Of a DNA stretch of 64,000 nucleotides, positions 1-64,000 are shown piece after piece. Numbering within the stretch: the stretch's first letter is position 1; each line of letters begins with the position of its first letter. Under the pieces are notes generated by a model that made no database searches, was not told the origin of the DNA, and saw nothing but the letters and a program-made list of their open reading frames with translations. The position numbers and the translations under genes are program-made. The DNA is taken from assembly GCA_932294295.1 (NCBI GenBank), contig OW028573.1, positions 14,776,155 to 14,840,154 on the forward strand, given 5' to 3'. Source of the stretch: Alitta virens. Taxonomy: Eukaryota; Annelida; Polychaeta; Phyllodocida; Nereididae.

Positions 1-279
1 AATTCAAGGACAAAAGCTGCAGTCAACTAACAGCTTTTTGATTGCACTACAACTGCGGTTGGTCAATTTGTGTTCTTTCCGCGAAATAAAATTAAGTGCT
101 TGCCTGTCTTTTTTTTTTTTTTTTTCCAGTTGTGCTTGTTATTCAACACCTTGAAGCAGCACGATATGTGACAATTTATATGTATCACGAAGTGTCACAA
201 GGGAGATAATCAAAAAGTTTTTTTCAAAATACACATTGCACTATGGCAAACACTACTTATGAATACAAGATTCAAGATT
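1..279. other. Noncoding AT-rich stretch
   Basis: No open frame, splice-flanked exon or repeat boundary is convincing here. The only notable item is a pure T run at about 110-125 followed by ccag, which looks like a splice acceptor. No exon with a coherent reading frame follows it. Confidence 0.5.
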
Positions 280-1190
280 TAAGATTTTTATTTGTACACA
301 GTATGTAGTAGTTTAATACTGTTAGTTTAGTACATTACATAAACAATAAAAGACATAAGCATACACCCCTTACATATAATTGAAAAGAAAAAGAGGCTAT
401 TTAAATAGGACTGAAATTCAATGCACACAGTGACAAATAAAAATAAAAATTATAATAATAATAAAAATAATATAAACTGCCATCTATTGCATAACTACAC
501 ACTAATATTAATTGCAAAGTTGCTTTTTGTAAAGCTTTATTAAAGGCTTTGACACTAGTTTTACTTTTTTAATGTTCTATTTGCATGTAAACCATAGACT
601 TGGTGCTTGTTCTAGATAACTTTTATTGTATATCTTTGTTGCATGATGTGGTGTCCTTAAATGGTTTCTGTTTCTTGTATTGTAGTCATGGTTTGTTAGG
701 CTAAATAATTCTTTATGGTAATATTTTACTTATATACTTATAGGATATATTCAACAGTGAGCTTTTAACTAGATCATAAAAATTTAATATTTTACCCTTT
801 TTATAGTATGGCTCTAGTCTGCTCTTCTTTTGACATTATAAAGTAACCTAATTGATTTATTCTGTTGTTTCCTCATACTATGTAAATCCTTGCTTTTCAA
901 CATAGGTCCCCAGGCACTTATGGCATACGCCAGAAACTTTGTACATTAAAAACATACACTTGTGTAATTTCGATCTAATTGGTATAATGTTTTTGATCAT
1001 ATTTAAACTATAATTTCCTGCAATAACTTAAGTTAACATATGTTTTACTTGTAGTGTCCATTATAAAAAGTCATCCAACATGATGTCTAAATATTTAATA
1101 CTTTTGACTTGAGGTATTGTTTGCCCATTTAGATCCAGCTTTCCATTGTAATTAACTTGGACAAGGCTATTGATTAACTGTTAATTACTA
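280..1190 (-). mobile_element. LINE 3' end, decayed reverse transcriptase C-terminus
   Basis: Read on the minus strand, roughly 718 down to 586 gives the peptide pieces KELFSLTNHDYNTRNRN and HLRTPHHATKIYNKSYL, in the style of the C-terminal tail of jockey/RTE-like non-LTR reverse transcriptases. Further upstream (around 1150-1080) is a piece reading NGQTIPQVKSIKYLDIMLDD, similar to the conserved segment just after the polymerase domain. Frame changes and stops separate the pieces, so this is a dead 5'-truncated copy. No target duplication was found. Family assignment rests on motif resemblance only. Confidence 0.6.
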
Positions 1191-3740
1191 AGAAAATGTG
1201 TAGTGCACTCTATGAGAAAGTTTTCTCAGATACATTGCAATAATCAATTATCAATGACAAAAGGTTATAGTCAAATTACATGTGGCGTCTCTCGAAGGTC
1301 ACTCATCAGGTTAGTCTTTTCTTTGAACACAGAATCACAAAAGGTAAACAAGATGGACATCACAAAGCATGTCAAAAAAAGGCATGAAAAACTTTCTTAT
1401 GGTACATCCTGTGTGTTTGTTTATTTTTTGCTTAAAGGTCACATGCAAAGCAATTAGCGTTCGTCATGCACTTGGGGCGTGTTTATTATGCTGCGAATCA
1501 CCATCAATATTGTGGAGATGGTGAGTCAAGATTATTCCCATATATCTGCATCATCAAAAGGCATTTGTAACCTTGGTGCAGCTGGGAGCCTTTGCATGAC
1601 AGGCTCAGCCTCCCACTCACAAATCAATGAAGCGAAATGTCTTCGGCTCTGGTAATATGATCAACTCAGCTTCCATCAAATCCATTTGCCATGAATTGTG
1701 CCTGGCGAAATTTCTCCAACAAGATAGAACAAGTGGAATGTCTAGCAGAAAGCAGGTTGCTATGGTCACGTACTGAGTTGGTCCATTCATTCCACTTAAG
1801 TAGCTCAGATGTATTGCCTAATGGACTCGTTCCATTTAAAAAACAATATTGTCTAGTTAAGCTAGCGTTTTGCATTGTAAGATTAAATCTGCACGCGAAC
1901 AGGAGAGCTATCACATTGTATATATGTAACGTTAACATAAATATAAAATTCCTTTGTTTCAGTTTCTTCATGATAAACATGATAAATCTATCCATTTCAT
2001 CCAACAAAATTCTTGTATTCATATAATTCATTTCCTCTGAAATATATTAATAATAAGTATACTGTATATATTTATTTCTCAAATTCTTCATTAATATAAA
2101 TGCTGCTCTAATGAGCGTGTAATTCCAGCAGGTTATATATTGGCAGAGTTGATGTTTGCCTGATAGGATACTTTATGCTAGTATCAGTATTTCGTTAGTT
2201 TATCAATATCGTTACATTGTAATCAAATGTTTAGTTTTTTATATTCATTTAAACCAAAAAAAAAAAACATTTTGCAACATTTCACACCATCCACAACTGG
2301 CTAAAACAGTGAATTCTGGCACATTCTGAGAAGACAAACAGCAAGATTAGTCTGGTGATGATAGAGCACATCAAGGATGAGAAGGGTGATGCTCTGAAGC
2401 AGGGAGGCTGAGCTGATAGATGGGAATGATGGAAAACCTCCTTTGAATCCTCATCATCTATCTATCTCATCCTGACCACATCAATCAAATCTAAATCAAA
2501 TAATTTCATATCATTCAAAATTGACTGATTTCTCCAACTGAAAAACTGTTAAAGCAAAACTGACTCGAGCCTAGTAGTCTGTTCATTGCTTGTGATAGTG
2601 CTTGTGATAGTAAAAAAAAAAAAATTTCAAAACAAAAATTATCAGTTCAACAGAATGCTGACCACTGATCAGTGACCATCACCAGTAAGCCAACTTGATC
2701 ACAGCAATAAAGCTGATGATCGTGAGAAACCATTCCAAATCTAGCATGTCCAGTGCGATCTCAGATTCCCCGAGTTTCCCAACTGGGAAAGTCAAAGTCA
2801 TTTTCCAGGTTTTTCTTGATTTTCAGAATGGATGTAAAGAACAGGGTGGTCAGGATTTGCTGCAATCTATTTACTAAGATATTCCAACCCTTTTCAGGTT
2901 TCCCTAATCACAATTACCTGAAATGACCTTTATAAAATTGAAATATCCTCAATTATTAATTCATTATCCAAGAGTTGGCATTCAATTGCTGGCTTCAAAC
3001 ACGAATACCAAGGCCTCCACAACCAATATAAATGAAGGTTTCTGTTCAGGTTATCTGTCTTGGTCCTTCTGTTCATCAGTCTGTCTGTCTGTCCACCCAT
3101 CTGTATGGTTCTTAGCTGGAGACCTGATTGTTATTGATGGAATTGGGAAGGACTGTCCAGCTTTAGACTAAGGACACATTGAGAACATTTAAAGGAAGAT
3201 AACATCGTCTAAAATGGTCTCCACATCAGATTCTACGAATTGGGATATTTCTCCTACTCCACATCTCGAATATTAGGTAAATTCCTCTCCAGTTACAACA
3301 ATGTACAAGTAGGCATTTCACCATTAACAGACAATGTTTCACAAAACCCAAGTATCAGCAAATCAATTTACGATTTCCTTTCAACATCAAACAAATAACA
3401 AGGAAATCCACTTGTGACAATCAAAATTGATAAACTGGAGGAGTGCTCAACAGCTCTTGATGAAATCTTATCTAAATTAGCCACACGAAATACTACAAGA
3501 TATATCAGTAATGCTGCAGCACCGGTGAAATTTAAATTCATTTAAATTCATGGCCAGTCTCGGTAGCTGTGCTGGATGATTTTCAATTTCAATCAATCAC
3601 CCTCTGATTCTGCGCTGTTTTTTTTTTAAATTACAATATCATAAAGACTGAGCATTTTTAACATAGTGACTGACTCACTGGGGGTTATTCGGTCTACCAG
3701 TAAGCATGTTTTGAAACGTAATGGTCCAGCGAATTGAATT
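1191..3740. other. Intergenic, no confident gene
   Basis: Low-complexity AT-rich DNA. A 121-codon minus-strand frame at 1666-2031 has one hydrophobic segment (FIFMLTLHIYNVIALLFAC) followed by four N-glycosylation sequons, which could be a type II membrane protein exon. However, the opposite strand is open too, there is no good donor site at its end, and I do not recognise the protein. A short direct duplication (aaatttaaattcattt) occurs near 3525-3550. Nothing else could be supported. Confidence 0.45.
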
Positions 3741-3744
3741 TAAC

Positions 3745-4870
3745 GGAATATATATATATATATACTTTTATTGACAAGGAGTGTAATTATATTATATTGA
3801 CATTTGTCAAGGTAAAAGCTAAATAAAATGTGTACAGAAGATAAACAGGTTAAAAAGAAAAAAGTAATGTAACATTTACAAAATGACGGTTGATAACTTC
3901 ATTAAATGTGTTATAGGTTTATAAAAAGGTTCCAGCCAATTCTTTTTGTACTAAACAGCTACCGTAACGGAGGGTATTATCAACAGGGCAGTTATTATTG
4001 ACACTCACATTAGAATGTCAACAACTTTGTTAACAAACTAATTTACGTGTCGATAATACCCTCCGTTACGGTACTTATATATGTATAGAATTTATAATTC
4101 CTAATGTGGTATATATGTAACTAATTTGCATTAATCAGACAATTTATAGATTACTAATGAAATATATCCATTAAAAGCACTTTACTACAACCATTTTCAT
4201 ATTTACAAAATCTATATGTACAATGTTGTATACAGTATGTATATCATTATATGTATTTTTAAGCCATGAAATGTTTTGTAATATTTTAGTGGTACATGAT
4301 GTACATTGTTACATAATGTTGACAGTTGATAATTAATAACAATACTAACAGATGAAGATCACCATGTGTTATTATTCACTTTAAAGAAAGTTTACAATTA
4401 CAAACTATATACATGACAAGTCCTTATGCATCGACATTCACAAGGAATTTTCCAAGGGATTTTAACAACTCAGGCTCGTTTGATTTCATAATGGCTTTAA
4501 CTTTGTCTTCATTGTTCACTTGATCAAAGTTATGAATGTGTACCCTAGCTGATTTAATGAGAGCCTCTCGATGTGTTGAATTATTAATACATGTATGTAT
4601 ACAGTTAAACAATTTGTTTCATCTTCAATTTCGTTCGAGTTACATTTAAGCAAAATCTTTCATCAGCTGGCAATATATATAGGGTTTTCATGTCTACCTG
4701 ATATGGGAGCTTACTCTAAATCTTGCTATCTTGTTTTTTTTGCTGAGACTTTTAATTAAGTATGCTTCTAGTCTATAATCGATTTTTATAAGTTTATATG
4801 TTCTCAGTTTTGGTTTTTATTAATTTCAGCTAATAGAGATTTCTGACTACTCAAGTAAAGTTTGGATCTG
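3745..4870 (-). mobile_element. LINE 3' end (same family as the 6.2-7.4 kb copy)
   Basis: The minus-strand frame at 4424-4612 ends in EPELLKSLGKFLVNVDA, clearly homologous to the terminus EPELLISLGKFLLQADV of the better copy at 6552-7391. Both are followed by a 3' untranslated region ending in a short TA-rich microsatellite next to cttttattgac-like sequence (about 3745-3775 here, about 6250-6275 there). This copy is more truncated and its 3' UTR has been hit by a small inverted-repeat element at 3960-4073. Confidence 0.6.
3960..4073. mobile_element. MITE with perfect 22-bp terminal inverted repeats
   Basis: TACCGTAACGGAGGG... at 3960-3981 is matched exactly by its reverse complement at 4052-4073. 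The 114-bp unit has no coding capacity. If the outermost TA on each side is the target duplication, the element fits a TA-inserting (Tc1/mariner-like) nonautonomous family. It lies inside the 3' UTR of a LINE remnant. Confidence 0.7.
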
Positions 4871-5040
4871 AAAGTATTACTGATGGTATCTAGGTCATGG
4901 TGTTGAGGGTTTATGCTAACTATATGTGCAAAATGGACTTCCAGAATGTGGTTCATATTTCCAAACCAAGTGTTATGGCCAGCAGTGTGGATATCTTTTT
5001 GAGCATTTTGGCATTTTTTCTATATATAACTGAACCACAA

Positions 5041-5076
5041 ATAGGATAGGATAGGATAGGATAGGATAGGATAGGC
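5041..5076. repeat. ATAGG pentanucleotide microsatellite
   Basis: About seven perfect tandem copies of ATAGG, flanked by aaat and caaattc. Confidence 0.9.
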
Positions 5077-5089
5077 AAATTCTTGCCAC

Positions 5090-5285
5090 TAACGTGGGTT
5101 GATTGATGGAGAGAGAAGTCCACACCATGTTGCACGTTTTTAAATGTCTTAATGGGGTCTTTTATTTGCCTCAGCAAGGGATCGCCAATTTAACGTTTCA
5201 TCTGCATGACATCCAGCTGGGATGTTGCTCATGAAGGGTGCAGTCCCGGCCGGGCCCTGGAGTGAACCTGGTTCCTACAGAGGAA
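5090..5285 (-). mobile_element. SINE fragment with conserved core
   Basis: Shares a long stretch with the SINE at 16610-16895: gttgattgatg, ttgcctcagcaa, cgccaatttaacg, catccagctgggatgttgct and catgaagggtgc. On the minus strand the core reads as a GATGAaACGTTAAAttgGCG-type sequence, common to several tRNA-derived SINEs of marine invertebrates (possibly the MetaSINE group; recalled, not checked). The tRNA-like head is incomplete here. Confidence 0.55.
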
Positions 5286-6240
5286 CAGCGTCATGCATAT
5301 AATTTATATAGAGACAAGTAGCTAATTTCAATCTGTAAATTCCCTGACCATTGAGCATATAGTAGCGGGCTAGCAGCACTTGACCATTGTCATGACGATT
5401 AGCATCTACTTTTCTTTGTTGTCTTTTGAAGGCAAGTCCAATTAAGGCCAGCTGCACAGCCACACTAACTGAATTACTGGTTTCATTACCTAAGACAAAT
5501 GCTGAACAACCGCCATGTTATTACAGAGCCCCAAAATTTATGTGGCTTCAGCACTGTCCCAATTTGTTCTTAAAGAGGTTCACAAAGGTCAAGTGAAAAC
5601 TACCTCATCAGCATTTTTGGCACAATAACTATTATTCTAGACTTGCTAAAGGAAGATGTGAATTGCACTAGCCTGGCAGCAGCCCTGTAATTTTCTGTGG
5701 TATTTTGCAACAGGTTGAATAAATATTGTCTGGACAGTATACACAGGTCAGTGCCAACTATCATCAGTTCATATCATTTAAAATGAGTCATTCAGTAATA
5801 ATATTAACAATTTTAAGAAGCAAAGGATAAAAACGTGTGCCTATATAATCACGCGAAAAAATATAAAGACTGCTGTATGAGGGCAATGCTTGCTTGGCGA
5901 GATTTGCACAACCTCTTTTCATCAGGAAACCTTCATTGAAGCAACCACTTAATACTGGACCCTTAGGCTTTATATGTGATTAATAATTAATTAAATTCTC
6001 ACTTCGAGAAATCTAAATTTGCCAAAACCCCCAATTGCTAAATCAACTTAAGAGCTCTGCACTGAAATGCGTTGAATGCAAACTCAATTTCCTTTAGTAA
6101 ATGAAGGAAATAATCTTGAAATAATCTTAATAAATTAAAAATGCCATGATACAACTCGGAAGACTTCTAGTAAGCCTTCCTATCATGTGGGAAACAAAAC
6201 TGATGGTTTGTGTGAGCCTCTAAATCTGAAAGAAGTAGCA
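5286..6240. other. Intergenic, nothing recognised
   Basis: Mixed AT-rich sequence with no frame longer than about 60 codons that looks real, and no repeat boundary visible by eye. Confidence 0.5.
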
Positions 6241-6244
6241 TTAC

Positions 6245-7391
6245 GTATATTATATATATAGATTTTATTGACATGTAAAATATCATAAATGATACATATG
6301 TCATTCAGTTAAAAGATAACATGAAAGAGACATTAATGTAAGTACAGAAAGCAATAAAATTTCAATAATCAAGGTTCCAGCCACCAAGTTAACTTATAAT
6401 ACGTGTTTAAAATCCACATACACAATAGAAAAAAATACAAGCCGCTAATAAAAACATTTCACTCTCAAAGTCCAAAACATGACAAGCACATCATAACTAA
6501 TAAACTAATAAACTAAATTAATAACTGTGTGGATACAGGAGATGGTTTTCTCTACACATCGGCTTGAAGGAGAAACTTTCCTAAACTAATTAATAACTCA
6601 GGTTCCTTGTTTGTCATTATTGCTGTAAACTTAGTTATATCATCTAGAGACAAGAAGTTGTTAATAAATTTAGTTGCATTCAAAAAAAGGTTAACACGGT
6701 GTTGCTCATTACCAGGACAGACAATCAAACAGTGAATTTCGTCTTCTACAAAGTTTAACGTACACTTTTCACATATTCTATTTGGAGCAGGAATTATTGG
6801 TTTATGGTGTCGACCTGTTTCAATCTTCAGGCTATGTGAACTTGTCCTAAATCTAGCTATTTTAGTTAACACTTTGCGAATTTGTTGCAATTCAAGATAA
6901 GGTTCTATTCTACAATCAGTTTTAAATAGTTTATATGTCCTAAGTTTTGGTTGTTGTGAACTGTCATTTATTGCATTTATAAGTCGCTCATGTTCGGCTT
7001 CATAGAGTCTTAGTTTCACTGTGTTAGAGATATTATCAATGTCAAAGTTTCTGAGGTTACTAATATCATATTCAATGTTGCAGTTATTTAATACATGACA
7101 CACTTTACTGAACCAGTTATTTCCATTTACTGCATTCACATAAATTTCCTTCTGAAAATTTAAACATTTCTTAAGTAAACTGTCATCAGGTGCTCTTTCC
7201 AATCTTATCCAGTAATTCACCATTCTAATTTTCTGTCTGACATGCAATGGGAATCTACCTGTTTCACCATAGACTGCTAAAGATGGTGTTTGTTTTCTAA
7301 CTCCTAATATGTTTTTAAGATATGCAAGTTGTATATTGTACCTTCCAGTTCTCCCACATACAATGGAGTTCTGATTACACTGACTGAACAT
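6245..7391 (-). mobile_element. LINE 3' end, reverse transcriptase C-terminus with zinc knuckle
   Basis: The minus-strand frame 6552-7391 (279 codons, uninterrupted) contains ILGVRKQTPSLAVYGETGRFP, followed by a charged region and then ICEKCTLNFVEDEIHCLIVC. This is the C-terminal tail of CR1/L2/jockey-like RT ORFs, including a zf-RVT-type Cys-x2-Cys...His-x3-Cys knuckle. The polymerase core itself is absent, so the copy is 5'-truncated near 7390. The 3' UTR runs to a TA-rich tail near 6250. The long clean frame suggests a fairly recent insertion, or that a related full-length copy exists elsewhere. Confidence 0.75.
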
Positions 7392-7597
7392 TTGAAAGCA
7401 CTTTACTCAGAATACTCCATGTTACAACACATTTTCACTTTGTACCTACACGAATTGCACATCATATTCTTGCAATATCTGTCCTTTATTTCTACTGAAA
7501 TAGCTAATTAATATATTTGACTCCACAACAGGATAAGATACAACAATAAAAGGAGGACGCTGCAAATTACTTGTTGAATTATTCAACAGGGAAGACA

Positions 7598-7634
7598 GCG
7601 CCATCTGATGGTTTTTTAAGAGTTGCTTAGCAAC
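7598..7634 (-). promoter_or_regulatory. CTCF-like core next to an RFX X-box-like palindrome
   Basis: On the minus strand 7611-7598 reads CCATCAGATGGCGC, 13 of 14 positions to the animal CTCF core as I remember it (CCASYAGRKGGCRS). At 7622-7634 GTTGCTTAGCAAC is a 6-1-6 palindrome of RFX half-sites. No promoter or gene start could be tied to them, so both are pattern matches only. Confidence 0.25.
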
Positions 7635-7659
7635 CGACACAAAAGCTTCCAAAGGACGA

Positions 7660-10600
7660 GATTCTAGGGAGTAGAGGGACCTAGTTCAATACCTGACTTG
7701 ACTTGCAACATCCAACCAACTTACATTTTTGTATTTCTGCTTATTCACCACCAATTCAAGCAAACATCTTGTCCAATCAGAATCACATGTAAGCTACGTT
7801 TCTTTGGCAACAAAAGGCTCTTCTAACATCTCCCAAAATTGTTTTCCTCATCAGACCAAAGACAAAATCACCATTTAATCATGTTCGTAAACAACAACGC
7901 TTTGAATTATAGCAATGTGGGAGACAAAGGTCATTTTGCAGCAAAATAAACAGTTCTGAAGGTTATTAAGCCACAGCATTTTTATCAAACATTTACATAT
8001 TTATCTACCTAACCCTCGAGTCAAAAGTAAGACTAAAGCAACTCAAATTATTTTGAGAAAATTTAGTTGCCTATCTTAATTATGTGCCATCATCATATGA
8101 ACATAACAAAAAACAATATATTTTTCTAATTTCTTCTGAGTTTCTTTCATCTTTTTTTTTCATAGAAATAAAAGAATATTAGTAACCTATCCACAGTTCT
8201 AGGCACAGCATCCAGGTCTAGCATAACATTCCTCTGGCTCTGATTGCATCAGAAATGCCAATATATGGCGTCCAAGAGTTAGGGCAGCTTATACAGAAGA
8301 ACTGGGTCAAGGCATTCAATAGCATAGGCTTCTATGTTTGACAGTTGATGAGAAATTGTTACAATATTCAGCAACATTATTCTATATCATACAAACTATC
8401 AGTAAAGAGATTTATCCCAGTGTAATAATACATTATTGCTCACAAGAGTCACTGTGTATTGATGTCCATTTTGTATTTCCATCAAGAACATAATATATTG
8501 TCTCTTCATTGTCTGAATGAGGCTGGTCTGAAACTTAGACCATTATATGACAACTTGCATCAGGCAGAGGCAGGTGTAGTGCCTTGATAAGGTTGGGAAT
8601 CAGCACAATTTACCCCTTGAGATGGGTTCTTTCCGTGCCTTACTACGCAATACCACAAAAACCAACAATACAAGACTGTGAAGACACTACTGAAAATGTA
8701 GTTCTCAAGCGAACGTGTATAGCTTGAATTTGATCCTACCCAGGTCATACAACATCCCACAAGCCTTACCTATCCTTAAAATAGAGCTTCTACATCTGTC
8801 TATAATCAGGAAGTCTATGATGGCCCATTTGTGGGATAAATACATTTTTCCAACACCTTGGCCATATTTCAGCCGCACACGACAAGGTCTAAATTAACGA
8901 GGGGAAAAACAGATATAAAAGAAAAAAGGCCTTCAAAAAAGCTGCTGGATTGAAACCTCCGCCTTTGAAAAGCGGATCTAAATCGGTCTCCTGTTGCACA
9001 GAGCTATTCATCTTTGGTGGGGTGAGGGGGAGGAGGGTGATTCTAGCAGCCCCTGATATCAGAAAACCCTGGCCAATATGTCTGCCAACCAACCATCCAT
9101 CAATACACACGTCAGCATTTGCCCAATATCCCAGAACAGAAAAAAAGACAGCTAGGCTATGTGCCAGCCAATGTGAAGTCTGCCTCTATCGGCAAGTCTA
9201 GATCCCTGGGGCTTGCTTCCGCACTCACAGCACAGGAATGTGTCACAGCCATAAAATATTTCCAATAGCCTGACACGATGTCTCTGTAATATGTCTAAGA
9301 TTATTAGATAATACTTACCTCAATCACTTTTAGACAGCTTACAGCTACTGCTAGCGGTATAACATATATTGGATATAAACTAAATTTTGCATGTGACCTA
9401 AAACTACATCCATAGCTCCTTTCCCACAGATATATATGCCACACAGCAAAATATCCAAGGTTTTTCAAGGGTTTTTTAAATACAACATGAAAAGTTCAAA
9501 AGCATCAGGGCCCCATTATAAATTAGAGAATAAAAGATTCAAGAAATCCAGGATGGAATATTGAATACATTGTACCTCTCTTAAAACAATATTGAAACAA
9601 GAATGATTGTAAACTTTTCTTACAAGGTTTACACAAGTTTCCAAGTAGAAAAATAGAGGTTAGCTTTCCAGAAAAACAAACTACCTTTTTTGTAAACATC
9701 TATATATGTTTCATAACTTGCATGTGACCTTGGTATAATTCATTTGCAGCAATCTCAATTAATCCCATTGACTATTCGGTTTCCGTTACAACTCTCACAA
9801 TCATGCAATCTCCTCTTTTCCTCTCTACAATTGCTCCTCAATCATGAGGAATTTTCATAACTTCCTTAATTGTAATATGATAATCAAATTCCTTCTGTAC
9901 ATATCATGCATATATATATGGAAGTACAATGTACTAATAATCCACTTGACATCAGTATGATCATAATTATTAGGACAACTAGCATTGTAGAGATAACATT
10001 GATGTTAGTTAAAGACTTAAAGTTTAATTTTAAAACTATCCAGTAAACGGTACAGACAGCCAGGTGAAATTCACTATGTTGTTAACACAATGTTTCTCAA
10101 TGTTATCAATTGGTAAGGTCATCTTCTAATTTAGTGTTAACAATTTTCCTCAATGGTAAGGTCATCTTCAAGTTTTAATTGAGATACATAAATTTATGTT
10201 CCCTTGCACAAAGATATAGCATTACTGTGTAATGTACATATATTTATATAATTTAAAAAATTTAGTGCATCACCTGATGAATTTCACTTACATATATTAT
10301 CATTTTCACGATGATGCCATATCGTATCATTAGAGTTTCGAAAATGTTGTGCATTCATTATATGCCATCATATGCCATTTTGTATTAATCTTCACTGAAT
10401 TAAACCCTACACTGGAACACTGCGCAATTTAATTGATTGTCTTTTTCCAAATACAACATGGCTTGAAATAGTTTGTACTGTAAATAGCTCAACAATATAT
10501 GGAAGCCAACACAATTTCCTGAAGCCTGGAGTGCGAATAGTTTTCATATTTGACTTGTATTGCAGATATGATTACTATTGGCTCAGTGCAACAGACTAGT

Positions 10601-12180
10601 TCCCATTTTTTATTTGTGACATTTTTTCTCCTATTGCTTCTGAAATTGCATTTATATATAATGATCAAGTGCACTCCATACCCCCCAGTTCATGGTCAAA
10701 TTGTGTTTTTATGTAGTTTTATGTACAATTCAGTCGTGTAGTGCAGACTCTACAGAGCTTAAATTTGTCTCAATAATATTCATTTCCATATAAATGACAG
10801 TGAGGAAGTCCATATTCATATTTCGAACTAAGTATGTATTGCTCTAAGGAATGTGAAGTATTTTTCTTCGGCTGTTTACTGCAATTACGTGGCACAAATA
10901 TTAATTAATATATAACACTGAAGTTGAAGTTAATCAATAATTCACAAATCAAACTAGACAATGCAGCTACGAGCATGATGAGGAATGTAAAACATTTATT
11001 AGTCCAGTAATCTACCACAATTAAATGGCATGTATAGCATTACAATATACATAGTACATATATATAACAAAAAAGCCTTGACAAACTTATAGTACCATCT
11101 TATTTTGGCCCACAATACTTTTGTGTGACCCAGAATTACCATGTGATTATAAGGCAGAAAATTCAAGGCAGCAAAAAAATCTGACTTTTTAACTTATTTT
11201 TTAGGGCATGTCAGAACCTTTCTGCAGGTAACGAGAAATGGAAAGCACATATCAAAATACTTTAATATACATATGTATATTATGACAGCTGCTGAGTAAC
11301 ATTTTCCAAGAAACTAAGCACTTTACCTCAAAAGGTTTAATACTGCCATTGTCTCCCTTAAGTTGTTTATCATGTTTATGCAACCTAACTGCTAACTGTA
11401 ATTTACAAGTTACCTGGGCGATTTCTATAATAATCAATAATCAGCTCATGAATAACTAGTCTTCTGTCCATCACCTTTTATTCAACCACCTGATTTGCAG
11501 CTTGGAGGGGTAATTATATAACTCAATTACTGAATCATGAATTTACCTGAACTACCAATGGTAAATGTCACTTTCATTCATGGTCACCATGGTTACTAAT
11601 ATACCGTTATACTGACGTTAGATATTCAAATATACCATATATAGTCAGTTGTGTTCTCTTGTAAATGCACAATTCATGCAATGTACATCTAATCATTTTA
11701 GAATGAGCCTGAGCCAATATGGGACTCTAATTCAATTTTAACCATAACTAGAGCCTTACGGGGCTGAATCCAGAAGGTGGTGATATTGTACATGTAGTGG
11801 GTAGAGTGTTAGTGATAGAGTACTACCAGATGGGGCTAGACATCGTTTGATCCTTTACGATTCAATAATATTACGATAAATTGGTAACGATAAATATAAC
11901 TAATTGAGAGTTAATCACTCAATGCAATTTTCGAATGAGTGCAACATTCTCAGCGTAATACATTTTTGCAGCTAAGAGCAATTATCAGATGGGTTCAGTC
12001 TTGTCATTAAAATTATATTAAAATGATTAAATTACATTCACTCTTGGCACACCTACAGTGGCATGCTCTCAACAAAGCTCAAGTGCAATTAAAACATTTA
12101 TACAAGTCACATGTAAATTGTCCCAATTTTAATCATCTGGTCTGTCATTTTAATTGAAAGACCTAGTAATTGCATTTCTT
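7660..12180. other. Long gene-poor stretch
   Basis: Apart from the candidate exon at 8560-8735, no coding sequence is supported. The region 8900-9200 is less AT-rich and open on both strands, but neither translation has recognisable features. There is a short TA run near 9910-9920 and AT-rich DNA throughout. Cryptic introns of the flanking minus-strand gene could lie here. Confidence 0.4.
8560..8735 (-). CDS. Candidate last exon: transmembrane segment and short tail
   Basis: A minus-strand frame preceded by an acceptor (tgggtag at 8742-8736) encodes about 58 residues. These include one hydrophobic helix (IFSSVFTVLYCWFLWYCVV), a basic stop-transfer RHGK and a short polar tail ending GTTPASA before TGA at 8560. 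This looks like the C-terminus of a single-pass membrane protein. Its start phase (1) matches the end phase of the signal-peptide exon at 14571-14673 on the same strand, so the two could be ends of one gene, but no intervening exons were found. The protein is not recognised. Confidence 0.2.
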
Positions 12181-12239
12181 GACAGGCCTGAAAAGGTGGG
12201 ATCCAATTGGATCGAATTCGCGGTGTTTCCCGCCATTTG

Positions 12240-12435
12240 TGCGGCTTGGGCCACAGGCCTAAATGGGTTACAATGAACTCGTCATCAAGTCAAATCGTCA
12301 CCTGGCGAAGTCGTCAACAAAAAAGTCAGGTCGTTAACTAGGCTGGCAAACTCGTCATCAGAGCTGGTGACGTCGTCAACGGATTGGTTAACTGGTCGAC
12401 AGATTGGTAAACTCGTCATCATAGCTTTCAATCAA
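12240..12435. repeat. Cluster of degenerate GTCGTCA / ACTCGTCATCA motifs
   Basis: Roughly nine CGTCA-containing words (aactcgtcatca, gtcgtcaac, atcgtcacc and similar) occur within about 190 bp, spaced about 15-25 bp, far above background for this AT-rich DNA. Terminal repeats were not found. It resembles the subterminal repeat blocks of the elements at 17360 and 27783, but could be a decayed minisatellite. Confidence 0.4.
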
Positions 12436-12940
12436 AGTGTGACAGCCTGATAAATCTGATAATCAAAGCGAAGCCACGATCACAACAGCTGCATCAGCAA
12501 TTATTGTCAATTGTCATACCGGTTAATTGAAATTAAGCTTGACACTTTCAGCTTGATATCCACTGAGGCTATTCATTTGAAAATGTTCCTGAATGTTCCA
12601 CTCTCTCACATCTCATCCTCTGACAATATCCTGAAAGCTTGCTTTCGCAACCTTCTGGATAATAAGATAAATCTATGCAATTATTATCTAATACAAATTA
12701 CACCTCAATGTGTCCTCTTAATAATTAATCTAATGAATTATGTCACTTAGGAAGTTTTCCAATGAATTATTTATAACCCCGATTACTGCTTATAAGAATT
12801 CAATATCTAATGATTATCACTTTTAAGAGCACGTTATCTTATTATTATAATTATCAATTTCATAAGATTATCATTTTATGTCAGTCAAAAGCAACATTTC
12901 AAACAATTACTGATAATGGTACATGATTTTTTTCCCTCAG

Positions 12941-13020
12941 CTGTGAGTTCTCTAGAATATGTTCCGGACCATGAAACAATCGTTGAGCATGACATCCTGG
13001 TTCATCCTAACAGAAACGAG
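12941..13020 (+). CDS. Candidate internal exon of an unknown gene
   Basis: A good polypyrimidine acceptor (tttttttccctcag) precedes an 80-bp segment that ends in GAG before a GTACAT donor. Only one of its three frames is open, reading VSSLEYVPDHETIVEHDILV then HPNRNE, with natural amino acid composition. Entry phase is 1 and exit phase is 0. No neighbouring plus-strand exons could be identified, and the protein is not recognised. Confidence 0.3.
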
Positions 13021-14570
13021 GTACATGTAATGTTAGAAATACCTTCCTGTGGTCATTTCAAAAATTTGAACCTAACCTACTGATCTATATTTGCCACTCA
13101 AACAGTCTCTATCCTTTGAATGTTTCACATAATAATATAACTTTACAATTTCAATCAACTTTTTGTTTTCCCATAATTCAGAAATATCTTTTATCATCAA
13201 ATTTATTGAAATTTGGTACTTGACATAATTCATATTTTTCTAAAATTTACTACAAATATATTGTTATCAAAGCGCACAAAATTGAAAACACTGTTTAAAA
13301 ATCTGTACATCAACACCTCACTGTCAATTAATAACCTGCAAGACAAAAGCTTAATTGGTAATTATATATTACCATGACAACTGCTGTACATCAAACCTTC
13401 AAGGGCTTTATATACAACTGCTGTACATCAAACCTTCAAGGGCTGTATACACATAGTATACATAAGTATACATAAGTATACATAAGTATACATAAGTATA
13501 CATAGTATACATAGTATACATAGTATACATAGTATCTAAAAGAACTGCTAATTGCTTATTCTGCGTCACAGCAATGTGATCACTCCAGTGCGATTTGGTT
13601 AGTTCCATCTCAATCATGACCAATTCATGCAGCAGCAGCAGCAGCAGCAGTAGTGCCACAGCAATCTCAGGTGTTATAACACCACAACAATGCACCTGTT
13701 ATGTATATTTATGCTGTCCATAACAAAAGACCACATATAGATCAACTTACTATGTCACATTATGTAATTTATTGTGTGACAATATTGCCATAGATGTGAA
13801 TTCAGCCTCAGCAGCTGTCCAGCTAGCTTTTCTATGTCATCTATAATAGGCCCTACATAGATAATCTATCCCCAACATCACAACACATAATTTCTGTATA
13901 ATCAGTTCTAAATAACACAAGATATAAATCATATATATATGAGATGACCATTTAACTTGTTTAAGATTACATGCAGGTGAAATATAGTTTCATTGTTTAC
14001 ATGTAACAGAGCTCGCTCATGTAAAATTGTAAATTAGAAGAAAAAAAATCAATTCATCGCCATTTCACAATACAAATATATTTGTTGTCAGTCTTAAACT
14101 GACGAAACATAAAGCACAAATTGACACAATGCCTAAAATGGGTTGAGGCTAAATGTGGTTAATACGCCTAAAGGCTAAAATATGGAACTGGTATCAACCT
14201 CAGGGAAATACAAGGCGTAGGGGTGAAACTGCTTACAACACAATGTCTTGCAAGACCCTTCCCAAAAATACCCCGAATGTGAGTCAGGTTTTTCATGCTA
14301 GTTTATGTTGACAATACAGGTCTACTCAATCCACTGGCACTGCCCACCTTATCTCATAATTTCAACGAAGATCAAAATTTTATCATTCAAAATGACTGTG
14401 ACAGTAGTCATTACATCATCTTAATCCTACATATAACTGAAATCAATATGTTTAAGTACTACTAATGTCATAATAGGAAAAAAAGGCACTGGTCATCTTT
14501 GATACCAAACCCATTTTTCCTGGCACCGACGAAGACAATCTTGAGCAGTGTTTGTGATTGTGACACTCAC
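13021..14570. other. Noncoding stretch with microsatellites
   Basis: Holds the AAGTATACAT-type tandem repeat at 13450-13535, a CAG/GCA run at about 13628-13651, and a local duplication of ctgctgtacatcaaaccttcaagggct at about 13381-13443. No gene is supported. If the minus-strand gene starting at 14673 is real, this is probably its first intron. Confidence 0.5.
13450..13535. repeat. Tandem repeat, 9-10 bp unit agtatacat(a)
   Basis: Four 10-bp units agtatacata are followed by four or five 9-bp units agtatacat. A stepwise change of unit length in one array is typical of replication slippage. Confidence 0.9.
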
Positions 14571-14673
14571 CTAAAAATCCTGAGTATGTCACTTGTTGGG
14601 CTTGGGCCGAGACGAAGAGGGTGATTACCACGACCCACATGCCAGCTGAAACACTCGACCGCCTCGTCAACAT
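14571..14673 (-). CDS. First coding exon with signal peptide, unknown gene
   Basis: The ATG at 14673-14671 opens a frame with a basic start (MLTRRSSVSAG), a hydrophobic core (MWVVVITLFVSAQA) and a plausible signal peptidase site after AQA. It runs 34 codons plus one base to an excellent donor, TTTTAG/GTGAGT. This is the standard form of a first exon of a secreted or type I membrane protein. Upstream is a CpG-containing segment with several cAMP-response-like half-sites (14817-14844), consistent with a promoter. The remaining exons should lie at lower coordinates and were not recognised, so the function is unknown. Confidence 0.5.
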
Positions 14674-14816
14674 GGCTTAATCCATGCTGGGTCTAGTTAT
14701 CCTCTCCACGGATCAAAACATCGTCAAAATCGCCTCGGATCTTTCACAGTTGGTACATATGTTTGTGTTTCAATATGGCGGCAGATTGCATATTCATGAG
14801 GATCCCACTCGTGCCG

Positions 14817-14844
14817 TGACGTAGCGCATGACGTAGCAGTGACG
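14817..14844. promoter_or_regulatory. Cluster of three TGACG half-sites
   Basis: TGACGTAG occurs at 14817-14824 and again at 14829-14836, with TGACG at 14840-14844. They lie about 145-170 bp upstream of the signal-peptide exon, in a locally GC-rich segment that also has a NotI-like gcggccgc and CACGTG. This fits CREB/ATF-type sites in a promoter, but is motif evidence only. Confidence 0.4.
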
Positions 14845-14936
14845 ATGATTGCCAGGCGCAGCGGCCGCACATAGCACGTGGCACACAGTGCTCACTGGAT
14901 CTTCACTGTTCCTAAGAGCGTACAGATGATAGTAAA

Positions 14937-14966
14937 ACCATGGAGACAAACTCTTGTCTCCATGGT
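14937..14966. repeat. Perfect 13-bp palindrome with 4-base loop
   Basis: ACCATGGAGACAA at 14937-14949 is followed by ACTC and then its exact reverse complement at 14954-14966. Flanking bases gtaaa/aaaac suggest a small snapback repeat. Confidence 0.8.
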
Positions 14967-16600
14967 AAAACGAATTGCATAGTATGACCTACAATACATA
15001 GACCCATCTAAATGTAGGCTTAAATTGGTAATTTTTTTTATAATTTATGTACAGTTATGTATAGGCCTAGTTCATACTTAAAAAAAAAAAAATTGATAAA
15101 TAAAGGCCTACATTTAAGTAAAGCTAAACTAGATAAAACCACATTCAGTGCTATTCACGGACAATTCAGGTGGAGACTTGTTTTCTCTCAATTAGGCCAA
15201 TAGAATGAACTCCCTTTCTAAATTTAGAAACCGCCTTGGCCAGAGGAAGCTGCTGATGCCATGGTGACAGCTGCAGCAGCTGCAGAGCATCAGCAAGAGC
15301 CTGCCGTGCAGTTCAGTTCTTGGGGGAGGGGGGGGGGGGGGACTGTTAATACCTGTTATTGGTAGCCGACATTGCCACATGCATGTAATATTTCACTGGT
15401 GGGATCTCTTTAATTCCTATCAGATATGAAGCGTCATGTAATACAATTAAGTAATGTGAACATGGGCCTGTGTAAATATTTAGAATTTTTACAACTAGGC
15501 TAGACATGCCATTTCCCCCACCCCCTCTGCCTAAATAAGCCATAATTAATAAAGACTCAAAGAGGGTTGACATCATAAGCCCAATGTTCAGGGAGTTTTG
15601 ACAATTGTGGAATTTAAATAGGCTTTTTTTGGGGGGGGGGGGGGGGGGGTGTAACCTCAACATGGTATAACGTAGGGTAAAAACAATGATTTGTCCAGAG
15701 ACAGCTTCTGCCATCTGGTGTTAACAGAGAACAATGAATTGTTCCGCCAATCTGCTGATTCCAAATTTTAATTACCAGTCAGTTACCATTCTACTTTCCA
15801 GACACTCAGTTCCCAGGTAACAATTACTCAGTAAGGCCTTGTACCTTGATAATTATCTATGCAGTAGGAGTATCGGATTCATTTACTTTTGGATTTATTT
15901 AAAAAGAGAAGTCTTTAAATTAGAATTTAAAATGTCTCTATAGAAACAGGAGTTCCTTCGAATATTGACTGATGGCTGTCGCTTGAATGTTTCTACTAGG
16001 AGCTCATTGAATTGTGACTATTATATAATTCCCTTGGATTTTACTATATATCTTTAGGGGAGAGAGCGATAATATAAAGGGTAACATGCATACATACAAA
16101 GATAATGCATTTCTTTTATTTAACTATTCATTTTTAGGTCTTGTTTACAAATTTCATTCAATTGCTTAATTTCAAGCCTGATTTTGAGCTTTTTTTTATT
16201 AAATAAAAGTTGACCAGTCAGCAGCCAAATCTGAACAGTTAATTGTTAACTGTTATAATAAATAAGTTGGTCGATTTTAACTGTATACATTTAACTGTGA
16301 CAGTTAACTGACTGGAAGCCCTAGCCACAACTACGTCCAGCTCAAGCTCCAGCTCAGTAAGGGCATGACGATTTATCTGTTGATAACCAATAATATTAGT
16401 TATAATATGGCGCACCAAGTCAATTAAAATTAAATTAACCTGTGTGTACGTGGTTAGTGAAATGGCAGTAAAAAATGTATAATGCTCAGGGATTGAGAGC
16501 TTCAGAATGACCAAAAAAAATGACCCATCTGTATCTGTGGTGATTTTTGTTGAAAATATGTGAAAATTGGTGTAAAGAGTTGCAACAAAGGTAGGACTGA
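14967..16600. other. Intergenic with poly-G tracts
   Basis: Contains long G runs at about 15317-15341 and 15627-15650, and a CAGCTGCAGCAGCTGCAG patch near 15270. At 15708-15721 a minus-strand ACACCAGATGGCAG matches a CTCF-like core at 13 of 14 positions. No coding region is supported. Confidence 0.45.
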
Positions 16601-16609
16601 GAATTCCAG

Positions 16610-16895
16610 CAGATAGATGTGGAAAGTGCAGCCCTCTAAGGCAAGTTCTTGCTGCTATCGAGGGTTGATTGATGAGGGTGGAGGAGTCCACCCATGTTTC
16701 ACATATACCCCATGGGTGGGATCTTTTAGTTGCCTCAGCAAAGAAACTGAGTAGGCCTACAAGGGACCGCCAATTTAACGTCTCATCCAAACGACATCCA
16801 GCTGGGATGTTGCTCATGAAGGGTGCCCAAGCTCGAGAATGAATCCGGGTCCTTCAAAGGAACAGGTGAGCCCTACCACTAGACCACCCAGCTGC
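16610..16895 (-). mobile_element. tRNA-derived SINE
   Basis: Read on the minus strand it begins with a tRNA-like head: GGGTGGTCTAGTGGTAGGG is a good RNA polymerase III A box, followed at the expected distance by a GGACCCGGATTCATTC-type B box. Then comes the core GATGAGACGTTAAATTGGCG and a body shared with copies at 5090 and 21775. A (TA)n tract at 16903-16927 abuts the head side. Confidence 0.65.
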
Positions 16896-16902
16896 CAGGG
16901 CT

Positions 16903-16927
16903 TTTATATATATATATATATATATAT
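16903..16927. repeat. (TA)n microsatellite
   Basis: About twelve TA dinucleotides adjoining the tRNA-like head of the neighbouring SINE. Confidence 0.85.
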
Positions 16928-17359
16928 GTTTGCATTTGAGAAATTTTTGGATCCCATAGTAAATAAAGTAATACAGCTACCATCCATACGGAAGTAATAA
17001 GTAGTTTAATGTAGGCCTATGTCAGTAACTAAAGCTAACTAACACAACACTTATTGCTGAATTGCTAAGGGATAATATTCTACACCTAAATTGTAATAGC
17101 CAATCAGCATGCACAGAGGGTATCACATGACAGGACTAATAAATCCAGAAATTAGTAGGAAATATTGGTCATGTGAAAGTGAGAGTGATATTGGTAGGCT
17201 ACGCCTCGCGCAACATCACTGGTCTCCTCACTATCCACTATTTATATAATATATGCTTGACAATCATATATGTGCTACTCTCCTGTGAAATTTCTCCATA
17301 TAAACAAACTTTGCCAAATAATACTGAATAGCTGAGATTAGACCCAAGGAAATATACCC

Positions 17360-17689
17360 TAGTGATGCAGACCGGACCGCCTTTTGTGGGGTGGTCCGGT
17401 ACTGGTCCGGTCCAGGGTCAGGTGGTCCGGTATTATTACTGGACCGGTCCAGAAGCGATCCATCGGCATTTTTTAAAATTATGATAAAAACAAAGGTTAA
17501 GCAAAAGTTTTTTATTTAAAAATAAAATAAAAAATTATGTTTTTTCTTTTTTAATAAAAAACTTTTCCAGCGGTCCGGACCACGGTCCAGGCACCCATTA
17601 CCGGTATTTTGTTGCTGGTCCGGTACCGATGCGGTCCAGGGTCGGACCGCGTACCGGACCGGATTCATGCGGTCCGGTCTGCATCACTA
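17360..17689. mobile_element. Nonautonomous hAT-type element rich in GGTCCGG
   Basis: The 330-bp element is flanked by an exact 8-bp duplication ATATACCC (17352-17359 and 17690-17697). Its ends are inverted repeats, TAGTGATGCAGACCGGACCG on both sides. Many GGTCCGG/CCGGACC words fill both subterminal arms around an AT-rich middle (about 17470-17560). An 8-bp target duplication with TAGTG... ends is characteristic of the hAT superfamily. There is no coding capacity. Confidence 0.85.
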
Positions 17690-17697
17690 ATATACCC

Positions 17698-18083
17698 CAT
17701 GGTAGCAGACTGGTAACTTCATGGGAACTGGATGGAATCTGGGAGCTGCCTTCAATGATCTATATTCTGGATTTCCTTTCTGACAAATATTCCACACATT
17801 GATGTTAGCATAGGCCCATGTAATGTTGATTCAGCTTCCAGTGGGAGCTATTTACTGGTACAGTGTACATCGATCAGTTTAACCAATTATATATGTTGTA
17901 GGATAAAAGAATGTCTTTTGTACAAGTATGTTTTATTTATAACACACGGATACATTCATTATGAGCCATTTTATGACACAGAACTGATAATATATCACAG
18001 TACAATACAACAATAAATAAATAATATTAAGAACTACAATACTGTGTATTTTTAAAGATCAAATATCTGAAGAGTGAACAACT
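17698..18083 (-). other. 3' flank of synthetase copy A
   Basis: Contains the 3' UTR of the minus-strand synthetase gene. A minus-strand AATAAA (reverse of TTTATT at 17932-17937) lies about 147 bp past the stop codon, a normal distance for polyadenylation. The rest shows nothing coding. Confidence 0.55.
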
Positions 18084-20695
18084 TTAAGCTTGGTAATGTC
18101 TCAAAGTTCTTGCAGAAGGATCGGAAGCCCCCTTGATCCAACGGGGCATCCAGAAATAACTGATCCAGTCTGATTTCCCAGGATAAAATTTCTCAAAAAG
18201 CTGCCGATACATGTAAGCCTCCTTTGTAGTAGGGGGGTTGAAGGGGAATCTCTTTGGAGCATCAGCCAGTAACTCGTCATTGACCTTCAAATAAGTAAAA
18301 ATACTAAATAATTGTTACTACAGATAACTCTAAAAGTTACATGCCACATTAAAATTGTAGATCTTAGACTTCACAATATTGCTGGAGATACAGTGTAGTT
18401 TTGATCAATTATTCAGTGTTGCACAGTCATGAGACTAGGTAAGAGAAGAGCAACCTTGACTCACCATCTTAGCAGCATGGTCCTGAAGAAGTTCAAACCA
18501 TGAGGACGTTTTTGAGGAGACACCATCACTAAATGCTTCTTTATGTCGCCAAAGAATTTCATCAGGAATTAAACCTTGACCATCAAAAGCTTTCCTGATC
18601 ATATATTTCTCAATCCCATCTTTTGGTTGTCTGACCTCCTCTGGTAGACCAAGGTAATATGCTGTGAAGGGTTGGTCAAGGAATGGCACCCTCAGTTCAA
18701 GTCTTCGGGAAAAAAAAAACTTAAAATGTAACTACACCAAGCTAAATTGGTAATTCATATACAATTTAAACTGCCACACAGAAAATGTAGAATTACCCGT
18801 GAGCAGCAGTTGTCCTGTCAGCTCTGAGGGCATCGAACATGTAGAGATCGTTGAGCAATCTGCGACTCTCCTCATCACCATCTTTGGCAGTTGGTGCCTT
18901 GTGAAAATAAATGTATCCCTGAGCAACCTCATCAGCTCCCTCCCCTGAGAATATCACCACACTGTCTGACTTCTCGCTGATGTACTTGCTGGTCAGGTAC
19001 ATTCCTGTAAAACAGTAAAGAGTGAAAGCTTTATATAATCAATCATTTCACAGAAAAATTTAAATCAGAATTTGAACAGTATATGAAATATATTCCTAGG
19101 AGACCTACCAACAGAAGCTCTGATGGTTGTAATGTCATAAGTTTCAAGGTGGTAAATGAGACGCTCAAGAATCTCAAATCCTTCCATGGGTGTAAAAGAT
19201 ATTTCATGATGCTCTGATCCAATATGTGATGCAACCTAACAATATAATTCAAGAATAAAATTGATGAGTCGTCCTAACAACAGGTTTGGAGTGATATTGC
19301 TATCCACTTTGCATGACAAGGCTAATTTGTACCTTTCTTGCAGCTTCAATATCTGGACTGCCCTCCATGCCGATGGAGAATGTTTGGATGGGGTAAGTCA
19401 GACCTTCCTCTTCCGCACACTCCACAATAAGAGCAGCTATGAGACTGGAATCCAGACCTCCAGATAACATACATCCAATCCTTCTGTGAGATAACATCCT
19501 CTTTTTGACTGCTGCCTTCAAATGGTCCCTGATACTGGCAAATATGTCACCTTCTGGACAAATCAAGAAGAAAAAAAAAAGAATGTGAAACATTATGGAT
19601 GTACTGAGTCATACATGCCGATATATTTGGCAGGATGTTAGCAATTTATCAGATTTGCAGACCTGTGTTAGTTCTTACCTGTAGGAACTGCTCTAACTGT
19701 AACAAAGTCAGGAACATCTCCTATACATCGATATTGCACACGTTTAACCAAAGAGACCTTTCCATGGGCGTTCATGTCATACTCTTCATAGTGGCCTGGA
19801 GGAAATGGCTCTATTTTACTTTGGCCTTTCATTGTTACTTCCACAAGTCCTACAAAAGACATCACAACCATTCAGAAACGAGCCAAATAGATGTTTAAAA
19901 TGAGCAAAAAGACTCACTGCATATATTGCAAATTAAATGCAGCAAACAAACTACCTTTAGCCTCTGAGGAGAATGCAAGAACACCATCATCAGTGACCAC
20001 TCTGAAGAGTGGCCTGACCCCATACAGGTCTCTTGCAAGGTATATCTTTCTTCTTTCCGTGTCCAGAAGACACAGAGCAAATACTCCATCCAGTTGCCTG
20101 ACCATGAAGTCAATGCCTCCCTTGTTGTACAAGTGCATAATGGCTTCTCCATCACTCTTAGTTTCGTAATGAAAATCATAAGCCTTGCCCACCTGATGAT
20201 AAATAAGAAAGCACAATCTAAAATCATATTCTGCTAAACGTACTACATAATGTAATTTCAAATGACAATCAATGATACTTCTTACTCAATTTAGCAGATT
20301 GTGACCTCACAACATTGTCTATATTTTGCGATATATTATATTTTTTACTTTATTTAATTGTTGGACATTGGAGAAGAAATAATTTTTGCCTCCAACATAG
20401 ATTCTAAGATGTCTTCATACACAGCACATGATGTCTTACCATGGGTGCATTGTAGATCTCCCCATTGTAGCAGAGCGTGAGGTGGTCCATGGAAATAAGA
20501 CGCAGAGGCTGCATTCCGTGAAGGTCATCCATGATGGCCAACCGGTGGAATCCCATCACACAATTCTGGAAGTGATTCACGCTCTCCACTCGGAATTGGT
20601 CAGGACCCCGGTGAGCAATCTGAAGACATGCCTTCACCTCCGCCCACACCTGATTATTCTCATCACCACCAAAGATCGCCCAGATTCCACACATC
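18084..20695 (-). CDS. ASNS: Asparagine synthetase (glutamine-hydrolysing), copy A
   Basis: Makes asparagine from aspartate, ATP and glutamine in the cytosol. Coding exons (minus strand, 5' to 3'): 20695-20440, 20192-19955, 19849-19679, 19553-19333, 19235-19109, 19004-18797, 18702-18465 and 18284-18084. All have GT-AG borders and phases join cleanly, giving 552 aa (human is about 561). The N-terminal amidotransferase domain starts MCGIWAIF with the nucleophile Cys2, the RGPD loop at 29-32 and NGEIYN near 80. The synthetase domain has the PP-loop SGGLDSS at 252-258 and the ATP-site SGEGADE. The ATG lies one base after an acceptor (cttgcag), so a noncoding first exon must exist upstream; it was not located. 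No defect is visible. Tandem paralogue of copy B. Confidence 0.97.
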
Positions 20696-22102
20696 CTGCA
20701 AGATTTATTAGTATCAGCATCAAAGGGTACAAATTTTCTTGAATAGTCATGAACCATGCAATTTCTCAGATTATTCATTATAATATGTAAGATAGCAGTA
20801 ACAAGTGACGATAACTTCTAATTTCAAGCTTGAAAGTATGTTGAACTGGCAAACACTGTCTAGACGGAAAACATTAATTATGGAATCGGGAAGCATTAAC
20901 TGTCATTACCTCATTTATATTATTTATTGATATCTACCAGTTTTCCAGCATGCATAAACTTGTGTGCATGTGATTCAGTTCACCTAAGTACTGTGTATAT
21001 ATTTCTGATTATTTCATAATTATAACTTGTGAGATTTGAAATCAACATTTTTCAGGGACAACAGAAAACATTAAAAGCCAAAAAAGGTGAGACTTGGCAG
21101 TGAGAGACCCTTTTTGTAATAATGACAACTTTCTTAATTACATCATTCTTGGAAAACAGACCAACTTGGCTAGATCTTAATAATTAATACAGGCCTCATT
21201 ATGAGGTCATTTGAGGCTCTTACGCCACTGTGATGCACTATTGGATGAACTAGAGAAGGATTAGACCCTTTGAAAGTAGTAAAACAATATTCATTATTAG
21301 GTGATTTGAAGAGTCAAATTCGCCCAGAGCTGGCCCAAAGACCCCTACATCTTTTTATAAACACTACTCTTAGTAAATTCCGCAGGATCCAAGGATTCTA
21401 AAGGTATTTTTCACCGAATTTCTAGGCCTAATATTAAGAAAGTTATGGTAAAAAATGTGTCAGTTTTGAAGTATTATTTTGTTAAATATCTTATCTTGAT
21501 CTTACAATAACTGAAGCATCTGTAATGAGCCATTATAGATAAGACAATATCCATCTTAAAGCTGAAAACCTTGTCTTCAAGATGATTTTTATGTCAATGT
21601 TAATGACTATTGTTATCTATGTCGTAATGAGATATAGACCTTTAATGATGCCTAATTTTCTGTGGATGTGCCTACTCTAACTGTTCGGCCACTCTGCCTC
21701 TCTTGTTAGCTGGTTCAGTAAAAATTTGATTAGCCATGAATTTTTTAAGAATGCAGTAAAATATCCGATAGATAAGTGCAGCCTTTTAACGCACATTCTT
21801 GCCATTCACAGTGGACTGATGAGGTGGGGGAGAGGAGGTTGAGTCCAATGCCCATCCATATTTTGTATTTATATTTACCCCTTTGGTGGGCTTTTTTACT
21901 TGCTTCAGCAGAGACACCAAGTACAAGACACCTCCAATTTAATGTTCCATCCAAATGACAGCTGGTATGATGATCCTATCCTATCTACTTTTTATTTATG
22001 ACCCTCACTCATGCCCTTTTATCCATCCTGAGGTTCCAACTGTTTTTTGTTGTTGTTTTTTTTTTGTCACGGAGTTGCGCTGTTTTGTTAAGGTGCTTCA
22101 AG
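20696..22102. other. Upstream flank or first intron of synthetase copy A
   Basis: No coding sequence is supported. A SINE fragment lies at 21775-21965, in the same orientation as the one at 16610 and sharing gcagcc, the gatgagg block, the tgcttcagca block and the ccaatttaa block. The missing 5' untranslated exon of copy A could lie here or beyond the transposon block. A weak donor-like CAG/GTAGGC on the minus strand near 26650 is one candidate. Confidence 0.4.
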
Positions 22103-22239
22103 TTAAAGGGGAACACAAGGAAATTTGCATGTTAATTTTAAAAGAGAGTGCCGTTTTCACTGTCCGCCGAAATGCTGGGGGCCGCCATTATTGCACTCGG
22201 CAAGCAAGCTGGTGACGTCACTTATGTCCTAAGTCCTAA

Positions 22240-23568
22240 GTATGGACTATAGCTAGCTGGGCTTTGGAGCCCTAGAAAATTAACTCCTAAATCTGCGCAG
22301 ATTGCAATTAATACATTTCATTGATAATTGCAATTTAATGAAACGAAGTGAAAAGATAGCATTAGTTGAATTTCTTTGGACTAATTGCAATGAAATGATT
22401 TGTATTTATGTAGGTATATTACAACACTCCTTGACACTTTAGGCGTAATTTATAAATCTGTTCTAACATTCAATTTAGTTTGTTTAAAATTAAGGTTAAT
22501 ATATACATGCACTGTATTGAGTTGTATAGAATTATTAAAAGGATGTTCCCTTCAGTAATCTTCACAAGATTAGCAGAATGAATTCATTACCAAATTGCAC
22601 TAATAAGATAGACTTCTCCAGGGTTCATTGGGGTATTGTAGCGCATAAAAAACAAATATATATTGCCTACTTCTATCTCTAGTAAATATAGCTTTTTTAA
22701 TTCAATCATTGCTTGTTATACACCATTAGAAAGATTATGAAATAAGCAATTTCAAAATAACATTTTAGACATTTAATTATTTAACAAAATTTCTTTTATT
22801 AACCCCTCCATGTATTAAAGTCTAATCCAAATATACAGGTTTATTATAGGATCCTAACTATATAAATAGTCTTATAATAATAATAATAGGTTATTTTTAT
22901 AGCACTAGATTCAATAAAATTGCTCTGCATCGCTTTTCAGATGGGTGTTTAATCATAAAATTTGCGGAATAAAAATTTCTACAGACTGCTTTTTAAACTC
23001 TAGATTGTTTTTTTTTACTTCTTAATATGCAGTTTTTCATGCCTTTTTTAACTCAATGGGTGTTATGTTTTTATAAAAATTTTGCTTTTGATTTATACAC
23101 TTTATGATTTTCTATACTCTCCATGTGATTTTATATTATAGTCTTATATGCCAATGCTAATATATATGTTGTTTCCCACCATGGAGGTTGAGAAAAATAC
23201 AACATTGATTTATGAATCTAATACCTGCCACTCTAAAATACTCAGAATTTTTTTTTTTAATTTAGTACTCAGTTATCCAAACTTTCAAAGTCATTGTTTT
23301 TCACCACGAGATAAGGGGTGTAGAGGCCGTCATGTATGCATGGATAATTAATTGCATTGTCTCAAATTTTTCAATGACAATTTACTTGACACTTGGTGAG
23401 AACTGTGACATGATCTTAGTATAACAAAGGTTCAAGGGCAATTAACACCTGTTAGTGAAACTTTGACTGAAATGCAGGGCCTCTAATACTTGGCTCTCAT
23501 TGGCTGAGACAACAGTGACGTATTTCCGGTAAGTGCAAAACACTGGCAGCCTCCGTAGTTCACAACAC
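22240..23568. other. Interior of the TTAA element left of the LINE
   Basis: AT-rich sequence with many stops in all frames. A short TAA/TAATAA run occurs near 22880. No gene is seen. Confidence 0.5.
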
Positions 23569-23580
23569 AGACTAATTAAT

Positions 23581-24108
23581 AGTCTTAATAAAAAACCATG
23601 CGATAAACCCATTGCATGGCAAACCGTGGCCTTTAAAGAAATATACATGGAGAACGTTAAATTAATTTACCAACCGTACTCCATAGAGACAACTTTAAAG
23701 TCCCTTAACTGGAAAGGAATATGGAGTAGGTGGGCACTTAGACCTTTCAGTAATAAATACAAGGTCCAAATGCATATAGTGATTACTGACCATTTTAACA
23801 AAATAAAGTATTTTAATAAATCACAAAACTGTCCCTTATGTGACTTCGCCTTCGTACAGTCACGTGATCATTCCTTTATAAACTGCTTGGGGATACAACC
23901 ACTCCATAGACATATACGCCAGCAGTGGGGACTAAATTTAGAACCCCACAAACTATTCTACGAAGAATACCCTGATGACAAGTATAGAATAGCCCTAAGC
24001 TACATACATACCATAATGAAATTAACAAAAGCATGGAAGGGGAAATGGGGTACACCCAATAGAGATACCATCTTTCAATACTTCAACAAAACTCTATCCA
24101 AATTATAG
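23581..24108 (+). CDS. Reverse transcriptase C-terminal tail (5'-truncated)
   Basis: About 175 codons belong to the LINE; the frame continues upstream only by chance into flanking DNA. It contains KIKYFNKSQNCPLCDFAFVQ followed by SRDHSFINC. This is a Cys-x2-Cys...His-x3-Cys knuckle like the zf-RVT domain at the end of CR1/L2/Rex-type reverse transcriptases. A C-terminal helical region follows and ends at TAG (24106-24108). The polymerase and endonuclease domains are missing because the copy is 5'-truncated. Clade assignment would need the full-length parent. Confidence 0.7.
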   Translation, partial: SLNKKPCDKPIAWQTVAFKEIYMENVKLIYQPYSIETTLKSLNWKGIWSRWALRPFSNKYKVQMHIVITDHFNKIKYFNKSQNCPLCDFAFVQSRDHSFINCLGIQPLHRHIRQQWGLNLEPHKLFYEEYPDDKYRIALSYIHTIMKLTKAWKGKWGTPNRDTIFQYFNKTLSKL

Positions 24109-24158
24109 TAATGTACCCCAAAGGTACCGTTTGAGTTGGTTTGAGTGAACATAATAAA

Positions 24159-25487
24159 ATGTACTCAAAATACAACAATTCCCATATTTTTGACCATTTC
24201 TCAGGCTACCATCTAACAAATCTTGGTAAGGGCCCCCAATATCTACATAAGAACAGGGCAAGTAGGACCTCTGTTTCCAAATGGAGAAATAGCACGACAG
24301 TAAGTAATCCAACACTGGCAAAATTGAACAAAATGTTTAATGGTTTAAACATTTGGATAGAAGGTGACTCCATGGTCAGACACCTGCCAGTTTCGGGATC
24401 CACTTCAATCGCCACCTCTGGCTTGAAAATAGAGGAATTGGCTAAAAGATACAGTCATGATCCTGAGGCAACAGAAGAAGAAGATCGAACACCAGACGCC
24501 ATAGTAATACTAATAGGTACCAACAATGTCGGAAAAAACACCGCCGACATTAGGTTCCATCTAGAAACCTTGTGTATAGGTATGCGAAGGCATTATCCGT
24601 ACACTTACATCGTAATCCTTGGCATTAGGATAAGACCACAGGATACTGGGTGGGACCTATCCAAACAGAACTCCAAGACAGAATCGAGAGACCTCATAAA
24701 TATGGAGCTAAAGAAGGCAGCACAAAGGCACCCTGGTTTTCTTTTTAAGAACCCTTATAAGGTTGAGACTTACAACACAGGGGAAGGAAGAAAATTAGTG
24801 GAGGATGCCTTCCTGCAAGATGGCCTCCACCTGTCAAACAGCGGAAAGGAGAGGATGGCAATTGGCATAATTAACATTGTCTACAGAGACTTAAGAGATT
24901 CTATCACATACATGACCAATTTCAGGGTAAGTACTAGAATAATTAACTTGCCACCCAATCTAAACTACATACCAGCACTAAGAGTAAAAAATAGAATAAT
25001 CTATTTCAAAGGAGAAAACAGTATCGTCTCCAACTTTACCCAAACTAATCTGTCAATTTTTGGAAAGATTTTCACAACTTCAGAGTCTGCATATCAATAT
25101 GCAAAGGCAGCTCACAGCGGCGACATAACTATGTGCAGAGAGATCCAGAGGGAAAGAACCGGAAGAGGGGCCAAATCAGCGTCACGAAGAATATGCACTA
25201 CCAACCAACAACATTGGCATTCCATCAAAAGGGACATCATGAAGTATATCCTCATGTCTAAAATGGACCAAGACGCGCCCTTCCGTTTCTTCCTTCTGGA
25301 GAACAAAGTACATAGTTTGTCGGAAGACACCTTAGATGAATTCTGGGCTGTAGGCAAGAAAGGTAGAGGACAAAACGAACTAGGACAAATCCTGATGGAA
25401 TTGAGAGTTCTCTGGGATAATCAAGACAAATACAAAGAAGTAAGAGAAGACATCAAAAGAAAGATTCCAGATTTTCCTTGGAAGTAA
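24159..25487 (+). CDS. SGNH hydrolase - NADAR domain fusion, LINE-encoded
   Basis: Intact frame of 442 codons from ATG 24159 (the frame itself is open from 24141). Residues 65-235 form an SGNH/GDSL hydrolase: IEGDSMVRHL with Ser71, GTNN at 120-123, and DGLHLS with Asp221 and His224, the usual Ser-Asn-Asp-His set. Residues about 278-420 match NADAR (YbiA/DUF1768): IIYFKGE...SNF, SESAYQYAKA, GAKSASR, EFWAVGKKGRGQNELG and ILMELR. SGNH esterases are known from ORF1 of CR1/L2-type LINEs. NADAR enzymes act on N-glycosidic bonds of ADP-ribose-like compounds, including guanine ADP-ribosylation. Here the fusion lies 3' of the reverse transcriptase and begins 50 bp after its stop, which is unusual. Its role in the element is inferred, not shown. 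Confidence 0.85.
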   Translation: MYSKYNNSHIFDHFSGYHLTNLGKGPQYLHKNRASRTSVSKWRNSTTVSNPTLAKLNKMFNGLNIWIEGDSMVRHLPVSGSTSIATSGLKIEELAKRYSHDPEATEEEDRTPDAIVILIGTNNVGKNTADIRFHLETLCIGMRRHYPYTYIVILGIRIRPQDTGWDLSKQNSKTESRDLINMELKKAAQRHPGFLFKNPYKVETYNTGEGRKLVEDAFLQDGLHLSNSGKERMAIGIINIVYRDLRDSITYMTNFRVSTRIINLPPNLNYIPALRVKNRIIYFKGENSIVSNFTQTNLSIFGKIFTTSESAYQYAKAAHSGDITMCREIQRERTGRGAKSASRRICTTNQQHWHSIKRDIMKYILMSKMDQDAPFRFFLLENKVHSLSEDTLDEFWAVGKKGRGQNELGQILMELRVLWDNQDKYKEVREDIKRKIPDFPWK

Positions 25488-25518
25488 CAATTATCCATAA
25501 AGAGTCCGGACGGGTAAT

Positions 25519-25672
25519 AAGATGTACCCAAAGGTACCCAAGTATACAGAGTAATCATAATAAAATGTACTCTGAGGTAAATAAAATAATAAAAGGTTTT
25601 TGTCGAGTGAACATACTAAAATGCACTCTGGACATGGTAAAAAGAGTAATCATAATAAAATGTGCTCTGCTA
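25519..25672 (+). repeat. Repeated ATG-containing leader motif
   Basis: The intercistronic sequence at 24110-24172 (tgtaccccaaaggtacc, then gtgaacataataaaatgtac) recurs at 25519-25575. Its second half, GTRAWCATAMTAAAATGYRC, recurs twice more near 25607 and 25650. Each copy carries an ATG in the same position. Confidence 0.75.
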
Positions 25673-25891
25673 AAAGTAAGTTATACATACAAAAGATATG
25701 ACATCACGAAAATATCTTCTACATACAATTATGATAATATTAAAGGTAACCAACTAAATGAGCAAATACCAAAAACCTTGGGTGATTCTTACATACTTAT
25801 AAATCGCACTATCATAAATTTAAATAGATGCACTATCACAAATTTAGAAGATGCACAACAAAACACCCAAGGGGCGATGAAGAAGCTATAG
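25565..25891 (+). CDS. Small third ORF of the LINE, unknown
   Basis: The frame is open from 25478, overlapping the end of the SGNH-NADAR ORF. The first ATG after the repeated leader motif is 25565, giving 108 codons. The peptide around the start (HNKMYSEVNK) echoes the start of the preceding ORF (HNKMYSKYNN), because a leader segment of about 60 bp is duplicated. The product is basic, Ile/Lys/Asn rich and not recognised. It may be just 3' UTR. Confidence 0.3.
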   Translation: MYSEVNKIIKGFCRVNILKCTLDMVKRVIIIKCALLKVSYTYKRYDITKISSTYNYDNIKGNQLNEQIPKTLGDSYILINRTIINLNRCTITNLEDAQQNTQGAMKKL

Positions 25892-26403
25892 AGTAAGTAC
25901 TTAGAGCAACTGCCCTAGTGTCCAGCCTCGAATGGGTTGAGACTTTCCTCACCCGACTGATGGGGGACACAAAAAGGGCAGAAGAGTTGGGAAGCAAAGA
26001 TCCTGTGAAATAAGGAAAACCAACAATGAAGCTCCTATCGAATAATGGGAAAACTCTAATCTGAGCCAAAAAAAAAAAAAAAAAAGACTAATTAATGCAG
26101 GATATTACTGAATACTGAATAGCGAGGATATGTTTCTGTGGACCAAAGCTAACATCAGAGGTAAAGTGCTGAAGGTGTTAGTTATTAATATTACAAATTA
26201 CTCATTGCAATCAAGGATCGCATGAACTTAGGACATAAGTGACGTCACCAGATTGCGTGGCGGGTGGCGCAAATTGTACTTTAAATTGTCTTAAAACCAT
26301 ACCAAACCCGACTTTAAGACATTTCCTTACACAGCGATATACTCTTTTACATGTTATTAAACTTTAAAAAACAACATACAAATGTCCTTTAGTACCCCTT
26401 TAA

Positions 26404-27774
26404 ACACAAACATTCAATTTGTCACGGCTGGGTAATAATATGGCTAACAATGGCAAAAGACAGCTTTGAATCCGATAATCCCAATGACAATATATATAGG
26501 CCTACATTATTCAGACCTCGAAAGGTCAAAAGGTTTAGGCCTACCTAATCAAAGTTAGTAGCTGTCAAGTATGCAAGGTCTAGCTTAAGATTATATAATA
26601 AGATAAATAATTATTAATTAGGCCCATTAGTTACTATTAGTTTAGCCTACCTGAAAGTTTCAATGTGCTTGTAAAGAAGACAGATGTGAATTCAGTGATC
26701 AATGTAGATATTCCAGTAGAACAGTCCGACGTTCTGTTACAACGGGGAGATCAACAGAAACTAATAATGGATGCTCAATTCTGCTTGGCTTTATATTTCG
26801 GTATGATGCAATGGTTTCCGCCTAAGGGCAATTGGTTGACGCAATGGTAGCATGATGAAATACCAGGCACGTGCCAGGCACAATCCGCTAGATGGCACTA
26901 CATTGCAGTGCAGCGCTCAGGCCAACCATGGCGGTATTATAGTGTGCAGTATTTGCTGCAGCAGACCTAGCTCCGCTGCTGGGCTACAGCAGCCCTATCT
27001 CTGTACAGCATATTTATTTCATATAATCTGATATACTCCACATTACAAGTACATAGGCTGCACAGCAAAATAAATGATAAAGGACCTTGTGCAGCCTTCC
27101 AACATGCACTATATGTAGCTGTCCAACATATACTGCGACTATCCAATGTACTCTTCTGCTTTCATTTGAATGAAAAAATCCTTTATTTATTGACTGTTAC
27201 ACAAGGACCCATATTCAACTTCACATAATGAACACTCATTAAAAAAAATTCTTTTTTCCCCCATTAAAAAGGGCTGAGTATAGACTTAAGAAATCTTGTC
27301 TTAGAAATGCAAGAGAATTGAATTCATATTTGTTGAGTTTAGGGAATTTTACTGAATTGCCTGTTTGTCGGGGCAAGAATTGCGTAAACTCAACACATGA
27401 ACATCTAATTTTTCTGTAATTTCATTGTTGGACCTTTAATACCATAAGCCAGCCTATTGACTATAAGAGTAAATGAGCAAAACATGAGCTGGGTCATTCT
27501 ACAGTAACTCAACATTAGCTAGCTCAAAGTGGTCATAAGATAAATGGTGCCATCGGTTTCAGTAATTCTGATATTTTAATGTTTAGTGACAAAAACAAAT
27601 AATCACTATATCAGACCTCAGTGATTTTATGATTTTATGATACAGCTAGGGTATTATATCCTTGGAGACTATAGGCTGTCAGTGATGTTACTGACATATG
27701 TGAGTTAACTGGTCCCAAAGATGTTGATTCCACACAATGCGATTAGTTTGATTACGTGAAAGACAGGTCACATT
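26404..27774. other. Intergenic, nothing coding
   Basis: No supported gene. At 26885-26898 CCGCTAGATGGCAC matches a CTCF-like core at 13 of 14 positions, followed by a less AT-rich segment (about 26860-27000). The remainder is AT-rich. Confidence 0.45.
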
Positions 27775-27782
27775 GGCCTCTG

Positions 27783-28663
27783 GGTAGCAGGTCGTTTCGG
27801 CCTTGAGCCTGTTCGGCCCGCCAAATCAAGACCATTCGGCCTGCCAGCTGAGTCGGTTCGGCTTTTTAGCTGAGTCCATTCGGCTCCCTATTTATTTTTA
27901 TGGGGACCGAGTCGACCACAAAAACGAGACGGTTCGGTCCCCGTAATTGAGACGTTTCGTTTAAGTGCAATCTTCAATGATAGGAATCGGTTTTTAATGT
28001 ATAATGAAATAATATCCATTGCTAATGTTTTTTTTTTTCTTCAATTATTGATGCTTTGATCATGGACGTATAATACGTCCATGCTTTGATGCACTGGATA
28101 AAGGAATAAAGAAAGAATTGAATGCAATTGGAAATGTTTTTTGATATTACTTGAAAGAATGAGATGATGCAAGTGTAAAAATTAAAACACATATTAAAAA
28201 AAAATAATATTAACATTTATGTTTGTTCATTGTCCTGTCATGGATTAGACACAATGTGACTCAATATTTATTTATTTACAGTTGTTAAAGTATTTAGTAC
28301 TTTAATTAAAATTGCAGAAAAAAAAGTATTTTGTTTTAAAAGGGCTCGTTACGGCGAACACGTAGGTGTAAATATCATCATTCTATCATGATTAGTTATC
28401 AAGATAGTCTATTTCTTAAGCGGAAACAGGGGGTGATAAGGGCAGATAAAGTATTATTAGGCGGCCGGCCGAACCAGCGGCCGGACATTCGTCAGAGCCG
28501 AATAGACTCATTTCTTAGACCGAATGGACAGAACTGGGTCTGTTCGGCCTCAATGCTAATGTATAGGGAGCCGAACCGACTTTTTTCGTAAGCCGAATCG
28601 ACTCAGTTAAACGGGTCCTTTCGGCTGGGCCGAACTGGACGAAGGCCGAATCGACTAGCATTC
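27783..28663. mobile_element. Nonautonomous element with TTCGGCC subterminal repeats
   Basis: Both arms (27783-27960 and 28450-28663) are packed with TTCGGC/GCCGAA words, around twenty in all, in opposite orientation on the two sides of an AT-rich core. The ends align as imperfect inverted repeats (AGGTCGTTTCGGCCTTGA versus TAGTCGATTCGGCCTTCG). An 8-bp direct repeat GGCCTCTG flanks them exactly (27775-27782, 28664-28671). An 8-bp duplication suggests a hAT-like origin, though the outermost bases are poorly matched. There is no transposase. Confidence 0.65.
28051..28090. repeat. Hairpin flanked by 10-bp direct repeats
   Basis: ATGCTTTGAT (28051-28060 and 28081-28090) brackets CATGGACGTATAATACGTCC. 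Read with the next bases, this is a palindrome with 11-bp arms. Confidence 0.7.
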
Positions 28664-28671
28664 GGCCTCTG

Positions 28672-29277
28672 ATAGCCAAATGGATGCATATTTATTTACT
28701 ATGTCATTCCCAGGCACTTCCAAAGTTGCCCTTTCTATTTTTGATAACGTTAAGCGCGTGCAGAAATTACAATAAAGATAATTTATTTTCTTAAAATATG
28801 CAACAATAGTTATCCACCTGTAGATTCTTACACAGCCACTCATTCAAATTTGAGCATTAGCCTACCTTTTTAATTTTGTAATTAAAGCATTAAATTATTG
28901 AAGTTTTTTTATGCAGTAACACCACTGACAGTGTAGTTACACCACTGACAGTGTAGTTACTGACATGAGTTAAATATTAAAGACAAAGAGGCTTCTGGAT
29001 TGCCAATTTATCGTTAATATTTCATTCTGATTGCATTTAAAGCCATCAAACTCGATTAATTCAACTAATGATAACAAAAATTGATCAATGAATAACAGTT
29101 AAGAAAAATATATTTGATTACTGAATAACAGTTCTACATATTAATACCTAATCATTATACTTTACAAAATTATAATTATTCATTAGGCCTACTAGTTGAA
29201 AACGCTAATCTCTTACAGACTAGAAAAAATAAGAACTTGTTTTGGTGAAAGTGACCTACTGGAGATTAAGAGTCAAT
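28672..29277. other. Intergenic with a 20-bp tandem duplication
   Basis: At about 28914-28960 ACACCACTGACAGTGTAGTT is present twice in tandem. Otherwise AT-rich with no gene. Confidence 0.5.
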
Positions 29278-30665
29278 TTAATAGTCAACTTGAAAACAAC
29301 TAAAATCAAAATAGTTCAATTGGAAATAATAAACTTGGTGACAGTTAAGTTCGGTTGTCTCTTTCTGTTCTTTTTCTTTAAACACTTTTCTACATAAGGC
29401 AAAATTGCTGATAAAAGAAGCGGTTTTCCCGGTGCGATGAAGGCAGACACCTTGGAAGGATTCAATGCACCACTTGCCAATGTGATTGGAGGTAATGGAT
29501 TGTGGTCGAGCATTCGGAGTTACAATGCTGGATGGCCTGGAGGTAGATGGAACTTCATCTGGAGGAAGGCTGGGACGAACATTTAGAACATTGATGTAAT
29601 GGAGATCATAACAAGGACAATCCAGTTTGTTTGTGGCAGCAGAACAGAAACAACTGATCACTTTGGCTTTCAAAGTGTTCTCGACATTAACAACTTGATG
29701 TATTGCCATTGTCCCTTTTACATTCTGCAGTTGCATATTGTTCACCTTGACATTTACCTCATTTATATCTTCTTGTATGATGAAAAACATCTGAATAGTG
29801 GTTTTGTCTCTTAAGATGTTAAATAGGTCCAAGGCAGTAGGAATGTCCCTCCCATTCCTGACCAGATCATCGGCTTTTCTTTTCAAGGCTCCTCCATATG
29901 ATGTCCTTTTCCATTCCCTGCTTCAAAGAAGTTCCAAGTTGTTGAAGGGAATCCTTAGGCAGAGGGCTCAGTTTGAATGAGAAAGAAGTTCGCTTTCTGT
30001 CTGTATTGGGTACATGGGCCATCACTAAACACATGTAGTGTATCTACCATAGAATTTTCCGCTTTTATTTTACGAAGAATAGGATTCAAATGGGCCCATA
30101 TTGCTGGTGGGTCATGCTGGCGACTGTCAGATATTGTGCAGAATGAAACTGGCTTGGACGAGGATGATGTGTAATACACACCAGTGTGCAAGGTGGCTTG
30201 TTGGTGTGATCCTCCAAAATGTACTGCTTGAATCTCAGTTGCATATTTGTAACTATAGTTTTCGCTGAAGTCTACATGAAGAAGAACTTCTGTACACTCT
30301 AAAAACTGTAAGTGCTATATGGAACCTTTAAAGGTTCAAAAGCCCGGTATAGATATGGAACCGTTATTAGTTCTTTTTAGAACCTCTCTAAAGGTTCTTT
30401 AAAAGAACTACTGAAGGTTCCATATTAAGGTTCTTCATGGTACTCCATGGTTCTTGAACAAAAGTTCCGTATGGAACCCAATAGTTCAAGAATAAACCCA
30501 TCAAATGGTTCTGTAAAGAACCCCTTGGATTGTTCAACAGTTCTTCAAAGAACTTTTATAGGTGCATCTATGGTTCTGTTTAGGGTTCATTTTAGAACCA
30601 TGTGGTTCTATTTGGAACCTAACAAGGTTAATTTAAAGGTTCATATATTGGTTCAATAAAGGTTC

Positions 30666-31786
30666 ATTTAGATATGAATAAATATACAGCACAACAAAAT
30701 ACTTTTTGGGTTTATACATTTATTTTCATTCATGAACAAACATAGTTTTGGACTGAGCTCCACACAACCTAGGAATTAAATCACTTAATAAATACACAAA
30801 GTTTATAGGGAATATGCTGAGGGTACCAGTTTACCAAATTAACCCTACCACAATTAATGATGCAAAATTCCACATAATACATGGTGTATTTTTTGTATCC
30901 AATAAACAGCAATTAAACATTCAAAAGCCAGTGAAATATCAGGTTATCTGTCTTGGATGACCATCACGACATATTTCCACATTTTTCACATAGACTGGAC
31001 TCTCTCTTGTGCTGGGAGTTGACTCCTGTCAAAATAAAGAATAGAAGTGTTATTATAAAAATCATGACATTGGATGGTTGCATGAAAGACATTAATTATA
31101 TAACATCACCAATTATAAGGATCAGACCTATATTATTACAGCTGTCAATTTTTTTCATATTTATTAACTACGTAGCAACAAAACTGTTTTTTTTTTTAAA
31201 TATTTTTGGTGCTATTACTGTTGTTTGTTGCCAACTTGGTGGGTTTTGTTCTTTGTTGACAGGCAATCCTCATGTAAATTGTGTACATGTCATCCAGTCA
31301 CTCATTCTTAATAATTTTCCATGATATACACAGGTCTATGTTATCCTTGTTAGCATTCTGTCTGAGGGTGGTACTTTATTGAAAATATCAATATGAATAT
31401 GTAACACCACAGTCATTTACAGTCTATAATTACATTATGGATGCTCAAACAAACAAATTGTGATATCTTTGATTGTTCAAAAAATATATTTTAAAATACT
31501 ATACACAGTTTATTTACTTTTCCTTTTCTCCTTAATGTACCCTGGCAAGCTAACTTGCACAGTGTCAAGTCTCTTTGAAAAAATACAGTTGTGGCTTCAT
31601 TGCATGAAGATTTCAATATAAATATTTCAATGAGATGAAAAAATAAAACAGGCAAAATTATCATTGGAATAACTTTCATTGTCTAACATTCTGAATTTAT
31701 AGATTCAGTTAACAAACTGTCACAAGAATACAGTGGGTTGTAAAAGTATTCATCCCCCTATACAGCTATATGTGAACTATAACTAT
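30666..31786. other. Interior of the TA element, left part
   Basis: AT-rich, with a T run near 31186-31198 and no supported coding sequence. Confidence 0.45.
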
Positions 31787-32227
31787 TCATTGTTTGTCAT
31801 GGTAAGTATATAAGCCTCCTATCCCAGTTAAAAACGGCATGCGTACGGAAGAGATTGGTGCTGAATCATGGAGGTCTTGACTCTTGCGGACTGAGAGCAC
31901 TGAAAGATCGTGTGGGATTGTTGCGATTTTTATGTGGAGTTGATGTTGGTTGCTATACATAGCACAGTAAAGGTCTGTCTGTAGATGGCTGAGACGGGTA
32001 TTTAGTTCACATTTGGCTAATAATGGCCTAATTTTTTCTAATATGATCAGCATGTTGGTGATAATACACATGATTACTGTGCTCCATGTTGGGTAGATGT
32101 CGATTGGTGCGTCCATGTCTGTGGGTGGTAGAGTTGTGGGGAGGAAGAAGTCTGCTGCTTCTGTCCCATGTGCTGCTGCTAATGACAGTATGAGGGTGTT
32201 GACATGGTTCAGCTGGCCATAATACAC
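31787..32227 (-). CDS. Unassigned 146-codon ORF inside the TA element
   Basis: Opens with ATG (MYYGQLNHVNTLILSLAAAH) and has one candidate membrane helix, TWSTVIMCIITNMLIILEKI, near residues 47-66. It overlaps the 3' part of the minus-strand minisatellite frame in another register. No family is recognised. It might be an exon of a sequence captured by the element or simply chance. Confidence 0.2.
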   Translation of the reverse strand: MYYGQLNHVNTLILSLAAAHGTEAADFFLPTTLPPTDMDAPIDIYPTWSTVIMCIITNMLIILEKIRPLLAKCELNTRLSHLQTDLYCAMYSNQHQLHIKIATIPHDLSVLSVRKSQDLHDSAPISSVRMPFLTGIGGLYTYHDKQ

Positions 32228-33061
32228 AAGAGTTGTATTGTGATGATGGCGATGGATCCTGCTGCGATGATAGTATCAGCGTCTGGCATGTCACTCCAAT
32301 TGGTGAAACTCCAGGCTGAGTTGTCGGACATGTCACTCCAATTGGTGAAACTCCAGGCTGAGTTGTCGGACATGTCACTCCAATTGGTGAAACTCCAGGC
32401 TGAGTTGTCGGACATGTCACTCCAATTGGTGAAACTCCAGGCTGAGTTGTCGACCATGTCACTTCAATTGGTGAAACTCCAGGCTGAGTTGTCGGACATG
32501 TCACTCCAATTGGTGAAACTCCAGGCTGAGTTGGTGGACATGTCACTCCAATTGGTGAAACTCCAGGCTGAGTTGTCGACCATGTCACTTCAATTGGTGA
32601 AACTCCAGGCTGAGTTGTCGGACATGTCACTCCAATTGGTGAAACTCCAGGCTGAGTTGTCGACCATGTCACTTCAATTGGTGAAACTCCAGGCTGAGTT
32701 GTCGGACATGTCACTCCAATTGGTGAAACTCCAGGCTGAGTTGTCGGACATGTCACTCCAATTGGTGAAACTCCAGGCTGAGTTGTCGACCATGTCACTT
32801 CAATTGGTGAAACTCCAGGCTGAGTTGTCGGACATGTCACTTCAATTGGTGAAACTCCAGGCTGAGTTGTCGGACATGTCACTCCAATTGGTGAAACTCC
32901 AGGCTGAGTTGTCGGACATGTCACTCCAATTGGTGAAACTCCAGGCTGAGTTGTCGGACATGTCACTCCAATTGGTGAAACTCCAGGCTGAGTTGTCGGA
33001 CATGTCACTCCAATTGGTGAAACTCCAGGCTGAGTTGTCGGACATGTCACTCCAATTCTAA
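32204..33061 (+). CDS. ORF over the minisatellite, predicted continuous coiled coil
   Basis: An ATG-initiated 285-codon frame: a 28-residue leader, then about 18 copies of MSLQLVKLQAELSD. In this 14-residue repeat the hydrophobic residues fall at positions 1, 5, 8 and 12, an exact 4-3-4-3 heptad pattern, so the product would be a long coiled coil. The most common variant changes only D to T plus one silent base in this frame. In one minus frame the same changes replace G, C and P residues. Nothing shows that it is expressed; an overlapping minus ORF (32028-33155) is equally long. Confidence 0.2.
   Translation: MVQLAIIHKSCIVMMAMDPAAMIVSASGMSLQLVKLQAELSDMSLQLVKLQAELSDMSLQLVKLQAELSDMSLQLVKLQAELSTMSLQLVKLQAELSDMSLQLVKLQAELVDMSLQLVKLQAELSTMSLQLVKLQAELSDMSLQLVKLQAELSTMSLQLVKLQAELSDMSLQLVKLQAELSDMSLQLVKLQAELSTMSLQLVKLQAELSDMSLQLVKLQAELSDMSLQLVKLQAELSDMSLQLVKLQAELSDMSLQLVKLQAELSDMSLQLVKLQAELSDMSLQF
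32289..33057. repeat. 42-bp minisatellite, 18 units plus 13 bp
   Basis: Units of exactly 42 bp (starting TGTCACTCCAATTGG) run without any indel. Two unit types interdigitate: GGACATGTCACTCC and GACCATGTCACTTC (three linked changes); one unit has TTGGTGGAC. Because 42 is a multiple of three, every stop-free frame stays open across the array. The plus frame is MSLQLVKLQAELSD; the minus frames are GVTCPTTQPGVSPI and MSDNSAWSFTNWSD. Confidence 0.97.
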
Positions 33062-34180
33062 ATCTGTGAAGTTCAATTTTAGTTAAAATTAATTTGGGCA
33101 GCTGAAAGTTATATGGTTCCGTGGTAAATTCATTAATAGTTAGGTTAAGGGGCATGGACTCCTAATATAACTTAAGATAAACTAAAAAATGTGCGCTAAA
33201 TGTGGTGATTGATCAATGGCACATTTTAAAATTAATGTGGCCTTACCATGTGATGTAATTCCATGAAAATTGCAATATTTTCCCCTTTTGATTAAATAGT
33301 AATATTTCGGTGTCTGTTTTTGAAACTTTCACTATTGGTTGTTCGTTGACTGATTATTAAACAATGAAATTTTGAAGAACAAAAAATAAGATGTAATTTT
33401 GAGGTTTTTTACCAATTTATTACTATACTGAAGTCCTTCATATTTTCAGTCAGCCAGCCAATATTCTATTATATTTTAGTTAAAATGTTTTCCTAGGTGA
33501 ATCTCAGCCAATTCAGAGAAATTCTATGAAAATTTAGTTCAACAATGAAAATATTTGCAATTTCATATGAAACATTACATAACAGTTGCAAAGTGGATTG
33601 AAAATTTACAACATGTGATAAATTATATATATCAGCTCCAAAAATATTGTGCTGATAGCATGTACCACTTTTGTCCTATATGGATTTGTAGCTGATATAT
33701 CTGCCTGCAAAATCTAGAGGCATGAATACTTTTGAAATCTACTGTATATGCAAAAGTAGTATTCATGAAATTTATAGATTGATGATAGTGAAATGTAGCA
33801 ATTTTATATTTTTTGTAATGAATACTCACCAGTGATATTTCTCAAGCATTTCACTGTCTCTGCTTTCTCATTAAGTCCTGAATGTTATCAAGGTCATTTG
33901 AATTTTTTTCCCTACTCAAATATCTGCAAAAACAATACAACTTAACAATATAACAACATGTTTTAATGTCTTGATTAAACAAAATTGTTTACATATTAAT
34001 TACCATGAAGCCATTGATAAGTGAAATATCTATTACTCACCAGTAACTGAAATCCAAGCTTGTTAATGAGTTAAAAGTTCTAATGCTATGCTCAATTGCT
34101 CATTGAGGCTGCCTGTCTGGCTTTATTTGTTGTTCTAATCAATTAAGTGACTGCCCTTAGTGATCCATTTGTATTTGTAA
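33062..34180. other. Interior of the TA element, right part
   Basis: AT-rich sequence with no supported gene or repeat apart from the GGTTC-rich arm that begins near 34180. Confidence 0.45.
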
Positions 34181-34748
34181 CTAATTTACTTGGCATTGAA
34201 CTCTTTTGTCAAGCTTTGAACCTTTGGTGTGTGATTGAACCATATGGTTCTTATATTGAACCTTTAAGAATCATTAGGAACCTTTACATGTACTGTAGAA
34301 CCTTCAGGTTTCATATGGAACCCCTAGGTTTCATATTGAACCTTTAAGAACCTTTTTTTCGTAGAGTGTAGGCTTCATATTTTCTCGGACAAGCTTGTAC
34401 ATGTTGTACTGCCATCTGATGTTGAATATGTGTTTCTTAAATTTCAGAGTGGCATTACAAAATTCATCATACAATGATGACACTGTTGAACTTAGTGTCT
34501 TCTTGACAGTGATGGTACTCTGAACATCATTTTTGCTGATCTTTTCTGTCTGCTGGAAGTATTCAATCTCTTTTCCAAGATCCACATTGGCTGGCATAGG
34601 AACTGTACTATCTTTGCAGACTTCACATTAGTTATAGCCACATGATTTAGAGTTCAAGTCATATACGTTTATTTCGATTACTTGTTCAGCATCTGCAGTT
34701 GGCACAACTTCCACCTGCTTGAGTTTTTCAGCTATATACTTGTTAAAC

Positions 34749-35644
34749 ACACGAGACACAGATTGTATTAGGTTTGGATACAATTGCTTTATTGAGCATA
34801 CACATAAAGACAAGACATAGACACACAGATAGACGAAACATACATGTAATTAAATAACTTGATACTATGTTGCTCTGTGGACACCCACACATGTACAGAG
34901 TGTCAAGCATATTTTTGAGGCAAAATTATTTAGGTACCTGTTGAGACAGTGAGATAAGATAGGAGATAAGTATGAAAAGCAGAGAGAATTTAAAAAAATA
35001 GAGAAAAATTAAGAAAAAGGGATGGCGGGTGGGGCGAAGAGAAAAGGTGAATGCTTTTTAGAGGGCAACGGATTGAGTTTATATAGGACAGTCAGCCTGG
35101 ATTAGCGATGGTCGTTCCTCATTGGCTATCAGCGACCACGTGACTTGCCTACGTTTTGAATATGCCGGAAGTGGCATGCCTGCAAAATGGAGAATCCCTG
35201 GACCTTGAGGTTTAACTCTATTTACGTGAGTAATTCTAATTTAAAGACACAAGACGCAGATTGTATTAGGTTTGGATACAATTGCTTTATTGAGCATACA
35301 CATAAAGACAAGACATAGACACACAGATAGACGAAACATACATGTAATTAAATAGTTAGTTAGTGTTATTGTTTAACGCCTCATCGGCACCTGAGTGGGC
35401 TATGTAGAGGCTCTCTAGGGTAAGATTGATTATCTATAGTTGGTAGTAGAAACCAGAAGCATGTAAAAAATCAGTAATTGTCTGCGTTGGATAGCTTGTG
35501 CAATGCGCACTGTCCTGTTTTAGCCACTGGGGATAGAGGACTTCACCCCAAGTGTTTCCACCCTCGCCGCGTGGAGGCCCAGGACCTTCGAGGTCACATG
35601 TAATTAAATAACTTGATACTATGTTGCTCTGTGGACACCCACAC
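34749..35644 (-). repeat. Split direct repeats B1 and B2 of the Ngaro-like element
   Basis: 34749-34890 and 35247-35644 are the same sequence (ACACRAGACRCAGATTGTAT through CTGTGGACACCCACAC), nearly identical across about 142 bp. The second copy is interrupted by a SINE at 35355-35595. They diverge sharply on both outer sides. Confidence 0.9.
35355..35595 (-). mobile_element. SINE with 15-bp target duplication
   Basis: ACATGTAATTAAATA occurs at 35340-35354 and 35596-35610, and the sibling repeat at 34749-34890 supplies the empty site. On the minus strand the 241-bp insert ends GCCGATGAGGCGTTAAACAA, then taacactaactaac: the GATGAGRCGTTAAA core shared with the other SINEs here and a short AACT tail. 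It has a CGGCGAGGGTGG patch rather than a clear tRNA head. Confidence 0.85.
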
Positions 35645-35718
35645 GCCGATAGGCCATCCCAGAGCAACGCATTTTAGAAGGTAGAAGGGTTAGACATAGA
35701 CATAATGAGATGTAATAA

Positions 35719-36629
35719 TTAGGTGCTATGATGGAGGGGGTTCGGCCCTGAGGCGAGTTTGGAGGCTAAGGTGGCTAATTGGGCATCGGCGGGGCGTATA
35801 TAAGCTAAATACGCCCTAGAACGCCATCTGCCCATACGCTGCACCTCTGCCTCCGAAACTGAGAGATTCGCAGCATCAGTCGCTGCACCTGCCCTGAGAG
35901 AGTGAGGAGTGATATGATCAGTGGTATGACCGATTCTGGCAAAAGTAGTTTCATATTGCGAGATAATACCGCATGCGTCAGCGGGACTCCATTCTGAAAG
36001 AAAAATAATGGTAATGTAGGATCCGGGACCCTGTAAGAGAAGTAAACCTTCATCCAGCAGTAAGCACATATCGGATCACCAGAGCAGCCGATTACGGCCG
36101 AAAAACCTTTTACCGACGTTTTTGAAGATGGGACCGATAAGACCATGTACGGATTGTACGCTGAAATAAATTTAACATGCTTAGGCTTAAGCGGGGTAGG
36201 CCAATATCATTGCTGTGAACAGCATGACATTGTCGTAATATAGATGCAGCGAGTTATATAGCTGACGTAACATGATAGTGATACTGGAGTGACCTGAGAT
36301 GGGGCCGGATGCTGCCTCTCTAGAGACCTCAGTGCCCACTTAACTCTTGGGGTGTATAGATTGGGGGGGGGGGGGGGGTCGCCTCCAAAGGAAATGATCC
36401 ATAGTAGTACGGCCATGAAGACTTTAACTGTGCGGACCAGTATCGCACGTGCATCGAGGTATGCTATAAATCTAATAATGTTGGATTCGTGAATGATAAA
36501 AGGGTTTAGTTGATAGCATGCACAAAATTGAATATAACTATTCACTCCTGTCGTGTAGGCCTTGCGGGAGTTGAATGCTAAGCCATTGGATACCAGCTGG
36601 ACTGCATGACGATCCAATTCTGAAATCAA
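35719..36629 (-). pseudogene. Tyrosine recombinase of the Ngaro-like element
   Basis: The N-terminal SAM-like segment (36629 downwards) reads NGLAFNSRKAYTTGVNSYIQ and continues into RVKWALRSLERQHPAPSQVT. The C-terminal catalytic part (36069-35719) contains HSLRAGAATDAANLSVSEAE followed by RMGRWRSRAYLAYIRP, which supplies the Arg, the His/Trp position and the Tyr nucleophile of the phage-integrase fold. The pieces lie in different frames. A G tract at 36363-36379 is one obvious slippage site, so the gene is broken. Confidence 0.75.
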
Positions 36630-36694
36630 TAGAAAGAATGGAACACCTAAACGGATTCTGCAAAGTATTGCAGTGGTTCAGGGCAGACATGCCT

Positions 36695-36934
36695 TTAAGG
36701 CGTGCCATGCAGGTATTTAAATTCATCAATCCTGCCCCTGCTGAGGTGATCAGCAAGGACATTGTCGTTTGTGGCTATATACACCACCGCATATGTTATG
36801 TTGAACCGCTCAGTTATGAGGCACCACTGCCTCACCAATTCCATGAGTTCCGGAATTGGTGTATACAATTTATTGAGTATACCGCAGGCAGCGGAATTAT
36901 CGATGTGAAATATGACTCTCGGAGGTCCCTCCAG
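36695..36934 (-). pseudogene. RNase H fragment of the Ngaro-like element
   Basis: The minus frame reads EGPPRVIFHIDNSAACGILN and later VVYIATNDNVLADHLSRGRI, ending at TAA 36697-36695. IDNSAA...LADHLSR is the typical signature of the RNase H region in DIRS/Ngaro polyproteins. Confidence 0.65.
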
Positions 36935-36960
36935 TTAATAGAGTAATTCTTAGCAATGGA

Positions 36961-37728
36961 GGCTAATGGGTGTTTCTATTGTTCATAGTATTTGGGAATA
37001 TCACACCTGAACGTATGACTTACTGACTTATGTACAGGAAATACACGTTGATGTAGAACGCCAGGTGGGGTTAGTCTTCTTTATTGTGGTCCAAAAAACG
37101 TTATTCAGGCCACTTTTAATTGAGAGATATAAGCTATATTTGTGTAAGTAATAGTTATATCCTGAGTAGGAAGGAGTTTACTAACATTTTTGGTATATCA
37201 CCAACACATATGCCAGTTAACTCCCGACTATGAAGGATATAACTTCTACTTCGCTAGAAATATTTACTAATAGTTTTTTTGATATGTTACTGCAATTATT
37301 AAGCAATTAAAGTATAGTTTGCTCAAAACAATAGGAAGACTATTTAGGTTGAGTATAACAGTAAATACCCTTTTCTACTATATCTCTACTGCCCAATAAT
37401 GACCCTAATTCACTGTTGTACATGTGCTATCTTCCTGCTTCTTCAGTATATTTTTTTGTGTTAAAAGCTCAATAAGGTGTATTTATTTCAATGGATATAG
37501 AGAGAGTAAAATAAATGTATTTCAATTCTATATATAAGGTTTATTTCCCATAAGCAATGTACAAAAGTTTTTCATATATGTACAACAAATCAAAACACAA
37601 TCAATATAATAAATTTGTATTTGAAAACAACAACAAACTTTGGAAGCACTATTCAACAATTTTCATAACCAACAGTGCACCCTGTCAAAATAGCTTGGCA
37701 TTGAACTGAGATGCACTGTGAGCAACTT
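36961..37728. other. 3' flank of synthetase copy B
   Basis: No coding region. The minus-strand polyadenylation signal of the synthetase (reverse of TTTATT at 37540-37545) lies about 184 bp past its stop codon. Confidence 0.5.
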
Positions 37729-40700
37729 CTATCCCTTTTGTGTCGTTAATATCGTATTGGAAGAATCAGACCCTTGGTAATGGCACAGAGTTCTCGCAGA
37801 AGGATCGGAAGCACCCTTGATCCAACGTGGCATCCAGAAATAGCTGATCCACTCTGCTTTCTCAGGATAAAACTTCTCAAAAATCTGTCGATACATGTAG
37901 GCCTCCTTGGTTTTTGGAGTATTGAAGGGGTAAGTCTTCTCGGCATCAGCCAGTGCCTGATCTGTCACCTTTATATCAAAGAGGATAACAATAAATTTGC
38001 AATATAACTGGTGAAAGTATGCCCTTTATATTTAAAAACGGAGGTCTACAATATCTGTATCATGATATAATTTCAGGTAATTTATCTTTAATTCCATTGT
38101 TTTTATTTGGTTCATTATGTTAACCAAATGCACGATTAAATTTTATCATGTCACCAAACAAATGTCTATTTATTCGTTTATTGTTTAAAACAACCCTGAC
38201 ATTTTGCCAAATCAAGTTGATGACACGATGGACCAATGTTGGCCGACTTGGCATTTTGTCTGGGAAGCCCCATGATATCTTTGCCAAAAACTATATTATT
38301 TTGTCACCGTTTCACATTTGGGACTAAAAACATACCATTTTAGAAGCATGGTCCTGCAGAAGCTCGAACCAGGATGACTTCTGTGAGGAGACTCCGTCAC
38401 TGAATGCTTCTTTGTGTCTCCACAGAATTTCACTTGGGATCAACCCGAGACCATCAAAGGCTTTCCTGATCAGATATTTCTCCACCCCATTCTTAGGTTG
38501 TCTAGCTTCCATTGGAAGACTTAGATAATAGGCTGTGAAATTCTGGTCAAGAAATGGAACCCTAAGTTCAAGTCTGCAAATACAAAAAATATAATACAAA
38601 AGGTCAATAATATTTATAAGGTCGACCTGTTGGTACTTTTCCAGTGTGTGCCATACTTACTACAACCCCTAACAAAGATTATAAGGTTATCCTCCTACTT
38701 GAGAGTGCACGCCATTTCAATCCACTATTACCTTGCAAGTATCCAATGAAATCATGTCTTCTTTGCATTTCCCAAACGATTCTTCCATGAAAGGTTGTAA
38801 GATATTTCCATCATGTTCTTTAAGTCTGTGACATCCTATGAAATATTTTTTCAAGCCTTGAAAAGTGTATGTCAACAATTAACACAGCTTTAGTTACTTG
38901 ACTATTTTATACATTTTATGGAGTTTTCATAGTTCATTCTGACTGCTTTCCTTCTGAGATGTTTTTTTACTAAACAATATGACATTGTGTCTATTATTAA
39001 TAAGTTTATCATGTATCTGGTAATATTAATACCATACTTTAAGCCATAACTACAGGAATTTCGGTGTGGGACCTCAGCCAATTCTAGAAGATCGCTGAGC
39101 TGTAGTTGCTAATTAGTTGGAAACTGTGACAGGCAGTCCTCACATGCTGTCTACAAGTAGACTGCTTAATTATTTTGCAAGCGACACCTCGCAGTCTACC
39201 AAAACTCACGTGGACTACATTTACGTTATCATTACGCCCAGGCAATCCATTGCAAACCAGACAAATAATGTCCTTATTTCGGCGTTTCTGTATTCTTTAT
39301 ATGGAATTGAACAACTTTAAACTGAAGCTAATCAAGGACCATAGGTCAAAGGTGGCTGGGTTAGTTGGGCGGGATATTTGGTGAGTTGTTCACAATGAGT
39401 TTCCATGGACCCTCGAGACTCAAGGGTCGCAGGCCGAGACAGCCTCACATTTGAAAAGTATTCCCTGGTCATCTATTTATTTTTTTCCATGACCTGGTAT
39501 GGATTGGTTAACTTCAAAGTGTAAATTCAACTTACCCATGAGCTGAAGTAGTCCTGTCAGCTCTGAGGACATCAAACATGTAGAGGTCATTGAGCAACCT
39601 GTGACTCTCCTCATCACCATCTTTGGCAGTTGGTGCCTTGTGGAAATAGATGTATCCCTGAGCAACCTCATCAGCTCCCTCTCCTGAGAATATCACTATA
39701 CTGTCTGACTTCTCGCTGATGTACTTGCTGATCAGGTACATTCCTGTGGAGGAGCATAAAGGAAAATTGATGAAAAACTGTTACCCAACATTTGGAAAAA
39801 AACTAAAGTTAGAATTTCTACTAATAATTCAAATTGAAACCCACCAACTGAGGCTCTGATGGTGGTTATATCATAAGTTTCAAGATGGAAGATGATCTTT
39901 TCAAGCATCTGGAACCCTTCTTCAGGTGTGAAGGTCACCTCATGATGTTCAGATCCTATATGATCTGCAACCTAACAATACAATTCCAGAATGAAATAGG
40001 TTGGTCATCCTAACAACAGGTTTTTGAGTGATATTGTAATCCACTTTGCATGACAAGGCTAATTTGTACCTTTCTTGCAGCTTCAATATCTGGACTGCCC
40101 TCCATGCCAATTGAGAATGTTTGGATGGGGTAAGTCAGACCTTCCTCTTTAGCAAACTCAACCACGAGTCCTGCTATCAGGCTGGAATCAAGGCCTCCAG
40201 ACAACATGCAGCCAATTCTTCTTTGAGCTAACATCCTCTTCTTCACTGCTGCCTTCAGCTGTTCTCGAATACCGGTATACATGTTCTCATCTAGTTGAGA
40301 AGATAAAATTACAGTATATTTTTAATTTATTTGATATGTATATGTTTAACATAGTTATTACAGTAGAACTCATCGGTTTGGAAACTAAAAGACCAGGTGA
40401 TGTAATGTGAATCTAGACTCCCATTGGCTAAGGTGGCTTCTCAGCAAATGGGAGTCCTGGATTAACATGACGACCTCTGGAGTCTAGTTTCTATAAGTCT
40501 ATGAAATCTGCTGTAAAGGTGGTAGCCTATACAGATTATTGCAGTGCATATGCCTTTCAAGAAAAAATCTCACAGGTAGAGGAGACTGGGACGGTAACAT
40601 GGTTTGGCACATCCCCAATAGTACGATACTGAACACGTCTCAAAAGGGAAGCCTTCCCATGAGAGTCCAAGGAGTATTCTTCATAATGGCCTGGAGGAAA

Positions 40701-41458
40701 GACTTCAATATGGCTGCCTCCTTTCATTTTCAACTCCATGAGTCCTGTAAAATGAAATTTTTCACAAATATTCAATCCCAGACTAGGGGCAATCATTCAT
40801 CCAGCTCTTTATTTAACTCTACTGACTTGGTCTTATGACAGAGGTTATTTAGAGGTTCAGCTGTACGCACCTTTGGCCTCTGAACTGAAAGCAAGCACTC
40901 CATCATCAGTGAGAACCCTGAACAAAGGTCTGATTCCAAAAAGGTCCCTAGCAATGTAAAGAAGTTTCTTGTCTGTGTCAAGAAGACAAAGACCAAAGAC
41001 ACCATCCAGGGACCTTATCATGAAATCAATGCCTCCTTTGTTGTACAAGTGCATGATTGATTCTCCGTCTGATCCTGTTTCATACTTGAAATTGTACTCC
41101 TTCCCAACCTGCAACAATTTCCAACCATTAAAAAGATATTCAAAAAGTTGTGAGGTTGAGCTTGATGAGAAGGCACAGAATTGGACAACAGTTGTTTCTT
41201 ACCATAGGTGCATTGTAGATCTCACCATTGTAGCAAATTGTGAGGTGATCCATGGAATTAAGACGCAACGGTTGCATTCCATGTAAGTCATCATTAATTG
41301 CCAATCTATGGAATCCCAAAACACAATTCTGGAAGTGATTCACGCTGTCCATCCGGAACTGGTCTGGACCTCGGTGGGCAATCTGACTACATGCCTTCAG
41401 CTCCACCCAGAAGGTGTTGGTCTCATCAGCCCCAAAGATAGCCCAGATTCCACACATC
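37729..41458 (-). CDS. ASNS: Asparagine synthetase (glutamine-hydrolysing), copy B
   Basis: Same reaction as copy A. Coding exons (minus, 5' to 3'): 41458-41203, 41108-40871, 40744-40574, 40290-40070, 39971-39845, 39743-39536, 38573-38336 and 37968-37729. Exons 1-7 have exactly the lengths and phases of copy A; the last is 39 bp longer, so the protein is 565 aa with an extra tail ([14 protein letters not shown]). Cys2, RGPD, NGEIYN, SGGLDSS and SGEGADE are all present, so it should be active. Intron 6 has grown to 962 bp against 94 bp in copy A. The ATG follows an acceptor by one base; a noncoding exon ending at 43282 is the likely upstream partner. Lacks any visible defect. Confidence 0.97.
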
Positions 41459-41637
41459 CTGAAAAATTTACAAAAATCTAGATAAATAGTAAATATAATA
41501 AAGGCTAATTATGCTTAAAGGAGCTTCTTCTATGGAGTGGACTATTATTGAATGGGAATTCCAAGCTTTCTGAGCATTTTTGACGACTTTGGGCAGGATT
41601 AAAGTGTAACAAACTTTCTGGGAAGGTGTTGTTTTCA

Positions 41638-41664
41638 TTAGATGGCCCATATTTCACACATCCT
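41638..41664 (-). pseudogene. Relic of a synthetase first coding exon
   Basis: On the minus strand, acceptor-like ttttttag is followed by g and then codons M C E I W A I and a stop (41661-41638), plainly MCGIWAI of the synthetase start. The surrounding 41641-41850 is a diverged tandem duplicate of 41437-41640, which contains the real exon start. The shared sequence includes gtaacaaactttctggg/gcaacaaactttctggg. Confidence 0.7.
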
Positions 41665-41859
41665 AAAAAACTAAAAAACATTCTAAATATACCTAATAAG
41701 GACTTAAAGCTTCTCCTATCAAGTTCGACATTATTGAAAGGGAATCTCAGGCGTCCTGTGCGTTTTGGACAACTATAGTCTGAATTAAAACTAAAAGTGT
41801 GCAACAAACTTTCTGGGTAGCAATACGACTGTTTCAAAATGTCTTGAGGCATGGATTAA

Positions 41860-43281
41860 GCACTCTGAGTGGTTCCTATGTGATGACCCTGTCATGGACT
41901 TGTTGTTTTTTGCATAGCTTGATCGTCTGAACAAACAAGCCCAATGGAAAGTTTTCATTTTTATTATTTTTATCAAAACATGTTTTTCTTCCAACCTGGT
42001 TAAATTTAAGTGCAGAGACGTAACGTCATGCACGTCTGCAAGACGTCAAAACAAAAAAATTAGACGAAAGAACACAAACAGGAGTACGTGTAACAGTGAC
42101 TTTGAAAGTAACCAATGCGTGAATCCACGCATTTCATCCAAGGACAATGAGTGAACTCTTGACTGTTTCGCCTGAATGCAAAACGCCACCAGATACATAC
42201 ATGGGATGATGAGTGGCCAATGAGAATGGCCTGTTCAGCCAAGCATCCATCACCAGGGGCGGTTGAGGAAACCAGTAGAAGACCAAAAGGGGCACGTATA
42301 CATTGGCCAAAATACGTCTTAATATGTGACAAGTTAATTAGCAGTAGAGAAAGAAAATTTTATGTCAACTTGACCCTCATCTTCCACGATGGGTGCATGG
42401 AGTCTTGTAACATAGATTGTAGACAGACAAGTCAAAATGTAGGGGGGTGTGAGAAAGACGGACAGTCAGACGCATCTGGTGTCCTGTTCAGTATTGTTTT
42501 TTTTTTTCAGTGGCAATGGTCCCTTGTTCAAATCATAGCCAGGTGATCATATTAAGCCTCACAATAAACATAACACCAAGGTGACATCTCATTCGAATGA
42601 CCTCCAAACTCAGATTTTTTTTAAAGCTACTTCCTATAGTTGCGAATCGAACTCGGGACCCTAAGAAAGCGCCCAACACTTACAGCTGCTAATGAGACAA
42701 GCAAAACAGAATCTAGACAGTACACTGAGATGGTACCTGATTTAAGACCACCCGACTATTAAGAGCAATTTTAAGACCAAACAGTATTCTTGCCCTTGTA
42801 TTTAATCCTATTAAGACCACGTCGCCATTAGGACTCTTCAAGTTAATGCGCAAGTTCTTATTTTCTGTTATATGGGGCCACTGATTGTGCGACCAATTTA
42901 AGTCTAATTAAATTAAAAGCATAAAGTTATTAATCGAGAGATAACTTATTTTATGCATCTCATGCCATGTACGCTCCAATGCCCGTTCTAAATATAACTT
43001 GTCCTAGTGGTGTTTGAGACCTAATGTTGCCCCGTGAGTGATCTCATCGAGAAATTTTCGTGAAGAAAACAACTGGAAAATTGCATTGATCTGGTTGTTA
43101 GCTAAATACATCAAACAAATTATTGATCTCGTTGTTCAGTATGAGTACAAGACAATGAAATTTGTGTAACTTGGGCAATTTTAATCTTCATCTGATTCTT
43201 TACTTTCAATTCCAGAGTCATCCAGACAACAATGTTAGTTTCAAATTATTAAATGAAAACGTTTTCGCGACTAAAACTTAC
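41860..43281. other. Probable first intron of synthetase copy B
   Basis: No coding sequence. Holds a SINE-like piece at 42565-42720 and a T run at about 42498-42507. If the exon at 43282-43420 is the true 5' exon, this is intron sequence. Confidence 0.45.
42565..42720 (-). mobile_element. SINE fragment with tRNA-like B box
   Basis: On the minus strand, GGTCCCGAGTTCGATTCGC is a good RNA polymerase III B box, preceded by GCAGCTGTAAGTGTTGGGCG in the place of an A-box region. The core further on (catctcattcgaatgacc on the plus strand) resembles the GATGAGA-type core of the other SINEs. Confidence 0.5.
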
Positions 43282-43420
43282 CTGTTTTTGCAATAATTAC
43301 ACGTTAAAGATGTATCTAATTTAAAGTTGAGCAAGTCAGCAGTTGGACCTCGGCTTCTGGTGATGGATTCTAAAAGGCAGACGACTGACAAATCGAGCGC
43401 TTTTATGGGGCCCTCGCGGG
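43282..43420 (-). promoter_or_regulatory. Candidate noncoding first exon and promoter of copy B
   Basis: A perfect donor CAG/GTAAGT lies at 43284-43277 on the minus strand, about 1.8 kb upstream of the copy B ATG-proximal acceptor. The sequence before it is ATG-poor, and a short GC-rich block (about 43390-43440, gggccctcgcggggggagagcacgtg) precedes that. The exact transcription start cannot be fixed by eye. No canonical amino-acid-response element (TGATG-AAAC type) was found. Confidence 0.45.
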
Positions 43421-43723
43421 GGGAGAGCACGTGCTAAAGGCATGATCTCTCACGGGCAAATGTCTGAGATGTGTTCATGCATGAAAAAGAATGGGGCCCC
43501 TCTTACTAATTTAGGTACAAAGAACAAAATTAAGGAGTCTAGATCTCAAAATAACAAACATCTAAGAAGTCAGTCAAAATTTAAGTAAAAGGGGTAAAGT
43601 GCAATCTAAGCTCGTAAAATGTCTCATTTACAATGCCTTATAAAATTTAAGTTACTGCATATTGAAGAATGTTCCGATGCCTCAACTTAACCAATAATAT
43701 TTGGCTATCTCCTTGTAACACCT

Positions 43724-43815
43724 GCCCAGATAGCGGCCCATATAGGCCACTGTCGTTACAACATGCATTGCAGACATCGCGCCGATTTTGAAACGATTTG
43801 GAATGCTATCTGGGC
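43724..43815. repeat. Short inverted-repeat element, 11-bp perfect ends
   Basis: GCCCAGATAGC at 43724-43734 matches GCTATCTGGGC at 43805-43815. The 92-bp unit is CpG-richer than its surroundings. No target duplication is clear. Confidence 0.5.
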
Positions 43816-44560
43816 TATGTCCAACTTTTTGTTTCTTTAATCTAGGCCTATATATGACCATTAATTAACCCTGCTACCCACCGTTCAAGACGGACAGGTT
43901 TGTTTCATAGTCCAGTCAAGGTTCATGTAAGGTAACTAGCCCCAAGGTCAACAGCCTTGTCATTGCCTGAATCAACCCCCCTTCCCCCTTCCCCTTCCAT
44001 CGCCTGACAGAACAGGTTTTATTCCTGTGCGTCATGGAATTTTACCAGAGTTTAGGAATTTAAAATATTACATAACTAAGTGTAACAAGGTGATCTTGCA
44101 ACCGGGCCCCATTGCCATGAAAGTAAAATTTTGCTAATGTCAAAATGCCATGCAGTTCAGTTTTTTTCCTCACGTTGGAGTATTTATCACAAACCAAGAA
44201 AGTATGCACCACCAGAGTTCAGTGTCTTTGATCTGGCTTTTCACTTTCATCGATATTGTTTTGTTGGTTATTAGTAGATACAGCATGATCTGAAGCTCCC
44301 TATTCCTGGTCTGAGACGTTATCTAAGATGAAAGCATTACATTTGCTACTGGTAGCTGACTAAGCTTCAGACTAGTATATATATATTTTTGGGTCATTGT
44401 TACTCTTTGCTCACCATATTTTGAATGCTTACTTTCATGTCATCAAATGGCAACAGTGCTTTATTTATATGGGTGGGTGCTCAAGAGTAGACAAGATATA
44501 ACCTGTCATTATCACTCACTCATATAAATAAAGAAATTTTGCCATTTGATAAACTGTCAT

Positions 44561-44612
44561 GGCTACTGTAGGTTGATATATAACCATGGTTATATATCAA
44601 CCTTTAGTAGCC
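44561..44612. repeat. 52-bp near-perfect palindrome
   Basis: GGCTACTGTAGGTTGATATA mirrors TATATCAACCTTTAGTAGCC around the centre at ACC/ATGG/T. Only two base pairs per arm mismatch, and there is no loop. Confidence 0.9.
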
Positions 44613-45429
44613 AACTGTGCATACTCATTTTCTTCTTCATATTACCATTATGTAACCATATATTAATAATTCATTCACCCAGTGTAAACCTCTTACTTTA
44701 CTTTGTTACTTTAATATGTATGTAGGCCTCACAAAAGATAGTATTCGTTGGAAAAATCAAGTTATATTTTATTTTCAGTCTGCAGCGTTAAGGGCTATGC
44801 AATCAGTCAGTCACATAAAATCAAGTGCTGGTGATATCTAGGGCAGAAAAAAAACACCACATAAATGTCTCTATAAGAATCCAGATGACCTATATTATCG
44901 ATTTGATAATCCACCATAAGAAGAATTCTTTAGTGTCACAAGGTGCCATGAAGCAATGGGGTATAATGGGGGTAAGTAGCAAATATTTCCAATATTATCC
45001 CCAGATAATAATAAAAAAAATGATACTCCCCCAGTTTTCAAGGTTTTATAAATTATTTTAAGAACCATACTTTAAATCAAAATTGAAAATTGTTACATTT
45101 GTCGATAAAACTAGCAATATTTTCTGCTTATTCATCACTCACCTTTGACCTGTGATCCTCTTTTTGTAACTTCAACAAGGTCACCTGCTTTCATGTTATC
45201 GTTATATAATGGATCATGTTTACAATATTTTTAAGTTTGTTACGGTCTTCGTAATTTGTGTTTACCCATTGTATTCAATTATATCATTATTATATAAATA
45301 CAAGACATATATATGCCTAGGGGTTGAGAATTTAGAGAGATCTTTTATTATATTTACATATACTGACATGATAGAAACAGTTAATGATATGGTATTAATT
45401 ATATATAGCTTAGCATGTACTGACCCAAG

Positions 45430-45430
<1 letters not shown>

Positions 45431-45501
<71 letters not shown>
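45431..45501. repeat. (TA)n microsatellite
   Basis: About 70 bp of uninterrupted TA dinucleotides. Confidence 0.95.
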
Positions 45502-45505
<4 letters not shown>

Positions 45506-46004
45506 TTCCCTCAATAAGAAAAAGTGGTTGTCTCTGATATGTAGTGCTCATCCGCATATAGGAGGCGCTGATCATAATACCTATCAGTCAGAGGGAGTCA
45601 CAGGTGTTTTTATGATACTTATCTATATATATAGTCAACAAATAAACAATATATAATTATTTCATGGTATTTTTATTTTATTCAGAGTAATTGCTGGCAT
45701 CTATTAGTTATTGCACAGAAGGAATGGTCCCACAAAATTGTTTAATAATAATAGCCCTGTTAACAAATTCATAAATGTATTTAATTGTATCAACACAATT
45801 ATGAAATAATACTTTTTTAAAGTCTTTGTATTTATGAAATATGTTTATGAGGTGATACTAAATACTTCATAAAATTGTTTTATCCTGAGCATTTTGCGAG
45901 ATTTGCACTAGTAATAAAAGTAGTTTGAAATAGATCATATGGTTTTGTTTTTGAATTAGTTGTGAAACAGTTGAATGAGCTGTTATGTTAGAGTTAAATA
46001 CAGT

Positions 46005-46335
46005 GAATTTACGTAACCTTGAAGTAATCTGTAACAGTCACGCAATGACATTACACTGCATTTAACTGTAAATATTCAATTAAAACAGTAAATTTACGGT
46101 ATGTTTATGTAAAATTCCACCATTTTACAGTTATTTAACAGTTGTGTGACAAAAATATATGTGCTTTTACAGTTAAAATAACAATCATAACATGCATTTC
46201 TAATGTGATTTAACAGTAATCTCTACTTTAATTTTACAGTGTATGCTCATTACACTGTAAAATAGATCAGTAATTTTACAGTTAGATTCAGATCCAAAGC
46301 TGCCTGTTCATTTACCGGTAAAAATTCACAGTTAG
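46005..46335. mobile_element. MITE-like block of ACTGTAAA / TTTACAGT motifs
   Basis: About ten copies of TTTACAGT or its reverse complement (or one-base variants) lie within 330 bp in both orientations, including attttacagtgtatgctc next to attacactgtaaaat. A TA-CACTGTAAAA border is typical of TA-inserting MITEs, but the two outer ends could not be defined. Confidence 0.45.
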
Positions 46336-46798
46336 TCTTTGAGTGCAATGAGGACAGGACACTTGTCGAACTTGGCCTGAAGCGGGCATTACTACAATTT
46401 ATACCCAAAGTAGTCCCTTTTCTATGTTCTTTGCCAGGAGATAATTGGCCAGTTTGGCATTTTATCTCCCGGCTTTGGAGCAGTAATATCATTCATGAAC
46501 AACTGCTAACATAGGGATTAGCAAAAGCACACAAACACAAACAACATGAAACAATGTAAATGGTATCATCAAAACAAAGAGTAAATCTTCTTTAGGATTG
46601 TTTGCCTTAGCATTTGTTGTTTCTTGTTTGCATTTGTTGTTGCATAGTTTCAACCATATCACAATCTTCGCAAAATCAAATCATCCATGAAAATAGTCCC
46701 ACAATTACAGCTAAAATATGGCATTATAAATTGCGAAAAAGCCACTATGGAATGCACCTTGGGTATAAGTCAGTTATATACCTTATACTCAGGATATA

Positions 46799-46854
46799 AC
46801 ATTCCAACGTGGGCAGTTAAATCCCGAGGCGAATAACGGCCCACATTGGAATGT
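46799..46854. repeat. Hairpin with 16-bp arms
   Basis: ACATTCCAACGTGGGC at 46799-46814 pairs with GCCCACATTGGAATGT at 46839-46854, one mismatch. The loop contains ttaaatcccgaggcgaat. Confidence 0.8.
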
Positions 46855-46909
46855 TTTTATCCCTCGTAACAGTGTATAACTATTACATAGTGATTTTGGT
46901 ATTTCGTTA

Positions 46910-47765
46910 AGATATGTCAAGTCAACTCAAGTCAAGTAACTTTATTGCAGACTCAGAAAGGTCCGTAGACTAGACTGCACATATGGTATATGATACAGGG
47001 GAAATGAACAAAGATAAAGAAGAAATTAAACAAGCACAATTCTCCAATGATACCAAACAACCAAACTATAACATTGCTTCCTAATTATTTCTTCAAAACT
47101 CAAAAGGTCTGCATATACAAACAATTGTGAAGCATTACATCTTATGGGAAGGCACAATAAAATCCTACAAGAGTTGTTGTAGGCAACTCTTAACCTATTA
47201 AACACACCTTTGATATACTTAAACCATAAACTGCAACAGTACATTATGCTTCAAAAAGTGTACATTTGATGACAGTACAACGATCATATTTTTCTCGACA
47301 AAACTCTCTCTTCACTAAAGGTTATTACAAATAATGTGAACAATGTATTATCCTCTTCAGCAGATTTAATCTTACAGTCATCTCAGAACAGTTCTGGAAA
47401 GATTAGTTTGTTCTAACAGAATTAACAGCCTTAGCCCAAGCTTTTTTGACATTGAACAACATGTAAGAGATAAACCAATGTTATTACTTTCCAATAACAA
47501 GCTAGGATCCTACACATTAAAAAGAAGAGGAGATGTTATACCACCATTAAACAGAAAAGGAGATAGTATACCACCATTAAACCGAAGAGGAGATAGTATA
47601 CCACAAATAAACAGAAAAAGGAGATAGTATACCACCTTGCGTAACACCATTGGAAACATAAATAGAATTTGCCAAATCACCTCCCCATTTTACCCTCAAT
47701 AACCGGAAAAAGTGCAGTATAACTGACCCAGATTTATGACCATATTTAGAGAGCCTCGTTGCCAC
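46910..47765 (-). mobile_element. Decayed LINE, reverse transcriptase and C-terminus
   Basis: The minus frame 47765-47577 contains VSNGVTQGGILSPFSVYLWY, the strongly conserved NGVrQGGILSP block of the RT domain. 47244-47026 contains RVAYNNSCRILLCLPIRC, the typical post-RT C-terminal block. The two lie in RT order on the minus strand. A small internal duplication (ggagatagtataccaccattaaacmg, about 47528-47640) sits between them. Several stops make it inactive. Confidence 0.65.
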
Positions 47766-47989
47766 GTATGTATGACGTCAAAAGCTTGAATTCAATGTGT
47801 ATGACGTCACATCAAACTAATGACGGCAGTTTTTTTCATTCGTGAACGGTAAAAGTGCAGTTTATTTTTTCTACTCTAGATATACAAAATGTAACTCAAA
47901 CTTAATTGACAAAATTTCCTATTTCATTGACGCCAAATACGGGCATACATTTTGGTCCACTATATATTGCACTAAACCCCAATAACCTA

Positions 47990-48760
47990 ATTAATTATAT
48001 ACATGGTTCTAGTCGCATGACTTTTTAAAATAATTTATAAGTCATGAGCCTGGAATTTTTTATTTCAGAAAAGAGGCTTTCCTGTGCATTATCGTAGGTC
48101 ATAGTACGAGTTTTCTAAATCATTAATTTTATTGTCTTGCAAGATCTTTATCAGCCTATTTAGCCAGCATGGAATTCAATCCTTCATTATGCAATTGCTT
48201 CTGAATTTCATAGCATTTTGTTAAAATTTCGAGGCAATTATTTATTTTTAAGTCTATCAAATGTTTAAGTTGCCTGACTACTACATTGTAGCACTTGGGT
48301 ATTGTCCTGTGTCTGCTAAATGCCAACAGTTGATGTTTGCTATCTCACTCCTAGAATATGTTTCAAAAATTTAAGTCGTATTATTTTTTTTCGATTTCTC
48401 CTATTTCTTTTAAGCTAAACCATAGTTCACTATTATATTCTAGGATGGGTGTCAAACATATTCAGGGGTGAAAGATAGCCTACCGTTGATTTGATATTTT
48501 CATAAAGCAAATTGAGTGCCTTTTGTGCTTGAACTGCATGAGCACTACATGTTGATACATTTGAGTATTCTTAGAATTGCACAACACATGGCCGAGATAT
48601 TTGTAGGTATTAAAGGGCGAAGGCCTAACTTTACTTTACTTAGCATTGATAATTAAGTGCCATTTCCTGCTGTAAGATTTCAAGTTTTAAGTCTCGGATA
48701 GGAGAACAATATCATTTGCATAAAACAAGCGTGTGTACGTGTTACCATTAATTCTAACAC
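47990..48760 (-). mobile_element. Second decayed LINE fragment
   Basis: The minus strand near 48730-48690 reads LFYANDIVLLSET (compare the F/YADD catalytic box). Near 48355-48300 it reads LGVR, a stop, then QTSTV, like LGVRKQTPSLAV of the copy at 6552-7391. Because this YADD-like box lies upstream (higher coordinates) of the NGVTQGG block at 47.65 kb, the two must come from different elements. Confidence 0.5.
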
Positions 48761-49471
48761 CATATGATTCTGAATTAGGTATTCAGGTAATCAGATAGAA
48801 AGAAGTTGAATAACTTGGTAATAACAATACCACCATGCAAGACGCCATGTGTACTGTCTATTTTTTTTCATAATAGCCCTCCCCACCTAACCCTAGGTAG
48901 CATTTGCTTTGGAAAACATAGGCCTACTGACAATTATCTTTACACATTTACCACCAAATCTCCTATTCAAGAGTTCATTTTACAAGTAGTCCCTGTTACT
49001 TTACACGCAGATAAGGGGAATCACATTTACGGGCACAATGGTTTCAGACAAAAATATTTGTACAGTTAGTTCCATAAAATATGGTCAACTCTAGACAGCT
49101 GTATAGCAACCTATTCCTGGCTGCAGCTATAACTGGCTAAAGCCAGCCAGTTCTGTCTACTCCTAGTAATAGTCGGCTTACACGTACCACCACTGACAAA
49201 AATATAAACCTTGGTAAATTTAAGAAATGTAATATCTAATATCTTATTAATTGCGTACGTAAAATAGACATGCATCTTTTTAACAAAATTACAAACATAA
49301 CTCTCAACTGATGCACTAGATGGTAATGCATTACTTTTAGATCCGGCTTTGAGTAGCCAGCTATATCCAGACAGTTCCATTTAGTTGCAGGTAGCATTGT
49401 TTAGTTGTATAATACTTCAGGTGGCAGCAGGGGCAAAATCAATCATGCGATTCGAACGTTTCGATCTCGGA
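48761..49471. other. Upstream flank of the RING gene
   Basis: No supported coding region. An 89-codon minus frame (49380-49111) is unrecognised and probably chance. Confidence 0.4.
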
Positions 49472-49486
49472 GTTGTCCATAGCAAC
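49472..49486 (+). promoter_or_regulatory. RFX X-box-like element
   Basis: GTTGTCCATAGCAAC is a 6-3-6 pair of RFX half-sites, 117 bp upstream of the ATG of the RING/coiled-coil gene, a typical position for X-boxes of ciliary genes in animals. Confidence 0.5.
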
Positions 49487-49602
49487 AGCCCCAGAGAGTT
49501 GAAATCAATGATGTGTAGTGCTAACTGGGTCAATAGAAGTCTTATTTGTCAATACATGTCTAGGGACAGAAATAACATGACAAGAAGTTCCAAGAAATTA
49601 TC

Positions 49603-52600
49603 ATGAACAAAAGGAGCAAAAATGCTGCCAAAGCTGAGACAGTTGACAAGGTTGGTGTAGTATATAGCGTACTTATAAACAGCTCGCTCCAAGCATTATC
49701 ATATTCAATTAATAGCATCGGTCAATTTTTTTCTCAACTTCAGGTGAAAGAGATAAAACAAAGACAACAGGCATGGTTCAAGCAAAGAGAAAGGGAGAAA
49801 TCAGAAACAAAAAATACGAGTGCAATAGGTAAATAATATAATTTAATATATAATATATAGTTTAGTATCTATTAATGTACATGCTGAGTGCAATATTGAG
49901 TGTTATTGATGTACAGAGACAGGCTAGTTTGAAATACTAATGTAATGACTGAAGTCTTCTGCCTCTTATGTAATGGTTAGTACTGATATCAGATTTAGAA
50001 TATTTGCTCAACAATTTTTCTACCTTTTGCAGATCAAACCCCTCCTACAGGAAAAGTTCCTAGGACAACCAGGTCACCTATTGAACAACCCCAGCAGCCT
50101 CCAAAGAGAGGTCCTTTTGTACGGAAAACTCAAGTCATTTCAGAAGGGCATGGGGATAGAGGCCAAATGCTGCAAAATAAGACAGGCTTCCAGACTTGGC
50201 TGGAGGCAAGGCAGACAGATTCAAACAACTTCATCGTGAGGCAGGGCAGAGATAAAAGTGATGAAGAATTCCAAGATGGTCCACCTTTGACAGAGGAGAT
50301 GTTTGATACAGCAGCTGAGAGGATTGCATCCAGAGTTAAGATGGAGATGAAACTGGGAGAAAGGCAAGATGGGGATGGAGACAACAGCAGCAGCAACCTC
50401 AGTGAACAATTTATGGGGAAGAGTTCAGGACTGGACAGTCATAGATGCCATCTCTGCAACACAGTCATGGTAGGTGAGACAAAATGAAACAGTTCCAGCG
50501 CACACTTCCATGTACACATGTATATTGAATTATAAAAGAAAACTGCACTGAAAAGCTCTAAGAATCTCAGTGAGTAATAGGGGTGGTTATTTAGGGCACT
50601 CTTTTTGAAGTATCTACCCATAAGACCTCACTTTGTTAAAATTTAGTTGACAAAGTTTTGACATGGTCTTAATAGGTAAATAGCAAGATAAAGTCGGTTT
50701 TATTTGCAAGATGCTCCCAGTGTGAGGCTTTACAATGAGCATCGAATGTAAAGAAAGCTACACTGAAAATAGAAAGCAATGGAAGTGATCAAGAATATCC
50801 TACAAACTTGATATGGCACTCTTGAGTCGTCAATATATTTCGTTAGTGTGGATATGAATACTTAAATCATTCTAATGTGCAACTAGGAGTTTACTTGCTG
50901 CAATAAACAAGAGCTGAACAGAATAATTAGATGGCAAACTCTTAGAATCGGCATTTAAATTTTTAGTATATAATAGCACATTGCAGGGGCCCCGTTTTAT
51001 TTCAAAATGTGGGGGGGACATATTGACCTTTATTCTGGACACCAACAGTCAAATCGTTATGTTGGTACAAAAAAGTGGGGGGGGGGGGGGGGGGGACTTG
51101 TCCCCCTGTCCCCCCCCCCCCCTAAAACGGGGCCCATGGCACATTGTATATAACAACTAAAAGCATTGCTTCCACTGTTCTGTTTGAATGTCCAGACGTT
51201 TTAATGACGTGATGTTCCCTCTTCAGGTTGCACCACATCATAGTCCAACTCTCCTGATCCCCTGTGGACACACCTACTGCATGAGATGCATAAACCACAA
51301 AACAAACTGTCCGGGGTGCAACTGCCCCATCCAGTCAATGACAAACAATATCACGTTAGAGCAAATCATCATGGAATATGCAAAGAAGAGCAAAAACCTC
51401 AAGGGAAGTCACTTAGGTTCATCTAGTGGAAGAAGTACTCCAATAAGGCCTGAAAAAGGTAATTAGATTAAACAACTTTATGAATCTTACATTTAAATTA
51501 AGAAATAAATTCATGTATTTTTTAGACATTTTATTATTCACCAACACTCAAGTACATTAATTTACAAGTATATGTGACAAAAAGCATGTATAAAAATAAC
51601 ATATAATGTGTTGGTAGGGGATACATCCGAGTATTTACAATATACCATTACCCAAGGGTGGATGTATCCCCTATTATATTTAACATTTAGAATTTATTTT
51701 ATGTATGCTATTGCCATCACCTATCATTATGTAATAAATGGACGACAGTCTGTGTTTCAGTTACAATCGATTTGTTGATGTCATAACTGACAATGTGAAA
51801 TCAGTTGTAAAAATCTTCAGAAATAACCAGAGTTCTGGTTTCGAATCCTCACCTTGGTATTTGGTAGTGTATATACAAAGTGTAATACGTGACACCTGAC
51901 TTCAGAATATTTGAAACCATTATATATCTTGGACACATCAATGGGATGGGACAGCAGATGCAACATTTAGTATATAATAGCACATTGTGTATAACAACTA
52001 AAACTATTGCTTCCACTGTTCTAATTTCAAATACTTTTGAAAACAGATTATGCTGCGGAATACCAACAACTTGACTTGCGATGCGAAGTCCTTCAGGCAG
52101 AATCTGAAGACATTAAAAACAAGATGAAGGATTTGGATGGACAGATTCACCAACAAGAAAGACAGATGCAAGGTATAGACAGACAAGAAAGCAGATTGCA
52201 GGCAGAAATAGAAGAGATCCAACAGAAAATATACCAGTTGAGAGATCATAAGAAACACTTCGAGGACCAGATAAGGGTCATAGAAGGCCAAAAGGAAGAT
52301 GAAGCAGACAGGCTGGGAATGGTGCAGGCAACCATCTCCCAGTTGTCAGAAGACATGATTAAGGTGATATTAATGTATATATACCTACACTATATTATAA
52401 TACAAAAAACACCTTATATTTGGGAAGTCATCTTGTAAAGGTTTCTTGCCAAGTTATGTTATATATAAGTCTTTACAAATTACTATAGAGGCAACTCTAC
52501 CGTGACCAAACTCTTGGCTCAATGCAAAATTTTACAAACATCATGTACAGTGAATAAGTCATCATGCAGTTTTGACTTCGTGATAATATAACGCTCCTTG

Positions 52601-52738
52601 ACTGCTGCTGTCACCGTAACAAACCCATATTAATTGTTCATCTTGCTAAAAGAAATTTCATTATAAGGCATTGTTTTATCTTTTTCATTACAGGCAAAAG
52701 CAATGGCTAAGAAGCTGAAGCAAGATATCAACAGATAA
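49603..52738 (+). CDS. RING-HC finger and coiled-coil protein
   Basis: Six exons: 49603-49650, 49744-49828, 50033-50469, 51227-51458, 52047-52363 and 52694-52738, all with GT-AG borders and compatible phases, giving 387 aa. Layout: a basic N-terminus (MNKRSKNAAKAET, then KQRQQAWFKQREREK), a low-complexity middle, then a C3HC4 RING split across an intron. CHLC is in exon 3, and CGHTYCMRC plus CPGC are in exon 4. Exon 5 is a continuous charged coiled coil of about 100 residues; the stop is at 52736-52738. A polyadenylation signal AATAAA follows at 52847. RING-HC proteins are usually E3 ubiquitin ligases and the coiled coil would dimerise it; this is inference. I do not recognise the orthologue. 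The first intron (93 bp) has a weak donor (AAG/GTTGGT), so exon 1 is the least certain. Confidence 0.85.
50984..51138. mobile_element. hAT-type MITE in intron 3 of the RING gene
   Basis: Ends CAGGGGCCCCGTTTTA (plus, from 50984) and CATGGGCCCCGTTTTA (minus, from 51138) are inverted repeats. An exact 8-bp duplication GCACATTG flanks them (50976-50983, 51139-51146). CAGGGG termini and 8-bp duplications are classic for hAT. The interior is little more than G and C runs. A duplicate of the empty site survives at 51980-51987. Confidence 0.9.
51615..51673. repeat. Hairpin with 14-bp perfect arms
   Basis: TAGGGGATACATCC at 51615-51628 pairs with GGATGTATCCCCTA at 51660-51673, in intron 4 of the RING gene. 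Outer TA on both sides would suit a TA-inserting snapback element. Confidence 0.75.
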
Positions 52739-54015
52739 ACATATCTTAGTACGGTCACGTATTAAAGAAATGGTGCTAATTTAAAGCGAATATTCTACTG
52801 TATCGTGTACTACTTAATCTGTTGTATTGATCAGTATCAGTATTTGAATAAATAAATAAATAAATGAATGGTACCTTTTTATTGACTGAAAACATGACAC
52901 TCCTATTTATGCATTAAAAAGTTTACGAGTATAAAAAAAGGGCCTGATTTCCACATGGCTATAGCCCTAGGTTACTCAAATGCTTATGAGGTCTTTTTAT
53001 GTTGTGCCACATTTAGTCAGGTGTAAAAGCACCTGGTTTTTGTGATATTTTTGATCTTGTAATGTCAGAAAATATGAGTATCTGAATTATGGAGAGGGTG
53101 CATGTTACAGGGCTTTTTCTGAGTGACACATATCACAAAGGTCAGATCTCTGTCTGCTTGCAGAAAAGTTTACAAATAAGAGATTTCCTAGTTACTGCAC
53201 CTCTGAAGCCACAAAAAATATAATATTTGCACAGAACCCTTCTTCGGTGTTTTCTATACATGCATAGATATATATTATGGTATTAGATGATAAGAAAGTT
53301 GGTTCCAGTTTTTATTCAGCAAGGACATAAAATTGAAAAGGAGAAATATAATGGCATTCCAGAGGGACTATTTTAACCTCCAACTCATCTTGGAAATTAT
53401 TGTATGATATTCAGTTGTTTCAACAGAATATGGACCTGAACTCAAAATAGCACTCTTCGCCTCAAAGGTGTCAATGCTCTCCAGACCCTTCTTTTTAAAC
53501 ATGAATCTATTTACCCTATTTTTAGGGGGAAAAGGTCAAGACAGTGTGTAACACAGCTGTATTATCAGTGACATAATCTTATGCTTGTATTGCAATGGCC
53601 TAGGTAAAAATGACCCATAGGTGTTATGAGTGTGCGTGTGCTATATTTAGATCCATATTATCTATCATTCTTGGGAAAACATGAAATGTATTCTTATAGA
53701 TAATTTAGGAGTATTATTACTTTTGTGTGTATGATTGCAGTGGCAATGATAACGGTCAATTGAGATAATAGCAAAAGGGGTAGCTGCTGGTGCAAGTTTT
53801 TTGGCTGCACCCTGTATGATACTTCTAACAATGCCTTAAATTACGGTCTTAAAAAAGTTATTGAAATCTAATTCCCTGTCATGCCAAAATGCACTCATGA
53901 CAACCTTTGTTGTAATAAATCTGACATTTGCTACTGGTGTAAACCTAATTAAGTAAGCTGTGAGACCAGCTTCTACAGATCTATAGATATTATGAGGAGA
54001 TAGCAATTAAAGTTT
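52739..54015. other. 3' flank of the RING gene
   Basis: After the polyadenylation signal at 52847 nothing coding or clearly repetitive is visible before the LTR element. Confidence 0.5.
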
Positions 54016-54019
54016 GGTG

Positions 54020-54237
54020 TGTGATGACCCCAGGTCACTGACCTTACTAGGTCAGTGACCGACTTGATGCGCACTGGGTGACCCGGACCACGTGACCACG
54101 GGGTCTTGGCGGGAATACACCCAGACCGCGTCAGTAGCTGGAGAAGCAGACGTTAGACAGGCTGTGCGGCGGGGCAGGGCAAAATAAAACTTTAAAACTG
54201 GAATATTAACACTTTGTCTTTATTTGGGAACCTTACA
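54020..54237 (+). repeat. 5' LTR (218 bp)
   Basis: Begins TGTGATGACC and ends CCTTACA (TG...CA). Near the start are AGGTCACTGACCT (54032-54044) and AGGTCAGTGACC (54049-54060), which together form a 12-bp-arm hairpin. CACGTG lies at 54089-54094 and AATAAA at 54183-54188. It differs from the 3' LTR only at 54225 (t versus g at 63585). Confidence 0.95.
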
Positions 54238-54240
54238 AAT

Positions 54241-54258
54241 TGGCGCCCGATATGGGAC
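54241..54258 (+). other. Primer-binding site, tRNA-Lys-like
   Basis: TGGCGCCCGATATGGGAC starts three bases after the LTR. It agrees at 15 of 18 positions with the tRNA-Lys primer complement used by many retroelements; the three mismatches are consecutive (positions 11-13). Confidence 0.7.
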
Positions 54259-54547
54259 TTGAAGACTCGATTGTGGGGTTCCCCAATGGACGAAAGACAT
54301 GGATGACGCATGGACATAAAGAACTTTTTGAAAAAAAATGACTTTACGACAGCCACGATGGATAAAGGCGTTCGCAACCACGTGGTTCAGTCAGTTGCAG
54401 CGGAACACAGGAACCGTCAGCATCTACATTGAGCGTCAGCAGCATCAACGTTGCGACTTGATAACTTCAGACTACACGTATCTACAGTTAAGTAGAATTC
54501 ACACTACAATACTTTATCTTATTTAGTGTGTTTTGCCCCACCGTACA

Positions 54548-54931
54548 ATGCCTGTGAAGTTGCGTAGGAGACCTGGCTTGGTCACAGCCGAGACGAGTGA
54601 ACCCGCATCGACTCCGGTGCCGGGCCCCTCGCAAACGGCGGATGAGTCAGTTCTACGTGCTTCGGCTAGGAGTAAAGTAGTGCGAACGCTGGGACGCCCT
54701 CGGAGACGAGAGGCCCCGGCGGATAGGACCCCAAGTCCTGGACGCCTGTTTCCTCGCCTGAAGGGCGGCCCCACGTCGTCGAGCGTGCGGAACCACGTGG
54801 CTCGGCCCGGGCTGTCATGGCGGCTGATAGTACTCTGGAAAGGAGTATGGGCTCCTCGAGGTACAGGCGGAGAAAGGAAGCAATTCCTCCTAAATATGAC
54901 GGCCAGGGTACGGCCTTCATCGATCATTTAG
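54548..54931 (+). CDS. Upstream ORF overlapping the gag start
   Basis: The ATG at 54548 opens 128 codons of a basic, Pro/Arg/Ser-rich sequence (MPVKLRRRPGLVTAETSEPA). It overlaps the first 115 bp of gag in another frame. It may be a gag N-terminal extension separated by an indel or reached by -1 shifting, a genuine small leader protein, or chance openness in GC-rich DNA. Confidence 0.3.
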   Translation: MPVKLRRRPGLVTAETSEPASTPVPGPSQTADESVLRASARSKVVRTLGRPRRREAPADRTPSPGRLFPRLKGGPTSSSVRNHVARPGLSWRLIVLWKGVWAPRGTGGERKQFLLNMTARVRPSSII

Positions 54932-55833
54932 ACGAGTTTACTCAAGTCGCCACCTTCAATAAGTGGACAGACGAGGAAAGGTGCTTTCATCTTTGGACCA
55001 GCGTCACTGGTCAAGCAAAGCTGAAAATGAGGCCCTTAACTTATCGGGACGATTGGAGAGAGATGGTGAGCCAGTTGACGGCCCTGTTCTGCTCAAATCG
55101 TGCCCTGGATGCATATAGAAATAAATGGTTTAATGCGAAACGGGGCCCAGAGATGGACCTCGAGACGTATGGGTTGTTCTTGTTGGATTTATCCAGGAAA
55201 GCGAATCCCGCTTCCACCCCCACCGAGCAGGAACGCTTTGCAAAAGAGCGCTTCATGGAAACGGCTGGGTCTACGAGTATGCGATTTTGGTTGGCGGCGT
55301 TAAAGCCACCTACACTGCAAGAAGCCATTGATCTGGCGGTGCAGTATGAAGCAGCGTACGAGGCCACTAAAACGAGCAAGCCTGAAGTCGGGCCGGCTGG
55401 CGCTGTCGCCTTGCCTATAATACAGCCCGAGGCTTCGTTGGCTGCTACTGCTTCAACCTCTACACGTGTTGGCCCGCCTTCTGAAAAAGAGGGAGCCATC
55501 AAGAGACAGGATCTAAAGGATCTAGTTTATTCTATCATGGGCGAGGTTATGGCTAAGGAGTCTAAGGGAAAGGTCTACAGCAACGCTCGCCGACAAGAGC
55601 AGGATTATTCCCCTGAATCACGGAGATGCTACCGGTGCAAAAAGACCGGACATCTCCGCAGGAACTGCCCTAGGCGTCAAGCCGATGATGATCGCTCTAC
55701 AAGGAGGGCGTCCAGCAAGGACAGGGAGCACCGGTCAGACAAATACGGTGATAAACGGTCCAAAGGGCGTAGCGATCGGGGTAAAAAGGGGGGCAAGGAT
55801 AAAAGGGAGAGGAAGCAGTCAGAAAACGAGTGA
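54817..55833 (+). CDS. gag: gag polyprotein
   Basis: 338 codons with a good start context (gtcATGg). Residues about 20-190 resemble Retrotrans_gag (WTDEERCFHLWTSVTGQAKL and following). A single CCHC knuckle CYRCKKTGHLRRNC is at 271-284 (C271, C274, H279, C284), then a strongly basic Arg/Lys tail for nucleic acid binding. It forms the particle and packages the RNA. The stop TGA overlaps the open pol frame by about 30 bp (-1 relative frame), so pol is probably made by frameshifting. Confidence 0.9.
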   Translation: MAADSTLERSMGSSRYRRRKEAIPPKYDGQGTAFIDHLDEFTQVATFNKWTDEERCFHLWTSVTGQAKLKMRPLTYRDDWREMVSQLTALFCSNRALDAYRNKWFNAKRGPEMDLETYGLFLLDLSRKANPASTPTEQERFAKERFMETAGSTSMRFWLAALKPPTLQEAIDLAVQYEAAYEATKTSKPEVGPAGAVALPIIQPEASLAATASTSTRVGPPSEKEGAIKRQDLKDLVYSIMGEVMAKESKGKVYSNARRQEQDYSPESRRCYRCKKTGHLRRNCPRRQADDDRSTRRASSKDREHRSDKYGDKRSKGRSDRGKKGGKDKRERKQSENE

Positions 55834-58800
55834 GGGTGGAGGAAGTATCCGTCCCGGATCCTTCACCTGCTGAAAAAGCAGCCCCTCATCCTCCAGAATG
55901 TTGGGAAGGGGTAAAAGTGGGACAGCATTGGCCCAGACACGTGGCCATGCATAACTCGAGTGCATCCTGGTATATCACGATCAGTGTAGGGACACGTCAC
56001 GTGGATCTCCTGATCGATACTGGAGCACAGGTGTCACTGCTGAGCAAGCAGGAATATGACGAGATACCGGGTGCAAATCGAGAGAAGTTAAGACCTGTAG
56101 AAGGCAAGATTTCAGCTGCCAATGGTGGCCCTATTAATATTTATGGTAAAGTTGAGCTCACTCTCTGTTTAGAGAGAATGCTCTATCCTTGTGAATTTTT
56201 GGTAGCGGATATCGGAGGTCTCCCTGGTTTATTAGGGATGGACTTCTTGAAGAGACACGGTGCATTGTTAATGTGTTCAGTAGGAATGCTGAGACTGGGA
56301 GGCGTTGACATTGCGTGTATGGAAGGTCGCCCTGGAAAAACAGGCCGAGCAATTATACACGAAGACGTCCATATACCAGCTCGCCACGTGTCGCAGGTCT
56401 CAGTCAATTTGGTATCCTGGGGCGTATCTGACGGGGGCGACCTCGTATTCGAGTCTTTGCCCACGGTTTGCCAGGATTTACACATAATGATACCTAGAGG
56501 GCTATTGAAATCCCAATGCTCTGGGGCTCACGTGTGGATAGCCAATCCCACGACTGAGAGTGTTCATATCGCAAAAGGTCAAGTGGTAGGTAAATTGAGC
56601 GAGGTCGAAAAAGTGGATCCACCGAAAACGGTGCATGCTGCTGAGGTCAATCATGAACTCAAGCGGAAAAACACTGAAACACGACTGCCCGTTCATTTGC
56701 AGCCTCTTTTGGACGAAACTGACGATCTGACAGCAGATCAACGGTCAGAGCTCAAAAAGGTCTTGATGGAGTATGAACATTGCTTTGAGGGAGGTAAATA
56801 CAGGCTGGGACGTACGAGTCAAGCCACGCACAAGATTGACACGGGTGACAATCGGCCTTTCAAAGTGCCGGCCCAGAGATTAGGGTGGGCTCAAAGCAGG
56901 GCGCTGTCAGACGAAGTGGATAAGATGCTGAGACTCGGAGTGATCGAGCCCAGTAATAGCCCCTGGTCTAGCCCCCCTGTGTTGGTTAGAAAGAAAGATG
57001 GAACTATCAGGTTTTGTGTGGACTATAGGAAATTGAATTCGTGCACTAAAAAGGATGCTTATCCTTTGCCACGCATTGATGACTGTTTAGACACTTTATC
57101 AGGGGCCAAATGGTTTTGTACCCTGGACCTGTCGTCTGGCCATTGGCAAATAGCCATGGACGATAGAGACAAAGAGAAAACCGCATTCACTGCTCCTAGA
57201 GGGCATTTTCACTTCACAGTGATGCCCTTTGGAGTCACAAATGGACCAGCTACACTGGAACGTTTGATGGAGCTAGTGTTAGGAGGACTGGACCTGTCCA
57301 CTTGTCTATGTTACATGGATGATATAGTGGTACAGGGTTCCACATTCCAGAAGTGTCTAGGTAACCTGATAGTTGTACTGAAACGCATTAGCCAGGCTGG
57401 GTTAAGGCTAAAAGCTAGCAAATGCGAGTTATTTAAGAGTGAGGTCTCCTTTTTGGGGCATGTGGTTTGTAGAGAGGGAGTGAAACCAGATCCTAAGAAG
57501 ATAAAGGCGGTGCGAGAGTGGCCAGAACCAACTACAGTACAGGAGGTGCGCTGCTTTGTAGGATTCGCATCGTACTATAGGAAGTACGTGCGGGACTTTG
57601 CTGGACTAGCAGCACCACTACATGCTCTTACAGCGCACCAGGTCGTCTTTAAATGGGATGAGACATGCAGAAACGCTTTTAAAAGGTTAATCAGGGCCCT
57701 TACGACTGCACCAATCTTGGTGCTACCTCGTGAAGGTTGCCCTGTCATCTTGGACACGGACGCCTCTGACCTTGCGATAGGAGGTGTATTGTCGCAAATC
57801 ATTGAGGGAGAGGAGCGCGTAGTTGCCTACGCCTCGCAGTGTCTGTCTTCGTCGCAAAAGCATTATTGCACGACATACAAGGAATTGCTAGCTGTGGTCA
57901 GAATGGCGAGAATATTTCGGCCCTACTTGTATGGACAGGATTCAGTGCGTTTGCGCACTGATCATCGTGCTTTAGTGTGGTTGCAGAACTTTAAAGATGC
58001 GGAAGGAATGTTGGCGAGATGGATAGCTTCTTTGACCGAATACAACTTTGTAATCGAATACAGAGAAGGCAAGAAACACGCTAAAGCAGATGGCTGCTCA
58101 CGCATCCCAGTGAGAGCCTGTAAGCGCCAGGAATGTCCTGACCAAGGTCATGGCCAGAATGGTGACCTTGTGGCTTCCATCACGCAGCGGAACCAAGTAC
58201 GAGGTTTTCGCACGATTGCGTGTGGACAGCCTCGGCCAGTGACCACAGTCGGCTCAGGAGAAGCCGAGGAACCCCAGGTGCGAGTGTGTGTGGCAGAGGC
58301 TGGAGAAACGGCTGGAGAAACGGCTGGAGAAACGGCTGGAGAGGGAAACGATAGATCTCTGGATCCAAACTGGATAGAGTCTTTCACCTTGGAGGAAATA
58401 TGGTACGCTCAGGGCCAGGATATGGCCATAGCGACCGCCAAGAAGTGGCTAAATGCTGGACAGCGCCCGCCGTATTACGACATTGTCACGCACTCGGCCC
58501 AGGTGCGGAATATATGGGCCCAGTTCTATTGCTTGAAATTGCAGCGAGGCATCGTGTATCGAAGCCACAAGCTGCCTACAGGTGAATTAGTCAGCCAGAT
58601 GGTGGCCCCAGCAAGCATCAGACGCAGCATCTTCAACCAGCTTCATACGTCTCGTCTTGGTGGTCATATGGGGATTAACAGCCTCATATCCAAGTTGAGA
58701 TGGAGGTTCTATTGGCCTGGCTACAAGGAAGACGTGGTGCGATGGATTGGTTGGTGCGATGTATGTCAGAAGCGGAACCAGGGTGGCCTGAAAAAGGCTC

Positions 58801-59725
58801 CCCTGCATCAGGTTGGAATGCCGATGGAAAGAATGGCCATTGACATAATGGGACCATTGCCTGTCACGAAGTCCAATAACAAGTATATAGTAGTCGTGGC
58901 CGACTACTTTACTAAGTGGACAGAAGCCTTCGCTCTTCCTAATCAAGAGGCTTATACGGTGGCTGATTGCTTGGTGACCAACGTGATTTTGCGATTTGGG
59001 GCTCCCTATCACTTGCATAGTGACCAAGGGACTAATTTCGAATCGAAATGTGCAAAATCTTGGGGATTAATAAGACCAGGACCACGGCTTATCATCCCCA
59101 GAGCAATGGGCTGGTGGAACGCTTCAATAGGTCATTGGGTGATATGCTATCGAAGTTAGTAAATGACAGGAGGGATGATTGGGACGACATGCTCCCTTAC
59201 GTGATGTGTGCCTATCGGGCTACGCCCCATAGATCCACAGATATCACGCCAAATAGAATGATGTTGGGCAGGGAGGCGATGCTCCCTGTGGATCTGATGT
59301 ATGGCCACGCTCTCCAGCATAAGCACCACTGTCCAGTGGAATATGTGGAGTGGATCCGTGATGCCATGGAGGAATCCTTTGAGAAGTGCAGGTCGCAGAT
59401 GAAAAGAGCAGCACAGAAGCAAGCTAAGCATTACAACAGGTTGGTGATGGAGCAGTCATTCCATATTGGAGACTGGGTTTTGTTGTTTTATCCGCCCCTG
59501 GCCAAGCAGAAGTTAGCTTTGAAGTTTTTGGGTCCATACAAAGTCACCAGGAAGATGGGAGAGGTCAATTATGAAATTGAAGCTCCAGCGACTGGCAAGA
59601 AACGCATCGTTCACATTAATCAGCTCAAAATGTACTTAGCTGAGGTGACTCCAGACGACATGATCCGGATCCCTGATATTCCATCAGACGATCCGTATTT
59701 GGACCCATCACTGTACGAGGACTGA
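55803..59725 (+). pseudogene. pol: pol polyprotein, broken by one small deletion in integrase
   Basis: Open from 55803; numbering from 55830. The aspartic protease DTGA is at 63-66. RT has RFCVDYRKLN and catalytic YMDD at 495-498. RNase H has DTDASDLAIGG, YKELLAVV and RTDHRAL. Integrase has an HHCC finger (H939, H946, C976, C979), then the D of AIDIMGP and HSDQGTNFES. Directly after that (about 59042-59047) the frame is lost. The remainder of the core and a GPF/Y-type C-terminus (FLGPYKV) continue in another frame (59048-59725) to TGA. The frame change needs a net loss of 1 mod 3 bases, and the spacing to the conserved downstream block suggests about 10 or 13 missing bases. The rest shows no damage. 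Confidence 0.9.
58307..58350 (+). repeat. 12-bp coding tandem repeat in pol
   Basis: GGAGAAACGGCT is repeated about three and a half times, encoding GETA units in the linker between RNase H and integrase. Confidence 0.9.
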
Positions 59726-61252
59726 GCAAGTGCAACCCCCCTCGACGAGGGGCGGGATCCGCCCTTGCCCGGAGAATTGAGTGGTGACGCAGCGCAGCCT
59801 TGGTCTGGGCGGCCAGAGCGGGGCGGAGCTGCGGGGACTGGAGGACACAGGGGGGGGGGGGCGGCTTGCAAACACGCGTTCCCCTGGACACGAGGAGGTT
59901 GACAGATTCGGGTTCGAATCTGGATACAGCTCCTTTTCCGGACTTGGAGCTGTCCTCAGCTCCTTTTCCGGATTTGGAGCTGCCCTCAGCTCCTTTTCGG
60001 GAATTGGATCCGGAGGCGGCTCCATTTCTACCAGGTAGGCTGAGGAAGCCACCTGATAGGTTAGGCCACAATGTAGGCTACCAGTAGCTTTAAGACTCTG
60101 GTTCCTGCATAACAGAGGGAAATAGCACTTATTGCTTGACTTCTGGCACTTTGTTTGTGAGAATCTAGTGATCACATGTTTATACAATAAATATCAGTTG
60201 TAGTTCCATTTAGACAATATATAGTTTGATTTTACTTAGTTTTCCCCTTGCACATGATTTTTATTTATTTTATTAAGGATTCCCTCAAACACGTGGTAAA
60301 TGTCGACATTTTAAAGAGGTGCGTCGCAGCAGTCACTTTTCAGTGACTGGACATTTCGTGTACCTGATTCTCGTGGACGGAACACGTGGTCGTGTCCTGT
60401 AGAGTGGGTTTTTAGACGTGCCACCCAAATGGTCACTACAAGTGCAGCCCTTTTTGAATAAAAGAGGGAGGAATACTGCAAAGGTAGAATTTGGGCACTG
60501 CTGGTTAAAAGCAGGGGCAAACACGAAATTAGGTAATAAGAATGGGAAAAATGCCTCATAACACTGGAAATATCAGGAAAATAACTTAATTGGCAAGAAT
60601 TAAGGGCTGTAGTGGTTATGGAAATGTTTAAATCCCATGGTAAACTTTATATGGCTGGTTGGGTAATCTGGATAGGTCAGCAAATGGATATAGTTTGCTA
60701 GATTATGGTTACAAGGATAAATGGTTATTTTCTCGTAGTATTGTGGTAAAATGATAAGGAATTGGCTATTTGTCATCATGGAACGTGAAACGTTCCTGAT
60801 GGTTTGTTTTATTTGGCTCACAGGAGTTGCTAAATGACACATTTCTTTCCTATGAAATTCTCACTTTCTATATTTCCTGAAACTGTGTCACTGCTTCCAG
60901 TGACCTGCATTCATGGAAAATTTCCACTGGGGAAAAAGGTCAACCAAGTTCGAAATTCGAACAGGCCCCCCTTTGTACTAATTTTGTCATTTTCGGTGCA
61001 GTCCTCAATTAAGAAATTTTATAGAGGGGGGGGGGAAGAAGGGTCAACTGGTCAACAAGGTGATTAGAGTCACATGACCTGTGATTCTGGTCACCTGACT
61101 TGTGATTTTGGTCACATGACTAAGAAAGTGCGGCAAAAAGCTGGAGGGAGTGGGGCGCCCTGTCTCACACCTTCTGCAACCAGCGAAGAGAGAACATATA
61201 GCCATTCGGAAATTTTGAAAGCATAACCACGAGGACTTTCTGCATTTAAAGG
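59726..61252 (+). other. Pol to third-ORF intercistronic region
   Basis: About 1.5 kb with no recognised domain. A 30-bp repeat (AGCTCCTTTTCCGGAYTTGG...) occurs three times at about 59928-60018. It is read in one short frame as APFPDLEL-type units, perhaps an unrelated small peptide. From about 60070 the base composition is AT-richer, then come three 21-bp repeats at 61060-61122. G runs occur at 59852-59861 and 61025-61035. Confidence 0.6.
61060..61122 (+). repeat. Three 21-bp repeats upstream of the third ORF
   Basis: gtgattNNNgtcacNtgact units at 61060-61080, 61081-61101 and 61102-61122. Each contains GTCACATGAC or GTCACCTGAC, an E-box-like dyad, about 130-190 bp before the ATG. Confidence 0.85.
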
Positions 61253-62737
61253 ATGTCTTCAGCAAACCAGACCATTGAGGAGGCTACTGCTGTGCCAGCA
61301 GTGCCCCTGGAAGACGAGAGACAAGGACAAGACGAGGGACCCCAGCTAACGTCAGAACAGACTGACATGGTGTGGGCTGCCATGGAGGCAGCGGGCCTCG
61401 AGGTCGGGGCCGAGCTTGAGGTCTCTGCCAGCGACGCTGAGGTGGCTGCCGTTTGCGGCTTGTCACCCACGTCTGAGGTTCAAATCTCCCTGGCCCCGGA
61501 TTATTGGAGCCAGCAGAGGTTGGGACTCCTGCACCTGGACATGTGGGCCTGCATGTCCAGGAAGGAATACGAGTCAGAGGACCCGGCGGTTAAGCAATAC
61601 GGGTCGGCTACTTTACCCGAGATGGCGAGGATGCGGCAGTATCTTCGTCTCCGCCCCCGGAGAGAAGACATGCCGATCCTCAGCGGTTGGATCATTGGAG
61701 ACCTGGGTGTTGCGACCACCCAGGAGGAAGTCATGGAAAATCTCAGGAGGCGACCTTGGTACGCCAAGGAGAGGGTGACCAGGCCAAGCGCAGAGGCCGA
61801 GGTCCCTCGTTCCGAGGCTACTAAGTCGCCTGCAAAGGACGAAAAGGCAGCTCCGCCTACGGAGGCTGCCATGGAGGAAGTTACGACAACTCCGGCCAGT
61901 GCCGAGAAACGACTGGAGAAAGGGAGTTTGGACAGTGCGGAGAGCGCGGGGGCCACAGATGACGGAGGGACGGAGAGTGACGTTTCGGCCCCAGACAGCA
62001 CCCCCAAGGTCGCCCTGCCAGTTGCACCCCGGGACGTTGAGGGGCTGAACTACATGTGCGCTACCTGCGGGAAGCGTGTGAGGGACCGCAAGTCTCTCAC
62101 TCGCCACGTGAGCGTGGCTCACGCAGTGGCGTATGTGGGCTTCCAGTGCCCTGAGTGTCCCGCTGCGCTACCATCAGACAGGAGGACGAATTTCCGGCGA
62201 CATCTGGAAAGGTCGCATGGATACACCCGCTCACGGGCCGAGGAGGTGACGGCGGCCATGGGACTGACAAAAATCCAAGGGCCCAACACAGACGGATCTC
62301 TGCCGGCAACACCAGAGACGAGGGCCCTGGTCAGCAGGGCGCCTTCCTCTCAGACCACTGCGTCCACGAGCACCAGGGTGGTGCAGATGCGTGACGCAGA
62401 GGTGGCTTCGAACGTATCTCCACGAAGTCGGTTGGCAACACCAAAGAGGCCCCACCCCACGGAGACGACCATGAGGACACCAGGAGCCGAAGATATGGTG
62501 TCCAGGGCCCAGTACCAGGACATCGTCCTGGAGGTACATAGGGCAAGGTCGCAGACGGCCGCGTCTGGACGCGAGAATGAGGAGTTGAGGGCCAAGCTTC
62601 GCGCAGAAATAGAGCAACGCGAAGCCATGGCCCGGCAATCTGACCTCCTATACCAGGAGGTCAAGCGATTGACAGCTGATCGCAATCGCTGGATGGAAGA
62701 GGCTAGGGCGGCTGGATCTTCTTCTGCAAGGCCTTGA
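61253..62737 (+). CDS. Third ORF: two C2H2 fingers plus coiled coil
   Basis: 494 codons, intact, with a favourable start (aaaggATGt). Residues 1-180 are an acidic then mixed domain with no recognised family (QISLAPDYWSQQRLGLLHLD, RQYLRLRPRREDMP). 190-260 is a low-complexity Ala/Glu/Ser linker. Finger 1 is at 269-290 (C269, C272, H285, H290) and finger 2 at 299-322 (C299, C302, H317, H322, with a longer loop). After another linker, about 420-490 is a charged coiled coil (RENEELRAKLRAEIEQREAM). It occupies the position of env, but has no signal peptide or membrane helix, so it is not an envelope protein. A nucleic-acid or chromatin-binding accessory protein is inferred. No host gene of this layout is known to me. 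Confidence 0.8.
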   Translation: MSSANQTIEEATAVPAVPLEDERQGQDEGPQLTSEQTDMVWAAMEAAGLEVGAELEVSASDAEVAAVCGLSPTSEVQISLAPDYWSQQRLGLLHLDMWACMSRKEYESEDPAVKQYGSATLPEMARMRQYLRLRPRREDMPILSGWIIGDLGVATTQEEVMENLRRRPWYAKERVTRPSAEAEVPRSEATKSPAKDEKAAPPTEAAMEEVTTTPASAEKRLEKGSLDSAESAGATDDGGTESDVSAPDSTPKVALPVAPRDVEGLNYMCATCGKRVRDRKSLTRHVSVAHAVAYVGFQCPECPAALPSDRRTNFRRHLERSHGYTRSRAEEVTAAMGLTKIQGPNTDGSLPATPETRALVSRAPSSQTTASTSTRVVQMRDAEVASNVSPRSRLATPKRPHPTETTMRTPGAEDMVSRAQYQDIVLEVHRARSQTAASGRENEELRAKLRAEIEQREAMARQSDLLYQEVKRLTADRNRWMEEARAAGSSSARP

Positions 62738-63366
62738 ACGCAAGGCCTTGTACGATGACCAATGATGACGACCTGGAACGCGCCCCCCACGAAATGGCAC
62801 CTGGATACGGACTGGACTTGAACGCTGGATATCAACACATCACGCAGAGGCGGATCACACACCACGCGGGGAGCCAGGAGGTAATGCAGCGATGGGAGAA
62901 ATTATGACTTTTATAATGGCCAATTAGAAACCTTAAGGCCTGGAAAATTATGGATACTGGCTAATTATAACAATGTCATCATTCGAAATTACGAGCAGCT
63001 GGTTTTCCCGCGCAAAAAGACCTTGCAGATCCAGAAAGCAGTACTGGCCCTTGTCCAAGGCGGAAGATGGACATGGATAATAGACTCTGTGTGTATTGTA
63101 TGTCTCTGTGTGTTGTGTTATGTTTGCAGCAGTGCCAAGAGGCAACCATGAGGATAGCGGTCCAGTCTGGTGGAATAACTAGGCCTGGGGGCGAGCGTGA
63201 CAGCTCTCTAGTGTCATGTCGTAGGCGATTGTCATTTATGATTTTTCATTTATGATTTTTGATTTTTGTGAATTGTATGAATGAATCTTGTTTATTTATG
63301 TCGTCCTGATCGTCGTCGTATAGCCTACTCAATGTACTAGTTTGAATATGGGGGCATATTCCCAGT
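62738..63366 (+). other. 3' untranslated region of the LTR element
   Basis: No coding domain recognised. The last part contains a tttttcatttatgattttt duplication (about 63236-63266) and becomes AT-rich before the polypurine tract. Confidence 0.6.
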
Positions 63367-63376
63367 AAGAAGGGAG
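63367..63376 (+). other. Candidate polypurine tract
   Basis: AAGAAGGGAG, three bases (taa) before the TG of the 3' LTR. It is the only purine run in the right place. Confidence 0.55.
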
Positions 63377-63379
63377 TAA

Positions 63380-63597
63380 TGTGATGACCCCAGGTCACTG
63401 ACCTTACTAGGTCAGTGACCGACTTGATGCGCACTGGGTGACCCGGACCACGTGACCACGGGGTCTTGGCGGGAATACACCCAGACCGCGTCAGTAGCTG
63501 GAGAAGCAGACGTTAGACAGGCTGTGCGGCGGGGCAGGGCAAAATAAAACTTTAAAACTGGAATATTAACACTTTGTCTTTATTGGGGAACCTTACA
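63380..63597 (+). repeat. 3' LTR (218 bp)
   Basis: Same as the 5' LTR except g at 63585. Followed by the GGTG target duplication at 63598-63601. Confidence 0.95.
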
Positions 63598-63601
63598 GGT
63601 G

Positions 63602-64000
63602 ATTCAAATGTCCTGTTGCTATATTATCAAAGGAGGGATTCAAACCTGTCCTCTGAAAGGGCTGTATACCCAAAGTCTTAACCAAGATCATCTTAACTAA
63701 ATGCAAAAGGGTAAGGTTAATAACCTTATTCTCGCAACCAAAATAAAACACAAATTTGGATTGTGATAAAATCACTGTAAGACTGTAAAGATGCAGAACA
63801 TATTAATAAAACCCAAACATTTAAAACATGTACAGCATGAAAATCATAATCCAGAACTCAGAACAAGTTTATTTGAACAGTTTAGAAAAAATATACAAGA
63901 TCAGGAGGGCCCTTCTAAGACAACCATGCTGTCACTGACAAAGGGCTAAGTTTACAATAAATCAAGTTGATAAATCACTATAACCAGGTACATGAAACAA
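63602..64000. other. Flank right of the LTR element
   Basis: AT-rich, with a short stretch (about 63610-63700, caaacctgtcctctgaaagg) resembling the degenerate tRNA-like part of a SINE, too short to call. No gene. Confidence 0.4.

What the first reader, a model, noticed from the sequence alone, without database searches (positions are those of the whole stretch)
24159..25487. A LINE that carries an SGNH hydrolase fused to a NADAR domain downstream of its reverse transcriptase
Seen: an intact 442-codon ORF with a complete SGNH residue set (S71, N122, D221, H224) followed by a NADAR domain, placed 50 bp after an RT C-terminal ORF in one retroposed unit. Known: esterase domains occur in ORF1 of CR1/L2 LINEs, upstream of RT; NADAR enzymes hydrolyse N-glycosidic bonds and can remove ADP-ribose from guanine. 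Inferred: the element may use NADAR to undo ADP-ribosylation of its nucleic acid, or to act on NAD-derived signals, as a counter-defence. The 3' position and the fusion both seem unusual.
Basis: partly seen in the sequence, partly recalled or inferred. Interest (0 to 1): 0.9.

Follow-up and report, generated by a model that had tools for sequence, protein, structure and literature searches.

The report
Jumping gene carrying esterase-NADAR fusion enzyme
The tail end of a likely LINE-type jumping gene in a eukaryotic genome carries an intact extra gene that joins an esterase-like domain to a NADAR domain, a pairing seen in four other database proteins, and it would probably help the element by removing ADP-ribose marks from nucleic acids.

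Summary

New here: ORF3 sits between two copies of a ~60-nt hairpin repeat; the first starts at the upstream stop codon and contains ORF3's ATG. The SGNH domain lacks the two residues that mark known LINE esterases, so it was probably acquired separately.

Already published: NADAR in Tx1 LINE ORF1 and Gypsy Pol (PMC12477816), and GDSL ORF3s in other retroelements (PMC5408684). Counter-defence is plausible but untested. Host-genome copies could not be searched (the tool did not complete), so the 3' placement rests on one copy.

The parts
23569..23580 (.). 5' copy of the direct repeat (target-site duplication) AGACTAATTAAT
   Evidence: longest string shared by the two flanks compared; 2 occurrences in the window
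23581..24108 (+). 3' end of the upstream ORF (likely ORF2 reverse-transcriptase C-terminus), 5'-truncated at the insertion; stop TAG at 24106-24108
   Evidence: P0006 (98% identical over the shared 85 residues) continues 49 residues upstream of the truncation; RT identity inferred, no profile match
23830..23886 (+). C-x2-C-x9-H-x4-C zinc-knuckle-like motif of the upstream ORF
   Evidence: read from the translation; likeness to LINE RT C-termini is recalled
24106..24166 (+). Repeat R1: starts at the upstream ORF's stop codon, holds two hairpins and the ORF3 start codon
   Evidence: aligns to R2 with score 54, best of 1000 shuffles 39; folds
24143..24166 (+). Hairpin motif copy 1 (AAUAAA loop, 2-nt bulge)
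24159..25487 (+). ORF3: 442-aa SGNH-NADAR fusion protein, intact
24342..24908 (+). SGNH-hydrolase-like domain (about aa 62-250), S71 G88 N122 D221 H224
24966..25427 (+). NADAR domain (about aa 270-423), E309 K316 K339 W353 E389 W396
25515..25572 (+). Repeat R2, second copy of R, 27 nt after ORF3's stop codon
25549..25572 (+). Hairpin motif copy 2
25605..25628 (+). Hairpin motif copy 3 (ACUAAA loop)
25644..25667 (+). Hairpin motif copy 4
25488..26067 (+). 3' untranslated region of the element
   Evidence: A-rich like the ORFs
26068..26085 (+). Poly(A) run of 18 (last A shared with the direct repeat)
26085..26096 (.). 3' copy of the direct repeat

Best explanation
The window holds a poly(A)-tailed unit flanked by a 12-bp direct repeat, likely the 5'-truncated 3' end of a LINE, whose last long open reading frame encodes an SGNH-NADAR fusion protein that is predicted to act as an accessory enzyme of the element, probably removing ADP-ribose from guanines in its RNA or cDNA. 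Shown: the ORF, both domains, invariance of their main catalytic positions in a five-member family, the hairpin repeats around the ORF, and the marks of retroposition. Inferred: (1) the upstream ORF is the RT C-terminus; (2) ORF3 is translated as a late cistron by reinitiation after the RT stop, through repeat R1 that carries its start codon; (3) the protein joins the element's RNP, with the SGNH domain giving membrane or lipid contact, or ester hydrolysis, as proposed for L2 ORF1p; (4) the NADAR domain hydrolyses the N-glycosidic bond of ADP-ribosyl-guanine placed by host ADP-ribosyltransferases, so protecting template and product.
Against: Only one copy with ORF3 was seen (none other in the window); no full-length element and no other copy showing RT and ORF3 together; P0006 ends before the ORF3 region. 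RT identity has no profile support. The genomic context of the four relatives is unknown, so they may not be in LINEs. One ADP-ribose contact of P. nicotianae NADAR, R79, placed by spacing at R343, is not kept (R,R,D,D,D). NADARs in genetic contexts other than DarT1 operons are reported to act less efficiently against DarT1 (PMC11125620, passages), so the true substrate may differ (riboflavin intermediates, NAD-derived signals). No host ADP-ribosylation of LINE nucleic acid is known to me.
Confidence: 0.45

Rival explanations
1. ORF3 is really the element family's ORF1 (compare the NADAR-bearing ORF1 of oyster Tx1 LINEs) and sits 3' here because this copy is a chimera made by template switching at the R repeat during reverse transcription.
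For: ORF3 is flanked by two copies of R, as a homology-driven switch or duplication would leave; NADAR has been reported in ORF1 of Tx1 LINEs (PMC12477816, passages); only one copy is seen.
Against: Hairpin copies run on into the 3' UTR and one carries ORF3's own start codon; A-richness is uniform across upstream ORF, ORF3 and 3' UTR; GDSL ORF3s exist in other retroelements (PMC5408684, passages).
Confidence: 0.25
2. The protein is an ordinary structural or RNP-assembly partner (ORF1p-like) of the LINE, and its NADAR domain acts on small NAD-derived molecules or on RNA ends rather than on ADP-ribosylated nucleic acid.
For: The esterase ORF1p of ZfL2-1 binds membranes and turns over slowly (PMC3905857, sections 12 and 19 and passages); YbiA acts on riboflavin intermediates (PMC11543638, passage); viral NADARs of phages are proposed to prefer soluble ADP-ribose derivatives (PMC9503650, passages); the Ectocarpus authors suggest RNA processing (PMC12477816, passage).
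Against: NADARs tested from several subfamilies act on guanine-ADP-ribose (PMC11543638, PMC11125620, passages) and the main catalytic residues are invariant here; Pfam matched no RNA-binding domain in ORF3 at E<=1 (coiled coils were not tested).
Confidence: 0.2
3. ORF3 is a host mRNA or host gene captured once, by 3' transduction or as a processed pseudogene, without a role in the element.
For: Single copy; NADAR genes exist in animals (PMC11125620, passage), as do SGNH hydrolases such as bovine PAF-AH (names).
Against: Hairpin repeats lie on both sides of ORF3 inside one poly(A)-tailed unit with one direct repeat; the fusion was found in only 4 other proteins, so a host-gene source is not evident; the reading frame and the main catalytic positions are intact.
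Confidence: 0.1

Closest known systems
NADAR-bearing ORF1 of Tx1 LINEs in Crassostrea gigas (PMC12477816, passages seen)
   Same: A YbiA-family NADAR domain encoded by a LINE of an animal
   Different: Reported in ORF1; SGNH is not a word of that paper's text; here NADAR is the C-terminal half of a 3' ORF.
[quoted passage not shown]
   Same: Retrotransposon-borne NADAR
   Different: LTR element, part of Pol, brown alga
SGNH esterase ORF1p of CR1/L2/RTEX LINEs, solved for ZfL2-1 (4c1b; PMC3905857)
   Same: SGNH catalytic set in a LINE-encoded accessory protein; profile match E=2.4e-7
   Different: ORF1, generally preceded by coiled coil; here both transposon-specific residues (H191, S228) are replaced and the domain is fused to NADAR, likely 3' of RT
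GDSL ORF3 of bdelloid Vesta LTR retrotransposons and Athena Penelope-like elements (PMC5408684, passages)
   Same: GDSL/SGNH enzyme as an extra ORF of a retroelement; in the LTR families an ORF3 besides gag and pol
   Different: Other retroelement classes; no NADAR mentioned in the passages seen
Viral SF1 helicase domains captured by TRAS and Jockey LINEs (PMC5563155, passages)
   Same: LINE with a captured enzyme proposed as counter-defence; in TRAS at the C-terminus of ORF2
   Different: Helicase fused to ORF2 (or ORF1), not a separate 3' ORF; proposed against RNA silencing
DarT1-associated NADAR antitoxin and P. nicotianae NADAR 8bau (PMC11543638)
   Different: No ADP-ribosyltransferase seen beside it; E389 places this one in the YbiA branch, not the DarT1-linked branch (Asp)

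Membership tests
NADAR superfamily, YbiA branch | Significant NADAR profile match | tested here: met
   PF08719 E=2.5e-19, 70.6 bits vs cut-off 35.1; 5 of 5 members match at E<=0.01
NADAR superfamily, YbiA branch | Catalytic Glu and Lys (E43, K50 in P. nicotianae) and a Glu, not Asp or His, in the last strand (E125) | tested here: met
   E309, K316, E389 align with YbiA and are invariant in 5 of 5
NADAR superfamily, YbiA branch | Hydrolysis of guanine-ADP-ribose | not testable with these tools
   needs purified protein
SGNH hydrolase superfamily | Ser, Gly, Asn, His (and Asp) in the conserved blocks, with an SGNH fold | tested here: met
LINE (ZfL2-1 / CR1 / RTEX type) ORF1 esterase | Transposon-specific His (H191, Asn minus 4) and Ser (S228, Asn plus 33) | tested here: not met
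   Counted along the 4c1b alignment, the aligned residues are L118 and L154; the first is L,L,M,M,M, the second L,L,I,I,L, read by eye from A2. The script labelled residue 155 as S228 by plain counting; the alignment puts it at 154. Neither column holds Ser.
LINE (ZfL2-1 / CR1 / RTEX type) ORF1 esterase | Located upstream of RT (ORF1) | tested here: inconclusive
   ORF3 is the last long ORF of the unit and follows the upstream ORF by 50 nt, but that ORF's RT identity is inferred and only one copy was seen
LINE (non-LTR retrotransposon) | Target-site duplication and poly(A) or simple 3' tail, with 5' truncation | tested here: met
   12-bp direct repeat, 18 A; P0006 continues upstream of the truncation
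LINE (non-LTR retrotransposon) | Encodes reverse transcriptase and endonuclease | tested here: inconclusive
   only the last 175 codons of the upstream ORF are present; no Pfam match and no credible PDB match
Tx1 clade | RT phylogeny within Tx1 | not tested
   RT core absent from this copy

The most novel reading that the evidence does not exclude
A LINE has evolved a swappable 3' gene slot, bounded by repeated start-codon hairpins, and filled it with a two-enzyme ADP-ribose eraser: NADAR removes ADP-ribose from guanine bases while the SGNH esterase removes ester-linked ADP-ribose or acyl-ADP-ribose, together stripping a host ADP-ribosylation defence from the element's RNA, cDNA and proteins.
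Probability: 0.15. Interest if true: 0.88.

Novelty: new variant of a known kind. Interest (0 to 1): 0.6.

Why it matters
Reversible ADP-ribosylation of nucleic acids is established in bacterial toxin-antitoxin and phage-defence systems, but its role in animals is open. A LINE that keeps an intact NADAR with its main catalytic residues, fused to an esterase not of the usual LINE type, would be a concrete, assayable case in which a eukaryotic mobile element may be fighting, or using, nucleic-acid ADP-ribosylation. The 3' slot between hairpin repeats would also show how LINEs gain whole extra genes.

Tried and rejected
Own-genome search: the genome search did not complete (11 calls), so copy number, co-occurrence and dN/dS could not be tested. 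Viral-contig scans with A1, A2, P0005 and P0006 gave 0, 1, 0 and 0 loci; the one locus (L001) matches only query residues 106-229, in the SGNH part (27%), and was not pursued. A prokaryote genome-contig scan gave none. Phage records match the query (419 records, none covering 80% of it); of the 20 rows listed the first seven cover residues 153-431 and the other thirteen start at residue 228 or later, so phages were not taken as a source of the fusion. The viral structure library gave 48 matches at E<=0.001, led by NADAR proteins of giant viruses and phages and including yellow head virus and nido-like polyproteins (50 rows shown); identities of 8-31% do not settle the origin of the domain. RT structure model rejected (pLDDT 38.5); no fold search was run on it. 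The only PDB sequence match of the upstream ORF is an endoglucanase at E=0.15, taken as chance. Rfam found nothing in the window at gathering thresholds. Hairpin covariation: 3 of 10 pairs change on both sides and 95% of cells pair, but with only four copies 34 of 500 shuffles reach the same number of both-sided changes and 54 of 500 the same pairing, so covariation is only suggestive; sliding the partners by 1-3 columns gives 20 to 55% pairing. The four folding z-scores are modest, -1.8 to -2.3. The pattern was drawn from the copies themselves, so its zero chance expectation is partly circular. Codon usage was dropped as evidence: RT fragment against the SGNH and NADAR parts 0.69 and 0.54, but against Gypsy 0.54 and the other LINE-like ORF 0.61, and the two halves of ORF3 agree with each other less (0.40) than SGNH does with Gypsy (0.59). 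The LktC match of the 25478-25891 ORF (E=0.03, below cut-off) and ribosomal protein uS15 matches to part of the NADAR region (E about 0.01) are taken as chance.

Full report
What is there. The ORF at 24159-25487 is real, intact and 442 aa long. The element's longest open run in the + frames (450 codons) is far above the 160-codon maximum of 500 dinucleotide shuffles. It lies in a unit of 2,504 bases (23581-26084) that ends in a run of A's (18 with the first base of the repeat) and is flanked by a perfect 12-bp direct repeat found twice in the window. The unit is A-rich on its + strand throughout (AT skew 0.20 in the upstream ORF, 0.24 in ORF3, 0.27 in the 3' UTR; -0.07 and 0.02 in the flanks), which speaks for one transcript. 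No other copy lies in the window. The window is eukaryotic: an asparagine synthetase exon matches the solved asparagine synthetase 6gq3 at E=2.9e-27, and a Gypsy-type polyprotein with protease, RT, RNase H and integrase domains lies at 55830-59159. The species is unknown.

The upstream ORF. Its last 175 codons (23581-24105) carry C-x2-C-x9-H-x4-C and stop 50 nt before ORF3's ATG. I recall this arrangement as typical of LINE RT C-termini, but Pfam and PDB give no support and the structure model failed. The one database protein found with it, P0006 (1 of 13 candidates), is 98% identical over 85 residues, continues 49 residues further upstream, and ends inside the motif, so it says nothing about ORF3. 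The window copy is thus 5'-truncated, and another copy, or a close relative of it, exists.

Not the usual LINE esterase. Schneider et al. (PMC3905857; abstract, sections 12 and 19, and passages) state that H191 and S228 are conserved only in transposon esterases; from their numbering of N195 and the 4c1b alignment, these sit at Asn minus 4 and Asn plus 33. Here the aligned residues are L/M and L/I in all 5. So the catalytic machinery is shared, the lineage hallmark is not, and a separate acquisition is the simpler reading. A profile of the 5 still matches 4c1b (E=2.4e-7) and, better, a bacterial PAF-AH-like protein, 2hsj (E=9.4e-9).

The repeats. A 24-nt motif drawn from the element occurs four times in the window, all in the element (24143, 25549, 25605, 25644; up to 3 mismatches allowed, 0 expected). 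Each copy folds into the same bulged hairpin, three of them with an AAUAAA loop (copy 3 has ACUAAA). Two of the copies belong to a longer, about 60-nt repeat R that stands on both sides of ORF3: R1 begins at the upstream ORF's stop codon, R2 27 nt after ORF3's (alignment score 54, best of 1,000 shuffles 39; the part outside the hairpin 31 against 30). ORF3's ATG lies inside hairpin 1. The upstream stop context reads TAGTAATG, which contains the UAAUG stop-start described for SART1 (title seen in the reference lists of PMC2881922 and PMC5563155). I infer that R is an intercistronic start module and that its duplication accompanied the entry of ORF3. R2's hairpin ATG opens a further 108-codon ORF (25565-25891) of no known kind.

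How it may work. NADARs hydrolyse the bond between ADP-ribose and the guanine amino group (PMC11543638, section 12 and passages). They occur in positive-strand RNA viruses of animals, where removal of host-made ADP-ribosyl adducts is the proposed role (PMC9503650, passages). Host ADP-ribosylation does bear on LINEs: SIRT6 silences L1 by ADP-ribosylating KAP1 (PMC4695847, passages), a protein, not nucleic acid. The best reading is therefore an accessory enzyme that keeps the element's nucleic acids, or less likely proteins, free of ADP-ribose, with the SGNH domain for membrane contact or ester hydrolysis. None of the four inferred steps of the mechanism has been tested by experiment.

Known and new. 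In print: NADAR in oyster Tx1 ORF1 and Ectocarpus Gypsy Pol (PMC12477816, passages), GDSL ORF3 in bdelloid retroelements (PMC5408684, passages), viral helicases at the C-terminus of TRAS ORF2 (PMC5563155, passages). Not seen in my paper searches (open-licence PMC papers only; some searches listed every paper they found, the others a part; four of the 15 papers were opened): a fusion of SGNH and NADAR, or such an ORF 3' of a LINE RT. Verdict: a new variant of a known kind, interesting because both domains keep their main catalytic residues and the esterase looks independently acquired, limited by the single copy.

Noticed in passing
25565-25891 (+): A 108-codon ORF opens at the ATG of hairpin copy 2, mirroring how ORF3 opens at hairpin copy 1 (both start MYS); no credible family match (for the longer frame 25478-25891).
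   Followed up: partly
6552-7391 (-): A 279-aa ORF that looks like the C-terminus of another LINE RT, with the same C-x2-C-x9-H-x4-C spacing; Pfam finds nothing at E<=0.01.
   Followed up: partly
54817-59725 (+): Gypsy-type LTR retrotransposon coding region: gag-like ORF with zinc knuckle, pol with protease, RT, RNase H and integrase; the integrase seems to run on in a second ORF from 59048 (by reading, not tested).
   Followed up: partly
61253-62737 (+): 494-aa ORF with a C2H2 zinc finger (PF00096, E=4e-6), possibly the N-terminal part of a site-specific non-LTR element or a gag-like protein.
   Followed up: no
36207-36629 (-): Fragment with a phage-integrase SAM-like domain (PF13495, E=1.2e-4, under cut-off), possibly a tyrosine-recombinase retroelement such as DIRS or Ngaro.
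   Followed up: no
32287-33057: About 18 copies of a 42-bp tandem repeat, 96% matches, that keeps long frames open on both strands.
   Followed up: no
20404-20778 (-): Asparagine synthetase N-terminal exon (PDB 6gq3, E=2.9e-27).
   Followed up: yes
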